From positions 62,001 through 126,000 of the forward strand of contig JAJRXK010000069.1 in the NCBI GenBank assembly GCA_024276305.1: a stretch of 64,000 nucleotides of DNA, written 5' to 3'. Below the pieces are notes generated by a model, which was given only the letters and a program-made list of their open reading frames with translations, had not been told where the DNA came from and made no database searches. The translations under genes were made by a program, and so were the position numbers. This document shows positions 1-64,000 of this stretch, in pieces. Position 1 is the stretch's first letter, and every line of letters starts with the position of its first letter. The DNA is from Candidatus Krumholzibacteriota bacterium. Its GTDB lineage: Bacteria; Krumholzibacteriota; Krumholzibacteriia; JAJRXK01.

Positions 1-340
1 ACGCAACTTACGGCATTTCCCGCCGACACTTCCGATCTCCGCCACTGTCCGGGATCCGGGAATCCGGAATGTCGGTACGGATCCGAGAGGTCTCGATGTT
101 GGCCCACAACATCACGCGGAACTTTCAGATGGAAACTGGGGCTGGATTGAGAGAGCGCAACTAGAAAAGAACGCCGTGACCGGTCATCAATGCCATTCCG
201 ACACTACGTTTCGAGCTCCTCCATCGGGCTAGCCAGCGGTGAGGTACACCCTCCGCCTCGCCAACAACCAGAACACCAGATCTCTCTTCGAAAACATCCT
301 TCCACGACTCGATGCGACCTAGACTGTTGTCACATCAGGG
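1..340. other. Gene-free left edge downstream of zorD
   Basis: This stretch lies beyond the stop codon of zorD. Short open frames exist on the plus strand but none has a ribosome site, a recognisable domain or plausible composition. Reading all frames by eye gave no family match. No T-tract hairpin that would terminate the zor transcript was found. It may be the decayed end of a neighbouring element, but nothing here proves it. Confidence 0.4.
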
Positions 341-3217
341 CTAGTCCGCAAATACCTGCCCGTGTAGGCCTTCCAAGTCGTGCTCAGCGATCTGGGGCGG
401 CAGCAACACGCTACGGCTGAGCTTTCTCTTCTCGGAAAGCAATCGATCCAAGAGCTCATCGTAGGTCGGATGGTCCAGTTTCTGGCTGACAGCGAGCGGG
501 TAGTACACCGTCACAGGTTTGAGTTGACCAATCCGGTAGGCACGATCGGTGGCTTGATCTTCTACGGCTGGGTTCCACCATCGCTCCAGGTGGACGACAT
601 GGTTGGCAGCAGTGATCGTCAGGCCGACGCCCCCTGCCTTTGGGGACAGGAGGAGAACTCCGAAGCCCTCCCCCTTCTGGAATGAGTCAACGATCTCGGT
701 TCTCTTCCTACCCGGTACCTTTCCGTTGACCACAAAGGGGCGCTGGCGCAGGCCGTATCTCCGTTGAATGATCTCCATCAGCGCGGACTGCATCAAACGT
801 GACTCCGAAAACACGAGTACCTTTTCGTCCCGGGACTGCACGTCATCGAGGATCACGAACAGTTCTCCAAGTCGCGCGCTTGCTCCGATGAACTCATCAT
901 CAGGCTGTCCATTCCAGACCAGGGGGTGGGTAGAGACTCGTCGAATCTGTTGCAATGCCTCAAGTCGATTCGTTGCGCGCCCCTTTCCTTGCAGAATACC
1001 CTGGTAGGCTTCTAGTTGCACCGTGGGCATTTCACGTCGCCGAGTCTCGAACGAGATCGAGGGCAATCCATCGAGTTCTTGTTCCTTCATTCGGCGCAGC
1101 ATGAGCGCGGGAGGGGCGCCCTCGGTCAGGAACTGATGGAGGCCTTGGAGTCTCTTGTGGGTTTCCTCATCCGACTCCGCCTGGAAGCTCTTCTCGAACT
1201 TCTGAAGGGATCCCAGTTTCCCCGGGGCGACGGTATCAACGATGGTCCAGAGATCGGACATGCGGTTCTCGACCGGAGTTCCGGTGATGGCAATGAAGAA
1301 GTCCGAAGACTGTCCCTTCGCAGCTCGAGTCATGAGAGATCGCGGGTTCTTCACTTTTTGCACTTCGTCGAACAGGGCCACACCCCATTTGATGCGGCCA
1401 ATACTGTGTTGATAGTCCCGGAGTGTCTCATATGTTGTGAGAACGACGTCGAAGTCTCGGAGACGATCAACGCGCAGGAGGGGCAACCCCCCTTTGAGTT
1501 CATGTCCCTTGGCGGCGTCGCGCTCGCGCAATTCGGCGAGATTCTTCCCATGAGCCTCGAGAACTCTCCCTAGGCGGTCACCGCTCAGATGCTTGGTCAG
1601 TTCCGCTCCCCAGCTTCTGAGAAGTCCGGTGGGGGCGACGATCAGAATTGGCCGATCCAGGGCACCGAATTCCCGCACCCACGCCAGAAAAGCGAGGCAC
1701 TGCAGTGTTTTTCCCAACCCCATGTCGTCGGCGAGAAGGACACCGGACCGGCCTGCTTTCCATGCCTCCTGGAGCCACTGAAGCCCCTTCTTCTGGTAAT
1801 CGAAGAGACCGGTGTCGAGGTTGGATGGTAGCTCCCGCAGGTCTCCCGATCGTGTGCGATCTTCAGGGACGAAGTCTTCGAGACTCAGATTATCGTGGAT
1901 CTGGATGACGATGCGCGCGTTCTCAGTCTTCGGTTCCTCTGAATCGGGAGATTCCTCGACAGCCTTGATGAGCTTGTCGAGAGCATCCAGCACTGATTCA
2001 CTGGCCGGGACACGGAAGCCGTCGTGGTCGACGACTGGGCGGCCATCATCCATCGCCTGTCGGATCTCTGCTCGGAGTCGAGGGGCTTGTTCGGGTGTCA
2101 CCGGAATGAACCTCTCCTCGACGACAATCCCAGATTCTTCTGGGCTCACACCGTCGAAGTCGGGTGTCCAATCCATGGCGGCACCAGGAAGCCATGGCAA
2201 TGCAGGCGGCTCCCAAAGGCCCACGCCCTTAACGCGCTCGCCGTAGTCCTCGGGTTCGAAGAAGACATGTTCGATCTCGGATTCCGCCATCTCTGAGCCG
2301 AGTCTCTCCTTAAGAAAGCTCTGCGGATTCTTGATCAGAGCAGTTCGAACTTCAGGCCCATCTTCCAGCACATCTCGGACTACCGACAGGGTCTTGCGCA
2401 TGTTGGCGCTGAGTGCAATGACGTAGCTGCCAACAGCGAATTGCCCCTGACCTTTCGCCAGCCGCCGGAGTGCGTCGCTGAATCGCTCGTCCAGCTCATC
2501 CGTGAGCGCGGGTCGCATGACGCTCACCTTCTCGCGTGCGCTGGGATTCGACTCTCTTGCGGAGCGAACCAGCACCGGTCGGAAATCAGGCTCACCTCGA
2601 CTGTTGAGGTACGGGGCGATCGTAAACGCCTCAGGCGCGACAATCTTCGTCGTCGCCAGATACCCCTGTTTCTCAATTCCGACCGCGTCGATTCCGAGAA
2701 TGGCGCCGATTTCGGCCAGGATTTCTGAGGGGGAGTCCCCCTCAGTCGAAAAGCGGCTGATGGCATCAACCACCCGAAACATCGGATCGCGGAGCGTGAA
2801 TGGTTTGGCTCCGATCTTGACGATTGCTCCCGTGCGCTGAACCGGAGGTAGGTTTCGGCCACCGACTGCCACGTAGGTAAGCACGAACGAAAATGAGGGA
2901 TCTACGAGCTTGCCCTCTCCGCGAACCCTGATCGCATGCGGGTAGGGATCCGGAAGTCCTAAGCCCCGAATCTCGGAAAGGTCCATTTGTGCTATTTCCG
3001 AGTGAGGAATGAGGATCTCGTGCGCATCACCGTCGATGCTGGCAGATCCCTCGTCCAGTCTGCGGAGTAGGGCTCCGAGATTCGCTCTTCCCCCATTGCG
3101 GTTCTCTGTTTCTGCCTGACGAGTCCATTCATTCGAAGCGATTCGTCCAGAATCTCCAGATACCTGGACCCAGAACGCGATGGCGTCTTCACGAATCGTG
3201 AATCGTAGCCGTGACAT
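341..3217 (-). CDS. zorD: ZorD: SNF2-family helicase of type I Zorya defence
   Basis: This 958-residue protein has an N-terminal half of unknown fold and a C-terminal SF2/SNF2 ATPase. Walker A is ADDMGLGKT (Lys about 503), motif II reads DEVQ (about 617-620) instead of DEAH, motif III is TGTPVENRMSDLW, and the C-terminal lobe has SPKAGGVGLTITAANHV and QATDRAYRIGQ. In Zorya I, ZorD is the cytoplasmic effector that degrades invading DNA once the ZorAB membrane motor senses infection (known for the family). The gene is last in zorABCD, 9 bases after zorC. The family nuclease activity cannot be placed on residues by eye. The assignment rests on the neighbours as much as on the helicase, since SNF2 proteins alone are common. 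Confidence 0.9.
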   Translation of the reverse strand: MSRLRFTIREDAIAFWVQVSGDSGRIASNEWTRQAETENRNGGRANLGALLRRLDEGSASIDGDAHEILIPHSEIAQMDLSEIRGLGLPDPYPHAIRVRGEGKLVDPSFSFVLTYVAVGGRNLPPVQRTGAIVKIGAKPFTLRDPMFRVVDAISRFSTEGDSPSEILAEIGAILGIDAVGIEKQGYLATTKIVAPEAFTIAPYLNSRGEPDFRPVLVRSARESNPSAREKVSVMRPALTDELDERFSDALRRLAKGQGQFAVGSYVIALSANMRKTLSVVRDVLEDGPEVRTALIKNPQSFLKERLGSEMAESEIEHVFFEPEDYGERVKGVGLWEPPALPWLPGAAMDWTPDFDGVSPEESGIVVEERFIPVTPEQAPRLRAEIRQAMDDGRPVVDHDGFRVPASESVLDALDKLIKAVEESPDSEEPKTENARIVIQIHDNLSLEDFVPEDRTRSGDLRELPSNLDTGLFDYQKKGLQWLQEAWKAGRSGVLLADDMGLGKTLQCLAFLAWVREFGALDRPILIVAPTGLLRSWGAELTKHLSGDRLGRVLEAHGKNLAELRERDAAKGHELKGGLPLLRVDRLRDFDVVLTTYETLRDYQHSIGRIKWGVALFDEVQKVKNPRSLMTRAAKGQSSDFFIAITGTPVENRMSDLWTIVDTVAPGKLGSLQKFEKSFQAESDEETHKRLQGLHQFLTEGAPPALMLRRMKEQELDGLPSISFETRRREMPTVQLEAYQGILQGKGRATNRLEALQQIRRVSTHPLVWNGQPDDEFIGASARLGELFVILDDVQSRDEKVLVFSESRLMQSALMEIIQRRYGLRQRPFVVNGKVPGRKRTEIVDSFQKGEGFGVLLLSPKAGGVGLTITAANHVVHLERWWNPAVEDQATDRAYRIGQLKPVTVYYPLAVSQKLDHPTYDELLDRLLSEKRKLSRSVLLPPQIAEHDLEGLHGQVFAD

Positions 3218-3226
3218 CGGATTCTC

Positions 3227-4585
3227 CTAGGAGGTGGAGTCGTTCGTCGGAGCGGGAAGCCCCGTGTATCGGTTGACGAGGCGAGCGGCCTTTGATTGCC
3301 AACCGCTGTAGTGCCCAATCCGCTTGTCGTCCGCGGGTTGCCAAAGGGATCCTGCGTGATAGACAGGCCGTCTCAATTGCGGGCCATCGTCCTCATCACG
3401 TAGCCAGATCCGAAGGGACCAGTCATGGGAACCCTCAGCGAGAATGAGATCGCCACACCGCATCAGAATCACAGAACGTTTCGTATCGCCGCTCTCCCGC
3501 AGTTTCCCGAACGACTTGCCGAAACCACCCCTCTCAACTGCATCCACTGCGTCCGGGCCAAGAACCGGCCACGCCTCGTCGACATAACCCCGCTCTACAT
3601 AGTACGTCCAGAATTCTTCCCGATCGGGCCACTGCTGATTCGAGGTCTTGTGAACAAGCTTGAAGAAATCCAGAAGAGTGGGAGTAGTGAACAGTCGATC
3701 AAGAATGGAGCGGGCGATCTCGGACAGATTCGAATACCAGGATCCCTGATCCCACCGGGGATCGCCGTATCGCTCCGTGACGAAGTCCCGAATTGCGGAT
3801 GCTTCACGGCGTGAGGGATAGTCGCTCGAATAAGAGCAGAGAATTCTATCGAGGATGTCCGGTTGGCTTTTCCCAGAGTCCAGGACCCATGGCAATTGTC
3901 GCAATATAGAAAGGATCTCTTCCAATCGAGCAAAACGCAGCGCAACCGAGAAGTCTGGGGAAAGCGAATCAACACCCGAGGACACAACCGCTCTGATCAA
4001 TCCGGCCGCTTTCGCGTCCTGCGGGCAGCCTGCCGCAATCAAACGTTCCCACACGGAGTCTTCGGCGTTTCCAGCTGTTGACCAGAGACGCGCCACGCCA
4101 TCCGGATCGAATACCTGGGTTTGCTCATCCAATTGCCGCCACTTTGTGTGGGTCAGTCGGCTGGATCGGCACAGATCCTTGGACATCCCGAGAATCAACG
4201 GAAACGTGGACAAATGGACAGGCCACGCGAACAACATCGCGCCAAGGAAGTTAAGCAGCTCTTGACGTTGAAACCCGGGACTGGAGACGAGAATATCTCG
4301 AACGAAGTCGGGCTCTCCGATAAGGGGTTCGGGCGCGAGAAGCGTTCCATGCGCACCCCATGGCCACGTCGGCCGGATCGCGCGAGGGAGCTCTGACCAA
4401 TCTCGAGAGTCTGCCCACCAGGAACGGAGCGTGGATTCGATTTCGGAAAGCGAGGCGCTGGCCGGTGCCTCGACCGAAACGCCACCGAAACGCCTTCGCA
4501 CCCGTAGCGACGCGAGAGCAAGTGCGGTTGGACTGCATAGATCGTCACCAGAGGGAAAGCAGTGCTCGTACTTCCGGAGAGGCAT
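3227..4585 (-). CDS. zorC: ZorC: EH-signature domain protein of Zorya
   Basis: This 452-residue soluble protein has no membrane segment. Its C-terminal third (about 305-450) carries the EH_Signature pattern: an acidic REEFWTYYVERGYVDEAW segment, a hydrophobic strand ending LILAEGSHDWSL, and a closing RIGHYSGWQSKAARLV with the conserved His. This domain defines ZorC of type I Zorya. In the family ZorC binds DNA and helps recruit or activate ZorD near the ZorAB complex. It lies 5 bases after zorB and 9 bases before zorD, as expected for one transcript. The N-terminal two thirds are helical and poorly conserved. It is somewhat shorter than the E. coli protein as I recall it. Confidence 0.88.
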   Translation of the reverse strand: MPLRKYEHCFPSGDDLCSPTALALASLRVRRRFGGVSVEAPASASLSEIESTLRSWWADSRDWSELPRAIRPTWPWGAHGTLLAPEPLIGEPDFVRDILVSSPGFQRQELLNFLGAMLFAWPVHLSTFPLILGMSKDLCRSSRLTHTKWRQLDEQTQVFDPDGVARLWSTAGNAEDSVWERLIAAGCPQDAKAAGLIRAVVSSGVDSLSPDFSVALRFARLEEILSILRQLPWVLDSGKSQPDILDRILCSYSSDYPSRREASAIRDFVTERYGDPRWDQGSWYSNLSEIARSILDRLFTTPTLLDFFKLVHKTSNQQWPDREEFWTYYVERGYVDEAWPVLGPDAVDAVERGGFGKSFGKLRESGDTKRSVILMRCGDLILAEGSHDWSLRIWLRDEDDGPQLRRPVYHAGSLWQPADDKRIGHYSGWQSKAARLVNRYTGLPAPTNDSTS

Positions 4586-4590
4586 TGCGA

Positions 4591-5301
4591 CTAATCCCCA
4601 ACACCTTTAGGCGCAGCAAGGACGAAGCGAATGTCGATGCGGCGATTCCTCATTCGGTTGTCCTTTGTTGTGTTCGGAACGGTGGGGCGTCGATCAGCCC
4701 AACCGGCCGTTGCGATCAGGAGCTTACCATCTTCATTCCTCAACTGTTCAAGTTCAGGATGAGCCGCGACGATCAACTTGTAGACTTCGATAGATCGAAG
4801 GGAAGATAGATCCCAGTTGTCTTGGACCCTAGGATCTGCATTGTTGTCGTCAAGCGGTATGGGAAGGTTGTCTGTGTGCCCCTCGATCAGGACAGCCTCC
4901 AGCAACAGACCAGACTGTTCGTTCTCGAGGTGGTCTGCAAGCGCATCACCCAGAGACCTGATGACGGACATGCCAATCGTGGAAGGCTGCCACTTGAGCG
5001 AGCCGAAGAGTCTCTCGGTTCCAAGTTCGATTGCACTTCGATCCGCCGAGATCGCAGCCGTGACCTCGTCTGCTTCGAGATCCCGGATGATAGTTGTTAG
5101 TAGTTCCTCACGTCGTTCTCGCTGCATCGTCACGCTATCGTTGAGTTCTTTCGTTCTCTGCTTCTCTGATTCCAGTCTCGCCATCGTAGCTGCAAGAAGA
5201 ATGATAAATACGAAGAGCATCCCAGCCATGAGATCACCCATCGAAATGAGATACTCATTCTCATGCTGAGATGAAACGGTATCGCGAGATCTTCCTCTCA
5301 T
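4591..5301 (-). CDS. zorB: ZorB: MotB-like OmpA-domain stator subunit
   Basis: The 236-residue protein has a short cytoplasmic N-terminus, one membrane helix (about 18-40) with an embedded Asp at residue 23 (SMGDLMAGMLF), a linker, and a periplasmic OmpA/MotB peptidoglycan-binding domain (EGHTDNLPIP, then GWADRRP and NRMRNRRIDI). Asp23 matches the ion-conducting aspartate of MotB-type stators. ZorB dimers sit inside a ZorA pentamer and anchor the motor to the cell wall. The ATG overlaps the zorA stop as ATGA, so the two subunits are translationally coupled. OmpA-type proteins are common, but the ZorA partner and the ZorC/ZorD neighbours make this call firm. Confidence 0.92.
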   Translation of the reverse strand: MRGRSRDTVSSQHENEYLISMGDLMAGMLFVFIILLAATMARLESEKQRTKELNDSVTMQRERREELLTTIIRDLEADEVTAAISADRSAIELGTERLFGSLKWQPSTIGMSVIRSLGDALADHLENEQSGLLLEAVLIEGHTDNLPIPLDDNNADPRVQDNWDLSSLRSIEVYKLIVAAHPELEQLRNEDGKLLIATAGWADRRPTVPNTTKDNRMRNRRIDIRFVLAAPKGVGD

Positions 5302-7085
5302 TGGGTGTTGCCATCGGTCGTAGATGACTCACCGCTCTTGGACAACGCCTCGGTTAGAGCGAGTGTTGCCTGCTCGATTGACTCAACTGAGTCTTCAAGA
5401 CCCTTCACATAGGAGGCAAGAGTGTTGAGAGACTCAGCAAATTGAGCGTCAATGTCTCTCACGAACCCAAGCAGAGTGGTTCCGTAGTCCTTACTGCCGG
5501 AGTGCAGATTGTCTAGGACTCCGGTTACATCATCGCTGAGCTTGGTCAGGCGCTTTCCTTCCTCGCTCCACAGATTGCCAAGCTCCCCCGCGGCTCGGTC
5601 CAGGGCCTTTGCAGATAATTCGATGCTACCGCGGATCGAGCCAATGTCCTCGGCTGCAACGCCCAGAGCTTGGCTCGCGCGGTTGACTTCTTCGATCTGG
5701 GCAACCAATCGCTGCGTGGATTCCATCAGGGATCGCGAAGCGGCCGAGCTGGATTCCACCCAGTCCGCGTATGCGCCCAATGCCTCCTCCAACAACGTAG
5801 CCGACGACTGGAGGTCTTCCGCCGTGCCGCTGAAACTGTCGATCAGAACCGTGAGTTTCTCACTCGTCTGAACGAGATGCGCAGCGGACTGTTCCGACGC
5901 TTGCGAGATCTCTACAACGGCCTCGCGCACGGCCCTCGCACTGATGTCGATCATCTGCCGGCTATGACCTTCAAGAGATTCCGTGATGGACCGTGAACTC
6001 TCCTCGAATCGTTGGGCCATTCGCTCGGTCGCACCATCCAGCATCTCGATTGTCTGAACAATCGAGTCCTTCAACGACACGAGCATCTCCTCGACCGTCC
6101 CGATCTCGTCACGGAGTCCCTCGGAGACCTGCTTGTGAAACTCCGTTACCATTCGTTCGAGAGCATCGACCGCCGCACCGTGACTTTCGGTATGAAAGTT
6201 CTCGATCTTACGGACCAGACCATGAATTGGCTCACCGACAGACTTGGCGAGTACGGATTGCATGTTCTCGGCCATGTTGATCGCAAATTCATTGTTGAAG
6301 CGTTCCAGATGTAGGGATTGTTGGCGAGACGATTCGAGGACTTCGTCAAGGATTTGGTCGGGGGTTATGCGTACGAGGAGTTGGTCTAGTCGATTGCAGA
6401 ATGAATCGCAGGTGTCGACGAGTGATCGATACTCATGCTTTTCTGCCACAGAAAACACAACCGAGCTCACCAGGCCAACAGCTGATGTGGCAAAAGCGAT
6501 ACCTGCACCGGTCACCAGCTGGCCCAGCTCGCTCATGTTCTGCGCCTGTATCTCTTGGCCATGGAGCCAAAGAGAGATGGCTAGTCCCACGAAGGTGCCG
6601 AGAATCCCAAACGCGGTGAGGTATCCTGGGATGGAGCCCAAGAGGCGCCAATTGATCTTGCCGTGAAGGAGGCTTTCAGGATAGAAGTACTCTCTGGGGT
6701 CGCGTGTGTTCTTGATGGGCGCTGCGATAGAGGTACTTTGGCTGACATCTAGGTCTTCATCCGAAATGACGTCGGAAGCAAGTCCGCCTTCGGTGGATTC
6801 GCACGACGGCGGCATGATCAAGATCTCTTGAAACTCCTCCCATGCATGACGGAGTGAAGGAAGCGCCGCAGCTTCGTTTGCGACGGTCCCAATCCTGTAT
6901 GTGAAGTCAGAGTGCGATGAGCATTCGTCGAGCGAGCGCAGGAGTTTTTGCATCTCGTTCGACGCGGCAGTGATGTGCGGGCGGAACTGGAAGAAGTAGT
7001 ACCAGAGGGCGCGCCCCACAATCGAGACGCAGAAGACTGCCGTCAGGATCCATGGACTCTTGAACACGTACGAGATCACCGACAT
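5298..7085 (-). CDS. zorA: ZorA: MotA-like motor protein with long tail
   Basis: The 595-residue membrane protein has TM1 at about 9-33, a cytoplasmic loop, TM2 at about 148-174 (GYLTAFGILGTFVGLAISL) and TM3 at about 190-213 (GAGIAFATSAVGLVSSVVF), matching the MotA/ExbB core. Residues 214-595 form an almost wholly helical, low-aromatic cytoplasmic tail. The ZorA tail projects into the cytoplasm and relays membrane perturbation to ZorC/ZorD. The tail here is about 380 residues, which appears shorter than in the characterised E. coli protein. The ATG at 7085 has GGAG upstream. It is first in the operon, and the promoter should lie in the 7086-7346 stretch, which also holds a helicase gene remnant. 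Confidence 0.92.
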   Translation of the reverse strand: MSVISYVFKSPWILTAVFCVSIVGRALWYYFFQFRPHITAASNEMQKLLRSLDECSSHSDFTYRIGTVANEAAALPSLRHAWEEFQEILIMPPSCESTEGGLASDVISDEDLDVSQSTSIAAPIKNTRDPREYFYPESLLHGKINWRLLGSIPGYLTAFGILGTFVGLAISLWLHGQEIQAQNMSELGQLVTGAGIAFATSAVGLVSSVVFSVAEKHEYRSLVDTCDSFCNRLDQLLVRITPDQILDEVLESSRQQSLHLERFNNEFAINMAENMQSVLAKSVGEPIHGLVRKIENFHTESHGAAVDALERMVTEFHKQVSEGLRDEIGTVEEMLVSLKDSIVQTIEMLDGATERMAQRFEESSRSITESLEGHSRQMIDISARAVREAVVEISQASEQSAAHLVQTSEKLTVLIDSFSGTAEDLQSSATLLEEALGAYADWVESSSAASRSLMESTQRLVAQIEEVNRASQALGVAAEDIGSIRGSIELSAKALDRAAGELGNLWSEEGKRLTKLSDDVTGVLDNLHSGSKDYGTTLLGFVRDIDAQFAESLNTLASYVKGLEDSVESIEQATLALTEALSKSGESSTTDGNTQ

Positions 7086-7143
7086 GTGTTGAACTCCGAT
7101 CAGATACTCTCATCGCAATGGCCCTGAGAAATAGGCTCTGCGG

Positions 7144-7346
7144 CTAGGGGTCTCGACCAAGTGTATCGCGGACGGGAGAATATGTCTCCACTGCAGGGGG
7201 CTGGTCTCCGGCTGTCGATGTTCTATCGCCTTCGTTCCTGACATATCCAATCGCTCGATAGCCTCGCAAGCGCCGTTCGAACATCCGCATCAACATCGGC
7301 ACGGCACGATCGACGTAGTCATAGATGCGAACCTCGGGTTCGATAG
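7144..7346 (-). pseudogene. C-terminal remnant of an SF2 (TOTE-like) helicase
   Basis: Read on the minus strand, an open frame ending at TAG (7146-7144) gives about 66 residues with the core EVRIYDYVDRAVPMLMRMFE followed by RRLRGYRAIGYVRNEGD. This is the conserved C-terminal signature of large bacterial SF2 helicases of phage-conflict (TOTE-like) and restriction-type loci, recalled from the family and not searched. No start codon or helicase core is present. The coding match stops where the 7347-7452 inverted-repeat element begins, so the gene seems truncated there. The remnant sits between that element and zorA and may now carry the zorA promoter. Confidence 0.65.
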
Positions 7347-7452
7347 TGTCCCGAAAAGGAGTTGGCGTAGTCTCTGGGTGAAAACTCAGACGCCCCGAAG
7401 TGGGCTAGCCCAACGGACTACGCCAACTCCGTTTTCCACAACAGTCGGGACA
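7347..7452. repeat. Nested inverted-repeat element, MITE-like
   Basis: A perfect 15-bp inverted repeat (7358-7372 GGAGTTGGCGTAGTC with 7416-7430) encloses two smaller hairpins: 7373-7390, a 7-bp stem with one G-T pair capped by GAAA, and the 12-bp palindrome TGGGCTAGCCCA at 7401-7412. Outer 8-bp arms TGTCCCGA (7347-7354) and TCGGGACA (7445-7452) pair as well. The whole folds into a cloverleaf-like shape. On the minus strand the long stem is followed by TTTT, so it could also end transcription of the 7498-9159 gene. No transposase is present. A non-autonomous insertion-sequence derivative is the likeliest origin. Confidence 0.65.
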
Positions 7453-7497
7453 TTGTCAACTGAAGTGGATCCACGAACAAGCCGCAGAACGCGGGTT

Positions 7498-9159
7498 CTA
7501 CCGTGGCCCGAGCTGCGCACGTGCTTCGTCGAAGGTGGGGTCCAGTTCCAGAGCGCGGTCGAATTCTCGGCGGGCTCGGGGTTCATCCCCCTGGTGTTGG
7601 AGGAGCAATCCCAAGTTGAAATGAGCCCGGGCGGAACGGGGATCCAACTCCATCGCCCGCCGAAAGTGTTGCTCCGCTTCCTCCATCTTTCCCTCGCTAC
7701 CGAGGATCGCACCCAGATTGATGTGCGCTTCGACCATGTCTCCTCTCAACCTCAAAGTGGTCTCGAACTCCTGCTTGGCCTGGTCACGACGGTTGAGGTG
7801 GACGAGGATATTGCCCAGTGCATAGTGCGCCAGGAAGGTGGACCGAATCGCCACTGCGGCCTCCGCCTCCGCGCGCGCCTCCTCGAATCGACCGGTTTGG
7901 TCCAGATCCACCGCAAGATTGATATGAGCCTGGTCGTTCCCCTCTGTGACCGCCAGGGCCCTCCGCCACAGACTTTGTGAATCGCGCCAGGTGGAGACCT
8001 GATTCCAACTGAGAACCCCCAACCCAGCCACTCCCACCGCGACCGCGATCGGCCAAGTTCTCCGCCACTTCGTCGAGAGCCCGGTCGGCCGGAGTGCAAG
8101 GTCGCCGAGACCCCACCCCGCCCCTATCAGTCCGAGCCCGGCCACGTAGAAGTAGCGGTCCGCCAGAAGCTGTTGCCCCCCCTGGACGAGATCCAAGGTC
8201 GGCGCCAACCCCACCCAGAACCACATCCATCCCCCCAGCGGCAGCCGAGATCGATGACGAAGCAGAAAGAAGGCGAGGGTCATCCCCCCAAGCAGGGCCC
8301 CCGAGGCCAGGACTCTGACCGGACCATAGTGGAGGCCGTGGCTCGGATAGCTGGCGCAGAGTCCGGAGGGCCACAGAAAGCGGCGCAAGTAGTCCACCAC
8401 GAAGACCGGCGCGCGACCCAGTCTCTCGGCCAAGGGCACGAATTCCGGACGGCCGAAGGCGCCTTCGTGGGCCGCCCACCAGGTCACCGCGCTCACCCCC
8501 GCCGCGAAGAGAAAGAGGGGGAACAATTCGACTCCGCGACGGCGTGGATTGCGGCCTTCCACCCAAGCCAGGATCAGCAGATAGACCGGCAACACCACCG
8601 CGGCGGGCTTGGCGGTCATCGCCAATGCCCCCCACAGCCAGACCCACGCCAACTTCCGCCCCGAGGATTGGCGCAGATGATCGACATAGACCACAGAGGC
8701 CAGCAGCGTGAAGAAGAGGTAGAGAAGGTCCTTGCGGGCGGTGACCCAGGCCACCGCCTCCACATTCAGGGGGTGCACCGCCCAGAAGGCGGCCAGAGCC
8801 CACGCTCCGGTCCGACTCCTTCCGATCCGGAAGGCCAGAAGAAAGACCAAGACCACCGAGGCTGCATGGAGAGCCACATTGGTCCCGTGGAACCCGGCCG
8901 GATTCACTCCGTAGAGAGCCCGATCGACGATGAAGGAGAAGCGGGTGGCCGGAGCCCAGATCCGGAGCTCCACCGAGGTCAGGGCCCAACGAAGGGACTC
9001 GCTCCCCCCCGCGAGGAGTTGCCGGTTCTGATAGACATACTTGTCGTCATCGAGATTGACGAAATCGTGGCGGAGAGTCCGTCCGAAGAGTCCCCCGACC
9101 AAGAGGACGAGAGCTCCGCAGACGAAGACGGCACGCTTGGATCCAATGCGGATGGGCAT
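7498..9159 (-). CDS. TMTC-like GT-C membrane protein with TPR repeats
   Basis: The 553-residue protein begins with about ten membrane helices and the luminal/periplasmic motif FVNLDDDKYVYQN near residue 33, plus HPLNVEAVAWVTARKDLLY, typical of bacterial relatives of TMTC/PMT-type O-mannosyltransferases (GT-C fold). Residues about 410-553 are TPR repeats (AHINLAVDLDQTGRFEEARA, AHYALGNILVHLNRRDQAKQ, AHFNLGLLLQHQGDEPRARR). It probably transfers a lipid-linked sugar or acts on exported proteins or glycans at the inner membrane. The substrate is unknown. It stands alone, 81 bp from the next gene, with the folded repeat element starting 45 bp beyond its stop. Confidence 0.8.
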   Translation of the reverse strand: MPIRIGSKRAVFVCGALVLLVGGLFGRTLRHDFVNLDDDKYVYQNRQLLAGGSESLRWALTSVELRIWAPATRFSFIVDRALYGVNPAGFHGTNVALHAASVVLVFLLAFRIGRSRTGAWALAAFWAVHPLNVEAVAWVTARKDLLYLFFTLLASVVYVDHLRQSSGRKLAWVWLWGALAMTAKPAAVVLPVYLLILAWVEGRNPRRRGVELFPLFLFAAGVSAVTWWAAHEGAFGRPEFVPLAERLGRAPVFVVDYLRRFLWPSGLCASYPSHGLHYGPVRVLASGALLGGMTLAFFLLRHRSRLPLGGWMWFWVGLAPTLDLVQGGQQLLADRYFYVAGLGLIGAGWGLGDLALRPTGLSTKWRRTWPIAVAVGVAGLGVLSWNQVSTWRDSQSLWRRALAVTEGNDQAHINLAVDLDQTGRFEEARAEAEAAVAIRSTFLAHYALGNILVHLNRRDQAKQEFETTLRLRGDMVEAHINLGAILGSEGKMEEAEQHFRRAMELDPRSARAHFNLGLLLQHQGDEPRARREFDRALELDPTFDEARAQLGPR

Positions 9160-9240
9160 GGTGGGAGGAGTCTAGCCGAAGCCCGAGGGACGGTCGAGAC
9201 CGACCCTCTGCGGACCGAGGTCGCGGTCGCCGCTTCGCCC

Positions 9241-9828
9241 TCAGCTCCGCTCGGCCTCGAGGACCATCTTGCGGAAGTCGTCTTCCATGGCCCGCACCGT
9301 GGCCGCCGGTCCCACGACCTTGAAGAACACGTTGCCCTGAGGTGCTTCGATGATCGCTCCCACCAGGCGCCATCCCTCCATGGGAGTCTTGGGCGCACGG
9401 GACATGGGCCCCCCACTCGACTTCAGGAAGGTGCCGTCGATTTCCAAGAAGTGCTCGAAGAGATCCGCATCGGTGGTCAGCGTCGTCTGATGCGCCAACT
9501 CCTCGGCACTTCCACCCCCCGGGGCCTGCATCTGCCCCACCCAGCGCCGCATATTCGCGTCGATGTCGCCACCCTGCCCCCCGCCGAAGAAGAAGACCGT
9601 CACCTCGGCGGCCTCCTCATCCTCCCCGACCGGACCGACTTTGTAGTTGGCCGCGCGCATCCCACTCGCGCCGACATCGATCCAATCCGGCGACGCATAG
9701 AAGGTCACGCCTCCGAGATCCACTCGTGGCCCCTTCGCTTCCCCGTCACCTCCACCGCAACCGAGAATTCCGACGACCAATAGACCGAGGGCCGCCCACG
9801 ACGCGACCGAATTGCAAATGGCTCTCAT
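9241..9828 (-). CDS. Putative lipoprotein of unknown function
   Basis: Starting at ATG 9828, the 195-residue product has a short N-region, a hydrophobic stretch and a lipobox ending VGILGCGGG, so it should be lipidated at that Cys. The mature part contains two regions of mixed alpha/beta character (VFFFGGGQGGDIDANMRRW; NVFFKVVGPAATVRAMEDDF) resembling families in which small lipoproteins bear a PsbP-like or Mog1-like fold, but this is only an impression. An upstream ATG at 9879 would add 17 residues before the signal peptide and is less likely. No operon partner is evident. Confidence 0.7.
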   Translation of the reverse strand: MRAICNSVASWAALGLLVVGILGCGGGDGEAKGPRVDLGGVTFYASPDWIDVGASGMRAANYKVGPVGEDEEAAEVTVFFFGGGQGGDIDANMRRWVGQMQAPGGGSAEELAHQTTLTTDADLFEHFLEIDGTFLKSSGGPMSRAPKTPMEGWRLVGAIIEAPQGNVFFKVVGPAATVRAMEDDFRKMVLEAERS

Positions 9829-9895
9829 GACTGGGCTCCTGGGCATCCGGAGATTGAGGCGCGTTGAGACGCAGGACAAGTTTCGATCCTCGAAG

Positions 9896-11602
9896 CTAGG
9901 TCTTCTCCCATGGGCGTCGAGAGAAGTAACTGTCGGTGAGATCCTTGACCTGACCCGACAAGAATACGAGCGCGATGAGGTTCGGCAAGATCACGACGGC
10001 CAGGAAGAGATCTCCCAGATCCCAGGCCAGAGCCAGCGGCGCCACCGCACCCAGGAAGTGCATTGCCACGAAGACGATCTTGTAGGGCAACACCGCCCGG
10101 TGCCCGAAGAGGTAGAAGGCGCAGCGGTCCCCGTAGTAGCTCCAGCTGATGGCGGTGGAGATCGCGAAGAGGAGGACAGAGACCAAGACGATGTAGTGCC
10201 CCCAGTCTCCCAAGCGTGACAGCCCCCGCCGGAAACCCACCATGGTCAGAGGCGCGCCGCTCTCGACGGCCTCCCCGTAGAGGGAGTCGAATTCACCGGC
10301 CTCGGAAGACCTCGCCAGAGCGTCGCCGGGCAGGATCTGCCCGTCGAAGGGCCGGGTCATCTCCGAATCGACATAGAAGCGTTCGACCGGGACATCGTGC
10401 CATGCCAGCCGAACCGCCCCCTCTGCATACTGGGGAACGCCATCGACCACATGGATGCTCGCCGGAGCTTCGACCTGGACCGGAGCGCCCATCTGGTCGA
10501 TCTCCACATATTCGAGATCGCCACCGCTCAGCGTGATCTCGGTGGGAAGGCGCGCGTCCCACACCCCGGTCACCAGAATCACCAATGCGGTCATCGAGCA
10601 AATGACGATGGTATCGATGAAGGGCTCGAGCAGGGCCACCACACCCTCCGAGACGGGCTCGTCGGTCTTGGCCGCGGCATGGGCAATGGGCGCGGAACCC
10701 TGACCGGCCTCGTTCGAGAAGAGCCCCCGCTTGACCCCCCACATCATGGTCATGAGGATGGCGCCGATCCCCGTTCCGGCCACGCCCGCGGTGGGGTTGA
10801 AGGCCTCCCGGAAGATGAGGGCGAAGGCCGGCAGAAGGTCGCCGATGTGGAAGATCAGAATGAGGAGCGCTCCGGCCACGTAGACCGCAGCCATCAACGG
10901 CGCCAAAATGCCGGTCACCCGGCCGATCCGAGAAATGCCTCCCAGAATCACCATGGCCACGATCGCCGAAGTGACCAAGCCCGTGATCCACACCGGAATG
11001 CCGAAGGTGCTCAGCATGGTGTCGGCCACCGTATTGGCCTGAATCCCATTTCCGGTCAGGAAGGCGGTGATGCCCAAGAGCACGGCGAAGAACACCGCCA
11101 CCGGTCTCCACTTCGGACCCAATCCTCGTTCGATGTAGTACATCGGCCCGCCGGAGACACTCCCTTCCCACTTGCGCGCATCGGTCTCCGAGACCACATC
11201 GACGTCGCGGTAGCGTTGAGCCAGAGTCACCTCGGTGTACTTCGTCGCCATGCCCAAGAACGCGGTCACCCACATCCAGAACACCGCACCCGGTCCGCCC
11301 CAATGCAAGGCGATGGCGACCCCCGCAATGTTGCCGATTCCCACCGTGGCCGAGAGAGCGGTGGTGAGTGCCTGAAAGTGCGAAACGTCACCCGGCTCGT
11401 CCGGATCGTCGTAGCGCCCGCTGGTCATGGCGACTCCATGGCCCAGGCGACGCAGTTGGATGAAGCCCAGGCGAAGGGTCAGAAACACCCCGACTCCCAA
11501 CAGGGAGATGACCATGAACGGCAGGACCTGACCGCGGATGGGGATGCCCAATCCCACCACGTTGGTATTCAGCCAATCGACGATGGTCTGCAGAAAGTCC
11601 AT
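9896..11602 (-). CDS. Sodium:alanine/glycine symporter (AGCS family)
   Basis: The 568-residue transporter shows the AGCS hallmarks: GDVSHFQALTTALSATVGIG near the N-terminus, GPGAVFWMWVTAFLGMATKY, SGGPMYYIERGLG, and FSNEAGQGSAPIAHAAAKT. It imports small neutral amino acids with Na+. ATG 11602 is chosen because GAGGAG lies just upstream; an ATG at 11644 would give an implausible 14-residue extension. A roughly 100-residue hydrophilic segment (TEITLSGGDLEYVEIDQ to about SRLGDWGHY) is inserted before the last two or three helices, where family members usually have a short loop. It is probably monocistronic. Confidence 0.9.
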   Translation of the reverse strand: MDFLQTIVDWLNTNVVGLGIPIRGQVLPFMVISLLGVGVFLTLRLGFIQLRRLGHGVAMTSGRYDDPDEPGDVSHFQALTTALSATVGIGNIAGVAIALHWGGPGAVFWMWVTAFLGMATKYTEVTLAQRYRDVDVVSETDARKWEGSVSGGPMYYIERGLGPKWRPVAVFFAVLLGITAFLTGNGIQANTVADTMLSTFGIPVWITGLVTSAIVAMVILGGISRIGRVTGILAPLMAAVYVAGALLILIFHIGDLLPAFALIFREAFNPTAGVAGTGIGAILMTMMWGVKRGLFSNEAGQGSAPIAHAAAKTDEPVSEGVVALLEPFIDTIVICSMTALVILVTGVWDARLPTEITLSGGDLEYVEIDQMGAPVQVEAPASIHVVDGVPQYAEGAVRLAWHDVPVERFYVDSEMTRPFDGQILPGDALARSSEAGEFDSLYGEAVESGAPLTMVGFRRGLSRLGDWGHYIVLVSVLLFAISTAISWSYYGDRCAFYLFGHRAVLPYKIVFVAMHFLGAVAPLALAWDLGDLFLAVVILPNLIALVFLSGQVKDLTDSYFSRRPWEKT

Positions 11603-11697
11603 GAGGCTCCTCGAGGCGAAGGCGTGGGGGGATCTCGAAAACACGATGGTCTAGAATCGACCACCGCGAGCCCCGTGGCAAGGATCGATCGAAGGGC

Positions 11698-13494
11698 TCA
11701 GAGCTCGAGAAACTCGAAGTCGATGGCTGGCTCGGCTTGGTAGTGATAGCTGGCGCGAGCGGCGGCGCGGACTTCGGGCCGGAGCGGCCCGTCGTGGAGG
11801 ACGTCCCACACCACCCATCCAATGCCTCTGGCCCGAAGCCGAGGCAGATCCGAAGGGTCCAAGGGGGAGTCGAGACGAGTCAGGCGACGCTGGCCGAGGG
11901 GCAAGGCCAGAGCGCCGCCGAAGAGAGTCCCCATGCGACCCCACGAGCTGCGCGCGATGTGTTCGGCCGAGAGGAAGTCCGCCGCAAACACCGTCTCGGT
12001 GAATCGAGGAAAGTAATAGTCGAAACTGGAGCAGTATGCCCCGAGCTCGGGATCCCGACCCTGTCGTTGCTCCCAACGCAGAGCCCCTTCTGTCTCCACC
12101 ACCGCTGCCACGAAGATCACTACCACCGCGACCTCGCAAGCACGACGCAGCCTCGAGCCTCCCACCACCGATGTCGCCAACGCGGCGGCGGGCAGACCGA
12201 TGGCATGCAACCACAGGGAAAAGCGGGACCACCAGTTTCCAGGTTGGGCCACCAGGAAGACCAGAGCCACCAGGACGAGGCCCGGTGGCCAGGATGGAAT
12301 CCGCGGACGCCGAATCGTCAGCCAAACCAAGGACGGCAATCCCCACCCGATCCACAGGAGCCCAAGCCCACCCACGGCATTGTGACCCATCCGACGCGAA
12401 TCGAAGGTGACCCAACTCTTGACCGGACGCAGGACGGCGGGCCAAGCTCTCCAAGATGGGGGCAGGTCCTGTTCCACCATGGCGTGGGGGGAGTATCCTT
12501 CGACCAGAACTTTCTCTCCCACTCGCAACTCGATCGGATGCAGCGGATTCCCGGTGTGCACGATGTTCCGAGCTGGCCAATAGCCTCCCACGGCCAACAG
12601 GGCGGCCATGCCCAGAGAGAGTTGGAGCACCATCTGGGGAGCTTCCATCCGAGATCGAAACCAGCTGCCGATCAGCCAGACCAGAAGCAGAATCACCAGA
12701 AGCCACCCCAATCCCTTGGTTCCCACACAGAGACCGAGGGCCGCTCCCAACAGGAGAGCATCCCACCCCGAGGCGCGGGACTGCAGCCGGGACCACCGGA
12801 GAGCCGCCGCCACCGCGACCCAGCCCGTGATGGCGAAGGTCGCGTCCACATAGGTGGTCGTGGACAGAGCCACGAAAACCGGGATCTGGCCACTGAGGCC
12901 GGCTGCGAACCAGGACCAGGCCTCGGATGCCCCCACCTGTCGGCAAAGCAGGAACAAGGCGAAGAGCCCCAGCGGCCAGAACAGAAGGGTCGTGGCATCG
13001 ACCCACTGACTCTGCCCGGTGAGTTGGTGAACCACGAAGCCGAGCACTTCGCTCCCCATGGGATATCCGTTGGCGAAGGGAATGTCCGCCAGACCTTCCA
13101 GCCAGGTCACTCTGCCCGCCTCGACCCATCCGCTCAGTGCAGGCAGGTGATAGTAGAGCCCATCCCAGTCGTAGACCGGCCGATTCCAGGCCAGCCAGGC
13201 CACCCGGAAGAACTGAACGCACCAAGCCACCAATGCGATCAGAGCCAAGCACTTCGCGAAAAGGTGGTCTCGACGGCGTTCCAGTCGACTGGGTTGGAGA
13301 CGACGAGCCCCCCACAATCCGAGGAGGGCAGCCAATACCACCCAGACCGCGACCACCTCACGACCACAGGTCCACCCCAACGCCGACCCGCCCAGCACCA
13401 GGGATTCCAGGGTGGCCAGAAAGATCACTCCGAATCCGAAGGATCGGAGTGCCACTTCATCGCCGGACTTCGCCCATCCCTTCACGTTCCCCAT
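11698..13494 (-). CDS. GT-C family membrane glycosyltransferase
   Basis: The 598-residue protein has about eleven membrane helices and an acidic first-loop motif (VYDWDGLYYHLPALSGW, then FANGYPMGSEV) like GT39/ArnT-type GT-C enzymes that use polyprenyl-phosphate sugars. The soluble C-terminus holds YCSSFDYYFPRF and an alpha/beta segment. ATG 13494 overlaps the stop of the preceding gene as TGATG, so it is coupled to the polysaccharide operon (GT2, bactofilin-like, fusion protein). It may modify or decorate the polymer. Substrate unknown. An ATG at 13530 would lie inside the upstream gene and is less likely. Confidence 0.75.
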   Translation of the reverse strand: MGNVKGWAKSGDEVALRSFGFGVIFLATLESLVLGGSALGWTCGREVVAVWVVLAALLGLWGARRLQPSRLERRRDHLFAKCLALIALVAWCVQFFRVAWLAWNRPVYDWDGLYYHLPALSGWVEAGRVTWLEGLADIPFANGYPMGSEVLGFVVHQLTGQSQWVDATTLLFWPLGLFALFLLCRQVGASEAWSWFAAGLSGQIPVFVALSTTTYVDATFAITGWVAVAAALRWSRLQSRASGWDALLLGAALGLCVGTKGLGWLLVILLLVWLIGSWFRSRMEAPQMVLQLSLGMAALLAVGGYWPARNIVHTGNPLHPIELRVGEKVLVEGYSPHAMVEQDLPPSWRAWPAVLRPVKSWVTFDSRRMGHNAVGGLGLLWIGWGLPSLVWLTIRRPRIPSWPPGLVLVALVFLVAQPGNWWSRFSLWLHAIGLPAAALATSVVGGSRLRRACEVAVVVIFVAAVVETEGALRWEQRQGRDPELGAYCSSFDYYFPRFTETVFAADFLSAEHIARSSWGRMGTLFGGALALPLGQRRLTRLDSPLDPSDLPRLRARGIGWVVWDVLHDGPLRPEVRAAARASYHYQAEPAIDFEFLEL

Positions 13495-15083
13495 CACCAC
13501 TCTCGGAACAGACGGAGCGACAGGCCCCAAAGGTCGTAGACCTCACTGCGAAACTGTTCGAATCGGAGCGAAACGCCGCGATCGCTCCGCAGATACCAGG
13601 TGCCGCTCAAATCCCAGGACCAACTCGAGAAATCCACCTGTGGCTGGCCAGGCACGATGAGCACGTAAGAGGTCTCTCCGAAATGCAGACCCGAACCCAG
13701 ATAGTAGCGACGCCACCGTCCCCACCTCAATCCCAGGTTCGTGGTCTTCGACAGGGTGGATCCGGGTTGACCGATCTCGATCCTTTCGGAGGCCGAGACC
13801 GCCCACCGATCGGTCATCGGCCAGAAGAGTCCCAATTCTCCCCCATCCGAAGTGTTCGCCGATTTGTAGTCGAAGTGGGTGAAGCCGATCCGCAGAATCA
13901 ATGGGGTTCCCAGCACCGCGTCCTTGCGCAAGCCCAAGTCCACCCGCAGATCGGGAAAGATCACTTCGCCACTCCCCGAGGACAATCCGAGCGAGAGGCC
14001 GAGCCGCGGCGCGACTTCCCTCTCGTAGAGCAGCCCTACGCCCACCCCCTCGTCGCCGAAACGCGCCGAGTGCCCCAGATCCAGCCGCAAGCGGTCCAAC
14101 CCGGGTCTCATCATCGACCACGCGAGGAATTGATCGTTCCCATCACCGAGGCCTTCGGTGAATCCGGCGTATCCGGCCCCCAACTCCAGGCTGTAGCCCC
14201 GATCCGCTCGCACCGGACTCGCCACCACGGCGATGCCCAGAGCGATCACCACCATCGTCACGCGCTGCACCGTGAACTCCCCGTAGCGCATGCGGAGATA
14301 GGGCAGAGGTTGCCAACTCACGGCCCAGCTGTAGAAGGCGATCACCACCGCCACGTCCACCGCGAGACCGAACATCCAGAAGAGCATGGGCATCCACAGG
14401 AGCGAAAAGTGATGGATCACATATGCGTGGGCACAGTACTGCAGAGGAAGGAAGACGATGAGATGGACCATCGTGAGCACGGTGGCGGTCATCTTCTTCA
14501 GCAGCGAGAAGTCCAGAACGAAATAGGTGAGGCCGTAGATCCATGGCACGAGCCCGATCACGAAGTAGCCGGCTGCGAACAGAACCACGGTGAGCGAAGC
14601 GATATCGTGGGGAAAGGAGCCCGGAAACATCCGAAACACGAACTGACTGTTGAGTTGAAGAATCACCAGGAGCCGCAGGAAATAGATCGCCGGCAGATTC
14701 CGACGCGGGAGAAGCCACGAAAGGATCCACGCCACTCCACAGAGAAGGATTCCGATCCACCACTGCACCACGGAGGGCTCGGCTGCGGGCACCACCAATT
14801 GAGGAACGTCGATGGCGAGTCCGCTCCTCGAAACGAGGTGCTGGATCACCACCTCGCCTGGCAGTCCCAGTGCCTCCATCGAGAATCGGAGCATTCGGAA
14901 CCACAACCGGACCACCATCGGAGCGGCGAGCCACCAGGCCAGAGAGAAGAGGAGAACCGTCAGGACCGACCCGATCGAGGCCGTCCACCGGGGCCGGAGC
15001 GTGAGCATCGCACGGTGGGGAAGAATGACTCCACCTCGGTGTCCCGTGCGCCGCAGCTTCAATTCTCGGGAGCCGCGACTCAC
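13494..15083 (-). CDS. Inner-membrane domain fused to YaiO-like beta-barrel
   Basis: GTG 15083 overlaps the upstream stop as GTGA and gives 529 residues. Residues about 26-265 hold six or seven membrane helices with little loop. Residues about 272-293 then form a typical Sec signal sequence (MVVIALGIAVVASPVRA, cleavage before DRGYS). Residues 294-529 consist of alternating amphipathic strands ending LSLRLFREW, like an outer-membrane beta-barrel of YaiO/PgaA-C type. An inner-membrane block and an outer-membrane barrel in one chain is paradoxical unless it is cleaved. An internal GTG at 14270 has GGGGAG six bases upstream and would make the barrel with its own signal peptide. It could be a fused pair of genes, a polyprotein, or two nested products. 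Confidence 0.7.
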   Translation of the reverse strand: MSRGSRELKLRRTGHRGGVILPHRAMLTLRPRWTASIGSVLTVLLFSLAWWLAAPMVVRLWFRMLRFSMEALGLPGEVVIQHLVSRSGLAIDVPQLVVPAAEPSVVQWWIGILLCGVAWILSWLLPRRNLPAIYFLRLLVILQLNSQFVFRMFPGSFPHDIASLTVVLFAAGYFVIGLVPWIYGLTYFVLDFSLLKKMTATVLTMVHLIVFLPLQYCAHAYVIHHFSLLWMPMLFWMFGLAVDVAVVIAFYSWAVSWQPLPYLRMRYGEFTVQRVTMVVIALGIAVVASPVRADRGYSLELGAGYAGFTEGLGDGNDQFLAWSMMRPGLDRLRLDLGHSARFGDEGVGVGLLYEREVAPRLGLSLGLSSGSGEVIFPDLRVDLGLRKDAVLGTPLILRIGFTHFDYKSANTSDGGELGLFWPMTDRWAVSASERIEIGQPGSTLSKTTNLGLRWGRWRRYYLGSGLHFGETSYVLIVPGQPQVDFSSWSWDLSGTWYLRSDRGVSLRFEQFRSEVYDLWGLSLRLFREW

Positions 15084-16153
15084 GACGACACCACCTTGCC
15101 GGTCTCGGCAGCCCACAGGCTTCCGTGAACCCGCGCTCTCTCGGTGATTTCGATGCTTCGAGCCCGAGCGGTGGATGGGCGATCGAGGTCCCCGATTCGA
15201 GCATCGACACCGATCCACAGTTCTTCCTCGGTCAGAATCGGACCGTGAACATAGGTCCCCCTGCGGATCTCGATACGACCGACTGCGACCACCGCTCCCT
15301 CGAGCCACGCCCCTTCTTCGACCACGACTTGCCCGTGGGCTTTGAGGCTGCCCCGGACCCTGGCCCCGGGCCCTACGTAGAGATTCCCCCGCGCCACGAT
15401 GTCACACTCCACCAGCGAGTTCGCCGGCAACTGCAGGTCTCCCTCCACCAGGACTCGATTCGCCCGAACATCGACGTTGTGACCGAGTTCCCCGGGGTCC
15501 AAGCGACGATCGGGATCGGGGTGGGTCGGCTCCTCGGGCTTCGCGACTCCCACCAGGATAGTCGGAGCATGTAGTCTCTCGAAGAATGTACCCGGACGGA
15601 GGAAGAGAGCTTCGTCCGCGGAGGCGCGCCCGAAGAGCTGGGTCTCCTCACCCACCACCAAGTGGTGCCCAGCATGAACCCACCGCAGAATCCGACTCCG
15701 GGGAGCGAGCTCGAGATCGCCTTCGCTCAGCACGGCCCGGATTCGGGTCGCGTGGGTGAAACAGAGGTCTCCGGCGGCATAGACCTCGCAATTCAACTCA
15801 CCTGCTCCCCGCAGGACCAACTCGCCCGTGCCCACGACGAGCCTCCCCTCCACCGTCGCCACCTCCAGCTCTGCACCACTGGGAACGACCACATAGGACC
15901 CCACCCCTTCCCCGTGCCCTTCGGCCGGAGTGCGGGATTGTCGGACTTCGTTCATGACCCAACCCAATCGTGCCTGCAGGAAGTCACGCAATCCATTGGC
16001 GAAGTGCCGTACGTCCACCCTCGACCGGCGACTCACGGTGAGCGGGGTCGCGTCGCGGTGGAACTGGAGTTCCCGGAGGGCGGGGACGAAAGGAAGTACC
16101 GCACAGAACAAGACCAAGGCAAAGAAGACGAAGGTCGTGACGGGAACGCTCAT
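15080..16153 (-). CDS. Membrane-anchored bactofilin-like polymer-forming protein
   Basis: The 357-residue protein has one N-terminal membrane helix (about 5-28) followed by Arg/His-rich sequence, which by the positive-inside rule puts the remainder in the cytoplasm. Residues about 85-355 are a series of short strands with periodic Gly/Val (GELVLRGAGELNCEVYAAGD, GNLYVGPGARVRGSLKAHGQ, GRIEIRRGTYVHGPILTEEE), the right-handed beta-helix of bactofilins (polymer-forming cytoskeletal family). It may scaffold the GT2 synthase: its ATG overlaps the GT2 stop as ATGA and its own stop overlaps the next gene. Bactofilins are usually 120-200 residues, so this is a long, membrane-tethered form. Confidence 0.75.
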   Translation of the reverse strand: MSVPVTTFVFFALVLFCAVLPFVPALRELQFHRDATPLTVSRRSRVDVRHFANGLRDFLQARLGWVMNEVRQSRTPAEGHGEGVGSYVVVPSGAELEVATVEGRLVVGTGELVLRGAGELNCEVYAAGDLCFTHATRIRAVLSEGDLELAPRSRILRWVHAGHHLVVGEETQLFGRASADEALFLRPGTFFERLHAPTILVGVAKPEEPTHPDPDRRLDPGELGHNVDVRANRVLVEGDLQLPANSLVECDIVARGNLYVGPGARVRGSLKAHGQVVVEEGAWLEGAVVAVGRIEIRRGTYVHGPILTEEELWIGVDARIGDLDRPSTARARSIEITERARVHGSLWAAETGKVVSS

Positions 16154-17424
16154 CCCCCATCTCCCTTCTTCTCCGTTCTCTGCCACCGAAGCGGTCGTCG
16201 GGAATCGTGGGAGATGATTTGAGCCAGAGTACCCGTGGCCACCGCGAAGAGAGTCACCAGGAACCCCACCGCGATGAAGGGAATCAGCCGGGCCCGATGA
16301 CGGGTGCCATCGAGGTGGGTCGCCGCCGCCACCTCGTAGAAAGTGGCAAAGTTTCCCAGGGTGGAGTAGATGGCGACCATGAGCACGATGATCAATCCGG
16401 CCTTGTTCACCCCCAGGAACCAGAGGGAGAGAGCGACCGCCCAACCCACGATCATCATCAGGGGCATGGCGTAGATCCCCAACAGGAGTGAGCCATCCAC
16501 TTTCTCCAACCAACTCACTCCGGGACGCATCCAGAGCGGTCGCAGGTAGCGCGCCAGACATTGGTTGTGACCGCGGGCCCAGCGAGTGACCTGGTGCTTG
16601 CGCGCATCCCAATCCTCGGGCACCTCTTCGTAGCACTCCGATCGGTTTTGGTAGACCGTCTTCCAGCCTCCCAGGAGCAAACGGAAGGTCGCGTCGGTAT
16701 CCTCGGCCAGGGAGTCGGACCCCCATCCCCCCACACTCTGCAGCGCCGATCGACGGACCCCTCCCACCGTCCCCCCATACTGAGGCACGAGGCCCAGGTT
16801 CATCCGGGCCTGCTGGTCCACCTGATAGCCCCCCGATCGCTCCAGGTCGATGAGGCGGGTGATCATCCTCCGGTGAACGTTCTGAGGCACCACCCTTCCC
16901 ATCACCGCCCCGACTTCGGGGTCGAAGAAGGGAGCTACGAGTTGCTTGATCAGGCCGATCCCAGGAACGTAGTCCGCGTCGAAGATGAGTACGATGTCGG
17001 TGGCGATGTAGTTCATGGCCCACTCCAGGGCCGCGCCCTTTCCTGCGACTCCCTCCTTGCGATGCAGTCCGAAGATGCGGTGGCGATGACGCGCCGAGTA
17101 GTCGGCGATGATGGCGGCCGTTCGATCTGTGCTGCGATCATCGAGAGGAACCACCCGCAGCCGGTGCTCGGGATAGTCCACATCGAGCAGTGCATCGAGG
17201 ACCCGGCTGATCACCTTCTCCTCGTTGTGGCAGGGAACCACGACCGTTACGAAGGGCCAGTCGGCCTCGTCGATGTCGAGATAGGGGTATCGCTGCCGTC
17301 CGAAGAGACGATTGAGGGTGAAGAGATAGTGCCGCACGAGGTAGACGCAGATGATCGCCACCACGATCACCAATACGATGATCTGGATTTGGATATGCAG
17401 CGGGTACGGCAAAATCTTCCCCAA
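16150..17424 (-). CDS. Processive GT2 polysaccharide synthase (BcsA/PgaC-like)
   Basis: The 424-residue protein has an N-terminal membrane helix (about 10-32), a GT-A catalytic domain with PCHNEE (64-69), DDRSTD (95-100), FDADY (148-152), EDTD (241-244) and QVTRW (278-282), then about four C-terminal helices. The D, DxD, TED-like and QxxRW set defines processive family 2 synthases that polymerise and extrude cellulose, poly-GlcNAc or hyaluronan-type chains. No PilZ domain is present. It is first in an overlapping four-gene set with a bactofilin-like protein, a membrane/beta-barrel fusion and a GT-C enzyme. The polymer made cannot be told from sequence alone. Confidence 0.9.
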   Translation of the reverse strand: MGKILPYPLHIQIQIIVLVIVVAIICVYLVRHYLFTLNRLFGRQRYPYLDIDEADWPFVTVVVPCHNEEKVISRVLDALLDVDYPEHRLRVVPLDDRSTDRTAAIIADYSARHRHRIFGLHRKEGVAGKGAALEWAMNYIATDIVLIFDADYVPGIGLIKQLVAPFFDPEVGAVMGRVVPQNVHRRMITRLIDLERSGGYQVDQQARMNLGLVPQYGGTVGGVRRSALQSVGGWGSDSLAEDTDATFRLLLGGWKTVYQNRSECYEEVPEDWDARKHQVTRWARGHNQCLARYLRPLWMRPGVSWLEKVDGSLLLGIYAMPLMMIVGWAVALSLWFLGVNKAGLIIVLMVAIYSTLGNFATFYEVAAATHLDGTRHRARLIPFIAVGFLVTLFAVATGTLAQIISHDSRRPLRWQRTEKKGDGG

Positions 17425-17585
17425 GGGACGGCACGAGACTCAGCCGCGGCGGCCCTCAGCCACTGCGGCTCGACTCTTCGCATCTCTTCGCCTCGGATTC
17501 GCAGGAACCATGCCCCGAGCAGGCAGAAGAAAGGGGAGCCGGCTCCTGGCCGTCTCCCCCCAATGAGATCCACAAAACGGGAAGC

Positions 17586-18248
17586 TCAGGGACTCTTCTT
17601 CAGAATGGTCATGGCCCCGAGGCGGACGAGACCTCCTGCCGGCACTTCGAGAGGTACGGAGTCGAGCCCTTCGACGAGATGGTCGAAGACCCCGGTCTCG
17701 TAGCCCATTTTCTCGCACAGTACTCGATAGCCTCGAAAGGCGGGGACGCCACCAATCATGAAGGTCCCATCGGCCTTGGTAACTCCCATGAGGCTGGTGT
17801 TCTCGATGCGTACCATGACTCCGCTGTGATCCGAGGACTCTCCATCGAGATAGACTGCACCGAACATCATCCCGGTCTTCTGTACCACTACCGTGCCTAA
17901 CCCATAGGACTGCTGCCCCTTGACCTTGAAGTGCGCCACGAGAAATCCCACCGAATCCATCTCGCGCATCCCAAAGCCTCGCACCGTGTAATAGCGACCC
18001 ATTCCCGTCCGATCCACCGCGAGCAATCCGTTCATCACGAATCGTCCCTGGGCATCGGTGATGGAAGTCATCCCGGTTTCCTCGACCAACACCGTGATCC
18101 CCGATGCCGGATTCCCATCGGGATAGATCATCTTGCCGTAAATCGTTCCCGTCGCCGGACTGGTGGGAGTCTCACCGCAACCGCCGGTCATCAGAAAGAG
18201 ACTGCAAGCCAAGACGGCCAATGCGGACCTGCCGATTCTTCGAATCAT
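17586..18248 (-). CDS. Carboxypeptidase-regulatory-like lipoprotein
   Basis: The 220-residue product has a signal peptide with lipobox (FLMTGGCGETP) and two beta-sandwich repeats of the carboxypeptidase regulatory-like type: GKMIYPDGNPASGITVLVEE followed by TDAQGRFVMNGL, and GAVYLDGESSDHSGVMVRIE followed by KADGTFMIGGV. Such domains are secreted modules for adhesion or protein-protein contact. It starts 4 bp after the stop of the beta-barrel gene and so closes the operon TlpA - beta-barrel - lipoprotein. It has no catalytic domain. The precise role is unknown. Confidence 0.75.
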   Translation of the reverse strand: MIRRIGRSALAVLACSLFLMTGGCGETPTSPATGTIYGKMIYPDGNPASGITVLVEETGMTSITDAQGRFVMNGLLAVDRTGMGRYYTVRGFGMREMDSVGFLVAHFKVKGQQSYGLGTVVVQKTGMMFGAVYLDGESSDHSGVMVRIENTSLMGVTKADGTFMIGGVPAFRGYRVLCEKMGYETGVFDHLVEGLDSVPLEVPAGGLVRLGAMTILKKSP

Positions 18249-18252
18249 GACC

Positions 18253-19077
18253 CTACTCCCCCAGTCCGAGAGGTGAGACCAACGCCCCCAATGCCTCGGT
18301 CAGGTTGGTGGTGACCTCGAAACCGAGCGTGTAGGGTGCGACCATCTGCGCGCCGACCAAATCCATGTACACGGGAATCCGCACGAATCCTCCGAGGCCG
18401 AAATCCTCCCGCACATTCCAGGACAATGTCGGCTCCGCGTAGACGAAGGTCGCGCCCCGCTCCGGAACCACATTCCCGAACCAAGTATCCTTGCCCGCGT
18501 GATAGCCGTTGAAGCGCATCCCCGTCCTCACGGTCTCGGTGAGTGAGTAGCTCCAGTGCATCCGGAAGCTCGTTTGGTCTCCGAACTCGTAGCCCCACTT
18601 GTTCGTGCCCCCACTGAAGCGAAGGCGAAGCCCTCCGTTGAAATCGAGCCCCGTCAATCCGGCGAAGTGCGGAACCCACATGTTGGTGCCCACCAAGAAG
18701 TCCGTGGTGCCGCTTCCCAGCGACAAGATGTCGCAGATCCTCTGCCCGAATTGATCGGTCTCGTCCACGCTCCCGGTGGCGAACTTCACTCCGAGCTCGA
18801 GACTGATCTGAGGCTGAGACCACACCATGGCATCCGCCGTCACCACCAGATCCCCGATTCCGGTGTTTTGTCGAGTGTAGAACTCTCCCTGGACCTTCGA
18901 GCTCACGATCTGATGGTATGGGAGCGCCATCGTCAGATTGAGGCGATCCGAGACCCCGTAGCGCAGTCCCAAGGAAGTCGTCGCAAAATCCACGACCTCC
19001 TCCGCCGGGTTGGGGGCGGTACTTCCGTGGGCTCTCAACGCCCGGTCCGAGTCCTCGGCCTCGTAGGCGAGACTCAC
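18253..19077 (-). CDS. Outer-membrane beta-barrel, open part lacking signal peptide
   Basis: The open frame from GTG 19077 encodes 274 residues of alternating beta-strands (TTSLGLRYGVSDRLNLTMAL, NTGIGDLVVTADAMVW, GGLRLRFSGGTNKWGYEF) like a transporter-type or DUF3187-like outer-membrane barrel. Upstream in the same frame, codons back to ATG 19218 encode a perfect Sec signal peptide and a short linker but are interrupted by TGA at 19137-19135. As read, the barrel would have no signal peptide. Possibilities are a nonsense mutation, a base error in the sequence, or readthrough/recoding. The gene is coupled to the upstream TlpA gene and precedes a lipoprotein. Confidence 0.65.
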   Translation of the reverse strand: MSLAYEAEDSDRALRAHGSTAPNPAEEVVDFATTSLGLRYGVSDRLNLTMALPYHQIVSSKVQGEFYTRQNTGIGDLVVTADAMVWSQPQISLELGVKFATGSVDETDQFGQRICDILSLGSGTTDFLVGTNMWVPHFAGLTGLDFNGGLRLRFSGGTNKWGYEFGDQTSFRMHWSYSLTETVRTGMRFNGYHAGKDTWFGNVVPERGATFVYAEPTLSWNVREDFGLGGFVRIPVYMDLVGAQMVAPYTLGFEVTTNLTEALGALVSPLGLGE

Positions 19078-19218
19078 GTCGAGGCGTCCGACCTCCGCAA
19101 AGTTTTCGCTGCCACCTGGCAGCGTGGGACGCCTTCAGGCCACGGCCGAAGCCGGCGAGTGCCACATCGGCACGAGCACGATGGCCAAGACGAAAGCGAT
19201 GGCGAGATGGTGCTTCAT
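19078..19218 (-). pseudogene. Detached signal peptide of beta-barrel gene, in-frame TGA
   Basis: ATG 19218 overlaps the TlpA stop (ATGA) and starts 27 codons: MKHHLAIAFVLAIVLV, then a region ending SPASAVA, a textbook cleavable signal peptide. The next codon is TGA (19137-19135). The frame then continues without interruption (RRPTLPGGSENFAEVGRLDV) into the barrel. The in-frame continuity and sensible protein on both sides show that these are parts of one ancestral gene. Confidence 0.7.
19107..19124 (-). other. Hairpin 10 nt downstream of the in-frame TGA
   Basis: The minus strand reads CGCTGCCAGGTGGCAGCG, an 18-nt palindrome giving a 7-bp GC-rich stem with an AGGT loop. It starts 10 nt after the TGA at 19135. 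Position and loop fit the loose bacterial SECIS description, but a chance hairpin or attenuator is at least as likely. Confidence 0.4.
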
Positions 19219-19772
19219 CGTCCTTCCTCCGCAGAGATGTTGGATTCGAGGAGCCCACTGAGGACCTTGCGTAGCTTCTTCACTTTCGGTCGGCCGGAAT
19301 AGGCAACCGTCCCCTCTGCATCGAGGACGAAGACATGAGGGATGTACTTCAAGCCCAGAGCCTCGAAGTTCTTCTCCAGGGGATCCAGAAGTTGAATCCC
19401 GACCAGACCACGAACTGCGACCTGCCGCGACACCACCGCCGCATCTTCGCCCACGCTCACCGCAGCCCAGACCGGAGCAACGGCCGAATCCTCGAACTCG
19501 TCATAGAGGGCGACGAGCTTCGGCCATTCCTTCTTGCACACGGAGCACCACGTGGCCCAGAAGACCACGATCAGAGGGCGGCCCGGATGGAGATCCGTCC
19601 ACTGGACCTTGGCTCCATCGAGGCGTTGCCATTCGAGCCCCGCAGGAATGTCTCGGGACGATCCGGCAAGGGCGTCGGGAGCATGCGCCACCAACCCCAT
19701 CGCAGAGAGCGCCAAGGAGAGAAGGAGGAGAAGGGAGCGCCGAAAGCTCGGCGTCTGACGGCGAGAGATCAT
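19215..19772 (-). CDS. TlpA/ResA-like thioredoxin, exported
   Basis: The 185-residue protein has a twin-Arg-rich N-region and hydrophobic signal segment (about 11-37), then a thioredoxin fold: WTDLHPGRPLIVVFWATWCS with active-site CSVC (Cys76, Cys79), a central alpha/beta insertion, cis-Pro region KYIPHVFVLDAEG, and a terminal helix. TlpA-type proteins reduce disulfides or apo-cytochromes in the periplasm. It is first of an operon with a beta-barrel and a lipoprotein. It is divergent across 520 bp from a c-type heme outer-membrane protein, which suits a role in heme attachment or periplasmic redox, though that link is inference. Confidence 0.85.
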   Translation of the reverse strand: MISRRQTPSFRRSLLLLLSLALSAMGLVAHAPDALAGSSRDIPAGLEWQRLDGAKVQWTDLHPGRPLIVVFWATWCSVCKKEWPKLVALYDEFEDSAVAPVWAAVSVGEDAAVVSRQVAVRGLVGIQLLDPLEKNFEALGLKYIPHVFVLDAEGTVAYSGRPKVKKLRKVLSGLLESNISAEEGR

Positions 19773-20292
19773 AAGTTCCCATCGGTCCGGAATCGCATCC
19801 GGCCGACAGATTGGGCATGGTTTCTCCGGGCTTGCGGCAACATGGCGAGAGCGCAGTCCCGGCTCCGTCTGGCGATCGATCGGAGTCGAAAGTCAAGACT
19901 AGCACAATCCTTGGAGCCCCTTGTGTTGCGATTCTGAGACCTCCGGGGAATTCCTTCCCTCAGAGGGACCGTATCGGTGCATCTCGGCCGGGATCTTCTG
20001 CGTCGAGGTTCCAGTCGCCTGGAAAGATCCCCGTGCTCCCCCTGCAATCCTGTGATCCACAACCCACCCGAGTTCCGGGGGATCAGCTCCCAACTGCATG
20101 CCATGGTGGGACTTACAAGAGCCTCCGCGAAATCTCGGGCCCCGATGCCCGCCATTTCGGCACGATTCTGGGTTGACGACCCTCTCAAAGGTGGCACGTT
20201 GGCCACGATTCTGCGCCGCGGGGTTCCCCGGCTTCGCGACACATCCATCATCGCATGACCGCAATCATCGTGAACACGGAGGTGTCACTCTC
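19773..20292. other. 520-bp divergent intergenic region
   Basis: This stretch separates the minus-strand TlpA gene from the plus-strand heme protein gene and must hold both promoters. TTGACG at 20173-20178 has no acceptable -10 hexamer at the right distance. Only GGAGGT at 20278-20283, before the heme gene ATG, is clear. No small gene or structured RNA was recognised on either strand. Confidence 0.5.
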
Positions 20293-21492
20293 ATGATGCG
20301 CAATCATCTGTTCCAGGGCCTGGCCATCACCGCCGTCGCCCTCTTCGTCTTGGTAGCACTGCCCCAAAGCGCTCAGTGTGTGCCATCCTTCGCGCGGGCG
20401 GAGAACATGGACTGTTCTGCCTGCCACACCATTTTCCCCCAACTGAACGACACCGGTCGTCAGTACAAGGAAGATGGCTTCTCCTTTGCCGACAAAGCGG
20501 CGATCAGCGACTTGCTCAATATCGATACGACGTTGCCGGTGAGCATGCGCCTGAACTTCCGTCCGATCGACAAACGCACCTCGAAGACCCTCACCACCGA
20601 CTCGACGGACAAGGACAAGCAACTCAAGCTTCGGTCCATGCACGAAATCGAGGTCTACTTCGCAGGCAAGGCCGGTGAGCGCGTGAACTACTTCGTGGAA
20701 TTCGAGAGCGAAGACGAACTCCCCGATCCCGGCGACGAAAGTGCCGGATTCGGGGTCATGATGGCGATGGCCGCGGCGGAGTTCAGCCCGAACGAGCAGC
20801 TGAAGCTCACCGCTGGTTTTGGCAATCCCTTCTACGCGGACAACTACAACACTCTTCGCTACCACAAGAGCGTGCGGCATGCGTGGAAAGTCGCGAGCTT
20901 CCTGCCTGACGCATCCCAGTTCCTGAGTGTGCGGGTGAAGCCCAATGACCGAGTGAGCGTCCTCGGCGCGTGGCACGGCAACGGCGGCGATCTCGAGGGG
21001 CACTCTCCTCGGGACTTTTCCGGACGCGTCTCCGTCGAAGTGGCCAACAACTTCATGATCGGTGGTTTCGCCACGAGCACGAATAGTCGGTCCTTCGATG
21101 CCAATGGCAACAACGCTACCGATGAGCGCACGAATGTTTTCGGGGCGGATACGCAGATCGAATTGGACGCCTTGAATTTCATGGCCGTCTTCGGCGTACA
21201 GAACACCCCCGCCGCTCTCACGGGTGGATCGGACGAGACCGAGAACTTCTTCGGAGCAGAATGCAACGGCTTCTTCGAGGCGGCCGGAGTCACGATGGGT
21301 CCGGTGGTCAACCTGAGCTACTGGACCGAGTCCGATGGCAACGACACCTATGTCGACGCCGGTGCGTTCTGGAACATCAACTTCCGTGAGAATTTGCGAG
21401 CCCAAGTCGGGTGGGAAGGTGTCCTCGACGCTCCCGATGCCTACACCGACAAGGAGAGCCGATTCACCGTTGCCGGTGATATCGCCTTCTAG
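20293..21492 (+). CDS. Mono-heme CxxCH outer-membrane beta-barrel protein
   Basis: From ATG 20293 (GGAGGT nine bases upstream) the protein has 399 residues: a signal peptide, then SFARAENMDCSACHTIFPQL with one c-type heme site (Cys41, Cys44, His45), then about 330 residues of beta-strand-rich sequence (VNYFVEFESEDE, NNFMIGGFATSTNSRSF, NLRAQVGWEGV) like a porin. Cytochrome-porin proteins with this start (FAR...CSACHTxFPxL..GR) occur in many environmental bacteria and are thought to work in electron transfer at the outer membrane. Their exact role is not established. The gene is monocistronic with a strong terminator. Confidence 0.8.
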   Translation: MMRNHLFQGLAITAVALFVLVALPQSAQCVPSFARAENMDCSACHTIFPQLNDTGRQYKEDGFSFADKAAISDLLNIDTTLPVSMRLNFRPIDKRTSKTLTTDSTDKDKQLKLRSMHEIEVYFAGKAGERVNYFVEFESEDELPDPGDESAGFGVMMAMAAAEFSPNEQLKLTAGFGNPFYADNYNTLRYHKSVRHAWKVASFLPDASQFLSVRVKPNDRVSVLGAWHGNGGDLEGHSPRDFSGRVSVEVANNFMIGGFATSTNSRSFDANGNNATDERTNVFGADTQIELDALNFMAVFGVQNTPAALTGGSDETENFFGAECNGFFEAAGVTMGPVVNLSYWTESDGNDTYVDAGAFWNINFRENLRAQVGWEGVLDAPDAYTDKESRFTVAGDIAF

Positions 21493-21532
21493 GGTATCTG
21501 CATTCCCTCCGGAGCATCGTCGCTCCGTGAAC

Positions 21533-21566
21533 GAAGGGCGAGACCGCGGTCTCGCCCTTCTTTATT
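21533..21566 (+). terminator. Strong intrinsic terminator, probably bidirectional
   Basis: GAAGGGCGAGAC (21533-21544), loop CGCG and GTCTCGCCCTTC (21549-21560) form a perfect 12-bp stem followed by TTTATT. It ends the heme protein transcript and also lies just past the converging ClC gene, whose minus strand has an A-rich counterpart. Confidence 0.85.
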
Positions 21567-21605
21567 CGACCGGGAAAATCCCCCCGGCCTCGCTGCACAA
21601 GAGCA

Positions 21606-23687
21606 TCACCCTCCCGTCTCCTCACGAAGACGGTCCACCGATTCGCGCTGGCCCACCACCACCAATCGGTCTCTCGCCCTCAAGGGCTCTCGGGGCGCGG
21701 GAAGTTCGTTGCGCCCGCTGACCTTGCGCCCTGGCCTCTTCACCGCCAGGACATTCACTCCGTATCTGCCGCGCAGGTCCAATTCGGCCAGACTCTGTCC
21801 GGCCAGCTTCGGACCGATGGGCAGGACGGTGACCGTGTATTCGGCAGGAAGATCCACGAAGTCCGTAGCCCGGGTGTCCTCGTGGACCAGCTTGATGCCC
21901 AACACTTCGCGGTGGAGAATCTCACGGTTGTAGAGCTCGAGGATATCCCCGCGCGAAATCGTCCCCACCAATTTCTTCTCTTGGTGGGAATCCACGACCG
22001 GCAGGGATTCCTCTTCGGAAGAGGTCAGCAGAGCGATAGCTTCTTCCAAGTTCTCGCGACGAGCCAGAACATATCGAACCGGCTGCATCAGGTCCGCAGC
22101 CATCACCACCCACCGCAACCCTTGCTCGGCCAGCACCCCCTTCATACTGTGGATGTCGATGACCCCGACCAGGCGATCCTCAGAATCGAGGACGTAGTAC
22201 TGATTCTCGTGCTGGTCGAGAAAGGAATCGAGAATCTCTCCGAATCGGGTGTCGACGCGCACCGAGGCCACCTCGGGATGCATCAGATCCTCCACGAAGT
22301 AGTTTCGCAGAATCGCACTTTCCCGGCCGTAGTTGACTTCGAGACCTCTGGCGCGGAATCCCAGGGTGAAGGTCGAGTCCTCCGAAAGAGATTGAGCCAC
22401 TGCGACCGCGCTGATGCAGGCGATCATCAGCGGCAGAATCACCGCATACCCTCCCGTCATTTCGAAGAGGATGAGGATCGAAGTAATGGGGGCGTGGGTC
22501 ACCGCCGCCATCAGTGCCGCCATGCCCACCAACGAGTACGAGGCCGGAGAGGAAGTGGCCTGGGGAAAGAGGTGGCTGGCCAAACTGCCGAATGCCCCAC
22601 CCATGGCTCCCCCCGTGACCAGGAGAGGAGCGAAGATCCCCCCCGCGAATCCCCCCGAAAGAGACAGATTCGTGGCCACGAATTTGGCCACCATGAGCAC
22701 GAGCATCGCCTTCCACGCCAACTCTCCCTGCAGCAATTCGGTGACCGGCTCGTACCCCACCCCGTAGAGCTCCGGAAGGCCCAGGATCGCGACGCCGAGC
22801 AACGCCCCCACCATCGCGGTATGGAACACCCTCGGCCCCGGAATACGCGCGACCCTCTGCTCACTCCAGTGGAGGCTGCGCGTGAAGGCCCAACCCAGCC
22901 CACCCGCGACCAATCCCCGAACGAGGTAGAGCCCGAGTTCCAGAGGCGATCCCAGGGGGTAGGTGGGGACCTCGAAGGCCGGGGAGGTGCCCAAGAAACT
23001 GCGGCTGATCGCGGTCGCGAGCACCGCGCTCACGATGATCGGACTGAAGGTGACTACCGCGAAGTCCTTGAGGACGACCTCGAGCGCGAAGATCGCCCCC
23101 GCGATCGGAGCGTTGAATGCGGCCGCAAGCCCGGCCGCCGCCCCACAACCCACCAAGGTCCGAATTCGCTCGGGAGAGAGGTGCAACCACTGGCCGATCG
23201 CAGAGCCCAATCCCGAACCCAGCTCGATCACCGGACCCTCGGGCCCCACCGAAGCCCCGAAGGCGATCGAGATCGAATTGGTCACGAATCGGATGGCGGT
23301 GAAGAGTACCGGGATCCGCCCCTCCACGAAGGCCACCGCGTTGATCACCGCCGCGACTCCGTGGAAGTCCGATCCTCGCAAGCCCATCCGGTGAACGAGC
23401 CCCACCAAGAGCCCTCCCGCCGCGGGAATGACCACCACTTTCCAGACCGGAGCATCGCGGAGGGCGTCCATCACGTGGTGTCCGTCCGCCCCGGAGAGCA
23501 ACTGGGCCGTGATCCAGGAAAACACCTCCCGAAAGGCGATCACTCCCAAGCCCGTCAATCCACCGACCACGGCTGCGAGCAGAAGCAAACGCGTGTAGTC
23601 GTTGAGCCCCAATCGCCCGAGAAATTCCTCGAGGAGGTCGAAGGCGCGGGGCCGCATGAGTGTGGATGGGCGGGGTGGGTTGGCCAT
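21606..23687 (-). CDS. ClC chloride channel/antiporter with CBS and TrkA-C domains
   Basis: The protein is about 693 residues from ATG 23687 (other ATGs at 23702 and 23732 are possible). The membrane core has the ClC signatures: ASVGPEGPVIELGSGLGSAI with the gating Glu, and GGFAGGIFAPLLVTGGAMGG. After about residue 440 come a CBS pair (DLMHPEVASVRVDT; VGVIDIHSMKGV; DLMQPVRYVLAR; LVGTISRGDILELYNR) and a TrkA-C/RCK-type domain (YTVTVLPIGPKLAGQSLAEL to DRLVVVGQRES). It moves chloride, probably in exchange for protons, and the cytoplasmic domains suggest ligand control. It converges on the heme protein gene. Confidence 0.92.
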   Translation of the reverse strand: MANPPRPSTLMRPRAFDLLEEFLGRLGLNDYTRLLLLAAVVGGLTGLGVIAFREVFSWITAQLLSGADGHHVMDALRDAPVWKVVVIPAAGGLLVGLVHRMGLRGSDFHGVAAVINAVAFVEGRIPVLFTAIRFVTNSISIAFGASVGPEGPVIELGSGLGSAIGQWLHLSPERIRTLVGCGAAAGLAAAFNAPIAGAIFALEVVLKDFAVVTFSPIIVSAVLATAISRSFLGTSPAFEVPTYPLGSPLELGLYLVRGLVAGGLGWAFTRSLHWSEQRVARIPGPRVFHTAMVGALLGVAILGLPELYGVGYEPVTELLQGELAWKAMLVLMVAKFVATNLSLSGGFAGGIFAPLLVTGGAMGGAFGSLASHLFPQATSSPASYSLVGMAALMAAVTHAPITSILILFEMTGGYAVILPLMIACISAVAVAQSLSEDSTFTLGFRARGLEVNYGRESAILRNYFVEDLMHPEVASVRVDTRFGEILDSFLDQHENQYYVLDSEDRLVGVIDIHSMKGVLAEQGLRWVVMAADLMQPVRYVLARRENLEEAIALLTSSEEESLPVVDSHQEKKLVGTISRGDILELYNREILHREVLGIKLVHEDTRATDFVDLPAEYTVTVLPIGPKLAGQSLAELDLRGRYGVNVLAVKRPGRKVSGRNELPAPREPLRARDRLVVVGQRESVDRLREETGG

Positions 23688-23769
23688 GGCGCCCCAGACC
23701 ATAGCTGCGGACTCCCTCGACGGCCACCCCATGGCTCGCGCCTAGGCACTCCGCGGCCCGAGGAGTATC

Positions 23770-24201
23770 ATGACCACTTCGAGCCTGCGAAGGAACAAGC
23801 GCAGGCGCTCCTCTTCCCGCGGCCCGAGATCCTGCGTGTCCACTCTCTTTCGAAGATCGATCCCCGGGGGCCTCGGCTTGGTCCTCCTGATGGTGGGCCC
23901 AGTTGCGGCCCAGTCCTCGGACCCTCGCGAAGTCGGCCTCTCCCTGCCCTGGCTAATCTTCGGATTCGCGGCCCAGGGGATCTTCGCTGCCCGCTTCCTG
24001 GTCCAGTGGATCACCTCGGAAAAGCGGGGCGAAAGCGTGATCCCGACCAGCTTCTGGGTACTGAGCCTCTTCGGTGGACTTGCCCTCTTCACCTACTTCG
24101 CCCGAAGAGGCGACCCCGTGGGGATGGCCGGTCAAGCCTTCGGCACCCTCGTCTACGCCCGCAACCTCTACTTCATTCGCAAGAAAAAGCGGACGGCCTG
24201 A
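23770..24201 (+). CDS. LAB_N domain small membrane protein
   Basis: The 143-residue protein has a basic N-terminus, a hydrophobic segment and two or three more helices with the LAB_N pattern (SLPWLIFGFAAQGIFAARFL, QWITSEKRGESVIP, FWVLSLFGGLALFTYFARRG). This is the small membrane domain sometimes fused to or near lipid-A-disaccharide synthase and glycosyltransferases. Alone its function is unknown. GAGGAG sits just before ATG 23770. It is divergent from the ClC gene, which lies directly upstream. Confidence 0.8.
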   Translation: MTTSSLRRNKRRRSSSRGPRSCVSTLFRRSIPGGLGLVLLMVGPVAAQSSDPREVGLSLPWLIFGFAAQGIFAARFLVQWITSEKRGESVIPTSFWVLSLFGGLALFTYFARRGDPVGMAGQAFGTLVYARNLYFIRKKKRTA

Positions 24202-24216
24202 GAGTAGGCCGTCCGC
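24189..24216. terminator. GC-rich hairpin between converging genes
   Basis: GCGGACGGCCT (24189-24199), six-base loop, AGGCCGTCCGC (24206-24216): a perfect 11-bp stem that overlaps the LAB_N stop codon. An A-tract precedes it, so as a terminator it best serves the converging pckG transcript on the minus strand, where it is followed by TTTTTC. Confidence 0.7.
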
Positions 24217-24241
24217 ACGAGAGACGAGAGCTCGGAACTTC

Positions 24242-26050
24242 CTAGGCCCCGAGACGCTCCTTGAGGGCGGCCAACTCGTCGCGCAAACCCTGAGGCAGCT
24301 TGTCTCCGAATCTCGCAAGGTGCTCTTCGATGGAGGGCAGCTCGGCCTTCCAGGCCTCGGCGTCGACTTCCAAGAGAGTTGCCAGATCTTCGGGCTTCAT
24401 GTCGAGACCTTCGGTGTCGAGCGATCCCTCGGCCGGCAAGAATCCGATGGCCGTATCCCGAGCGTCCACCTTGTCATCGCAGCGCTCGAAGATCCACTTC
24501 AACACCCGGGCGTTGTCCCCGAAACCCGGCCACAGGAACTTGCCCTCGCTGCTCTTGCGGAACCAATTCACGTAGAAGATCCGAGGCATCTTGTCGCCAC
24601 CCGTCTCTCCCATTTCGAGCCAGTGGGCGAAGTAGTCTCCCATGTGATAGCCGCAGAAGGGCAGCATGGCGAAGGGGTCGCGCCGCAGTTCTCCCACCTT
24701 GCCCGCGGCAGCGGCGGTCTTCTCCGAAGATACGATCGATCCCAGGAACGTTCCGTGCTGCCAACTCCGCGCTTCGGTCACCAAGGGCTGAGTGGTGGCC
24801 CGACGGCCGCCAAAGAGAATCGCACTGATGGGCACACCCTTGGGATCCTCCCATTCGTCCGCGATCACCGGGCACTGCTTGGCGGGAGCGGTGAAGCGCG
24901 AGTTCGGATGGGCTGCCGGCCGGTCCGCACCCGGCTTCCAGGGCCGACGCAGCCAGTCCGTGAGTTCGGCTGGCTCGTCGTCGTACATGCCCTCCCAGTA
25001 GACATCTCCGTCCTTGGTGAGAGCGACATTGGTGAAAATGCAGTTCTCCTTCAGCGACTGCATCGCATTGTAGTTGCTTTGATCCGAAGTTCCGGGGGCC
25101 ACCCCGAAGAATCCCGCTTCGGGATTGATCGCATAGAGACGACCATCCTCACCGAACTTCATCCAGGCGATGTCATCGCCGATGGTCTCGGCCTTCCACC
25201 CCGGAATCGTCGGCACCAACATCGCCAGATTGGTCTTGCCGCAGGCCGACGGGAAGGCGGCGCAGATATACTTGTACTCGCCCTCGGGATTGGTGAGCTT
25301 GAGGATGAGCATGTGCTCGGCCATCCAGCCTTCGTCTCGCGCCTGCACCGAGGCAATGCGCAGGGCGTGACACTTCTTGCCCAGCAGAGCATTCCCCCCG
25401 TAGCCCGAACCGTAGGACCAGATCTCCCGCGTTTCGGGAAAATGCGTGATGTACTTGTGCTCCCCATCACAGGGCCAAGGCACGTCGGGCTTCTTCGGAT
25501 CGTCGAGAGGATAGCCCACCGAGTGCATTCCACGGACGAAGTCATCGCTGCCGCCGAGAACCTCGAGGACCTTGGATCCCACTCGGGTCATGGTGTGCAT
25601 GTTCACCACCACATAAGCGCTGTCGCTGACCATCACTCCGATCTTGGCGATGGGCGAACCCACCGGCCCCATGGAATAGGGGATCACGTACATGGTGCGC
25701 CCCTTCATGGATCCCCGGTAGAGGCCTCGCATCTTCTCCTTCATCTCCGCGGGGGCGGCCCAGTTGTTGGTCGGACCAGCGTCCTCTTCCCTCTCGCTGC
25801 AGATGAAGGTGCTGCCTTCGACGCGGGCCACATCCGCCGGATCACTCCGGACATAGAGCGAGTTCGGCCGCTTCTCGGGGCTGAGCCACATCGCCGTTCC
25901 CGAGTCGACAAGACCCTGCGCCAACTCCTGGTATTCCTCGGTCGATCCGTTGCACCAACGAATGTCGTCGGGCTCGCAGAGCGCCTTGGCCTCTTCGACG
26001 AAGGCCAAGACCTTCTCGTTGGTGGTCGGCGCGGTCTGAGTCATGGTCAT
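24242..26050 (-). CDS. pckG: Phosphoenolpyruvate carboxykinase (GTP)
   Basis: The 602-residue enzyme converts oxaloacetate and GTP to PEP, CO2 and GDP in gluconeogenesis. It carries GTP-class signatures: the P-loop region [20 protein letters not shown], the metal/substrate region VYWEGM, the [20 protein letters not shown] segment, and a C-terminal RCDD. Length is normal for the family (about 600). GAGGTGG lies just before ATG 26050; a second ATG two codons on (26044) is also possible. It stands alone, with a 230-bp leader region to the next gene that shows only weak short hairpins. Confidence 0.96.
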
Positions 26051-26281
26051 CTTCCACCTCTGTGGTGAATCTCGAATGCCAAAGCTTTCCGGAGCGGGCC
26101 CCAGCTGCGACCCCGTCGGCGGGAAAAGCGCGTGAAGCGAAACGCTATCAGCAACTCCCTCATCCCGCAAAGGATGGGCGTCCTCCGACACCTGATCCAT
26201 TGACACCAATGGCTCTGGCGGAGTCGAGGAAAGGCCGCAGCTTGTCGCTCCGGTCGAACTCCATCGCGGGGAATGGCCCTC

Positions 26282-28369
26282 TCAGCCCTTCATTTCCTCG
26301 ATCGCCGCATCGTAATCGAGGTCGAAGGGGGGCATTTCTCCGCCCCCATCGACCAGATAGTGCTTCATCCAACGGAGCAGACGCAGGCTGTAGTCCAACC
26401 GTCCTGCCGCCTTGCGATTTCCGTGCCCCTCTCCCGGGTACCACACCAGCCGCACCGGAGCCTCGGCCAAGTGCTGGTAGTAACGGTACATGATCATGCT
26501 CTGGGTCGGATGGACCCTGGGATCGGCCTTTCCGTGCAGGATCAGGAGGGGAGTGGTGCTGCCCCTGGCGTGGAAGATGGGGCTGCGCTCGCGGAAGAAG
26601 TCCCAGTCGTCGTAGACCTTCTTCGGGTATTGGTGCACCAGCTGCGACTCGAGGGGGATGTCAGTAGTCCCGAACTTGGCTATCTGTTCGCTGATCCCCA
26701 CGAACATCACCGCAGCCGCGTAGCGCTCGCTGTAGTAGGTCGCGCCCCAGGCCGTGGCGTAGCCGCCGTAGCTCCCTCCGGTGATCCCCACGCGATCCTC
26801 GTCCACCAGACCACCCGCCACCAGAGCATCGATCCCATCGACGACATCTTCGAATTCCGCCCCCCCGGGATCTCCCTGGCTCGAGAGACTGAAGTCCACC
26901 CCGCGCCCGGTGCTTCCCCGGTAGTTGGGGTAGAAGACGGCAAAGCCTTCGGAGGCCAGGAATTGCCCACCTCTCGAGTAGACTGTCTTCCATCCATCGC
27001 GCTCGTGCGATTCGGGTCCTCCGTGCACCACCACGACCAGCGGAACCCGCTCCCCCTCTTCGCGATGCAGAGGCTGCATCAGGATCCCTTCGATTCGCAG
27101 GCCGTCCCGAGCCTCCCATTCGAAGACCCTCTGCTCCGCCAATTCGATCTCCCCGAGCCAAGGGTTGGAGTCGGTGAGGCGCTCGAGGGCCTTTCCCACT
27201 CGCCCGGCAAAGAGCTCGGCCGGGTGGGTCGGCGCATCACCCACCGCGGCCAGAATCCGTCCATCGGCGGAGAGGTCGAAGGAGGTCAGGACCGGATGGT
27301 CGGCGGCCACCACCTCGCGGACCTTCCCTCCCCGGCTGCGAATGCGACCCACGAAGGAATGAGTCCCCCGGTCGGCCAGGAAGAGGAGATTCTGGGAGTC
27401 GATCCACCGCACGGCCCGCACCGCGCCCAGGAATTCCGGGCCCAGAATCATCTTGGGGGCCCCTCCGGTGGCGGGGGCCACCATCAGGCGACCCGCCGAG
27501 GGGTCATGGAGGTCCACCGCACCCACGAAGGCCACCTGCGATCCGTCCGGGCTCAGACGGGCTGCGCCCAGCTTGCCCTCGGTGTCGATATGACCCACGA
27601 AGCGGCCTGCCGCGGCATCCACCACCGCGAAGTGCCGGGCGACGTAGCGATCGTCGATGCGGGAGGTCGGCGCCACCGAGACCAGAAGGTGTTCTCCCGA
27701 AGGCGCCCATTGCAGGTCGGAGAGGTGGTCGTCGATCTCGACCCGGACGGGCTCTCCGGGCTCGGCCGAAGCGTCGTCCAGATCGACGTCCACCAGAAAG
27801 AGTTGGGTGGGCCGAGCCCGCTCCTCGTAGACCTCCATGTCGAAGCCCTTCTCTTTCAGGGCCTCCCGATCTTCGTCCTTCTTCTGCTTCGCCAGGAAGG
27901 CCACGCGACGACCCGAAGGGCCGAAGGCATAGTCGGAGATCTCCTCCGGCCACCGGACCAAGCGGCGCGACTCCCCTCCGGCGAGGGCGATCACATAGAG
28001 CGTCGGGTTCTCGTCATCGCCGCGCTTGGCCAAATAACCCAGGTATCGGCCGTCGGCGGTGAAACTCACGTGACTCACATGGACCTTGCCCACAACGAAG
28101 GCTTGGGTCCGTTGGGCTCGCCGGTCGTAGACATGGAGTTCGCGATCGACCGGCCCGTTCTCGTCGGACATCGGATCTCGAGGCACACTCAGGGTATAGG
28201 CGATGCGACCACCATCCGGAGACACCGCAACCGACGCGACATTCTTCAGCCGCGCCACATCCCAAGGATTCATCCCGCGACCATTCGCCATCGCGGGACC
28301 GAGAAGAAGAGCGATGAAGAGCGGAGCGCAGACGAGAGTTCGCCGGGGCAGAATCGGGCCTGGCCTCAT
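26282..28369 (-). CDS. S9 family prolyl oligopeptidase-like serine peptidase
   Basis: From ATG 28369 (GAGGT nine bases upstream) the product has 695 residues with a Sec signal peptide ending LLLGPAMA. Residues about 35-420 resemble the beta-propeller of acylaminoacyl-peptidases (VAVSPDGGRIAYTLSVPRD, LSPDGSQVAFVG). The C-terminal alpha/beta-hydrolase has the nucleophile elbow GGSYGGYAT (Ser about 533), HGKADPRVHPTQS for the Asp, and WYPGEGHGN for the His. It likely degrades peptides in the periplasm. It is followed on the same strand by pckG but separated from it by 231 bp. Confidence 0.92.
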   Translation of the reverse strand: MRPGPILPRRTLVCAPLFIALLLGPAMANGRGMNPWDVARLKNVASVAVSPDGGRIAYTLSVPRDPMSDENGPVDRELHVYDRRAQRTQAFVVGKVHVSHVSFTADGRYLGYLAKRGDDENPTLYVIALAGGESRRLVRWPEEISDYAFGPSGRRVAFLAKQKKDEDREALKEKGFDMEVYEERARPTQLFLVDVDLDDASAEPGEPVRVEIDDHLSDLQWAPSGEHLLVSVAPTSRIDDRYVARHFAVVDAAAGRFVGHIDTEGKLGAARLSPDGSQVAFVGAVDLHDPSAGRLMVAPATGGAPKMILGPEFLGAVRAVRWIDSQNLLFLADRGTHSFVGRIRSRGGKVREVVAADHPVLTSFDLSADGRILAAVGDAPTHPAELFAGRVGKALERLTDSNPWLGEIELAEQRVFEWEARDGLRIEGILMQPLHREEGERVPLVVVVHGGPESHERDGWKTVYSRGGQFLASEGFAVFYPNYRGSTGRGVDFSLSSQGDPGGAEFEDVVDGIDALVAGGLVDEDRVGITGGSYGGYATAWGATYYSERYAAAVMFVGISEQIAKFGTTDIPLESQLVHQYPKKVYDDWDFFRERSPIFHARGSTTPLLILHGKADPRVHPTQSMIMYRYYQHLAEAPVRLVWYPGEGHGNRKAAGRLDYSLRLLRWMKHYLVDGGGEMPPFDLDYDAAIEEMKG

Positions 28370-28419
28370 GGGATTCGAACCTCTGGAAAAATGGGAGGGA
28401 GGCGACGGGGGCCACGAAC

Positions 28420-29907
28420 TTAGCACACCGATTCGCGAAGGGTCTTCCAAAAGCTCTCCAAATGGCGCAATTCGGTGCGCGCATTGCCCACCGCCATTCT
28501 CAGGGCGTAGATCGTCCGGTCCCCGCGGCGGACTTCGGTGTGCGAGGTGAAGGACGATCCCGCCGCGTTGACCCGGGTCAGGATCCCCTCGTTGTGCTCG
28601 CGCAGGACCGACTCGTCCTTCAGACCGGCGGGCCGATGACGAAAGAGGACCGTGCTCATGGGAGTCGGGGCCACCCTCTCCCAATCCTCGGCGTCGTCGA
28701 TCCAATCAGCGAAGGTCGCAGCCAGGGCCACGTGCTTGCGCAGCAAGTTCTGAAGTCTCTCCAGCCCATACCATCGCAGCACGAACCAGAGTTTCAGCCC
28801 CCGAAATCGTCGGCCCAGGGCGGGGCCGTAGTCCATGAGATTCCGGGCGACATCGTCCTCCGGGGTCATGAGGTAAGGGGGGACCAGAGAGAGCGCCTCC
28901 CGCAGGATGTTCATGTGACGGCAGAAGAGCACGCTGCAGTCCATGGGCACGAAGAGCCACTTGTGAGGGTTCACCACCAAGGAATCCGCGCGGTCGGCTC
29001 CCTCGAGCACCCATCGATACTCGGGGACGATCGCCATCGGTCCCCCGTAGGCCGCATCGACATGGAGCCACAGTCCTTCCCGCTCACAGAGGTCGGCGAT
29101 GGCGGGGATCGGATCGACGCTGGTGGTGCTGGTCGTACCCGCGGTGGCCACCACCGCAATCGGAAGCCTTCCCCGGCGCCGATCCTCCCGGATCGCCTCC
29201 TCCAAGGCCTCCGGATTCATGCGGAAATCCCGGTCGACTTCGATCGTCCGACAGTGATCCAAGCCCATCCCCAGCAAGACCACCGCGCGCTGCACGCTCG
29301 AGTGGGCTTCCTCGCTGCAATAGACTCGCAGAGGAGGGAGGGCGCCGAGACCCTCGCTTCGAACTCGGCCTTCGGTGCCTCGGTGGCGAGCTGCGGCCAA
29401 CGCGGACAGGGTGCTCACACTCGCGGTGTCCTCGATGTGTCCGACGAAGTCTTCGGGGAGAGCCAGCCACTGCCGGAGCCAGTCGCAGGCCCGCAATTCC
29501 ACTTCGGTCACCGCCGGACCCGTCCGCCACACCATGCCGTTGACATTCAACGCCGCGGTCAGCGCTTCGGCCAGAATGCCCGGACCGCTGCCGGTATTCG
29601 AGAAGTAGGCGTGGAATCCCGGATGGTTCCATTGGGTGCATCCGGGAACGATGATCTCTCGAAAGTCAGCCAGGATCTCGTCCATGGAATCCCCGTGCTC
29701 CGGCCCGGCGAGGCTCAGACCTCGACTCAGCTCCCCCGGTTTCAGATCGGGGAGCACCGGATAGGACTCCACTCCGGCGATGAAGTCCGCGATCCAGTCG
29801 GAGACCTCGTGGGCGTAGCGACGCAGTTCTTCGGGGCTGAGATCCACAGCAGAACCAGGAGGCACGGCATCGTCCACGGCATGAGTTGAAGAACGAGGCC
29901 TCGTCAT
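28420..29907 (-). CDS. PLP-dependent aromatic L-amino acid decarboxylase family
   Basis: The 495-residue protein belongs to group II PLP decarboxylases (DDC/TDC type): WNHPGFHAYFSNTGSGPGIL near the N-terminus, SEEAHSSVQRAVVLLGMG (His stacking on PLP), LWLHVDAAYGG (Asp contacting the pyridine nitrogen) and NPHKWLFVPMD with the Schiff-base Lys. These enzymes release amines from aromatic or related amino acids; the substrate here cannot be fixed. It sits between the alpha-2-macroglobulin gene (24 bp) and the S9 peptidase gene (50 bp), all on the minus strand, so the three may be co-transcribed. Confidence 0.9.
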   Translation of the reverse strand: MTRPRSSTHAVDDAVPPGSAVDLSPEELRRYAHEVSDWIADFIAGVESYPVLPDLKPGELSRGLSLAGPEHGDSMDEILADFREIIVPGCTQWNHPGFHAYFSNTGSGPGILAEALTAALNVNGMVWRTGPAVTEVELRACDWLRQWLALPEDFVGHIEDTASVSTLSALAAARHRGTEGRVRSEGLGALPPLRVYCSEEAHSSVQRAVVLLGMGLDHCRTIEVDRDFRMNPEALEEAIREDRRRGRLPIAVVATAGTTSTTSVDPIPAIADLCEREGLWLHVDAAYGGPMAIVPEYRWVLEGADRADSLVVNPHKWLFVPMDCSVLFCRHMNILREALSLVPPYLMTPEDDVARNLMDYGPALGRRFRGLKLWFVLRWYGLERLQNLLRKHVALAATFADWIDDAEDWERVAPTPMSTVLFRHRPAGLKDESVLREHNEGILTRVNAAGSSFTSHTEVRRGDRTIYALRMAVGNARTELRHLESFWKTLRESVC

Positions 29908-29931
29908 TCTAAGGCGCGCCCGCCGGAACCG

Positions 29932-32900
29932 TCACCCGCCGATCTGCAGAATGCGGCTGGAGGAATGAGCCGCGCGGGTCGGGAGGTACATTCCCTCCAC
30001 CCGGGCCGGCTCGGCGCGGTAGGTACCCGGACGCTCTGCGATCAGCTCGTAGTCGAGGACATGGTCACCCGCCGGCAGAGAGTCGATGAAGAACTCGGTC
30101 TGCCACGATCCCACCTCCCGACGGGCTCTCAAAGTGCCGCCGGAATGGGGTCCACTCAGACGGTCCACCGCTTCGAAACCCGCGGGGCGAGGATCGCGCA
30201 CCCAGACGAAGTCCAGATCGTGGGTCGCGTGCAGCCGCAGACGAACCCGGATGCGTCCGCCCGAGGGAATGGGCTCGTCGTCGATCTTCTCCTCGACCGA
30301 TTCGTACCACCCTCCGAGAGTCCGGACCGGCCTCAGACGGCGGAGTTCACGTTCGAGGCGCAGGCCCGATCCGCCGGCGTCGATGGTCTGCTGACGGGAG
30401 AAGAGATTGGCTTCGAGGGAGACCCACACCGGACCCGCTCCCACCAGCTCCACATCGATCCGGTTGAGTCCGTCCTGCAGCGCCGAATTGGGAAGGGCCA
30501 GGCTCAGCTCGCCTCGGAGGACCTTCTCCGGGCTCAATTCGAGGCGCGCGATTTCCCTTCCCTGCTGGCGGAAGACCAAAGTGGAGCGAAGGGCGTTGCC
30601 CTGCCCCTGCCTCGCCGCGAAGGGAGCCAGGGCCAGAATCACATGGGCCGTCTCCCGGGTGCTCTTCCATCGATGGCCTTCGCGATTGAGCAGAAGCCAC
30701 CGCGCCACGGGCTCGGTCCAGGGCGAATCCGGACTCAGCTCCTCCAAGGCTTCGAGGACGAAGGCGGTGGTCTCGGCCGGACCGAAAGACCTCCAGCCCT
30801 CCGATGCATCCCTCCAGTAGAGGCTGCCGTCCTCGGCCTGTTGTCGATCATTGCCGAGGTGGCGGAGCAGATCGGTCGCGCGGTCCCGATGGCCCGCGGT
30901 GGCCAAGGCCATCGCAGTGAGGGCACGGGCCGCAGGGCTGAGTCGGTCTCGATCCTCGAAGAGCCTCTCCAACCATCGTCCCTCCGCTCCGCGGGGCGCC
31001 CAACTCCCATTCGGGGATCGGACCGCCTCCGCCCGGGCGATCGCGGCCAGAGCATAGGCCCGGGTGTCGGCCGCGATCCTCCGGCCCTGAGCATCGGCCG
31101 AGGCCAGGAGCTGTCGCAGGGCCTCGGTGCCCCGATCGAGCATCGACCCGTCACTCTCGCTTCCCAGCTCGCCCGCGATGGCCAGCGACCGCACCGCATA
31201 GGCCGTCATCTCCAGATTGGCCGGCCCCGACTCCCACCAGGACCAGGATCCATCCGCGTGCTGCAGAGAACGAATGCGATGCATCCCCCTCCGGACCTTC
31301 TGATCCAGATCGGGATCGACGGAATCCATGTCGAGGTGCAGAGACCGCCCGGCGGCGCGAACCGCCAAGGCCGGCACGAAGCGCGAGAGGGTCTGTTCGG
31401 TGCAGCCGTAGGGGAATTCGGCCAGGTAGGGAAGGGCCTGGAGGCAGCCCCCCAGCACCGAGGGAGTCACGTGCACCAGGGCCAGGTCCGCGGCCACTGC
31501 GCGCTCGGTCGGCAGGCGAAATTCCAGCCTGGCCTGAGCGGTGGGGCGCGGCTCGTCCACGATCTCCGCCCGCGGATCGGGGCGCAGCACCGCGTTGGCC
31601 ACGATCCGGAGAGGAGTTCCCCGGGCCAGGAGAGGCAGGTCGCGCGCCATCGCATCACTTCCCGCTGCGCTCCGCACTTCCACTTCCAAGCGTTGGGAGG
31701 CCGGCTGGAGGTCCACCACTCGTCCCCTCGAGTCCCTCTTCATCTCCAGCCGCGCCACTCCCGTGGGCACCTCGATCTCCCATTCCACCCGAGCCTGGGA
31801 TCGGGCCTCGATGCGGACCCGCCGCCGAGGCAGGGTGACGAGGGAGGTGCGCAACTCCACCTCGGCCTCGATGGCGGAGTCGGTCTCGTTGTGGGCGATG
31901 GCCCCGAGGGTCACCCGATCACCCTCCCGCAACCCTCGAGGAGACTGGAGGCGCACCATGACCGGAAGTCGGGCCCGAACGCTGGCCTCCCCCGTGCCCA
32001 CCCGGCTGTCGCCGTCCACCGCCACCGCCAGAGCTTTCCAGGTGGTCAGAGACGAAGAGAGCGGCACCTCCACGGTGGCCACACCCCGCTCATCGGTCCG
32101 CACTCCCACCGTCCACAGGGCGGTGCTCCGCCAGTCTTCGCGCAGGGTGGCAAGCTGCAGCCCACCCTCCTCCGGCGCCGGGGTCGACGCCAGCATTCCG
32201 ACGGAGTCCGCGGTCTTGAACTGGACTCCTTGGACTTGGCCTTCCCCCCGAGCCCGGAAGCCCAGATCTCCTCCGCCGGCCATCTCGGTCTCCATTTCGC
32301 CGTGGTCCCCCCCGAAGGCCTCCCGGTCTTGGGAGCTGAGATAGCTGTGCCAACCCTGTCCACGTTGGATCACCCACCGCGCGGGAAGAGTCGCCGGCAG
32401 AAAGCGCAGGAAGGTCGTCTCGACCGAGGGCAGATTCCGCGGAACGACCTCGAGGACCGCTTGGTCGACCACCGAGACCCCGAAGACCGTCTGCGTGGGA
32501 AGGCCGGAGGCATCGCGGGCCACCACTCGCAAGGTGGTCGTCTCGCCGGGTCGAGCCGTGGAATCGGCAAAGCTCAACTCGAGATCCAGGCTGCGATCGA
32601 CCTGAGGCGCGACGATCTTCAGGGTGGCCTCGCTCCACTGGTAGTCCCGAGCCGCCACCGCACGGACTTCGAAGGCCGGCCGTTGGCGATCGCCCACCGG
32701 CAGATCGACCCACTGGACCGTGCCTCGCATGCGCAGTACTTCGGCTTCCGCACCTCCGGCAAAACTGCGCGTGAGACGAAGGTCTCCCCCCGCCACGTCG
32801 CGCACCACCAGGAGGCGCAGACGGTCACCGGTGACCACCTCCGACTCGGCGATGAGCTGCAGGCCCTCGCCCCGATGCTCGATGTAGTGGGTCCGGGGAT

Positions 32901-35547
32901 CCGCACACCACAGGTCGGTCGAGGCCTCGACCAGGTTTCCCCGGCCGTCCTCGACCTCATAACTCAAGCGATAGGCCCCCACTCGGTCGATCCGGACTTC
33001 GATGGTGGCGTCTCCATCCTCTCCGGTGCGAACCGAATCGGCCCCGACGACCTCCAAGCCGCGTTCGCCCTGGCGGCGCAAGACCCACTGCCCGTCGGTC
33101 CGAGTACCCCGACCACTGCCATCTTCCACGTGAAGCCGGAACCGGGCCCGGTCTCGGGGACCGACCAAGGGGTGGTCGGTGCGAAGATAGGCTCGCAGGG
33201 CCTGGGTCGAGAGCGGGAGCCGAGCCTCTCCCCTCTCTTCGCGCCGGCTCTCATCGATCACCCGCGCTTCGAAGCGATACTCCCAATCGCCACCGTCGAC
33301 CCCAGCGGAGGTCGGAACCAACACCACCGCGCGCCCCTGAAGGTCCAGCCCGAAGGCCTGTCGGTACACTTCGGTCGCCGCTCCTCGTCCCCAGGGAGGA
33401 CGAATCGACGACTCCTTGGCGGCCCAGGACCAGGGGCTTGCGAAGGCCCAGTAGCGCCACCGCGGTTGGCGGCGGACCACCAACTCACCTCGTCCCGCGA
33501 CTCCCCCTCCGAAGAGGTATTCCGCGCCGATGACCACTCTCAAGGAGTCCCCGAGGACCGGCCTCGATCCCGCTTCGACCTCCACCCCGACTCTGAACTC
33601 GGGAAGCCGGAATTCCTCCACACGGAAGGACCCCGCCACCACCGGGGAGCCCCCGGCGCTACGAACGCGCAGCTGGTAGACTCCCAATGAAGACTCGGGA
33701 TCGAGGGGAATGGTGGTGTCACAGGTGCCATTGGCATCGAGGACCAGTTCTCGGTCCTCGATGGTCTGCCCGCGGGCATCGAGGACCCGCAGGCGTACGC
33801 TCCGCCCCTGGGGCACCTCGATGGTCCGACGATCATCGTGCATCCTTCTCAGGATGGCCTGGATGTGAACGGTCTCTCCGGGCTTGTAGAGAGGTCGATC
33901 GGTCCATACCCAACCCACATCGCGAGAGCTCGGCCCGGTGTCCAGACCGGCGCCCGCATGAGCGATCCCCGCGAAGGGCCGGCCTCCGGCCTCGCCGACG
34001 ATCAACTGCCCGTAGCTGCCCGACCTCTCGCGGGTGGAGAAGCGAAGGCGGCCCCAAGCATCCGTCTCGCCGTCGCGACGCAGCACTTCGAAGCGACGCA
34101 GCCCGGAAGAGGCCCCCGCGGGAGTCGATCTCGGGAGAAAGAGGCGGACCTTCGCCCCCTTCACCGATCGGCCCGTCTCCATGTCCACCACCCACAGATC
34201 CATCGCCGAATCACCGCTCTGCCGATCGCCGATCCTCTCCACACTGACTCCCAGAGGAGTGACCACCACGATCCGATCCACCGGCTCGGGGGCTTCTCCT
34301 TCGAAGACGGCGGCCTTCACCCGCATCCGATACAGTCCGACCGGCAGAGGATCGAGCCACAGCGATCGCTCCCGCTGGACATGGGGTTGGTCACGAGTCT
34401 CCGCCCTCCGGGCTTCCACTTCGACCTGGTCGTCGAAGTGACGACGCAACAGGACGGTCCCCTCCGCCTCGCGGTAGAATGTCTCGAGTCGGAGAAAGTC
34501 CGCCGGTCGGGCCGCGGACTCTTGCCGCTCGGGCTCCTGGAGGTCCTCGAGGACCCGCAGCTTCTCCACCGTCAGATCCCAGGAACGAAGATTGGCCCAG
34601 CTGACCTTGATCAGATGCTGGGACCCCGGCCGATAGCGATCGGGCCCCTCCAGCCCGAGTCGGGGACGCACTAGACCCTCGACCACGCGGCGGGCTTCGG
34701 CCACCATCGCGGCCGCCCTCCGATCCGCATCCGGCACCTCTTCCAGCAGAGCGCGCAGCTGACGAAGCTGAGCCCGCCGATCACCTCGGACTCGGGCCCG
34801 CTCGGCCAGTACCAGATGGGCCTGGGCACGAAGCCAGACCGGCGCCGTTCCCCGCAGGACTTCGGCCCCCATTCCTTCGAGGAGCGGATCGACCCAGCCT
34901 CGGGCGGGGCGCGTCCACCGAGTGGATTCGTCCACCACTTCCCCCAGAACAGCCACTTCCGCCAGGCGGAGGATCCGATCTCGGGGCAATCCCGCCGCCA
35001 CCAGATTCGACCACATGCTCTCCATGTCCAGGGGCTGGCGGCCATGTACCCCGTGGCGCAACGCGGCCTCGAAGAGCTCCTCGTAGTCCCGCACGACTCG
35101 GGCGGGATCGTGGTGCGATTCCCAGAAACGTTGAGCTCGCCCCAACAGATCATCCACTCTCGCTCGCTCGGTCCCGGCTTGTCGCAGGCCGACCAGATCG
35201 ACGACCGCACGAGCCGTGGCCTCCTCCATGGGTTGGCGGTCGAGGAGGTCCACCAACGGCCGCAACGATCGAAGGCTCCTCGCGGAATCCTTGTCGAGGA
35301 GTTCCTGCCGGAGAGTCGCGCGGGCCCTCAGGACTTCGAGATCGGAGGGAAGAGCGCCGTGCTCCCGCTCCCACTGCTCGAGAGTCTCGAGACAATCCCG
35401 GTAGAGCTGCTCCTCGAAATCCTGACGGGCCCTCTCTTCCAGCGGATCGGCCGCCGCCGGCGACGGAGCCGCCAGCGCGGTCGTCGACAGCAGGGCCAGA
35501 CCAAGGACCACCCCACCGGCGAGAATCCCAAGACTTCGAACGCGCAT
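29932..35547 (-). CDS. Bacterial alpha-2-macroglobulin with thioester motif
   Basis: From ATG 35547 the product has about 1871 residues, with a signal peptide ending TTALA but no lipobox Cys, so it should be soluble in the periplasm. Following a helical N-terminal region come several macroglobulin-like beta domains (RPLYKPGETVHIQAILR is the MG hallmark), a bait-type variable region near residue 1130, the A2M segment around LWTVGVRTDERGVATVEVPL, and the thioester YGCTEQTLS with Cys about 1382. The thioester-containing alpha-helical domain and a receptor-like domain complete it. Such proteins trap attacking proteases. The usual partner pbpC is not next door. Confidence 0.92.
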   Translation of the reverse strand: MRVRSLGILAGGVVLGLALLSTTALAAPSPAAADPLEERARQDFEEQLYRDCLETLEQWEREHGALPSDLEVLRARATLRQELLDKDSARSLRSLRPLVDLLDRQPMEEATARAVVDLVGLRQAGTERARVDDLLGRAQRFWESHHDPARVVRDYEELFEAALRHGVHGRQPLDMESMWSNLVAAGLPRDRILRLAEVAVLGEVVDESTRWTRPARGWVDPLLEGMGAEVLRGTAPVWLRAQAHLVLAERARVRGDRRAQLRQLRALLEEVPDADRRAAAMVAEARRVVEGLVRPRLGLEGPDRYRPGSQHLIKVSWANLRSWDLTVEKLRVLEDLQEPERQESAARPADFLRLETFYREAEGTVLLRRHFDDQVEVEARRAETRDQPHVQRERSLWLDPLPVGLYRMRVKAAVFEGEAPEPVDRIVVVTPLGVSVERIGDRQSGDSAMDLWVVDMETGRSVKGAKVRLFLPRSTPAGASSGLRRFEVLRRDGETDAWGRLRFSTRERSGSYGQLIVGEAGGRPFAGIAHAGAGLDTGPSSRDVGWVWTDRPLYKPGETVHIQAILRRMHDDRRTIEVPQGRSVRLRVLDARGQTIEDRELVLDANGTCDTTIPLDPESSLGVYQLRVRSAGGSPVVAGSFRVEEFRLPEFRVGVEVEAGSRPVLGDSLRVVIGAEYLFGGGVAGRGELVVRRQPRWRYWAFASPWSWAAKESSIRPPWGRGAATEVYRQAFGLDLQGRAVVLVPTSAGVDGGDWEYRFEARVIDESRREERGEARLPLSTQALRAYLRTDHPLVGPRDRARFRLHVEDGSGRGTRTDGQWVLRRQGERGLEVVGADSVRTGEDGDATIEVRIDRVGAYRLSYEVEDGRGNLVEASTDLWCADPRTHYIEHRGEGLQLIAESEVVTGDRLRLLVVRDVAGGDLRLTRSFAGGAEAEVLRMRGTVQWVDLPVGDRQRPAFEVRAVAARDYQWSEATLKIVAPQVDRSLDLELSFADSTARPGETTTLRVVARDASGLPTQTVFGVSVVDQAVLEVVPRNLPSVETTFLRFLPATLPARWVIQRGQGWHSYLSSQDREAFGGDHGEMETEMAGGGDLGFRARGEGQVQGVQFKTADSVGMLASTPAPEEGGLQLATLREDWRSTALWTVGVRTDERGVATVEVPLSSSLTTWKALAVAVDGDSRVGTGEASVRARLPVMVRLQSPRGLREGDRVTLGAIAHNETDSAIEAEVELRTSLVTLPRRRVRIEARSQARVEWEIEVPTGVARLEMKRDSRGRVVDLQPASQRLEVEVRSAAGSDAMARDLPLLARGTPLRIVANAVLRPDPRAEIVDEPRPTAQARLEFRLPTERAVAADLALVHVTPSVLGGCLQALPYLAEFPYGCTEQTLSRFVPALAVRAAGRSLHLDMDSVDPDLDQKVRRGMHRIRSLQHADGSWSWWESGPANLEMTAYAVRSLAIAGELGSESDGSMLDRGTEALRQLLASADAQGRRIAADTRAYALAAIARAEAVRSPNGSWAPRGAEGRWLERLFEDRDRLSPAARALTAMALATAGHRDRATDLLRHLGNDRQQAEDGSLYWRDASEGWRSFGPAETTAFVLEALEELSPDSPWTEPVARWLLLNREGHRWKSTRETAHVILALAPFAARQGQGNALRSTLVFRQQGREIARLELSPEKVLRGELSLALPNSALQDGLNRIDVELVGAGPVWVSLEANLFSRQQTIDAGGSGLRLERELRRLRPVRTLGGWYESVEEKIDDEPIPSGGRIRVRLRLHATHDLDFVWVRDPRPAGFEAVDRLSGPHSGGTLRARREVGSWQTEFFIDSLPAGDHVLDYELIAERPGTYRAEPARVEGMYLPTRAAHSSSRILQIGG

Positions 35548-35775
35548 CACTCCACCTCGATCGCAGCGGGGCCGTGACCACGCCTCCAGCGCGGCACTGT
35601 GTCTCCTACGCAGAATGCAGAAGAACATTCCCCAGCTCAAGCACTCCCGAGGCCGGCCCGGGGAGGACGAATTCGAGCTTTGCTGTTACCATTGCTCCGG
35701 CTCATCGGAGGTGAATCCCCCGTTTCGACGCCCCGCCCGCGCTCCACCGCTCTCAGATTTCCGAGGAGAACCTCG

Positions 35776-36783
35776 ATGTCACCTTCCTCGACCCGCCTCC
35801 GCCTCGGGCTCATCTCCGCCCTCGTGATCTTCGGTCTGATGGCGGGGATCGGAATCTCCGAAGCCCAAGTACAACCCCTCGATCAGCTTCGGGAAATCGA
35901 CGGCGGAGATCTTCAGTACCGCACTCACGTCTACCTCGCCTTCCATCAGGTCGGCGTCGAGCAAATCGTCCTGCTCCCTCCCGAGGGTTTCAGCGGAGCC
36001 GTCTTCCGCACCCGAGTCAACGGAGAACCGGGTTGGGGAGAGATGTTGAAAGAGCGGAATTACAACGCCTTCATGTTCGATCACGTCGGCTGCGGCTCGA
36101 CCATCGCCCCCCCGAACCGCGACATCGTGACCCTCACCGACAAGACGGCGTGGGGGACGATGCAGATCATGGTCGCCACCGAAGCTCAACTGGTCATCGC
36201 TCAGGGTTTTTCGGCGGGCTTCGCCCTCCTGGGAAAATCGAATCACGAGAAGGGCGGCTTTGCCTTCGTTCTCATCGATCCGATCGGTCCTCAGGGAGCT
36301 CAGGACGACTTGAAGGTCTCACCCGCGGAGTGGTTCGCGCGCCGAGACCCGCTCGACGATGCTCTTTGGAAGGAGTGGGGCTGGGGCAAGCGAGCTCACC
36401 ATCTGCGGAAGGGAACCGACCTCGAGCCCCAGTGGGCGGATAGCTTGTTGAATCTCTACGAAGCGGATCAGCCCGACTATGGGACGGTATTGCTCACGGG
36501 CATCGACGCCGCAGCCCGAGTCAGAGACACGCGATTCCTCCAGGGCGTCCCCGTGCTCGTGGTACGCACCAACGCTGCCGACCAGGACCAGATCCGGCGG
36601 GAGGATCAGGTGGTGGCATGGCTCGAATCAGCGGGCTGCCATGTGGACCGACTGAAACTGCGAGACGTGCCCGGAGCCGAGCACACCACCGCCCTTCCCT
36701 GGGCTGGTGCCGAAGCCGAAGTCGTCCTCGACCGCTTTCTTTCGTGGTACCAGGGAGTACGATCTCCGGTCGAGGGGCGCTGA
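35776..36783 (+). CDS. Exported alpha/beta-hydrolase-like protein
   Basis: ATG 35776 (GAGGAG upstream) starts a 335-residue protein with a signal peptide (about 1-30). The nucleophile elbow is QGFSAGFA (Ser146), an oxyanion-side loop reads FDHVGCGSTI, and EHTTALPW near residue 305 supplies the likely His, so an alpha/beta-hydrolase fold is likely. It does not look like a close match to any named esterase or peptidase I know. It is divergent from the alpha-2-macroglobulin gene across 228 bp in which I see no clear promoter hexamers. The following exonuclease gene starts one base after its stop. Confidence 0.65.
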   Translation: MSPSSTRLRLGLISALVIFGLMAGIGISEAQVQPLDQLREIDGGDLQYRTHVYLAFHQVGVEQIVLLPPEGFSGAVFRTRVNGEPGWGEMLKERNYNAFMFDHVGCGSTIAPPNRDIVTLTDKTAWGTMQIMVATEAQLVIAQGFSAGFALLGKSNHEKGGFAFVLIDPIGPQGAQDDLKVSPAEWFARRDPLDDALWKEWGWGKRAHHLRKGTDLEPQWADSLLNLYEADQPDYGTVLLTGIDAAARVRDTRFLQGVPVLVVRTNAADQDQIRREDQVVAWLESAGCHVDRLKLRDVPGAEHTTALPWAGAEAEVVLDRFLSWYQGVRSPVEGR

Positions 36784-36784
36784 G

Positions 36785-37471
36785 GTGTCGCGCCGCTGCG
36801 TCTTCGACATCGAAACCGCTCCCCTCGATGACGCCGACATCCCCCCTGCTTTCGTCGAGAAGCTCAAGGAGGCGAATCCCGAGGAGGAGGAGGGCTGGCG
36901 AGAGAAACTCGGCCTCTACTCGCTCTCCGCCTCCGCAATCACCATCGCCCTGGTGAACCCCGACTCCCAACGGGGAGAGGTGATCTACGACAACCGCCAC
37001 GGCGATCTCGACTCCCTCGAAGCGCCGGAGGGCTACGAAGTCAGCCTCTTCGGCGGAACGGAGATCGAAATGCTGGAGCGATTCTGGGAGATCATTCCCC
37101 AATACGATCAGATCATCTCCTACAACGGCCGCAACTTCGACGTACCATTCCTGATGCAGCGATCCTTAGTGTGCGAAGTGCCGGTCACCACGAATCTCAT
37201 GCCCTACCGCTACCGTCTCGACGGAAAGCATCTGGACCTGGCCGATGTGCTGTCGTGGTTTCGGGCCACACGACCCTACGGATTGGCCTCTTGGACTCAG
37301 GCCATTGGAGCCACCAGTCCGAAAGAGGGATCCGTCGCCGGGGCCGGAGTCGGAGCCGCCTTCGCCGAAGGACGTGCGCGGGAAATCGCGGAGTACTGTT
37401 TACGAGACGTCATCGCGACCGCGCAATTGGCCGAGCGTGTCGGTCACTACTGGAGTCCCATGTTGCACTGA
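36785..37471 (+). CDS. 3'-5' exonuclease, PolB exonuclease-like (DnaQ fold)
   Basis: GTG 36785, one base after the upstream stop with GAGGGG in front, opens a 228-residue protein. Exo I is CVFDIETAPL (Asp8, Glu10), Exo II SYNGRNFDVPFL, and Exo III YCLRDVIATAQLAE (Tyr, Asp). This set is the DEDD catalytic core of the predicted 3'-5' exonucleases related to DNA polymerase B proofreading domains. There is no polymerase domain. It probably trims DNA or RNA ends. Translational coupling to an exported hydrolase is odd and may only reflect compact gene packing. Confidence 0.85.
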   Translation: MSRRCVFDIETAPLDDADIPPAFVEKLKEANPEEEEGWREKLGLYSLSASAITIALVNPDSQRGEVIYDNRHGDLDSLEAPEGYEVSLFGGTEIEMLERFWEIIPQYDQIISYNGRNFDVPFLMQRSLVCEVPVTTNLMPYRYRLDGKHLDLADVLSWFRATRPYGLASWTQAIGATSPKEGSVAGAGVGAAFAEGRAREIAEYCLRDVIATAQLAERVGHYWSPMLH

Positions 37472-37492
37472 TCGACGGCCCTGGGTTGGGGG

Positions 37493-38497
37493 TCAGACAG
37501 GTTGGGCCGCAATGTCTCCCGCTTCGGCGTTGATTCTCTGGGCCAGCGCGTCCAGCGGAAGAATCTCGTCGGCCAGACCCAAGCTGACCACTGACCGGGG
37601 CATGCTTGCGGCGACTGCAAGATTCGGATCCTGAACGAACACCTTTCCTCCGGCATCTCGAATGGCCTTCGCCCCGATGGAGGCATCCCGCCCCATGCCG
37701 CTGAGCACGACCGCGATCGCCCGCGCGCCAAAGGCGGCCGCGACCGAACGAAACATCGGATCTGCGGCCGGTCGGACGAAGTTCTCCGGCGGTTCGGTGC
37801 TCAGCTGCACTCTGCGACCCGAAGGGTCCACGCGCATGTGCCGATCCCCGGGGCAGACGTAGACCGACCGGGAGTGCACTTCCATCTGGTCCTCCGCCAT
37901 CTTCACGTCCAGCTCGACCTCCTCCTGCAATCGGTCCACGAAGGTCTGGAGCATCCACCCCGGTCCGTGAAGGACCACGAAATAGGCCGCATCGGTCTCC
38001 GGCTGCAATTGGGACAACAGAGTTCTCAACGCTTCGGGACCTCCAGTGCTCGCGGCCAAGGCCACCGCCGCACACTCGACTTCGGGTCGGCTGGGCTCGA
38101 TCGGTCCGGCGCCGACCGCTTCGGGAAGAGGCTGATTGGCTCTCTGGATGCAATCGCGCAGACGCTGGAGCATCTGATGCGGAACATAAGGCTTCGCCAA
38201 ATAGTCGTCCGCTCCGGCCTCGAGGGCGTGACGACGAGCATCTTCAGAAGACAAGGCCGTCACCACCAGAATGGGCGGCGGGTCGGAGAACTCGGCCCGG
38301 ACTCGTCGAACGAGAGCAATCCCATCGAGTTCCGGCATCATCCAGTCGGTGAGAAGGGCATCGTATCCCCCCTCGCGCAAGGCCTCCAGTGCTTGGAGTC
38401 CGTTCTGGGTGACCGTGACTTCGTATCCGTCACTCTGAAGAGATTTCTCCAGAAGCAATGCACTCGTGGAATCGTCTTCCGCTATCAGAACTCGCAC
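37493..38497 (-). CDS. cheB: CheB-type response regulator methylesterase
   Basis: GTG 38497 (GAGGT upstream) gives 334 residues. The receiver domain (1-120) has acidic pocket EDD (7-9), phospho-acceptor Asp51 (LLTDWMMPELDG) and Lys102. The methylesterase domain (about 140-330) keeps the full catalytic triad: Ser150 in AASTGGPEA, His177 in VVLHGPGW and Asp271 in SGMGRDAS. It would deamidate or demethylate glutamates of chemoreceptors when phosphorylated. No CheA, CheR or receptor gene is in the window. Instead a membrane histidine kinase is transcribed divergently, 220 bp away. Confidence 0.9.
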   Translation of the reverse strand: MRVLIAEDDSTSALLLEKSLQSDGYEVTVTQNGLQALEALREGGYDALLTDWMMPELDGIALVRRVRAEFSDPPPILVVTALSSEDARRHALEAGADDYLAKPYVPHQMLQRLRDCIQRANQPLPEAVGAGPIEPSRPEVECAAVALAASTGGPEALRTLLSQLQPETDAAYFVVLHGPGWMLQTFVDRLQEEVELDVKMAEDQMEVHSRSVYVCPGDRHMRVDPSGRRVQLSTEPPENFVRPAADPMFRSVAAAFGARAIAVVLSGMGRDASIGAKAIRDAGGKVFVQDPNLAVAASMPRSVVSLGLADEILPLDALAQRINAEAGDIAAQPV

Positions 38498-38717
38498 GAT
38501 GCTACCTCGAATGGGAACGATTTTCTTGCATGTAGGCCGAATGGACCCGAACCAACACGCGCCGAATCGCGAGCGGTACCTCCGAGTCACTTCCGCGTCT
38601 TCGGCAGACCGGCCCCATCCCTGAAGAAAAATGATGGGGGATCCGTCCTCAAGGCAGCCGTCCCACCGGCCGATACTTCTCGCGAACCATCTCTTTCCCG
38701 GACCGGAGCCTGAGGGA

Positions 38718-40166
38718 ATGAGCCATCGCGATTCTTTGCAGGAACTGCGCCGAAGTGCCGGCGAATTGGCCCTCGAGGGGATCGATCTCTCTCAGATCGA
38801 CGTCGACGCGGTGCTGCGCCAAAGCCACATCGACTGCGCCGAACGGGTAAGACCAGGAACCCCCTACTATCCGCTCTTCCTGATTCTGATCGTGATGACG
38901 ACGGGGATCTGGGCGGACCAGCGATTGGGGCTGGCCTGCGCGATCCTCGTTCTCCTGGGGGTCGCCTTCTGGCGGAGCCTGGCCATTCGCTGGGTGGTTC
39001 GAGGCCAGGCCGATGGCCCGACCCTCGGTCCTCCTCTGGTGACTTCGATTCTGACCATGGGTTCGATCACTGGATGGCTCGTCTACGCTCGCGGATTCGA
39101 GACCTCCTCCTTTCTGGCCCTCCTCTGCTCCGGCGTGTTCGTCATCGTCGGATCCATTCTCATCGCCATGCACCGAAGCCTGTCGTCGCGATTCCTCATT
39201 GCCGGAATCGCTCCGATCATCCTGGGCGTGGGATGGGACCTGGACGCACCCCGCGCCACCCTCATCTTCTTCGTTCTGGCCCTGGCCATCATCACCTCCA
39301 AGATGTCCGCGAGTTTCCGGCTCGAGTACTGGAGAGAGGTACTGACCACTCAACTCGTGGAATCGCAAAAACGTCACCTCGAAACCGCCCAACAGCTGGC
39401 CGAAGAAGCGGGCCGAGCTCGGGACGATCTCCTCCGGAATCTCACTCACGAGCTGCGCACTCCGATGAACGGAGTGCTGGGACTGCTCCAACTCGCACAG
39501 AGTCAGTCGGACCCGTCGGAGAAGGAGGCCCTCCTGCACCTAGTGGAAGACTCGGCCAAAGAGATGCTCCACCAAGTGAATCGCGTCCTCGATCTCCAGA
39601 CTCCGCGAGTCGAACAAAAACTGCGATCCTCACTCTTCCATCCTCGCATCTTCTTCGAACAGTGGATGCAACGCTTTCGAGCCAACGCAGCCCAGAAACA
39701 TCTCGCACTCAAGCTCCGGATTCACGACGATCTCCCTTCAGAACTCGTGCTGGACACCGTGCGACTGCAGTCGATCTTCACGAACCTGCTCGACAATGCG
39801 ATCAAGTTCACGAATGAGGGCCGGGTGGATGTCTTCGTCTACGGGGTGGCGATCGACGATCAGCGATACCGACTCGGGATTGCGGTCCGAGACACCGGAC
39901 CGGGGATCGCAGAAGGAATGCGTGGTGTGATCTTCGAGCCCTACCGCCAGCTCGACGCCTCGGTGACTCGAGCCCACGGGGGCCTGGGCATCGGCTTGGC
40001 GATCGTGAAGATGCAGACGGAACTCATGGGGGGAAGCGTCGACGTGAATTGCGACGGCGACGAGGGCAGCACCTTCCGCGTGGAAGTGGATGTTCGTCTA
40101 CCCCAACCCTCCGAACCGACTCCGGCGACGCCTCAGACCACCGAAGCGGAGCCCGCCGCCATCTGA
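38718..40166 (+). CDS. Membrane-bound sensor histidine kinase
   Basis: From ATG 38718 (GAGGGA upstream) the 482-residue kinase has six short membrane helices (about 50-195) and no large sensor domain, a coiled linker, a HisKA domain (NLTHELRTPMNGVLGL, His244), and an HATPase with N-box NLLDNAIKFTNEG, G1 RDTGPGI and G2 HGGLGIGLAIVK. It should autophosphorylate in response to a membrane or cytoplasmic cue. The divergent CheB-type regulator is an obvious candidate target. Its 3' end overlaps the converging phytoene/squalene synthase gene by 34 bp. Confidence 0.92.
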   Translation: MSHRDSLQELRRSAGELALEGIDLSQIDVDAVLRQSHIDCAERVRPGTPYYPLFLILIVMTTGIWADQRLGLACAILVLLGVAFWRSLAIRWVVRGQADGPTLGPPLVTSILTMGSITGWLVYARGFETSSFLALLCSGVFVIVGSILIAMHRSLSSRFLIAGIAPIILGVGWDLDAPRATLIFFVLALAIITSKMSASFRLEYWREVLTTQLVESQKRHLETAQQLAEEAGRARDDLLRNLTHELRTPMNGVLGLLQLAQSQSDPSEKEALLHLVEDSAKEMLHQVNRVLDLQTPRVEQKLRSSLFHPRIFFEQWMQRFRANAAQKHLALKLRIHDDLPSELVLDTVRLQSIFTNLLDNAIKFTNEGRVDVFVYGVAIDDQRYRLGIAVRDTGPGIAEGMRGVIFEPYRQLDASVTRAHGGLGIGLAIVKMQTELMGGSVDVNCDGDEGSTFRVEVDVRLPQPSEPTPATPQTTEAEPAAI

Positions 40167-40996
40167 GCGCGCCGGGCCACAGCCCACTGCTCCTGCTGGT
40201 CCAAGGTGATGCGCTCGCGTAATACCCTCCTGGGGTCCTCTTCGATTCGCTGCAGGATCTCCATGTACACCCCGCGCATGAGCGCCACCGCGAGGCGGCT
40301 GTCGGGATCCACAGCTTGGACCAATCGGAGAGATTGCCGAAAGCGAACTCGGGAGAATTCGACACCGCGAGCCATCAGCTCGTACCACCCGAGACGAGGC
40401 GCGTCTTCCACCAGGCCTTGGGGAGAGACGTCCGCCTCCTGCAACCACTCCAAGGGAAAGTAGATCCGACCCCTTTCGAAGTCCTCGCGCACATCTCTCA
40501 GAATGTTGGTCATCTGAAGCGCGTGGGAGAGCGCCCGGGCCCACTGCGGCGCGCGGGGGTCACACTCGCCGAAGATGGACAGACAAATGCGCCCCATGCT
40601 GGTGGCCACCAAGTCGCAGTACGCCTCGAGATCTCGCTGGGTCTGCAGAGCCACGAAGTCGGCATCCCGGCGACAGCCCTCGATGAGGTCTTCGAAGCTC
40701 TTTCGCGGAATCGAGAACTCCCGCAGGCTCTCTGCCAACGCCCTGCCCACCGGATGGGTCGCCGATCCCTCGTACACTCGGTCCAGCTCTTCTCGCCACT
40801 GAGTCAATCGCTCGGTCACATCCGCCCCCGACGTCGACGGAAGGTCGGCCACGTCATCGGCGATCCGGCAGAAGGCATAACTGGCCTGGATCGCTCTCAG
40901 TTTGGGCGGAGGAAGCGTGCGGAAACCGATCGAGAAATTCGGTCCACTCCGCTCGGTGATCTCCTCGCACACTCTACGATCGTTGTCGATTCCCAT
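40133..40996 (-). CDS. Squalene/phytoene synthase family prenyl condensing enzyme
   Basis: The 287-residue enzyme has both Asp-rich motifs of head-to-head prenyl synthases, YAFCRIADDVAD and NILRDVREDFERGRIYFP, and normal family length. It condenses two farnesyl or geranylgeranyl diphosphates to squalene/presqualene or phytoene. The flavoprotein gene 9 bp upstream on the same strand is probably its pathway partner. Neither squalene-hopene cyclase nor carotenoid desaturase genes are in view, so HpnD-like and CrtB-like roles cannot be separated. Confidence 0.88.
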   Translation of the reverse strand: MGIDNDRRVCEEITERSGPNFSIGFRTLPPPKLRAIQASYAFCRIADDVADLPSTSGADVTERLTQWREELDRVYEGSATHPVGRALAESLREFSIPRKSFEDLIEGCRRDADFVALQTQRDLEAYCDLVATSMGRICLSIFGECDPRAPQWARALSHALQMTNILRDVREDFERGRIYFPLEWLQEADVSPQGLVEDAPRLGWYELMARGVEFSRVRFRQSLRLVQAVDPDSRLAVALMRGVYMEILQRIEEDPRRVLRERITLDQQEQWAVARRAQMAAGSASVV

Positions 40997-41005
40997 GCCT
41001 GAGCC

Positions 41006-42118
41006 TCAGTCATCGTGGGCGCCGCGCCGCTTGGGATCGCCGAGCCACCGTGCAAAGGGCGCACGCCACCGACTCCCGTTGTGCAGCCATTGCAGACTGC
41101 GATCGAGTTGATGGGCGGGAGACCGCGCCAGGAACCATCCTAACCATCCTCGCTCGTAAAGCCAACGGTCGACTTCGCTCGCCGCCATGCGAGGGTGGAA
41201 GGATCGCCGACACATGGCATCGTAAGAAAGTCCCTCGGCGATGGATCGGGCGGCCAGACATCCTGAGAGCAGCGCATTGCGAAGACCCAGTCCGAACAGA
41301 TAGTCTTGAAGACCCGCCGCTTCTCCCACCCTCAGAACACGGCCATCACCGGCCCTATCCGCTCTTCCGTAGCACATGTGATGTTTCGATCGCCGCAGCT
41401 CCCGACGCGCGAAGCCCTCGACCCTCTCGAAGTGGTCCAAAGCCTGCTCGACATAGTCTTCCAGATTCCTGAAATCCCGAAGGACCGCCACTCCCAGGGT
41501 GGCATGATGCTCATTCACCAGTAGGTAAGCGTAGCCTCCGGAGAAGAGTTGGGGGGCCAAGAGCACGTCGGCCCGCTCCCGCGCATCGCTCTCGAAGACG
41601 ACCTCCATCGCCATCCCGTCCACGCGGTGCGGACCGGTCGCATCGACGTCCATCTCGTCGACGGTCAAGCGTTGCCCTTCGAAGAAGCGCACCCCCAATT
41701 CTCGACCCCGTTCCACCAGAGCGTGGTCCAAGGCTCCGGGCTCTGCTCCACGGCGCAACAAATAGGCGAAGGGCCGACGTGCTTCGAATTCCTTGGCTCC
41801 CCCGCGACCATCGAGGAAACGCGCGCCGCGAAGCCATCGACCGTCCAAGGACTCGATGTCCACCCCCAGCTCGCGCACCAGGGCGGGGGGTCTGGGGCTC
41901 TCACCATAGGCCGCCAGGATCTGGTATCCGCCTTCGAAGCGACTCCCCGCCTCTGGACGCCGCTCGTAGACTTCGACCGGAAGACCCCTCTGCCGCAGAG
42001 CGATTGCGCAGGCCAAGCCCGCCGGCCCCGACCCCGCGATTCGCACCGGAGCTGGACCCGCCGCTGCGGTCTCGCGCTGCGACCGTGGGGTCGGACTGTC
42101 GGATCCATCGAAGCTCAT
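41006..42118 (-). CDS. FAD-dependent oxidoreductase (GGR/desaturase-like)
   Basis: The 370-residue flavoprotein has an N-terminal Rossmann motif AGSGPAGLACAIALRQRGLP followed by VEVYER, a central substrate domain, and GRVLRVGEAAGLQDYLFGLG, which binds the FAD pyrophosphate and matches geranylgeranyl-reductase and related oxidoreductases. LLVNEHHATLGVAV is part of the sheet facing the substrate. The prenyl synthase directly downstream suggests it reduces or oxidises an isoprenoid. Exact reaction unknown. The ATG at 42118 precedes the Rossmann motif by 28 residues. Confidence 0.8.
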   Translation of the reverse strand: MSFDGSDSPTPRSQRETAAAGPAPVRIAGSGPAGLACAIALRQRGLPVEVYERRPEAGSRFEGGYQILAAYGESPRPPALVRELGVDIESLDGRWLRGARFLDGRGGAKEFEARRPFAYLLRRGAEPGALDHALVERGRELGVRFFEGQRLTVDEMDVDATGPHRVDGMAMEVVFESDARERADVLLAPQLFSGGYAYLLVNEHHATLGVAVLRDFRNLEDYVEQALDHFERVEGFARRELRRSKHHMCYGRADRAGDGRVLRVGEAAGLQDYLFGLGLRNALLSGCLAARSIAEGLSYDAMCRRSFHPRMAASEVDRWLYERGWLGWFLARSPAHQLDRSLQWLHNGSRWRAPFARWLGDPKRRGAHDD

Positions 42119-42243
42119 GCGTCCCCTTGCGGCTGGGCTGGGACTCTAGTCCATGGGATGCAACAGGGCAAACCTCGCGCTCTGCCCCCGACAAGACTAT
42201 GCTGGGGGGCCCAAAATACCCCCGGTGTCCAGCGGAGCGAGCG

Positions 42244-43479
42244 ATGGCCGAGATACGCGCGACCTACAAGGTGCAGTTCCACGACATGGCCCACGGCGGG
42301 GAGGCCGTGGCCTACCTCCCCGATGGCCGCGCGGTCTTCGCCCCCGGCGTTCTTCCGGGAGAAGAAGCCGAGATTCGCCTGGTCCACGAGAAGAAGAAGT
42401 GGGCCCGAGCGGAGATCGTGAAGATCCTCCGTCCCTCCGAAGACCGCGTCGATCCCCCCTGTCAGCACTTCGGAGATTGCGGTGGCTGTCAGTGGCAGCA
42501 CATCTCCCTCGACCGGCAACGACGTCTCAAGACCGAAGTCATCCGAGGTCAGCTCTCTCACCTGGGAGGGGTGGAGAATCCGCCGGTCGAGGACTGCCGA
42601 GGAGTCGGGGCCGAAGACGGTTTCGGCTATCGAAACCACGTCGTCTTCGGAGTCGATGAGGAAGGGTACACCACCTTCTACCGCCCCGCTTCGAGGGAGG
42701 TGGTCCGCATCGTCTCCTGTCCCCAATTGCACCCTCTGCTGCGAGAGTGGCACGAGGCCATGCCCTTGCTCCCCGGCGGCCGAAAGCTCGAGCTACGAGT
42801 CGGGACTCGAACCGGTCAGCGCCTGGCCATGGTGCGAGGGCGCGTCCAACCCGAGGCCGCCGTCGAGGCCAAAGCCCTGGGCATCCCCTTGACCTGGCCC
42901 GGCAAGGGAGAGTTCACGGAGATGGTGCACACCGAACACATGCGCATCAGCAGCAAGAGCTTCTTCCAAGTGAATACCGAAGCGTCCGAAGTGCTCGTGG
43001 ATCTGGTGCTCGAGATGCTCGAGCCCACGGACACCGATTCCGTCGTCGATGCCTATGCCGGCGTCGGGCTCTTCACTCTCCCTCTCGCCCGCCGTGCGGC
43101 TCAGGTCTATGCCATCGAGCGCAATGCCGCCGCGGTGAGAGATCTGCGATTCCACGCCCACGAACTCCGGGATCGGGTCCACGTGGTGGGCACGCCGGTC
43201 GAAGAAGCCGCGGACCAGCTCCCGGGACGGGTCCACCTGATCGTGGCGGACCCTCCACGCGAAGGCCTCGGCGCGGAGATCGCCACCCGCTTTGCGCAAA
43301 TGGAAGCGCGTCGCATCGTCCTCGTCTCCTGCGATCCGGCGGCCTGCGGCCGAGACATTCGGGCCTTTCGGGAGGCCGGCTACGAATTGGAGCGCGTCGT
43401 GCCGGTGGATCAATTCCCGCACACCTACCACGTCGAAGTGGTGAGTCTGCTGGTCCGCACCCCTCCGGCCCCCTCCTGA
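42244..43479 (+). CDS. rlmD: 23S rRNA uracil-C5 methyltransferase, RlmD/RumA family
   Basis: From ATG 42244 the 411-residue protein has an N-terminal TRAM-like domain (about 5-62), an Fe-S cluster set CQHFGDCGGC (Cys73, 79, 82) with Cys159, and a C-terminal Rossmann methyltransferase with VVDAYAGVGLFTLPLA for SAM, VADPPREGLG, and catalytic Cys in VLVSCDPAACGRD. It transfers methyl from SAM to C5 of uridine in rRNA (or tRNA in TrmA). Four Fe-S cysteines favour RlmD or RlmC over TrmA. It is divergent from the flavoprotein gene. Confidence 0.9.
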   Translation: MAEIRATYKVQFHDMAHGGEAVAYLPDGRAVFAPGVLPGEEAEIRLVHEKKKWARAEIVKILRPSEDRVDPPCQHFGDCGGCQWQHISLDRQRRLKTEVIRGQLSHLGGVENPPVEDCRGVGAEDGFGYRNHVVFGVDEEGYTTFYRPASREVVRIVSCPQLHPLLREWHEAMPLLPGGRKLELRVGTRTGQRLAMVRGRVQPEAAVEAKALGIPLTWPGKGEFTEMVHTEHMRISSKSFFQVNTEASEVLVDLVLEMLEPTDTDSVVDAYAGVGLFTLPLARRAAQVYAIERNAAAVRDLRFHAHELRDRVHVVGTPVEEAADQLPGRVHLIVADPPREGLGAEIATRFAQMEARRIVLVSCDPAACGRDIRAFREAGYELERVVPVDQFPHTYHVEVVSLLVRTPPAPS

Positions 43480-43484
43480 CCAAC

Positions 43485-43513
43485 TTTACACCGACCTCGC
43501 CATGTGCCAGGAT
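43485..43513 (+). promoter_or_regulatory. Possible sigma-70 promoter
   Basis: TTTACA (43485-43490), 17-nt spacer, CAGGAT (43508-43513), 45 bp before ATG 43559. The -35 is good and the -10 poor. Confidence 0.3.
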
Positions 43514-43558
43514 GAGGGAGTCGAGCGATTGATTACTGGTGCCTCAGGAGGTCCGCCC

Positions 43559-44077
43559 ATGTCTCGAACGACGCGATGGATCCTTCCCCTCTTCCTGCTG
43601 GGCCTGATCCCAACTCTCAGCACTCCGGCGGCCGCGCAGGCCCCCGCCCAACTCACCGTCGAAGATCTGCTGGGAGACTGGCGCTGGCAGAAGTCCATGG
43701 GAGGGTTCGTCGGCGACACGATCTTGCCAACGACCGATCAATGGGTGCAACTCAAGTTCCTGCCGGAAGGAAAACTGCACCTGCGTCTTCCTCCGCCCAT
43801 CGGCCAGCTCGCCGGCACCTATGCCCTGAGCAATGCCCCCTCTCCGGAACAGACCCTCCGGGTCGAAATCCCCGATTTCCCCCCGCAGATCTGGCCACTT
43901 CCACAGTTCTCGCAGACCTTTTTCATCCGTTCCCCGGAAGCGGGGGTGCTCGTCCTCGACGAGGGCTGCTGTGATCGATACATGCACTACCTCGTCGTCG
44001 ACGCCTCGGGATTCGTGCCCATCGAAACCCCCTCTCTGACCGACATCAAGACCCGGTGGTCCGGAGGAAGCGACTAG
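43559..44077 (+). CDS. Secreted hypothetical protein
   Basis: ATG 43559 follows AGGAGGT by a normal gap and begins a 172-residue protein with a signal peptide ending STPAAAQA. The mature chain (VEDLLGDWRWQKSMGGFVGD; FIRSPEAGVLVLDEGCCDRY) looks like a small beta-barrel or lipocalin-type domain, often seen in proteins that start with LxGxW. The adjacent pair Cys-Cys may form a disulfide or bind metal. No family is recognised. It ends 7 bp before a converging beta-barrel gene. Confidence 0.65.
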   Translation: MSRTTRWILPLFLLGLIPTLSTPAAAQAPAQLTVEDLLGDWRWQKSMGGFVGDTILPTTDQWVQLKFLPEGKLHLRLPPPIGQLAGTYALSNAPSPEQTLRVEIPDFPPQIWPLPQFSQTFFIRSPEAGVLVLDEGCCDRYMHYLVVDASGFVPIETPSLTDIKTRWSGGSD

Positions 44078-44084
44078 AGAGCGA

Positions 44085-44999
44085 TCAATCTCCCAAGTCC
44101 ATCATCCAGGCCACCCGGATCTCGCGAGCGACGGGGAGGTCTTCCCCCGCCAGGGCGATGGCCCCGCCGACCTCCAACATCATCCTCTTCCACCCGAAGC
44201 GATCCAGACGATAGAGGATCGCCGGGGCGATCGACCACCGGCGCCTCCTCCCGATTTCCTGATCGAAGCCGAAGAGATCGCTGGTCCAGGGCTGGCCTTC
44301 CAGGCCCTCGATTCCGGTCTTCAGTCCCAGAGTGGGCCCGATCTGCCAGCCCGCCTCCCCCCGGAAGTGCCATTCCCGACCGGGATCGAATCCCAACTCG
44401 TCATTCGCATTCCGCCAGCGATGACCCACCCCGAATTGCACCCACCCTCGCGGCCACAGCGACCACCCGGCCCTCAGCCAAGCGGTGAAGTCGTGCTGCC
44501 CCTCGCCCAGCGGCTGCGCGTAGACGCTTCGCGGAACATCGGCGGTGGGAGCCTTCCACTCGCCACCCAGACTCAGGACCCCGCGTTGCCCCTCGAGGAT
44601 CCGCACCCCGAAGCCCAGGCGCAGATCACCGATTCCCGTCCCCGGTTCGACCTCGTTGTTGTCGTTGTCGAAGCGGGTGTGCAGAAGAGGTACCGCGCCC
44701 GAGATCTCGAAGCGGTCGACGACTCCATAGGCCGCCTCCACGACATAGGACTGAAATCGATAGCGTCCCCCCGTGGTGAAATCGAAGGGAATCCGATCGC
44801 CGGCCCGCACCCGAGTTCCATTGGCAAAGACCTTGGATTCGTCGATTTGGTCGTTCGCGAATTTCTCGTCGGCGAATCCCAGAGTACTCCCGACCTTGAG
44901 CCACAGGCGCCCCTGAGGCTGGACCCATGCACCCGCCTTCGCCCCCGGCGCCGCGACCATGACCAGAAGGAAGAGGATCGCTCCGGTCCGTCCCCTCAT
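44085..44999 (-). CDS. Outer-membrane beta-barrel protein
   Basis: The 304-residue product starts at ATG 44999, which overlaps the DUF3179 stop as ATGA. A signal peptide ends APGAKA, followed by GAWVQPQGRLWLKVGSTLGF and amphipathic strands (VVEAAYGVVDRFEISGAVPL, GIGDLRLGFGVRIL, LRAGWSLWPRGWVQFGVGHR) typical of transporter/phenol MetA-like barrels. It probably forms an outer-membrane channel. Coupling to the DUF3179 lipoprotein suggests joint function at the envelope. Confidence 0.75.
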   Translation of the reverse strand: MRGRTGAILFLLVMVAAPGAKAGAWVQPQGRLWLKVGSTLGFADEKFANDQIDESKVFANGTRVRAGDRIPFDFTTGGRYRFQSYVVEAAYGVVDRFEISGAVPLLHTRFDNDNNEVEPGTGIGDLRLGFGVRILEGQRGVLSLGGEWKAPTADVPRSVYAQPLGEGQHDFTAWLRAGWSLWPRGWVQFGVGHRWRNANDELGFDPGREWHFRGEAGWQIGPTLGLKTGIEGLEGQPWTSDLFGFDQEIGRRRRWSIAPAILYRLDRFGWKRMMLEVGGAIALAGEDLPVAREIRVAWMMDLGD

Positions 45000-46267
45000 G
45001 GGGCGGTGGCCCATTCCAAGTCCAGAGTCTGCGATGGATCCCCTGCGTGGAAGATCTGCAAGTAGGACGAAGTCCGGTCGAAGACGATCCACAGGGGCAT
45101 TCCTTCGATTTCATCCCGAAATACTGCGCGCAACCCCAACTGCCGCACGATCTCCTCGTGGACGTAGGCTTTGCGAGTCGGACCCACTTGGACGCCGGTC
45201 ACCGCCCACTTGTTGGGGAAGAGCGGATCGGGCCGAGGATCGGTCACCGAGAAGGTGTCGTTGTTGTTCACCCGATAGTCGCCGTAGGGATAGCGCGTGT
45301 AATCTCTTCGGAAGCCCGTCTCCGAACTCAAGACCTTGGTGTCGGGATGCATCTGCACCCACTGAGACCAGGTCGTCTCCACGAAGGGGATCTCCGGCAA
45401 GCTCTCGCCCTTGCGGGGGCCGGTGATCGCTTCGCGACGCAACTGCGAGAAAAGGCTCGCGGTGGCGTGGTCGTACATCACCAGATTGCTGTTGTAGAGG
45501 CTCCCCGACGTGCCGAATCCGGATACATCGGCCGAGAAGACCAAGGCCGAACCCGTGAGAGGACAGAAGCTGATCGAGAGCGGCTGACCACCGACCGTGT
45601 CATTGACGATCTCGTGCCACCACAGCACGTTGTGAGGATAGGCTCGGGCCTCCACTCCGTCGAAGATGCCGACCACCAGGTCACCGGCCCGGAGATAACC
45701 GAGCGCCAGATCGCCGACCGCCACCATTCGAGGCGCCCCTCGGGGAGGACCCGGATTCGGAAGAGAAGGAATGGCATCGGCCGGCAGAAGCCTGCGGATC
45801 TGGTTGCAGGGCACCAAACAGTCCGAATCCCCAACGATACTGGCCTCGCGCACCCGCTCCGAACGACCCCAGATCTCCGATCCAGGATAGAAGATGGACC
45901 ATGCGAACCAGAATGCGCTCAACTTGGAGAGCTGAGGGAGGCGAACTCCATCCTCGGAAAGAGGCCCGGAGAAGGCAAAGCCGTCGAGGGTGAAAAGAGT
46001 GCCGCTACTGCGATCTCGCAACACGGCCGATCCGGTGGTGGGCAACGCACCCCGGTACTGCTCCCGGAACACCTCCGCCGGAAAATCCGCCGGAGTGTTG
46101 CCCACGACTCGAACCACACCTCCGCTGTCGGTGATCGGAGGAAGAGAATCGTCGGGAGCAGTGGAGCTGTTGTCACTCGAACAGGAGCTGAGAACGAGCA
46201 CCGACACCAGTGCGGACCACGGCGTCAACCCTCGCCACCCAAGGAGGAACCCGCGCTTCATTGACAT
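44996..46267 (-). CDS. DUF3179 domain lipoprotein
   Basis: The product has about 423 residues from ATG 46267 (GAAGGA upstream; 46261 also possible). A lipobox LVLSSCSSD follows the signal segment. The DUF3179 hallmarks are clear: GDLVVGIFDGVEARAYPHNV, LWWHEIVNDTVGGQPLSISF, CPLTGSALVF, YNSNLVMYDHATASLFSQL, and HPDTKVLSSETGFRRDYTRY. The function of this family is unknown; the CPLTGSA Cys suggests a catalytic or redox site. It is the first gene of a coupled pair with an outer-membrane barrel. Confidence 0.88.
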   Translation of the reverse strand: MSMKRGFLLGWRGLTPWSALVSVLVLSSCSSDNSSTAPDDSLPPITDSGGVVRVVGNTPADFPAEVFREQYRGALPTTGSAVLRDRSSGTLFTLDGFAFSGPLSEDGVRLPQLSKLSAFWFAWSIFYPGSEIWGRSERVREASIVGDSDCLVPCNQIRRLLPADAIPSLPNPGPPRGAPRMVAVGDLALGYLRAGDLVVGIFDGVEARAYPHNVLWWHEIVNDTVGGQPLSISFCPLTGSALVFSADVSGFGTSGSLYNSNLVMYDHATASLFSQLRREAITGPRKGESLPEIPFVETTWSQWVQMHPDTKVLSSETGFRRDYTRYPYGDYRVNNNDTFSVTDPRPDPLFPNKWAVTGVQVGPTRKAYVHEEIVRQLGLRAVFRDEIEGMPLWIVFDRTSSYLQIFHAGDPSQTLDLEWATAP

Positions 46268-46327
46268 CGTCCTTCGAGGGGGAAGGTCGAGTGCGGAGCG
46301 CAAGGCCGTCAGGAGGTTCGAAGGAAC

Positions 46328-47023
46328 TCAATCCTGGAACTTGTAGCCCACCTTGTGGACGGTCTTGATGAAATCACACCCGTCCGGTCCGCCCAACTTA
46401 CTACGGAGGCGGGCCACATGTGTGTCAATCGTCCGCGTCGTCGGCATCGAGTCCTCCTCGTATCCCCACACGTATTTGAGGAGGTCACTGCGACTGACCG
46501 CCTCCCCGCTGCGTTCGATGAGCAATCGCAGCATTTCGAGCTCCTTGAGAGAAAAGTCGATGAGCTTTCCTCCTTTACGTACCTCCATGGCCACGAAATC
46601 GACCTCGATGTCCCGGAATGCGAATCGATCGAGTCGGCCCGCGCTGTCCGAGGGGCTCCGACGCAACAGCGCTTTCACTCGGGCCAGCAGCTCGAGCACA
46701 CTGAAGGGCTTGGTGACGTAGTCGTCTGCGCCGGCCCGGAAGCCTTCGAGCTTGTCTTCTTCGGCGCCCCGAGCGGTCAGAAACAGGACCGGACCCCCGA
46801 ATCCATCCTGACGCAACCGGCGCAGCAGCTCGAGACCGTCCATTCCCGGCATCATCACATCGAGGATCGCCAGGTCGATGTCTCCAGATTTTGCGGCTTC
46901 ATATCCACTATTTCCGTCGGCAGCCGCCCGCACCTCGTAGCCTTCGAATTCGATGTTGTGAACGAGCCCTTCACGCATGGCGGCCTCGTCTTCGACCAAC
47001 AGAATCACCGGTGTCTTGGCCAT
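46328..47023 (-). CDS. OmpR/PhoB-family response regulator
   Basis: The 231-residue regulator has a receiver domain with acidic pocket EDE (11-13), Asp55 in LAILDVMMPGMDG, and Lys105 in YVTKPFSV, then a winged-helix output domain (VEVRKGG..IDFSLKELEMLRLL; VWGYEEDSMPTTRTIDTHVA). GGAGAAAGGA precedes ATG 47023. It follows the sensor kinase gene by 21 bp and should be phosphorylated by it to control transcription. Targets are unknown. Confidence 0.94.
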   Translation of the reverse strand: MAKTPVILLVEDEAAMREGLVHNIEFEGYEVRAAADGNSGYEAAKSGDIDLAILDVMMPGMDGLELLRRLRQDGFGGPVLFLTARGAEEDKLEGFRAGADDYVTKPFSVLELLARVKALLRRSPSDSAGRLDRFAFRDIEVDFVAMEVRKGGKLIDFSLKELEMLRLLIERSGEAVSRSDLLKYVWGYEEDSMPTTRTIDTHVARLRSKLGGPDGCDFIKTVHKVGYKFQD

Positions 47024-47044
47024 GGGGATTCCTTTCTCCGGAAA

Positions 47045-48844
47045 CTAGTCGCGATGCGGATCGAAGTCGACGGGCAGGACGATGGTGAAGGTACTCCCCT
47101 TGCCTGGAGTGCTCTCGACCATTACCTGTCCACCGTGACTCTCGGCCACGTGCTTCACTACGGCCAACCCGAGACCGCTCCCTTTTACATCGTGAACGTT
47201 CGATTTCTCCACCCGATAGAAACTCTCGAAGATCTTCTTCTGCTCGCGCAGAGGAATACCAACTCCCCGATCCGACACGGAGATCCGTACTTGGCCCGCA
47301 CGGGCGACGCATCCCACCCGAATCTCTTTCACCGTATCAGAGTACTTGGCTGCATTGTCCAAGAGATTGATCAATGCCTGAGCCAAGGCTTCCTCGTCTA
47401 GGTAAAGGAGCGGAAGCTCATCATCCACGTCAACTTTCAGGTCGAAGCCGGACTCGGTGATCTGATAGCGATAGGCCTCAGCGGTCTGAAGCACCACCCG
47501 CCCCGGACGAACCTGAGCAAAACTGTACTGCTTCCGATCGCTTTCGATCCGCTGCACATCGAGCAGATTGTCGATGAGATGGGTCAGCCTCTTGCTTTCT
47601 CGACCGATGATACTCAAGAAACGCGCACGCTCTTCGTCGTTGCGGGCCCGACCAGTTTCGAGAGTCTCGGAGTATAGCCGGATCAACGACAATGGAGTCT
47701 TCAGTTCATGGCTGATGTTGCCCATCAGATGGGAACGCAGGAGGGCATCCTCCCGGTGATGAAGGAACCCCCGGGCCAGGAGAATCGCGCCCCCCGCCAG
47801 GAGCATTCCCGCCAGGATCATGGCAAGGGACCACCGCCGGTTGGCAGCCTTGATCGCATCCAAATCGAAGCCACTGAGAGTCACTACTTCCAGACGCCAG
47901 GGAGCGCCCGCTCCCAACATTGACTCCGAGTAGAGTGCAGATCCGGTCCGGAGGACTCGATTCTCATCGGTGGAAGCCGCAGGAAGAATCACGTGGCCGG
48001 TGGTATCGACGATCCGCAGTCCATGACGAGGAATGGCTCCACGTTGTTGAGTCCAACGGTAGAGAGCCGGTTCGACAATCTTCTTGAGGAATCCCTCCGC
48101 CGGGATGACCGCTCCGAACATTCCCGATCGGATCTCGCCCCGGCCCGGCATGGGGAGCATGAGGGAAAGAAGGCGCACCTCACGGTCACCGTCGAAGACG
48201 CCGAAACGAGCGAGCAGCTGCTCACAGCCTTCGCAACCTTCGGCCAGCGGTCCCTCGAGGTCGAGACTCCACCACCCGAGCCCACGACGCACTTCGTCGT
48301 CGGTCTCCTCCGCCACGAGATGTTGCTTGCGGAAGGTATTGGCAGTTGGATCGTAGCCCAGACGTTCTCGACCGTTCTCGACCAATGCCAGACGCAGAGA
48401 GGCCACGACCACGCTCTCGCACCGATGATCCCCCACTCCCAGAGGATCCTTGGCCAGAGCCAGAGCCGATAGGTCCGCGTCGAGGAGTTCACTTTCCTCG
48501 ATGAATTGCGGCGCTTCGAGAAGAGGGCTGGAAAAATAGAGAGAGCGAAGCGTTTTCTGAAACTTTTCTTCGCCCTCCAGGTGAGCCCAGGAGAGGTTCT
48601 CGGAGCGGGGACGGAAGTATTCCTCGGCGGCTCGCTGAACAGTCGCGCTCGCGAGTTCCCCGGCGTAGCGTGCCGCCAAGACCTCTTGTTCGTAACGGAG
48701 GCGGCTGAGTTCATTCGAACGCTCGGTGAGCAGCCATCCCACAGCCACGAGTGGAAGGATGGACATCAGCGTGAGGGGAAGAACCCAACGGGGGTTTACC
48801 AACCGCAAGATCTGCCTCCCGCGTGGGTCACGCGGTGGAATCAA
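47045..48844 (-). CDS. Sensor histidine kinase with periplasmic CxxC domain
   Basis: The 599-residue kinase starts at TTG 48844, overlapping the stop of the upstream gene (TTGA). TM1 is about 20-40 and TM2 about 338-358, giving a periplasmic domain of about 300 residues that contains EGCEGCEQL (Cys204, Cys207). Then come HisKA (GNISHELKTPLSLIRL, His379) and HATPase (LLDNAAKYSD, VSDRGVGIP, GSGLGLAVVKHV). It should phosphorylate the response regulator encoded downstream. The periplasmic CxxC and the CxxC protein encoded just upstream point to thiol or metal sensing, which is inference. Confidence 0.92.
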   Translation of the reverse strand: MIPPRDPRGRQILRLVNPRWVLPLTLMSILPLVAVGWLLTERSNELSRLRYEQEVLAARYAGELASATVQRAAEEYFRPRSENLSWAHLEGEEKFQKTLRSLYFSSPLLEAPQFIEESELLDADLSALALAKDPLGVGDHRCESVVVASLRLALVENGRERLGYDPTANTFRKQHLVAEETDDEVRRGLGWWSLDLEGPLAEGCEGCEQLLARFGVFDGDREVRLLSLMLPMPGRGEIRSGMFGAVIPAEGFLKKIVEPALYRWTQQRGAIPRHGLRIVDTTGHVILPAASTDENRVLRTGSALYSESMLGAGAPWRLEVVTLSGFDLDAIKAANRRWSLAMILAGMLLAGGAILLARGFLHHREDALLRSHLMGNISHELKTPLSLIRLYSETLETGRARNDEERARFLSIIGRESKRLTHLIDNLLDVQRIESDRKQYSFAQVRPGRVVLQTAEAYRYQITESGFDLKVDVDDELPLLYLDEEALAQALINLLDNAAKYSDTVKEIRVGCVARAGQVRISVSDRGVGIPLREQKKIFESFYRVEKSNVHDVKGSGLGLAVVKHVAESHGGQVMVESTPGKGSTFTIVLPVDFDPHRD

Positions 48845-49341
48845 TTCGTGGACGCAGCCAGAACGTATTCCCTCGTCGACGAGGCGTCATCCTGTAACCA
48901 CTCCACATCCGATGGCTCATCGGCGGTGAGGATCAGAAAGACACCGTCATCCGTCGGAGCCGTCTCCACTCGAATCCGATCGAGCCGTGCGTAGCGTGCC
49001 TCGCAGGACTCACTCAATCGGCGGGAATCGTGATCTTGGCGCGTCCACATCTCGTCGACGAAGCGGGAGATGTAGTCTCGATCCTGCTCATTCGCCGCGT
49101 GCACTTCGATGAGTACTCCGCGCGCGAAGTCGTGGACCGACAGCGACATTCGGACCACCGCATCTTCGCTCAAGAGCTTCTTCATGGCCTGGCAGTGATC
49201 GCAGCCCAGAAGGGCATTCGCCGCCCTCGAGGTCGCGCAGCTCTCACCGGCGAGGACCCGAGCGGGCAATCCCCCCGCAGTGAGAAGCAGGCCCAGAAGC
49301 GATCCGGCCAGCAAGGGATGGTAGCGAAGCAGAGTCTTCAT
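48841..49341 (-). CDS. Secreted CxxC protein, sensor-kinase partner candidate
   Basis: From ATG 49341 the product has 166 residues: a signal peptide, then Cys35 and a CDHC motif (Cys47, Cys50) in ALLGCDHCQAMKKLL, followed by alpha/beta sequence (GVLIEVHAANEQDRDYISRF) of heavy-metal-associated or ferredoxin-like feel. No family name is certain. It is first of a three-gene operon with the kinase and response regulator and overlaps the kinase start. A periplasmic ligand-binding or redox accessory for the kinase is a plausible role. Confidence 0.7.
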   Translation of the reverse strand: MKTLLRYHPLLAGSLLGLLLTAGGLPARVLAGESCATSRAANALLGCDHCQAMKKLLSEDAVVRMSLSVHDFARGVLIEVHAANEQDRDYISRFVDEMWTRQDHDSRRLSESCEARYARLDRIRVETAPTDDGVFLILTADEPSDVEWLQDDASSTREYVLAASTN

Positions 49342-49547
49342 AACACTCACGGTGGGGGCACAGGTCGGCGCAGCTTGGGGGAAGGCGCCGCCCACAGTAT
49401 AGCGAGTCCCTTGCCGGCTGGGCTGAGGGGGGTGTCAACTGCTTGCAAAATCGAAAGTTGTGCGCCTGGAGACTCGCCGGCACGGAACTTTCACTCCCAA
49501 TTCCACTCCCTGCACCGAATCCTGCGGACGAAGGCCTGGGAATCTGC

Positions 49548-50795
49548 ATGCAGTCTACGAAGCTATTTGATGCCAAAGAGATAGCCCCACGTCGGCGGCA
49601 GCAATCACTGCTGCGGGTGCTCATCGTCTCGATCCTCGCTCCCGGAGTCGGGCACTTTCTGGTCGGACGGGCGCGAGCTGGGGTCATTCTGATCGGCATC
49701 ATCTTCCTCTCCTCGATCGCAGCCACCGCAGCCGCCTTCTTCGAGATGACCCACACGAACTGGATTCTGGTCCGGGCTGGGGTCGTACTGGGGCTCTTCT
49801 CGATCGTCGATGCCACGCTGCTCCGGGCCGAGTCGAATGATGGACGCAGCTGGGGCCAGCGGGACCGGCCCCGTCTCGCCGCCACTCTGGACCTCGTGGC
49901 CTACGGCGTCTCGCCCTGGCGCCGCGGTCAGAAAGGATTGGCCGGACTGGCCATCGTCTTCGGCCTCGTCGTTCACCTCTTCCTCGGGGCTCAGAGCCTG
50001 CCCCTGCGGATCCTGAGCGAGGTCCTGGTGGCGGCGTGGGCTACCTGGTCTTGGCGGATCGCCAAAGAAGAGGCTCTGCTCCAACACGTGCGAGTGGAGA
50101 CGAACTTCGACCAACTCCTCTCGGGAGAGGAGAGGAAAGAAGGCGATGTCCCCGAACGACGATCGCCGCCCCGCGATCGCACTCCTGGGTGGGTACTTCC
50201 CACCCTCACCGCCTTGGTGGCCTTCGCATCACTGGGCATGCTGGGGGCCAGCACCATCGCGGCGAATATCGAGCAATCGATGCGCATCGACCGCAGCCGA
50301 GTGGTCTCGATGGAACCCTTCTTCCGAAATCCGAACTACGGCGTTGCGCTCGAGATGAACGCCCCCGGCTGGACCTTCCTCACCCCGGCGGACAATCAGA
50401 TCCTTCGCGCGCGTCATGTCACCGACGGAGTCAGTCTCGACCTCTCGGTGAGACCGCGCATCCCCCTCTTCGCCGATGACCGGACCGCTGCCCTGGGCGC
50501 CGTGGGCCAGGCCCTGTTGGAGGGAACTCTCCTGAACGTCGTCGACGAAGGCCCTCGAACCGTCGGCGGGCGTCCCGGTTACTACCTTCGGACCGAAGGG
50601 CGGAAGGGATCACGTCCGATCATCGTCGAAATCTGGACCACAGGCCGTGGGTGGCGGGAATATGTCCTCCAGGTCCGCAGAGATCCTCGCCACGAGGACT
50701 TCGCAGCGCAGGAGATCGCCTTTCTCCTCGACCATCTCAGCATCGAGAATGGGCGACCCGACCTCCTCGAACCCCCATCGGTCGACGCTCGCTGA
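49548..50795 (+). CDS. Multi-pass membrane protein of unknown function
   Basis: The protein has about 415 residues from ATG 49548. It has an N-terminal membrane block of three to five helices (APGVGHFLVGRARAGVILIG resembles the small TM2/DUF5683-like entry motif), a hydrophilic linker, another helix (GWVLPTLTALVAFASLGMLG), then a soluble domain of about 180 residues (YGVALEMNAPGWTFLTPADN; TVGGRPGYYLRTEG) with the look of a PsbP/Mog1-like beta fold. Function unknown. No strong ribosome site precedes ATG 49548, so the start is uncertain. Confidence 0.6.
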   Translation: MQSTKLFDAKEIAPRRRQQSLLRVLIVSILAPGVGHFLVGRARAGVILIGIIFLSSIAATAAAFFEMTHTNWILVRAGVVLGLFSIVDATLLRAESNDGRSWGQRDRPRLAATLDLVAYGVSPWRRGQKGLAGLAIVFGLVVHLFLGAQSLPLRILSEVLVAAWATWSWRIAKEEALLQHVRVETNFDQLLSGEERKEGDVPERRSPPRDRTPGWVLPTLTALVAFASLGMLGASTIAANIEQSMRIDRSRVVSMEPFFRNPNYGVALEMNAPGWTFLTPADNQILRARHVTDGVSLDLSVRPRIPLFADDRTAALGAVGQALLEGTLLNVVDEGPRTVGGRPGYYLRTEGRKGSRPIIVEIWTTGRGWREYVLQVRRDPRHEDFAAQEIAFLLDHLSIENGRPDLLEPPSVDAR

Positions 50796-50825
50796 CCGGC
50801 GAAACCCTTCACTGCTTCGGGTCGA

Positions 50826-51797
50826 TCACCGAAGTCGAGCCTGCTCCGGCCAGGCCTGCCGGCTGGCCACCTCTCGAATCGCTTTCTCCGGCGGATAGCG
50901 CAGGACCCGCTTGCCTCCAACGCGATCAATGGTCAGATCGATCCCGAACGAAGCCTCGAAGAGGAAGGGGGAAAGATAGATGTGCCGAGCAACGCGACTC
51001 CAGGAACCCAAGAGGCTCCGCGCTTCGAGGAGCTGGTCGGGACACCACCCCGTCTCCTCCGCGATTCGTCCGGCGATGATCTCATCGACCCCATCCACAC
51101 CTTCATCCCCACTCCGAAGATCGGAGCCGGAGGAAAAACTCGGCTGATCCCTGACCCCATTGACCTCGATTGGATACTCACAGCGAAACACGGGAAGCCG
51201 AATCCCCGCCTTGGATAGGCCAACCGCCGTCTCCAACAGGTCTTCCCGCATCGGATCATCGTCCGCAGGGAGGCTCACTCCCAGAGCTGCATAGACCTCC
51301 CAGACCGCGATACCCAATTCATCGATGATCTCGGCCCAACTACGGCCCTCGCTCCGCAGCAGAGCGATTCCCCGATAGGGAATGCTGGTCTCCCGCACCA
51401 GCATCCACGCCAGGTAGTCGTCGACCACGTTCAGAGGGCAGACCAGCGCATCGGGACAATCGAGCAGGAATTCTTCTTCGGACGAGTCCAGGAGGTAGGC
51501 CCCGGATCCACCGAATCCGTCCACGTCGGACAATAATGGGATCATCGCGGAGGCAGATGAGGAATCCGCGACGGAGGGGCCTTCGGCGGGTGAGCCGTGT
51601 TCTCCCCCGCGACGAGTCCGATCGTCCCGGATACCGCGTCCATCCTCTCTCTGGTCGTCGCCCTGCTCGGTCTTCTCCGGATTCTGAGACTTGCGGATCG
51701 GGACGCTCTCCCGAACGGGATCTTCGGTGGACTGTGCCCATGCTCTCGCCGAGAACAGTAGCAGGCAACCCAGAATGACCATCATGATCTGCCGCAC
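50826..51797 (-). CDS. Secreted hypothetical protein with acidic linker
   Basis: The 323-residue product has a signal peptide ending SARAWA, then a highly charged, low-complexity stretch (about 22-80), and a mainly helical remainder (LAWMLVRETSIPYRGIALLR; GRSWAEIIDELGIAVWEVYA) in which the sequence before YAALGVSLP resembles a short helical repeat found in secreted proteins with no function. A pair of Cys residues (DCPDALVC) could form a disulfide. Family unknown. It is divergent from top6B and convergent with the 49548 gene. Confidence 0.65.
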   Translation of the reverse strand: MRQIMMVILGCLLLFSARAWAQSTEDPVRESVPIRKSQNPEKTEQGDDQREDGRGIRDDRTRRGGEHGSPAEGPSVADSSSASAMIPLLSDVDGFGGSGAYLLDSSEEEFLLDCPDALVCPLNVVDDYLAWMLVRETSIPYRGIALLRSEGRSWAEIIDELGIAVWEVYAALGVSLPADDDPMREDLLETAVGLSKAGIRLPVFRCEYPIEVNGVRDQPSFSSGSDLRSGDEGVDGVDEIIAGRIAEETGWCPDQLLEARSLLGSWSRVARHIYLSPFLFEASFGIDLTIDRVGGKRVLRYPPEKAIREVASRQAWPEQARLR

Positions 51798-51848
51798 TCG
51801 AATCCTCCTCGGAACCTCGAAAACCCTAGCACAAGACCGGCTCGAGGG

Positions 51849-51877
51849 ATGACATTTATTGTAGTGGTCGCTAGGAT
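51849..51877 (+). promoter_or_regulatory. Predicted sigma-70 promoter of top6BA
   Basis: ATGACA (51849-51854), exactly 17-nt AT-rich spacer, TAGGAT (51872-51877). It lies 61 bp before the top6B ATG. Five of six -35 bases and four of six -10 bases match consensus. Confidence 0.55.
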
Positions 51878-51937
51878 GCGACCGTCCGCGCCTCCCCGCG
51901 AGAGTTCAACCGACCACCCAGGACCGAGGCGAGTCCC

Positions 51938-53536
51938 ATGGCCAAGCCCGCCCCCAAACGGCGCAAGAAAACTCCCACCCGTGCCAAGGCCACCGCGCAG
52001 AGTATGGCGGGGCAGCAACGAGAAATCTCGGTCAGCGAGTTCTTCACCAAGAACCGGCACTTGCTCGGCTTCGACAGCCCCACCAAAGCTCTCCTCACCA
52101 CCATCAAGGAGGCCGTGGACAACGCTCTCGATGCATGCGAGGAGGCCGAGATCCTCCCAGAGCTCTACGTCGAGATCGTCTCCACCGGAGAGAATCGATA
52201 CCGCATCATCGTGGAGGACAACGGCCCCGGGATCGTGGAGGCCCAAGTTCCCAGGATCTTTGGGAAACTGTTGTACGGTTCGAAGTTCCACCGGCTTCGG
52301 CAGAGTCGAGGACAGCAGGGAATCGGAATCAGCGCGGCGGGAATGTACGGCCAACTCACCACTGCCAAACCTGTCGTCATCGAGTCCAAGACCAACCCGC
52401 GCGAACCTGGACGTCACTTCGAACTGGTCATCGACACCCTCAAGAACGAACCAGTGGTCAAGAAGAACGTCGAAGTGGACTACGAAGGCTGGAAGCACGG
52501 CACCCGGGTAGAGATCGAACTCGAAGGCATCTACAAGGGAGGTCGCCGTGGCGTCGACGCCTACCTGCAACAGACCTCACTGGCCAATCCCCATGTGCAC
52601 ATCACCTACAAGGATCCCAAGGGTGAGCAGTCCGTCTACGAACGAGCAACCGACGAGCTTCCCGAACCTGCCCTCGAGATTCAGCCCCATCCCTACGGAG
52701 TGGAAGTCGGTCTGCTGCTGCGCATGGCCAAGGCGACCAAGAGTCGGCATCTGAAGGCCTTCTTCCAGAACGAGTTCTCCCGCGTCGGACCCAAGGCCGC
52801 CACGAGCATCGTCGAGGGAGCCGGGCTCAAGACTTCGACTTCGCCCAAGCGACTCACCGGCGAGACCGCCGAGCGCCTCATCGCCTCGATCGCCAGAACC
52901 AAGATTCCCTCGCCTCCCACCAACTGCCTGTCTCCCATCGGTGAAGAGCAACTCGTCGCGAGCATGAAGGAACAGATCGACGCCGACTTCTACACCGCGG
53001 TCACTCGCAGCCCTTCCGTATATCGGGGCAATCCCTTCCAGGTCGAGGTCGGAATCGCTTATGGCGGCTCGCTTCCCGCCGATGAGCTGGCGACGCTCTA
53101 TCGCTACGCCAATCGCGTTCCTCTGCAGTATCAGGCGGGAGCCTGCGCCGCATCGAAGGGAGTGCTCCAGACCAACTGGAAGAGCTACGGTCTCCAGCAG
53201 AGTCGCGGCGCGCTCCCCTCTGGCCCTCTCTTGGTCATGGTCCACATTGCGAGCGTGTGGGTTCCGTTCACCAGCGAGAGCAAGGAGGCCATCGCCAGCT
53301 ACGACGAAATCATCAAGGAATTCAAGCTCGCCCTCCAGCAAGCGGGACGAGAACTCGGACGTCACGTGAAGCGACGGGCCCGCGAACGAGATGAAGCCAA
53401 GAAGCGTGCGTACATCGAGAAGTACATTCCCCATGTGGGGATCGCATTGCAGGAGATCCTGGGGCTCAGTGACCGACAAGAAAAGAAGATCGTCGACACC
53501 CTCACCGACACCCTCGAACGCAGCCGCAAGATCTGA
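51938..53536 (+). CDS. top6B: DNA topoisomerase VI subunit B
   Basis: The 532-residue ATPase subunit has the GHKL (Bergerat) motifs: KEAVDNALDACEEAEILPEL (N-box), VEDNGPGI, RGQQGIGISAAGMYGQL, and a transducer domain with LPSGPLLVMVHIASVWVPFT near residue 430. A helix-2-turn-helix region sits between. A basic tail (GRHVKRRARERDEAKKRAY) follows. With subunit A it forms the A2B2 type IIB topoisomerase that relaxes and decatenates DNA. It is 29 bp from top6A in one operon. Such a complete Topo VI is typical of archaea and plants and sporadic in bacteria. Confidence 0.95.
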   Translation: MAKPAPKRRKKTPTRAKATAQSMAGQQREISVSEFFTKNRHLLGFDSPTKALLTTIKEAVDNALDACEEAEILPELYVEIVSTGENRYRIIVEDNGPGIVEAQVPRIFGKLLYGSKFHRLRQSRGQQGIGISAAGMYGQLTTAKPVVIESKTNPREPGRHFELVIDTLKNEPVVKKNVEVDYEGWKHGTRVEIELEGIYKGGRRGVDAYLQQTSLANPHVHITYKDPKGEQSVYERATDELPEPALEIQPHPYGVEVGLLLRMAKATKSRHLKAFFQNEFSRVGPKAATSIVEGAGLKTSTSPKRLTGETAERLIASIARTKIPSPPTNCLSPIGEEQLVASMKEQIDADFYTAVTRSPSVYRGNPFQVEVGIAYGGSLPADELATLYRYANRVPLQYQAGACAASKGVLQTNWKSYGLQQSRGALPSGPLLVMVHIASVWVPFTSESKEAIASYDEIIKEFKLALQQAGRELGRHVKRRARERDEAKKRAYIEKYIPHVGIALQEILGLSDRQEKKIVDTLTDTLERSRKI

Positions 53537-53565
53537 CATCCCTCCGAAAGCAGGATGCACCGAAC

Positions 53566-54714
53566 ATGGCCAAGAAGCGAAGCACCACTCGAAATCCACG
53601 ATCCACCAGGGACCGCTGCAAGAAGGCCCAGGCCACCGCAGTGCTGGCGCAGATCGACCGAGAGGCCCGAGACGTCGAGCGCAAGATTCTGGCCCACGAG
53701 AAGCCTTCGATGAAGTTTCCGATTCGATCGCTCAGCAATGTCACCTATCGACCCGCCAGGGGATTCTTTCAGCTCTTGCGAAAGAAGAAGGAACGCACCT
53801 TGACCGTCGGAACGGTCAAGACCTTCGCACAAACCCTGCGAATGATGGCTCTGAGCAAGCAACTTGTCGAAAGTGATGATATCGCGACCAAACGGGAAGC
53901 CTATTATGTCAGCAAGAACTGGGACGACGCACGCTTCAAGGAACAACCGGAGAGCGATGCGGTGATGGAAGATGTAGAGGCCCTCTTCGAGGTGAATCGA
54001 GAACAGCTCGGTTTCATCCCCGAAGAAAAGGGGGGTGACGTAGCCGGTGAACTCGTGGTGATCGACCACGATCGAGAGACCGGCGAGGAACTGCGCATCG
54101 ACTGCACTCGATTCGGAAGTGGTGCGTATTCCATTCCGATTTCCGTCGAGGATCTACGCTTCGAAACCAATGCCAAGTTCGTCCTGGCCATCGAAACCGC
54201 GGGGATGTTCCAGCGTCTGGTGAAACACACCTATTGGCGCAGCGCGAATTGCATTCTCATCTCGCTCGGTGGCGTGCCCACCCGCGCCTGTCGAAGATTC
54301 ATTCGTCGACTCAGTGACGAGCGCCGTCTTCCGGTCTACGTCTTTGTCGATGGAGATCCGTACGGGTACTCGAATATCTACCGCACCCTCAAGGTTGGCA
54401 GTGGCAATGCCGCCCACATCAACGAGTACTTCTGTGTCCCCAAGGCCCGGTTCTTGGGGGTGACTCCCGAGGACATCATCGAATACGACCTCCCCACGCA
54501 CCCCCTCAAGGAGGTCGACATCAAACGGGCCAAGGACGCCATCAAGAACGATCCCTTCATCCAGCACCACGCCGCTTGGCGCAAGGCTCTGGAGAAGCAG
54601 ATCAAGATGGGGGTGCGCGTCGAACAACAGGCTCTCGCCAAGCACGGACTCAACTACGTCATCGACGAATATCTGCCACGAAAGATGGCGAATACGAGGG
54701 CGTTCCTCCCCTAG
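53566..54714 (+). CDS. top6A: DNA topoisomerase VI subunit A (Spo11-like)
   Basis: The 382-residue cleavage subunit has a winged-helix CAP-like domain with the catalytic tyrosine in KREAYYVSKNW (Tyr114, of the pair 113-114) and a Toprim domain with the metal-binding VFVDGDPYGYSNIYRTLKVG. Further conserved blocks are NCILISLGGVPTRACRRFIR and FLGVTPEDIIEYDLPTHPL. It makes paired DNA breaks with 5' phosphotyrosine links. Both catalytic parts are intact. It lies directly after top6B, as in archaea. Confidence 0.95.
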   Translation: MAKKRSTTRNPRSTRDRCKKAQATAVLAQIDREARDVERKILAHEKPSMKFPIRSLSNVTYRPARGFFQLLRKKKERTLTVGTVKTFAQTLRMMALSKQLVESDDIATKREAYYVSKNWDDARFKEQPESDAVMEDVEALFEVNREQLGFIPEEKGGDVAGELVVIDHDRETGEELRIDCTRFGSGAYSIPISVEDLRFETNAKFVLAIETAGMFQRLVKHTYWRSANCILISLGGVPTRACRRFIRRLSDERRLPVYVFVDGDPYGYSNIYRTLKVGSGNAAHINEYFCVPKARFLGVTPEDIIEYDLPTHPLKEVDIKRAKDAIKNDPFIQHHAAWRKALEKQIKMGVRVEQQALAKHGLNYVIDEYLPRKMANTRAFLP

Positions 54715-54762
54715 CCAAGAGAACGCTCGACGGCAGGAACGCCCCCTTCGATGACCGATCGC

Positions 54763-54945
54763 TCAGCCTGCGCCGAATGGCTTCGGAGTGAACGTTCCCA
54801 CGACTCTTCCGGTGATGTACCCGGCCAACACCAGAAGATAGGGATAGCCGGTGACGGTCTCCAGACCTCCCATCTCGCTGAGACCGATCAGAATCACGGC
54901 AAAGATCACCAACAGCATGGCGTCGAGTCCCACGGCCTTCTTCAT
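54763..54945 (-). CDS. Small two-helix membrane protein
   Basis: A 60-residue open frame from ATG 54945, six bases after GGGAGG, encodes two hydrophobic helices (LDAMLLVIFAVILIGLSEMG; YLLVLAGYITGRVVGTF). The ribosome site overlaps the stop of the lipoprotein gene, so it is coupled to it. No family is recognised. Confidence 0.55.
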   Translation of the reverse strand: MKKAVGLDAMLLVIFAVILIGLSEMGGLETVTGYPYLLVLAGYITGRVVGTFTPKPFGAG

Positions 54946-54956
54946 CTGCATCCTCC

Positions 54957-55739
54957 CTATTCCGGCAAGGTTTCGTTCAGTGCGATACTCGCGGCTCCTC
55001 CCAACAGCCCACTACCGGTGGAAGTCCCGACGACCGTACCCACCGGCCCTCCCGCGACCCAACCCAATCCAGCTCCCGCCAGTCCACCGAGTATACTTCC
55101 CACCGCATCACCCGCGATGACGAGTGACGCCCGTCGCTTCCACCAAGGTTTGGCCAGAACCGCGTCGCGATTCCAGAAGTCGTTGGAGGCAAGGAGAACA
55201 TCCACGAAACTGATGTAGGGTTCGTTCTGCGGCCACCCATTCTTCCCGCAGAATTCCATCACCGCGCTCTCCACTTTCTCGTGCCCTGCGGCGGACTCGA
55301 CCTCCGCCAACAGTCGGATGAGATAGCTCCGATCCCGAGCTCCGAACTTCGCAGTATCAAGACGATCCACCAACGACTCGATCTTCGGCCGCGCGGCCCC
55401 GAACACTCGAGTGAAACGTTCCATCAACATGGGATCGACTCGGGCATAGGAATCGAGCACCTCCGATACCGCGGCCGGAAGTTGAGCTTTGGACGGCTTC
55501 TTCTGGCGATATCGCAGATATAAGCTCTCGAGGACCGCATTGTGGAGCGCGCCAACTTCCATGGATCTCCCGTCCGCCAACGATACCCGCAGAGGCTCTG
55601 CTCGTTCGGGACCGAGTTCGAGACCGGGAGGCTGGGTCGCGGGAGAGCTCACGGCAGGTTGGGTCGCTTGGTCCGCACAACCTCCCATTCCCAGGGCCAG
55701 GAGCAGACAGACTGACAGATAGGCACGAAACGTATTCAC
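54957..55739 (-). CDS. Lipoprotein with C-terminal glycine-zipper region
   Basis: GTG 55739 (GAGAGGGG upstream) starts a 260-residue lipoprotein (lipobox ALGMGGCADQ). The middle is helical (LPAAVSEVLDSYARVDPMLM; YLIRLLAEVESAAGHEKVES). The C-terminus (about 215-255) is a Gly/Ala-rich hydrophobic segment (GSILGGLAGAGLGWVAGGPV, then GTVVGTSTGSGLLGGAAS) of glycine-zipper type, which could insert in a membrane. A small membrane protein gene follows in the same operon. Function unknown. Lipid anchor plus glycine zipper can suggest pore or toxin-like behaviour, but that is speculation. Confidence 0.65.
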   Translation of the reverse strand: MNTFRAYLSVCLLLALGMGGCADQATQPAVSSPATQPPGLELGPERAEPLRVSLADGRSMEVGALHNAVLESLYLRYRQKKPSKAQLPAAVSEVLDSYARVDPMLMERFTRVFGAARPKIESLVDRLDTAKFGARDRSYLIRLLAEVESAAGHEKVESAVMEFCGKNGWPQNEPYISFVDVLLASNDFWNRDAVLAKPWWKRRASLVIAGDAVGSILGGLAGAGLGWVAGGPVGTVVGTSTGSGLLGGAASIALNETLPE

Positions 55740-56071
55740 GTTCGACCCCTCTCTCAGGAGGCACATGATTCGGGAGGCAGTTTGATGGCCCGCATATCGC
55801 AGCCAAATTCGCGGAAATGCCCTCACTTCAGTACAGAGCTTGTACACCTCCTGGAGGGGCAATGTCAAGAGACCAATAGCGTCGTTGATTTCGGACCAGA
55901 GGCCGATGGCGGCACCGACCTCCCTGACCGCGCCCTCTCCACCTCCTCGCCGTCCCCATGGATCGAGGAGGAGAAAACATGTAGAATGGAGAAGCTTCTT
56001 CACCCTCCCGATCCGTGAGATCCATTCCCGTGGGTCCCCCGTGGCGGGACTCGTCCATCCACCTTGCGGGT
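55740..56071. other. Divergent intergenic region
   Basis: This 332-bp stretch between the lipoprotein gene and the nuclease gene holds a minus-strand promoter (55839-55868). For the plus-strand nuclease gene no clear hexamers or ribosome site were found. No small gene was recognised. Confidence 0.5.
55839..55868 (-). promoter_or_regulatory. Predicted sigma-70 promoter of lipoprotein gene
   Basis: On the minus strand TTGACA (55868-55863, perfect -35), 18-nt spacer, TACAAG (55844-55839). The transcript would have a leader of roughly 90 nt before GTG 55739. Confidence 0.45.
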
Positions 56072-58819
56072 ATGAGATCCATGAAACCAGCGCTCCGCTT
56101 CGGGCTGTTCCTCTTTCTGAACATCGCTCTCGCCTCGGCCTCCTTCGCGCAGTCCGTCCTCATCTCCGAGATCGCTGACCCTCGCCTCAATTACCAGAGT
56201 GACCGCTTCATCGAGATCTACAACGCTGGGCCTTCTGCCGTCGATCTCAGCGGGTGGAGCATCGTGGCGGTCGGCAACGGCGCCGACATCTTCACGTGGA
56301 GTCTCTCAGGTCTCATCCAACCCGGAGACGCGCTGGTGGCCGGAGACCAAACTCTCACCGTCCCCTTCCCCGTCGACTTCGCCGCAGAGAGCTGGTCGAC
56401 CAGCAATGGGACCTGGAATGGAAAAGTGGGGGATGGAGCCAAGCTGATCGATGGCTCTTCGACGATCGTGGACTATGTGGTGGTCGACGGAACACGCTTC
56501 GAGAATGCTGACTACGTGCGCGACGGATCGGTCACCATACCGAATACGACCTACAATCCGACCGAGTGGACCGCCACTGCGATCGACTACCCCACCCAGG
56601 CAAGTCCGGGGACCCACAACGCAGGCATTCCACTCCCGGTGATCGCCGCGATCCAGACCACGCCGGTCGCCCCGGCGGCAGGGCAGACGGTGTCGGTCAG
56701 TGCCGACATCACCGATGCTACTGCCACGATCACCTCGGCGGAGGTGCGTTGGGGCACGATCTCGAATTCGCTCTCGAATGTCATCGCCATGTCCTTGACC
56801 TCGGGCAGCACCTGGACCACGAACCACCCCATTCCTGCACTGACCGCAGGCACGACCGTTTACTTCGAAATCGAGGCTTTCAACGACGTCCCAGCCTCTA
56901 CCGTCTCCGCGCTCCAGACCTATTCCTTGGCCCAAGTCCTCTCCATCTACGACATTCAGGGACAGGGAGCATCCTCCCCCATGGTGGGCACGACCGTCCG
57001 CACCCAGGGTGTCGTGACGGGAGTCTACGGGAACACCTACGTGATTCAGGATGGTTCGGGGGCCTGGAATGGCCTGTGGATCGATGGGACCTCCGTCCCC
57101 GCCATCGGAGATCTCCTGGATGTCCAGGGAGTCGTCACCGAAAGCTTTGGTGCTGGCTTTACGAGCACGACCTTGTTGGAGAATGCGCAGGTGTTCAGCA
57201 GCACTCCCGGTGCGCTTCCGGCTCCTGCCGTTGTGACCACCGGAACTGCCTCCGGCGAGGCCTGGGAAGGCGTGCTCGTTCAGATCGTGGATGCCGACTG
57301 CACCAGCCCTGATCTGGGGGGCGGTGTCTGGCAAATCGACGATGGATCGGGTCCCCTCCGCGTCGGTGAGCTGGGCCACGACTCCAACCCGGTGCTGGGG
57401 ACGCGTTACGATGTCAGCGGCCCCATCCGGCACAACTCCAATGCCATTCTCGTCGAGCCGCGGACTTCGGCCGACGTGGTGTGGGCAGGAGACAGCTCTG
57501 CTCCTCTCCTCCTGAGCGTCGCCGCGGAGGGATCGGGGGCGGTCCGGGTGGTCTTCACCGAGGCCCTCTACCCGGTCACCGCTCAGAGTGCGGGGAACTA
57601 CACCATTTCTGGAACCAACGTTCTCAGTGCAACCTTGGATGTCGTCAATCCCGCAGCCGTAGTCCTCTCGACCACCAGCATGGCCACCGGATCCCATACC
57701 TTGACCGTCACCGGGGTCCAGGACCTCTACGGCAATTCCATTTCGAGCGCCGTTCAGACCTTCGACGTCAACCTCTACAGTCCGCCTCTCGGGTATTACG
57801 CAAGCGCGGATGGCCTCACCGGCACTCCCCTGCGAGCCGCCCTCCATTCCATCATTACCAACCACAGCCCGGTGAGCTACAGCGCCACCCTCACGGTATT
57901 CGAAACCAGCGACAACAAACCCAACGGGAAGGTCTGGGACATGTACTCCGACATTCCCGGAGCAACTCCACCCTACGAATACACCTTCGGTGTCGACAAC
58001 GGATCGTCTGCATCCGCCGAAGGCGAAGGGTACAATCGCGAGCACTCTTGGCCCCGGAGTTGGTTCGGAGGCGCGGTGTCGCCCATGAACTCGGACCTCT
58101 TCCAGCTCTATCCCACCGACATCTATGTGAACAGCAATCGGGGAAGTTACCCCTACGGGGAAGTCACCGCTCCAGACTTCGTATCTCTGAATGGGAGCAA
58201 GCGCGGCCCGAACACCTACCCCGGATACGCCGGAATCGTCTTCGAGCCGATCGACGCCTACAAGGGGGATTTTGCTCGAAGCTATTTCTACATGACGGTT
58301 CGTTACTACACCGAAGATGCAGGATGGCCAGGGAGTCCGATGACCAACGGCGCCGATCTCGAACCTTGGGCTCAAACCATGCTCTATGGGTGGCACCAAT
58401 TGGACCCGGTGAGCGACAAGGAGCGCGAACGCAATCAGGTCGTGTTCGGATATCAGGGGAACCGGAACCCTTTCATCGATCGACCTGATTTCGCAGCCGC
58501 GATGTTCAACATCAGCACTGCGGTCGAAGACCAACGACCTGTCCTCCTTCAGCTGCGTCCGAGCTTTCCCAATCCCTTCCAGATCTCGACCTCGATTCGA
58601 TTCGAGATCGGTCGCACCGCCGAGGTGAAGGTGGAGGTATTCGACTTGCGAGGGCGACGGGTGCGCACCCTCGTTTCGGGTCTCGAGACCGCCGGATCCC
58701 ACCAGGTGAGCTGGAACGGCGCCGATTCCTCGAACCGGCAGGTCCCCTCCGGAATCTACTTTCTTCGCTTTTCTTCCGACGGCAGGTCGCAAAGCTCGAA
58801 GGTGATCATGCTCCGATGA
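56072..58819 (+). CDS. Secreted multidomain nuclease (endonuclease I family)
   Basis: The protein has about 915 residues (ATG 56072 or 56081). After a signal peptide ending ASFAQ come a lamin-tail domain (SDRFIEIYNAGPSAVDLSGW), an Ig-like part, an OB-fold region as in ExeM/YhcR (YDIQGQGASSPMVGTTVRTQ, YVIQDGSGAWNGLWIDG), another Ig-like domain, the endonuclease I catalytic domain (EGEGYNREHSWPRSWFGGAV; SDLFQLYPTDIYVNSNRGSY) with the His-Asn metal site, and a C-terminal FlgD-like domain (SFPNPFQISTSIRFEIGRTA; GIYFLRFSSDGRSQSSKV). It likely digests extracellular DNA. The last domain is the type sorted by T9SS-like systems or bound to the cell surface. Confidence 0.88.
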   Translation: MRSMKPALRFGLFLFLNIALASASFAQSVLISEIADPRLNYQSDRFIEIYNAGPSAVDLSGWSIVAVGNGADIFTWSLSGLIQPGDALVAGDQTLTVPFPVDFAAESWSTSNGTWNGKVGDGAKLIDGSSTIVDYVVVDGTRFENADYVRDGSVTIPNTTYNPTEWTATAIDYPTQASPGTHNAGIPLPVIAAIQTTPVAPAAGQTVSVSADITDATATITSAEVRWGTISNSLSNVIAMSLTSGSTWTTNHPIPALTAGTTVYFEIEAFNDVPASTVSALQTYSLAQVLSIYDIQGQGASSPMVGTTVRTQGVVTGVYGNTYVIQDGSGAWNGLWIDGTSVPAIGDLLDVQGVVTESFGAGFTSTTLLENAQVFSSTPGALPAPAVVTTGTASGEAWEGVLVQIVDADCTSPDLGGGVWQIDDGSGPLRVGELGHDSNPVLGTRYDVSGPIRHNSNAILVEPRTSADVVWAGDSSAPLLLSVAAEGSGAVRVVFTEALYPVTAQSAGNYTISGTNVLSATLDVVNPAAVVLSTTSMATGSHTLTVTGVQDLYGNSISSAVQTFDVNLYSPPLGYYASADGLTGTPLRAALHSIITNHSPVSYSATLTVFETSDNKPNGKVWDMYSDIPGATPPYEYTFGVDNGSSASAEGEGYNREHSWPRSWFGGAVSPMNSDLFQLYPTDIYVNSNRGSYPYGEVTAPDFVSLNGSKRGPNTYPGYAGIVFEPIDAYKGDFARSYFYMTVRYYTEDAGWPGSPMTNGADLEPWAQTMLYGWHQLDPVSDKERERNQVVFGYQGNRNPFIDRPDFAAAMFNISTAVEDQRPVLLQLRPSFPNPFQISTSIRFEIGRTAEVKVEVFDLRGRRVRTLVSGLETAGSHQVSWNGADSSNRQVPSGIYFLRFSSDGRSQSSKVIMLR

Positions 58820-58824
58820 TCACC
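58801..58824 (+). other. Hairpin across the nuclease stop codon
   Basis: GGTGATCAT (58801-58809), six-base loop, ATGATCACC (58816-58824) form a perfect 9-bp stem that includes the TGA stop at 58817-58819. No T-tract follows. Confidence 0.5.
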
Positions 58825-58831
58825 GACCATG

Positions 58832-58861
58832 CCTTTCGAGAATTCGGTTGCATTCGAAAGG
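58832..58861 (+). terminator. Weak hairpin after the nuclease gene
   Basis: CCTTTCGA (58832-58839) pairs with TCGAAAGG (58854-58861) around a 14-base loop. With the preceding hairpin it may end the transcript or protect its 3' end, but there is no U-tract. Confidence 0.3.
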
Positions 58862-59040
58862 CCCGAAAGCCCATAATCACGATACTCAACCAGTGACACT
58901 GCACAAGAGCCGACAGCTGCGGCCCGATTCAATGATCTGCTCCCCATTTGGGCTCCGGCTGCCCGCGTCTACCCCACAATCCAATCGGCGGATCCGCTTC
59001 GGAGCCCGGCGCTGAGCAGATCCGTCGGAAGAGGAATGAC

Positions 59041-59760
59041 ATGAAGACCATAGTTGCGATCGCACTCGTCGCCTTCTCCCTCTCCGCGCTCCTCTCGGAA
59101 CCCGTCCACGCCGTACCTGCCGCTGGAACCTACACCTCGACCGATCTGGGAGGCCTGCTCTTCACCGGCCGAGCCTCGACTTGGCGATCCGGGATCAACT
59201 CCGGACTCCCCCACGTGCTGCATGCACAGTCCTGGGATGGAAGCACCCTGGGGACCCAGTGGGAGGTCAACTGCCCGACCGAACCCGTCAATTCCCTGGT
59301 TCAAGACAATCGCGTCGGCGGAGTCGGAACGGTCGTGTATACCTCCACCTTCAACGGAGGCACCTTCACCCTGTTCCCAGGTGCTTGGCCCTGGGGTGAC
59401 GGTACCGGAAGCCTCAACACCACGACCCTCATCACCACCGTGCAGTTCGTGCTCGTCGGCGGTGTCAGCACCCCTGTGGCATCCGTCGTCAACGGGAGCA
59501 CGAGTGGAGTCTTCGCGGGAGGATGCGTGCTGACATTCGTCATCGCCAATGGTTTCGGAGTGGGAGAAACCACCAGTCTGAATCCGTCGATCACCAAACC
59601 TGCGGACTACCCCACCTTCCTCGATGGCAATTGCGCACCGGCGACCGCCGCCCAGCAATTCGGCACCTGGGGTGACACCATCAGCATCACCATGAACATC
59701 AGTTGTCCGGTTCCAGTCGATAACACTTCGTGGAGCGTGGTCAAGAGTTCCTTCCGCTGA
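59041..59760 (+). CDS. Secreted hypothetical protein, Thr/Gly-rich
   Basis: ATG 59041 (GAGG upstream) begins a 239-residue protein with a signal peptide ending PVHAVPAAG. The mature chain is rich in Thr, Gly and Val (GGVGTVVYTSTFNGGTFTLF; LVGGVSTPVASVVNGSTSGV) with beta-sandwich character and a few cysteines (VNCPTEP, GGCVLTF, GNCAPAT, ISCPVPV) that may form disulfides. It has no known domain and no PEP-CTERM or T9SS tail. It may be a surface or matrix protein. Confidence 0.65.
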   Translation: MKTIVAIALVAFSLSALLSEPVHAVPAAGTYTSTDLGGLLFTGRASTWRSGINSGLPHVLHAQSWDGSTLGTQWEVNCPTEPVNSLVQDNRVGGVGTVVYTSTFNGGTFTLFPGAWPWGDGTGSLNTTTLITTVQFVLVGGVSTPVASVVNGSTSGVFAGGCVLTFVIANGFGVGETTSLNPSITKPADYPTFLDGNCAPATAAQQFGTWGDTISITMNISCPVPVDNTSWSVVKSSFR

Positions 59761-59774
59761 GAGCCGATCTCACT

Positions 59775-59803
59775 GCTCCCTCAGTTTTCTGAACTGGGGG
59801 AGC
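59775..59803. terminator. Hairpin between converging genes
   Basis: GCTCCCTCAGTT, loop TTCTG, AACTGGGGGAGC gives a 12-bp stem with one T-G pair, 15 bp after the hypothetical gene and 101 bp after the converging preA stop. There is no T-tract on either strand. Confidence 0.4.
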
Positions 59804-59903
59804 GTATCCGACGTCTGAGACCCCCAGATACTTCACCACGGAGTCGGCGTCGATCAACCCGGGATTGTCCATCAGTCCATCATCCAAGCTGGATTGGGAT
59901 CCT

Positions 59904-61193
59904 CTACTCCGGCATATCGTAGCCATGGCTGCCCTTTTTCTCGCGAATTCTCAAATTGCGAACGAGATGCTCGTTCCAACTCACCTCGGCCAACCCGTTG
60001 TCGACCTGCACCATCTGGATGCAATCGGGAACCGGACATACGATCTCGCACAGATTGCAGCCTACACATTCTGGCTCGTCGACGATCGGCACCGAATCAG
60101 CCTCAGGACCCGGGTGGATGCATTGGTGGGCACCGTCGTGGCACGCCACCACACACTTCTGACATCCAATGCAAGTCTCCGGGTCGATTCTGGCCACGGA
60201 TTCGAAGTTGATGTCGAGCTCTCCCCACTCGGTGTAGGCGGGGATGGCACGCCCGATGAAGTCCCCGAGGCACTCGAGTCCCTTGCGCCGCATGTAGTTC
60301 TCGAGTCCGTCGATCATGTCCTCGACGATCCGGTACCCACGGAGCATCACCTCGGTGCACACCTGAACGCTACTGGCGCCGAGCAGGAGGAATTCCACCG
60401 CATTGGACCAGTCCGTAATACCCCCGATTCCGCTGATGGGAAGTCGAAACTCCGGGCTTCGCGACAGAGCTCCGACCATGTGGAGAGCAATGGGACGAAC
60501 CGCTGCTCCGCAATAGCCGCCATTCGTCGACTTGCCGCCGACAGAAGGCCGGGGAACGAAGTTCTCCACATCCACGCTGATTATGCTCTTGACGGTATTG
60601 ATGAGGGAGACCCCATCGGCACCTCCGGCCTGAGCCGCCAAGCCGTGAGGTACGATATCGCTCACGTTGGGGGTGAGTTTGACGAGCACCGGAATCGTCG
60701 AGAACTCCTTGGCCCACGAAGTGATCCGCTCGTTCACCTCGGGCTCCTGACCCACCGCAGATCCCATCCCTCGCTCGCACATTCCATGCGGGCACCCGAA
60801 GTTCAACTCGATTCCGTCAGCGCCCGCGTCGACGGATCGATCTATGACTTCCTTCCACTCCTCCTTGGACTCCACCATCAAGGACACGATGAGCGCGTGA
60901 TTCGGAAAGCGCTTCTTGACTTCGGCAATCTCTCGAAAATTCGTATCCATCGTCCGATCGGTGATCAGCTCGATGTTGTTGAAACCCACACCCTTCTGGC
61001 CTCTCCACGCGAGCCCACCGAAACGACTCGAGGTATTCTGAATGGGCTGTCCGACCGTCTTCCACACCGCTCCACCCCAACCGGCGTCGAATGCCCGCAT
61101 GATCTGACGGCCAGAGTTCGTAGGAGGCGCTGACGCCAGCCAGAAGGGATTGGGAGAGATGATACCTGCGGTATTGGATTCCAGATTGGGCAT
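59904..61193 (-). CDS. preA: Dihydropyrimidine dehydrogenase subunit PreA
   Basis: The 429-residue flavoprotein has an FMN-binding TIM barrel (SNTAGIISPNPFWLASAPPT; ADGIELNFGCPHGMCERGMG; GIGGITDWSNAVEFLLLGAS) and two C-terminal 4Fe-4S motifs: CIGCQKCVVACHD and CVGCNLCEIVCPVPDC. With PreT it reduces uracil and thymine to dihydropyrimidines with NADH. The catalytic-loop Cys is in FGCPHGMCERG. It begins 2 bp after preT and ends the operon. The size fits the E. coli protein. Confidence 0.95.
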   Translation of the reverse strand: MPNLESNTAGIISPNPFWLASAPPTNSGRQIMRAFDAGWGGAVWKTVGQPIQNTSSRFGGLAWRGQKGVGFNNIELITDRTMDTNFREIAEVKKRFPNHALIVSLMVESKEEWKEVIDRSVDAGADGIELNFGCPHGMCERGMGSAVGQEPEVNERITSWAKEFSTIPVLVKLTPNVSDIVPHGLAAQAGGADGVSLINTVKSIISVDVENFVPRPSVGGKSTNGGYCGAAVRPIALHMVGALSRSPEFRLPISGIGGITDWSNAVEFLLLGASSVQVCTEVMLRGYRIVEDMIDGLENYMRRKGLECLGDFIGRAIPAYTEWGELDINFESVARIDPETCIGCQKCVVACHDGAHQCIHPGPEADSVPIVDEPECVGCNLCEIVCPVPDCIQMVQVDNGLAEVSWNEHLVRNLRIREKKGSHGYDMPE

Positions 61194-61195
61194 CG

Positions 61196-62509
61196 TCAGT
61201 CCGATCGGGATTCGAGGTACTCGTGAATGGCAAGAGCTGCGGCCTTGCCTTCTGCCACTGCATTGACGACTTCCTTGCCCCCGTTGGCACAGTCTCCGCC
61301 GGCGAAGAATCCAGGCCTTCCAGTCGCCCCGGATTGTCCCACTACGATTCTGCCGCCCACCACTTCAATGCCGTCGAGACCCGCCACGAGGTTTCCGAGT
61401 TTCTGCTGACCGAGAGCGAAAGCGACAAGGTTTGCGGAAAGAGTGAATTCCTCTCCGGGAATCGGCGATTTCTGGGCATCGAGCCGTTGGAAACGGACGG
61501 CCTCGACACGGCCATCCGATCCGAGGATCTCCAAGGGCTGGCAGCTCCACTGGGCGATTACCCCCTCCTTCACCGCACGGGACCACTCGTGGGCGTATCC
61601 GCTCATCACCTCTCGCCTTCCCCGATAGGCCATGATCACTTCCTCGACTCCCAGACCGCGAAGCTCCCGTGCCATGTCGATCGCGGTGTTTCCTCCGCCG
61701 AGCACGATGGCAGTCCGAACCCCGTCGAGATCCGCCGAGCCCAGCTTGATTCGTTCGATGAGAGCGACCGCCCCATACACTCCCTTCAGATTCCTTCCTT
61801 CGATCGGAAGAATGGTATCCGGACCCAGACCCATACCCAGAAACACCGCGTCGTAGCGTTTCTCGATCTCGGTCCAGCTGATATCTTCGGGAATCGATGT
61901 TTCCAGCCGCAGGCCAATTCCACCCACCGACAATACCCACTCGACTTCCTCTTCCGCCCGACCAGATTTCATCTTGTACGGAGCGATGCCGGAACGATTG
62001 AGCCCTCCCAACCGGTTCGACTTCTCGAAGAGATCGACTGCGTGTCCCAGACGTCGCAATTCATGAGCAGCAGCCAACGATGCCGGCCCGCCGCCGATGA
62101 GCGCGACCTTCAGGCCAGTATCCTCCCCGGCCTCGAAGAATCGCCACTCTTCTTCGTAGGCACGATCCGTAGCGAATCTCTGCAGCCGTCCGATCTCGAT
62201 CGGTACCACCTCGGCTTCGTTGAAAACGCACTTCCCCACGCACAGCACTTCCACCGGACACACGCGCGCGCAACTCATTCCAAGAATATTCTTCTCGAAG
62301 ATCGAGCGCGCTGCACCTTCGACGTTGTCCTCGGCAATCCGGCGGATGAACTGGGGGATATCGATCGAGGTCGGACACGCCCTCACGCAGGGAGGATCGA
62401 AGCAGTAAAGGCACCGGTTCGCTTCGACCAGGGCTTGAGTTCGTGAGTAGGCCGGCTTCAGATCCCCAAATTCCGCCTCTGACCGGTCCTCGGCGACTCC
62501 CTTCATCAC
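61196..62509 (-). CDS. preT: Dihydropyrimidine dehydrogenase subunit PreT
   Basis: The 437-residue subunit has an N-terminal cysteine-rich Fe-S domain (CLYCFDPPCVRACPTSIDIP; CARVCPVEVLCVGKCVFNEA) and two Rossmann motifs: ALIGGGPASLAAAHELRRLG for FAD and AIVLGGGNTAIDMARELRGL for NAD(P)H. PNDRP-type ends (FAGGDCANGGKEVVNAVAEG) complete the glutamate-synthase-small-subunit-like fold. It passes electrons from NADH to PreA. Its ATG overlaps the aminotransferase stop as ATGA. Confidence 0.94.
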   Translation of the reverse strand: MMKGVAEDRSEAEFGDLKPAYSRTQALVEANRCLYCFDPPCVRACPTSIDIPQFIRRIAEDNVEGAARSIFEKNILGMSCARVCPVEVLCVGKCVFNEAEVVPIEIGRLQRFATDRAYEEEWRFFEAGEDTGLKVALIGGGPASLAAAHELRRLGHAVDLFEKSNRLGGLNRSGIAPYKMKSGRAEEEVEWVLSVGGIGLRLETSIPEDISWTEIEKRYDAVFLGMGLGPDTILPIEGRNLKGVYGAVALIERIKLGSADLDGVRTAIVLGGGNTAIDMARELRGLGVEEVIMAYRGRREVMSGYAHEWSRAVKEGVIAQWSCQPLEILGSDGRVEAVRFQRLDAQKSPIPGEEFTLSANLVAFALGQQKLGNLVAGLDGIEVVGGRIVVGQSGATGRPGFFAGGDCANGGKEVVNAVAEGKAAALAIHEYLESRSD

Positions 62510-63831
62510 GACTCACCTTCGTAGGCCGCATCTGTGACATCCAGCGCTCGATCGATGATCTCGAATCCCTCGCGCAGCTCTTCTTCTGTAATGCAGAGTG
62601 GAGGATTGCACATGAATCCGCCCCAACGAATGAACGTGAACAACCCTTCGTCGCGGAAGGCCTGGTTCAACGCCAGCATGGCCGGATGACTTCTGTTGTA
62701 GTCCGCCATCGGTGTCCCCTTGGAATCTCTCTGAATGTCCATCATCCCGAAGAGACCGATGTTGCGTCCCACTCGAACCGAAGGGTGCTTGTCGGTGAGT
62801 CGATCCATCTCCGACCTCATCACTGCTCCCAGCTTTGCCGCGTTCTCGACCAATCCCTCCTCCATGAGCACATCCACTACTGCCTCAGCGGTGGCCAGAC
62901 CCAGGGCGTGCGCGTTGTAGGTGAGACCGCCCCAGAAGACATTGTCGCGGAAGTACTCGGCAATGGGATCCGATACCCCCATCGCCCCAAGCGGGAAGTA
63001 GGAAGAGGTCAGACCTTTGGCCATGGTAACGATATCTGGGACGATTCCGCCGTGTTCGAAGGCAAAGAGTTTTCCTGTTCTCCCGAAACCACTCATCACT
63101 TCGTCGCAAATGAGCAGGATCCCATGGCGCGAGAGGAGTTCACGCAAACCCTCGAGATAACCCGCGGGAGGAGGAAGAATCCCGTTCGTGCCGGTCACGG
63201 TCTCGATGAACATCGCGGCGATGTTCTGCGCCCCTTCGTAGAGAATGATCTCCTCTAGATACTCGAGATTGTTGGCGGTGATTTCCTCTTCGGTCTGTCC
63301 GAAGGAATAGTTGTACGGGGTCGGATCGAGCACTCGAATGAATCCCGGAGATCCTGGCTCGTTCGCCCACCGACGGGGATCGCCCGTCAGTTGCATACAG
63401 GCGTTGGTTGCGCCATGATAAGAGCGATACCGGCTCAGGATCTTGAACTTGCCAGTGTACATTCTCGCTGCACGGATCGCATTCTCGTTGGCTTCGGCGC
63501 CCCCAAGAGTGAAGAAGAATGTATTGATGTCTCCAGGTACGAGTTCCGCCAAACGCCGGCTGAAGCGGGCACGCACCTCGGTTGCGGTACCTGGAAAGCA
63601 GTAGATGAGAGAGTCCAATTGCTTCTTCATGGCCGCAACGACTTTGGGGTGACTGTGGCCAATCCCGACACTCATCAACTGTGAATTGAAGTCCAGATAG
63701 CGCTTCCCGGAGGGCTCGTACATGTACACACCCCCGGCCCTCTCGACCGGCAGCGGATCCACGGCACCGGTGGCAGACCAACTGTACATCGTGTGCTTCT
63801 TGCAGAGCATCTTCATTTCGTCGGTGTTCAC
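62506..63831 (-). CDS. Class III aminotransferase, beta-amino acid specific likely
   Basis: The 441-residue enzyme starts at GTG 63831 (GGGGG upstream). It has fold-type I class III signatures: FFFTLGGAEANENAIRAARM, YRSYHGATNACMQLTGD, LLICDEVMSGFGRTGKLFAF, and PLP-Lys in VTMAKGLTSSYFPLGAM. It transfers the amino group of an omega/beta-amino acid to pyruvate or 2-oxoglutarate. Between an acylating aldehyde dehydrogenase and preT/preA, the likely substrates are beta-alanine and beta-aminoisobutyrate, products of uracil and thymine breakdown. Confidence 0.9.
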   Translation of the reverse strand: MNTDEMKMLCKKHTMYSWSATGAVDPLPVERAGGVYMYEPSGKRYLDFNSQLMSVGIGHSHPKVVAAMKKQLDSLIYCFPGTATEVRARFSRRLAELVPGDINTFFFTLGGAEANENAIRAARMYTGKFKILSRYRSYHGATNACMQLTGDPRRWANEPGSPGFIRVLDPTPYNYSFGQTEEEITANNLEYLEEIILYEGAQNIAAMFIETVTGTNGILPPPAGYLEGLRELLSRHGILLICDEVMSGFGRTGKLFAFEHGGIVPDIVTMAKGLTSSYFPLGAMGVSDPIAEYFRDNVFWGGLTYNAHALGLATAEAVVDVLMEEGLVENAAKLGAVMRSEMDRLTDKHPSVRVGRNIGLFGMMDIQRDSKGTPMADYNRSHPAMLALNQAFRDEGLFTFIRWGGFMCNPPLCITEEELREGFEIIDRALDVTDAAYEGES

Positions 63832-63840
63832 GGCATCCCC

Positions 63841-64000
63841 CTAGGACATCCAGGTAGCGTCTTCGTGGAGTTCCCACTTCATCGTGATCTTCCTCGGCCG
63901 GCTGAAGAAGCGGAATCCGTCCCACCCGGTGACATCGCCGTGACCGAACTTGGAATGGTTCCAGCCGCCGAACGAGAACGGCTCCCGAGGCACCGGCACC
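63841..64000 (-). CDS. CoA-acylating semialdehyde dehydrogenase (C-terminus only)
   Basis: The frame ends at TAG (63843-63841) and runs off the right edge. The 52 visible residues include VPVPREPFSFGGWNHSKFGH and TGWDGFRFFSRPRKITMKW, the C-terminal oligomerisation segment typical of methylmalonate-semialdehyde dehydrogenase (MmsA/IolA type). It would turn malonate- or methylmalonate-semialdehyde from the aminotransferase step into acetyl- or propionyl-CoA. It is first of the visible part of the operon; more genes may lie beyond the window. Confidence 0.8.
   Translation of the reverse strand, partial: VPVPREPFSFGGWNHSKFGHGDVTGWDGFRFFSRPRKITMKWELHEDATWMS

What the first reader, a model, noticed from the sequence alone, without database searches (positions are those of the whole stretch)
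13494..15083. Inner-membrane domain fused in frame to an outer-membrane barrel, with an internal start
One chain holds six or seven TM helices, then a perfect signal-peptide-like segment, then a 236-residue beta-barrel. The two halves belong in different membranes. GTG 14270 with GGGGAG six bases upstream could start the barrel separately with its own signal peptide. So this is either a cleaved polyprotein, a nested gene, or a lost stop codon.
Basis: partly seen in the sequence, partly recalled or inferred. Interest (0 to 1): 0.7.

Follow-up and report, generated by a model that had tools for sequence, protein, structure and literature searches.

The report
Inner-/outer-membrane polyprotein with internal signal peptide
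In this Krumholzibacteriota bacterium one gene encodes an inner-membrane protein joined to an outer-membrane barrel through a built-in export signal, so one chain probably has to be cut to supply parts to both membranes of a sugar-polymer export machine, and the same kind of join has arisen at least three times independently.

Summary
Window 15083→13494 (- strand, GTG start) encodes 529 aa: a 6-TM inner-membrane domain, a basic linker, a signal-peptide-like segment with a V-R-A|D site after residue 293, then a 14-strand YaiO-family outer-membrane barrel (236 aa). The organism belongs to Krumholzibacteriota. The 6-TM half has no Pfam, NCBIfam or PDB match. In at least five phyla its gene is almost always beside a YaiO barrel gene and near a PgaC-like synthase/bactofilin-like gene pair: a probable synthase-dependent exopolysaccharide cassette.

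Most orthologues encode the halves as two genes; three encode one chain (the window, a congener at ~41% identity, a distant relative). The tree needs two independent fusions. A third fusion type sits elsewhere in this genome and in another genus of its family: the PgaC-like synthase itself fused to a YaiO-like barrel. Best explanation: loss of the stop between coupled genes produced a polyprotein cut by signal peptidase I, after which the barrel goes to BAM. Cleavage and polymer export are inferred, not shown.

The parts
13494..15083 (-). fused gene, 529 aa: 6-TM inner-membrane domain + internal signal peptide + YaiO barrel
14313..15083 (-). residues 1-257: 6-TM domain of an undescribed family, N-in/C-in (inferred), periplasmic beta hairpin 77-97
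   Evidence: AF2 pLDDT 90; no Pfam/NCBIfam/PDB sequence match; alignments A1, A4
14262..14312 (-). residues 258-274: basic cytoplasmic linker = n-region of the internal signal peptide
   Evidence: sequence; net +2 in the 15 residues upstream of the core; AF2 pLDDT <50 over most of 263-290
14205..14261 (-). residues 275-293: signal-peptide h- and c-region, predicted cleavage V-R-A|D after residue 293
   Evidence: corresponds to the N-terminal signal peptides of split orthologues
13497..14204 (-). residues 294-529: YaiO-family outer-membrane beta-barrel, 14 strands, terminal R-E-W
   Evidence: TIGR04390 E 1.8e-18; PF19413; AF2; Foldseek to OmpG and other porins
16150..17424 (-). processive GT2 synthase, PgaC/IcaA-like, QxxRW motif (QVTRW at residue 278)
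   Evidence: PF13641 E 2.3e-28; TIGR03937 E 1e-34 but below its cut-off; motif
15080..16153 (-). bactofilin-like protein with an N-terminal hydrophobic segment; ATGA overlap with GT2
   Evidence: PF04519 E 2.8e-7
11698..13494 (-). polytopic PMT-like protein, TGATG overlap with the fused gene; often the next gene in related cassettes
   Evidence: (PF02366 weak, below cut-off)

Best explanation
The gene is an in-frame fusion of two operon neighbours of a probable synthase-dependent exopolysaccharide export cassette: an undescribed 6-TM inner-membrane protein and a YaiO-family outer-membrane barrel. Shown: the fusion, its recurrence, the split orthologues and the conserved adjacency of the two halves. 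Inferred mechanism: the ribosome makes one chain. The TM domain inserts with its C-terminus in the cytoplasm (six helices, basic linker). The following segment then acts as a second, internal signal peptide that carries the barrel to the periplasm. Signal peptidase I cuts after VRA (residue 293). The released 236-residue barrel is folded into the outer membrane by BAM through its intact C-terminus, while the TM domain stays in the inner membrane with the synthase. The fusion most likely arose by loss of the stop between coupled genes and is tolerated because the second gene kept its own signal peptide. Inferred function: the pair forms the inner-membrane accessory and outer-membrane exit pore for a polymer made by the adjacent PgaC-like synthase.
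For: Single open frame with both domains by HMM and structure. Split orthologues have the barrel starting with a signal peptide just after the same TM end; G048 has TAG-ATG in the same frame. Fused in G000, G001 and G029; the tree needs two changes, forced by starred branches. Second fusion type in the same genome: PgaC-like GT2 + YaiO (G000:C74) and G003, 52% identical over nearly their full length, while in G047, G059 and G045 the GT2 ends shortly after the same WDKFERKGF motif and YaiO is a separate overlapping gene. No usable internal start in four of the five fused genes, and none at all in the scanned junction of G000:C74. All five junctions have a net positive charge upstream, a 17-20 residue uncharged run and a small-x-small site, like the split barrels' signal peptides. 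Only about 8 residues separate the hydrophobic segment from strand 1 in the window, too few to span a periplasm uncut. The genome encodes one S26 signal peptidase and several Omp85-family proteins. Fusion was seen only in the order TM-then-barrel, the only order that leaves the barrel's C-terminus free.
Against: No proteomic, ribosome-profiling or expression data; cleavage is inferred from sequence. The window itself does have a possible internal GTG start. No dedicated signal-peptide predictor was available. The polymer and the transport function rest on gene neighbourhood alone; the paper searches turned up no proven function of YaiO. The genomes are draft assemblies, most of the named ones metagenome-derived. 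The YaiO matches in the GT2 fusions are weak (33-37 bits against a cut-off of 32; G003 30 bits).
Confidence: 0.75

Rival explanations
1. Nested gene: in the window species the barrel is mainly translated separately from GTG 14270 with its own signal peptide, and the fused chain is a minor or dead-end product.
For: In-frame GTG with GGGGAG 6 nt upstream, placed just before a basic residue and the hydrophobic core; relatives make the barrel from its own start.
Against: No such start in the other TM-YaiO fusions (G001, G029) or in the GT2-YaiO fusions. The Shine-Dalgarno match is only GGAG, and 4-nt matches of this kind precede many in-frame start codons here.
Confidence: 0.13
2. Uncleaved chain: the segment is a seventh TM helix and the barrel stays tethered to the inner membrane, in an envelope contact or misfolded.
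For: The segment has 17-20 uncharged residues, enough to span a membrane; the single-chain state is kept in G001.
Against: About 8 residues between helix and first strand cannot bridge a periplasm; a small-x-small site follows the core in all five fused genes; the barrel's C-terminus is conserved as in the separate barrels.
Confidence: 0.07
3. Assembly or sequencing error, or a decaying gene: the missing stop is an artefact or pseudogenisation.
For: Draft genomes; most orthologues are split.
Against: Fusion recurs in three TM-YaiO and two GT2-YaiO genes in independent genomes, with both halves conserved over large divergence.
Confidence: 0.02

Closest known systems
YaiO family outer-membrane barrel (TIGR04390/PF19413; E. 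coli YaiO)
   Same: The whole barrel half matches the model end to end (positions 2-230 of 230), with a barrel fold and a C-terminal aromatic residue. Among 14 control genomes the family was found only in E. coli.
   Different: E. coli YaiO is, from my own knowledge, a stand-alone secreted protein; here the barrel is the C-terminal part of a polytopic inner-membrane chain.
LtaS of Staphylococcus aureus (polytopic membrane protein cut by signal peptidase SpsB)
   Same: Polytopic N-terminal domain followed by an exported domain released by a type I signal peptidase (cut between A217 and S218; PMC10865820).
   Different: Gram-positive; one enzyme whose exported domain is released. Here the two products belong to different membranes and exist as separate genes in relatives.
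Bradyrhizobium japonicum FbcH cytochrome b/c1 precursor
   Same: From memory: one gene encodes a polytopic inner-membrane protein followed by an exported protein with its own signal peptide, cut in two. No open-access paper found to cite.
   Different: Both products stay in one inner-membrane complex; no outer-membrane barrel.
Synthase-dependent exopolysaccharide systems (PgaABCD, BcsABC)
   Same: Processive GT2 synthase with QxxRW next to an inner-membrane partner and an outer-membrane barrel; some related cassettes carry a UDP-GlcNAc 2-epimerase or a weakly matching polysaccharide deacetylase.
   Different: The GT2 is below the PgaC cut-off (120 of 422 bits); the barrel is YaiO, not PgaA/BcsC; the 6-TM partner has no family match; a bactofilin-like protein is paired with the synthase.

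Membership tests
YaiO family (TIGR04390) | Score above curated cut-off over the domain | tested here: met
   67.4 bits against 32, residues 298-529
YaiO family (TIGR04390) | Beta-barrel fold | tested here: met
   14 strands, pLDDT mostly 85-97, Foldseek matches to OmpG and other porins
YaiO family (TIGR04390) | Located in the outer membrane | not testable with these tools
   Inference from fold and signal peptide only
PgaC/IcaA (TIGR03937), for the neighbouring synthase | Score above the equivalog cut-off | tested here: not met
   120 bits against 422: same superfamily, not shown to be PgaC
Processive GT2 synthase | QxxRW motif in a GT2 domain | tested here: met
   QVTRW at residue 278; PF13641
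Bactofilin (PF04519), for the upstream partner | Score above gathering cut-off | tested here: met
   31.1 bits against 27.9, residues 306-370 only
Any known inner-membrane family, for the TM half | Sequence or fold match | tested here: not met
   No convincing Pfam, NCBIfam or PDB sequence match; best PDB fold hit E 0.15, TM-scores about 0.2 or less
Signal-peptidase-cut polyprotein | Two products from one chain, cut at the internal signal peptide | not testable with these tools
   Site and topology fit; cleavage itself not observed

The most novel reading that the evidence does not exclude
Making the inner-membrane export component and the outer-membrane exit pore as one precursor is selected for: it fixes a 1:1 ratio and releases the barrel directly opposite the synthase, so the polyprotein is a device for assembling a trans-envelope machine, reached convergently at least three times with two unrelated inner-membrane partners.
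Probability: 0.25. Interest if true: 0.82.

Novelty: new variant of a known kind. Interest (0 to 1): 0.62.

Why it matters
To my knowledge no bacterial polyprotein is described that supplies one product to the inner and one to the outer membrane; the paper searches gave none, though the library is open-access only. Repeated fusion of two unrelated inner-membrane partners to the same barrel family is strong evidence that these proteins work together. It points to a function for YaiO (exit pore of a synthase-dependent polysaccharide) and names an undescribed inner-membrane family as its partner. It also warns that such genes will be mislabelled by annotation and topology programs.

Tried and rejected
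A scan of genome contigs with the single protein found nothing; the alignment found 29 loci. Searches of the Eiseniibacteriota phylum (7 genomes) and the Polarisedimenticola class (41) added no further member. A Gemmatimonadota class search added relatives, none fused; their long open frames do not hold both domains. Foldseek of the TM half against PDB gave nothing usable. YaiO hits in frames of 402-565 aa in other relatives: the one read out (G071) is a barrel with its own signal peptide inside a long open frame; G040, G050, G054, G060 and G065 were not read out, so a further fusion there is not excluded. Paper searches for YaiO function and for internal-signal polyproteins gave little beyond LtaS. 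Plasmid search: only Cupriavidus, with barrel and TM in separate genes.

Full report
WHAT IS THERE. The frame at window 15083 to 13494 (- strand) is open for 529 codons and starts with a GTG that overlaps the stop of the upstream gene (GTGA). The C-terminal half matches the YaiO outer-membrane barrel family over the whole model (TIGR04390, residues 298-529, E 1.8e-18; PF19413). AlphaFold2 on an alignment of relatives gives a confident 6-TM domain (pLDDT 90; helices 33-72, 105-124, 127-152, 161-189, 194-225, 228-255, with a beta hairpin at 77-97), a poorly ordered junction (263-290, pLDDT mostly <50) and a 14-strand barrel from residue 296 to 527. Foldseek matches the barrel part to OmpG, FadL and other porins. 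With six helices and a basic N-terminus the TM domain's C-terminus should lie in the cytoplasm, the topology that a following signal peptide needs (inference).

THE TM HALF IS AN UNDESCRIBED FAMILY WITH A FIXED PARTNER. It has no convincing Pfam, NCBIfam or PDB match by sequence and none by fold. Relatives were found in Krumholzibacteriota, Eiseniibacteriota, Acidobacteriota, Gemmatimonadota, Pseudomonadota and one Bacteroidota bin. In most loci long enough to show it, the TM gene lies directly beside a YaiO barrel gene, in either order, and near an adjacent pair made of a processive GT2 synthase and a bactofilin-like protein. Three orders exist: GT2-bactofilin-TM-YaiO (this window), GT2-bactofilin-X-YaiO-TM, and YaiO-TM-GT2-bactofilin. 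X was a UDP-GlcNAc 2-epimerase in L045 and L060 and a weak polysaccharide-deacetylase match in L048 and L056. Exceptions: in G018 and G036 the barrel is on another contig, and in L101, L103, L104 and L106 no barrel was found next to the TM gene.

FUSED AND SPLIT ORTHOLOGUES. In the order TM-YaiO, G006, G010, G012, G030, G034, G048, L047, L050, L099 and L100 have two genes; G000 (window), G001 (same genus, 41% identity) and G029 have one. In G048 the two genes are in the same frame with only a TAG between them, so one base change could join them. On a tree of 45 TM sequences the window and G001 group together (100/98), and G029 groups with split G034 and G048 (100/99); the label needs two changes, forced by starred branches. 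No fusion was seen in the order YaiO-TM, where it would block the barrel's C-terminus.

A SECOND KIND OF FUSION IN THE SAME GENOME. A family search found another YaiO domain in G000:C74. It is the C-terminal part of a PgaC-like GT2 synthase, again with a signal-peptide-like segment between (KGFRSAVTTTLIALLGVVLALGPRNSSASEA). G003, another genus of the same family, has the same fusion (52% identity). In G047, G059 and G045 the synthase ends shortly after the same WDKFERKGF motif and the barrel is a separate overlapping gene in another frame with its own signal peptide. So inner-membrane parts have been fused to YaiO at least three times, each time at the barrel's signal peptide. The YaiO scores of these two are weak, and this third event was inferred from the family grouping, not from a tree.

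POLYPROTEIN OR NESTED GENE. In the window a GTG at 14270 with GGGGAG upstream could start the barrel. In G001 and G029 no ATG/GTG/TTG lies between the last TM helix and the hydrophobic core in a position that would leave a basic n-region; in G000:C74 none was found in the scanned junction (55 codons), and in G003 only within the hydrophobic core. Independent initiation is therefore not what keeps fused genes working in general. All five junctions carry a net positive n-region, 17-20 uncharged residues and a small-x-small site, as the split barrels do. In the window about eight residues separate the hydrophobic segment from strand 1, too few to reach the outer membrane uncut. The genome has one S26 signal peptidase and several Omp85-family proteins. 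The best reading is a polyprotein cut by signal peptidase I. LtaS of S. aureus is a documented polytopic protein cut in that way (PMC10865820). The cytochrome b/c1 precursor of Bradyrhizobium is a closer precedent from memory only; I found no open-access text for it.

FUNCTION. The window operon is tightly coupled (ATGA, GTGA and TGATG overlaps): GT2, bactofilin-like, fused protein, PMT-like. By neighbourhood, the TM protein and YaiO are the inner-membrane accessory and outer-membrane exit of a synthase-dependent exopolysaccharide, with an amino sugar as a guess from the epimerase and deacetylase in related cassettes. This is inference; the GT2 is far below the PgaC cut-off.

VERDICT. Existence of the fusion is near certain; cleavage by signal peptidase I is likely (0.75); the polymer-export role is plausible (about 0.7).

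Noticed in passing
L119:2512-4911 (+), i.e. G000:C74, outside the window: Second inner-membrane/YaiO fusion in the same genome: PgaC-like GT2 synthase with QRGRW joined to a YaiO-like barrel through a signal-peptide-like segment; preceded by an 842-aa HEAT-repeat protein. Same fusion in G003 (L139:2025-4367).
   Followed up: yes
L035:9787-10587, L037:6035-7039, L036:370-1203: Very distant relatives of the 6-TM family (E about 1e-10 to 1e-12) in G038, G060 and G074; in G038 and G060 on the same contig as a YaiO gene about 5-6 kb away, in G074 on another contig: perhaps a second type of cassette.
   Followed up: partly
L030:5311 onward, L031:11250 onward: In G018 and G036 the gene after the TM gene is not YaiO but starts a protein with one hydrophobic segment near its N-terminus (VDWEKVTEKRDWS / VDWNTLSEKKDWSG); the YaiO gene lies on another contig.
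   Followed up: no
L045, L060, L048, L056 between the bactofilin-like and YaiO genes: UDP-GlcNAc 2-epimerase (L045, L060) or a protein of about 615 aa with weak polysaccharide-deacetylase similarity (L048, L056): hints to the chemistry of the polymer.
   Followed up: partly
window 17586-18248 (-): Lipoprotein-like protein with carboxypeptidase-regulatory-like domains just upstream of the GT2 gene; may belong to the operon.
   Followed up: no
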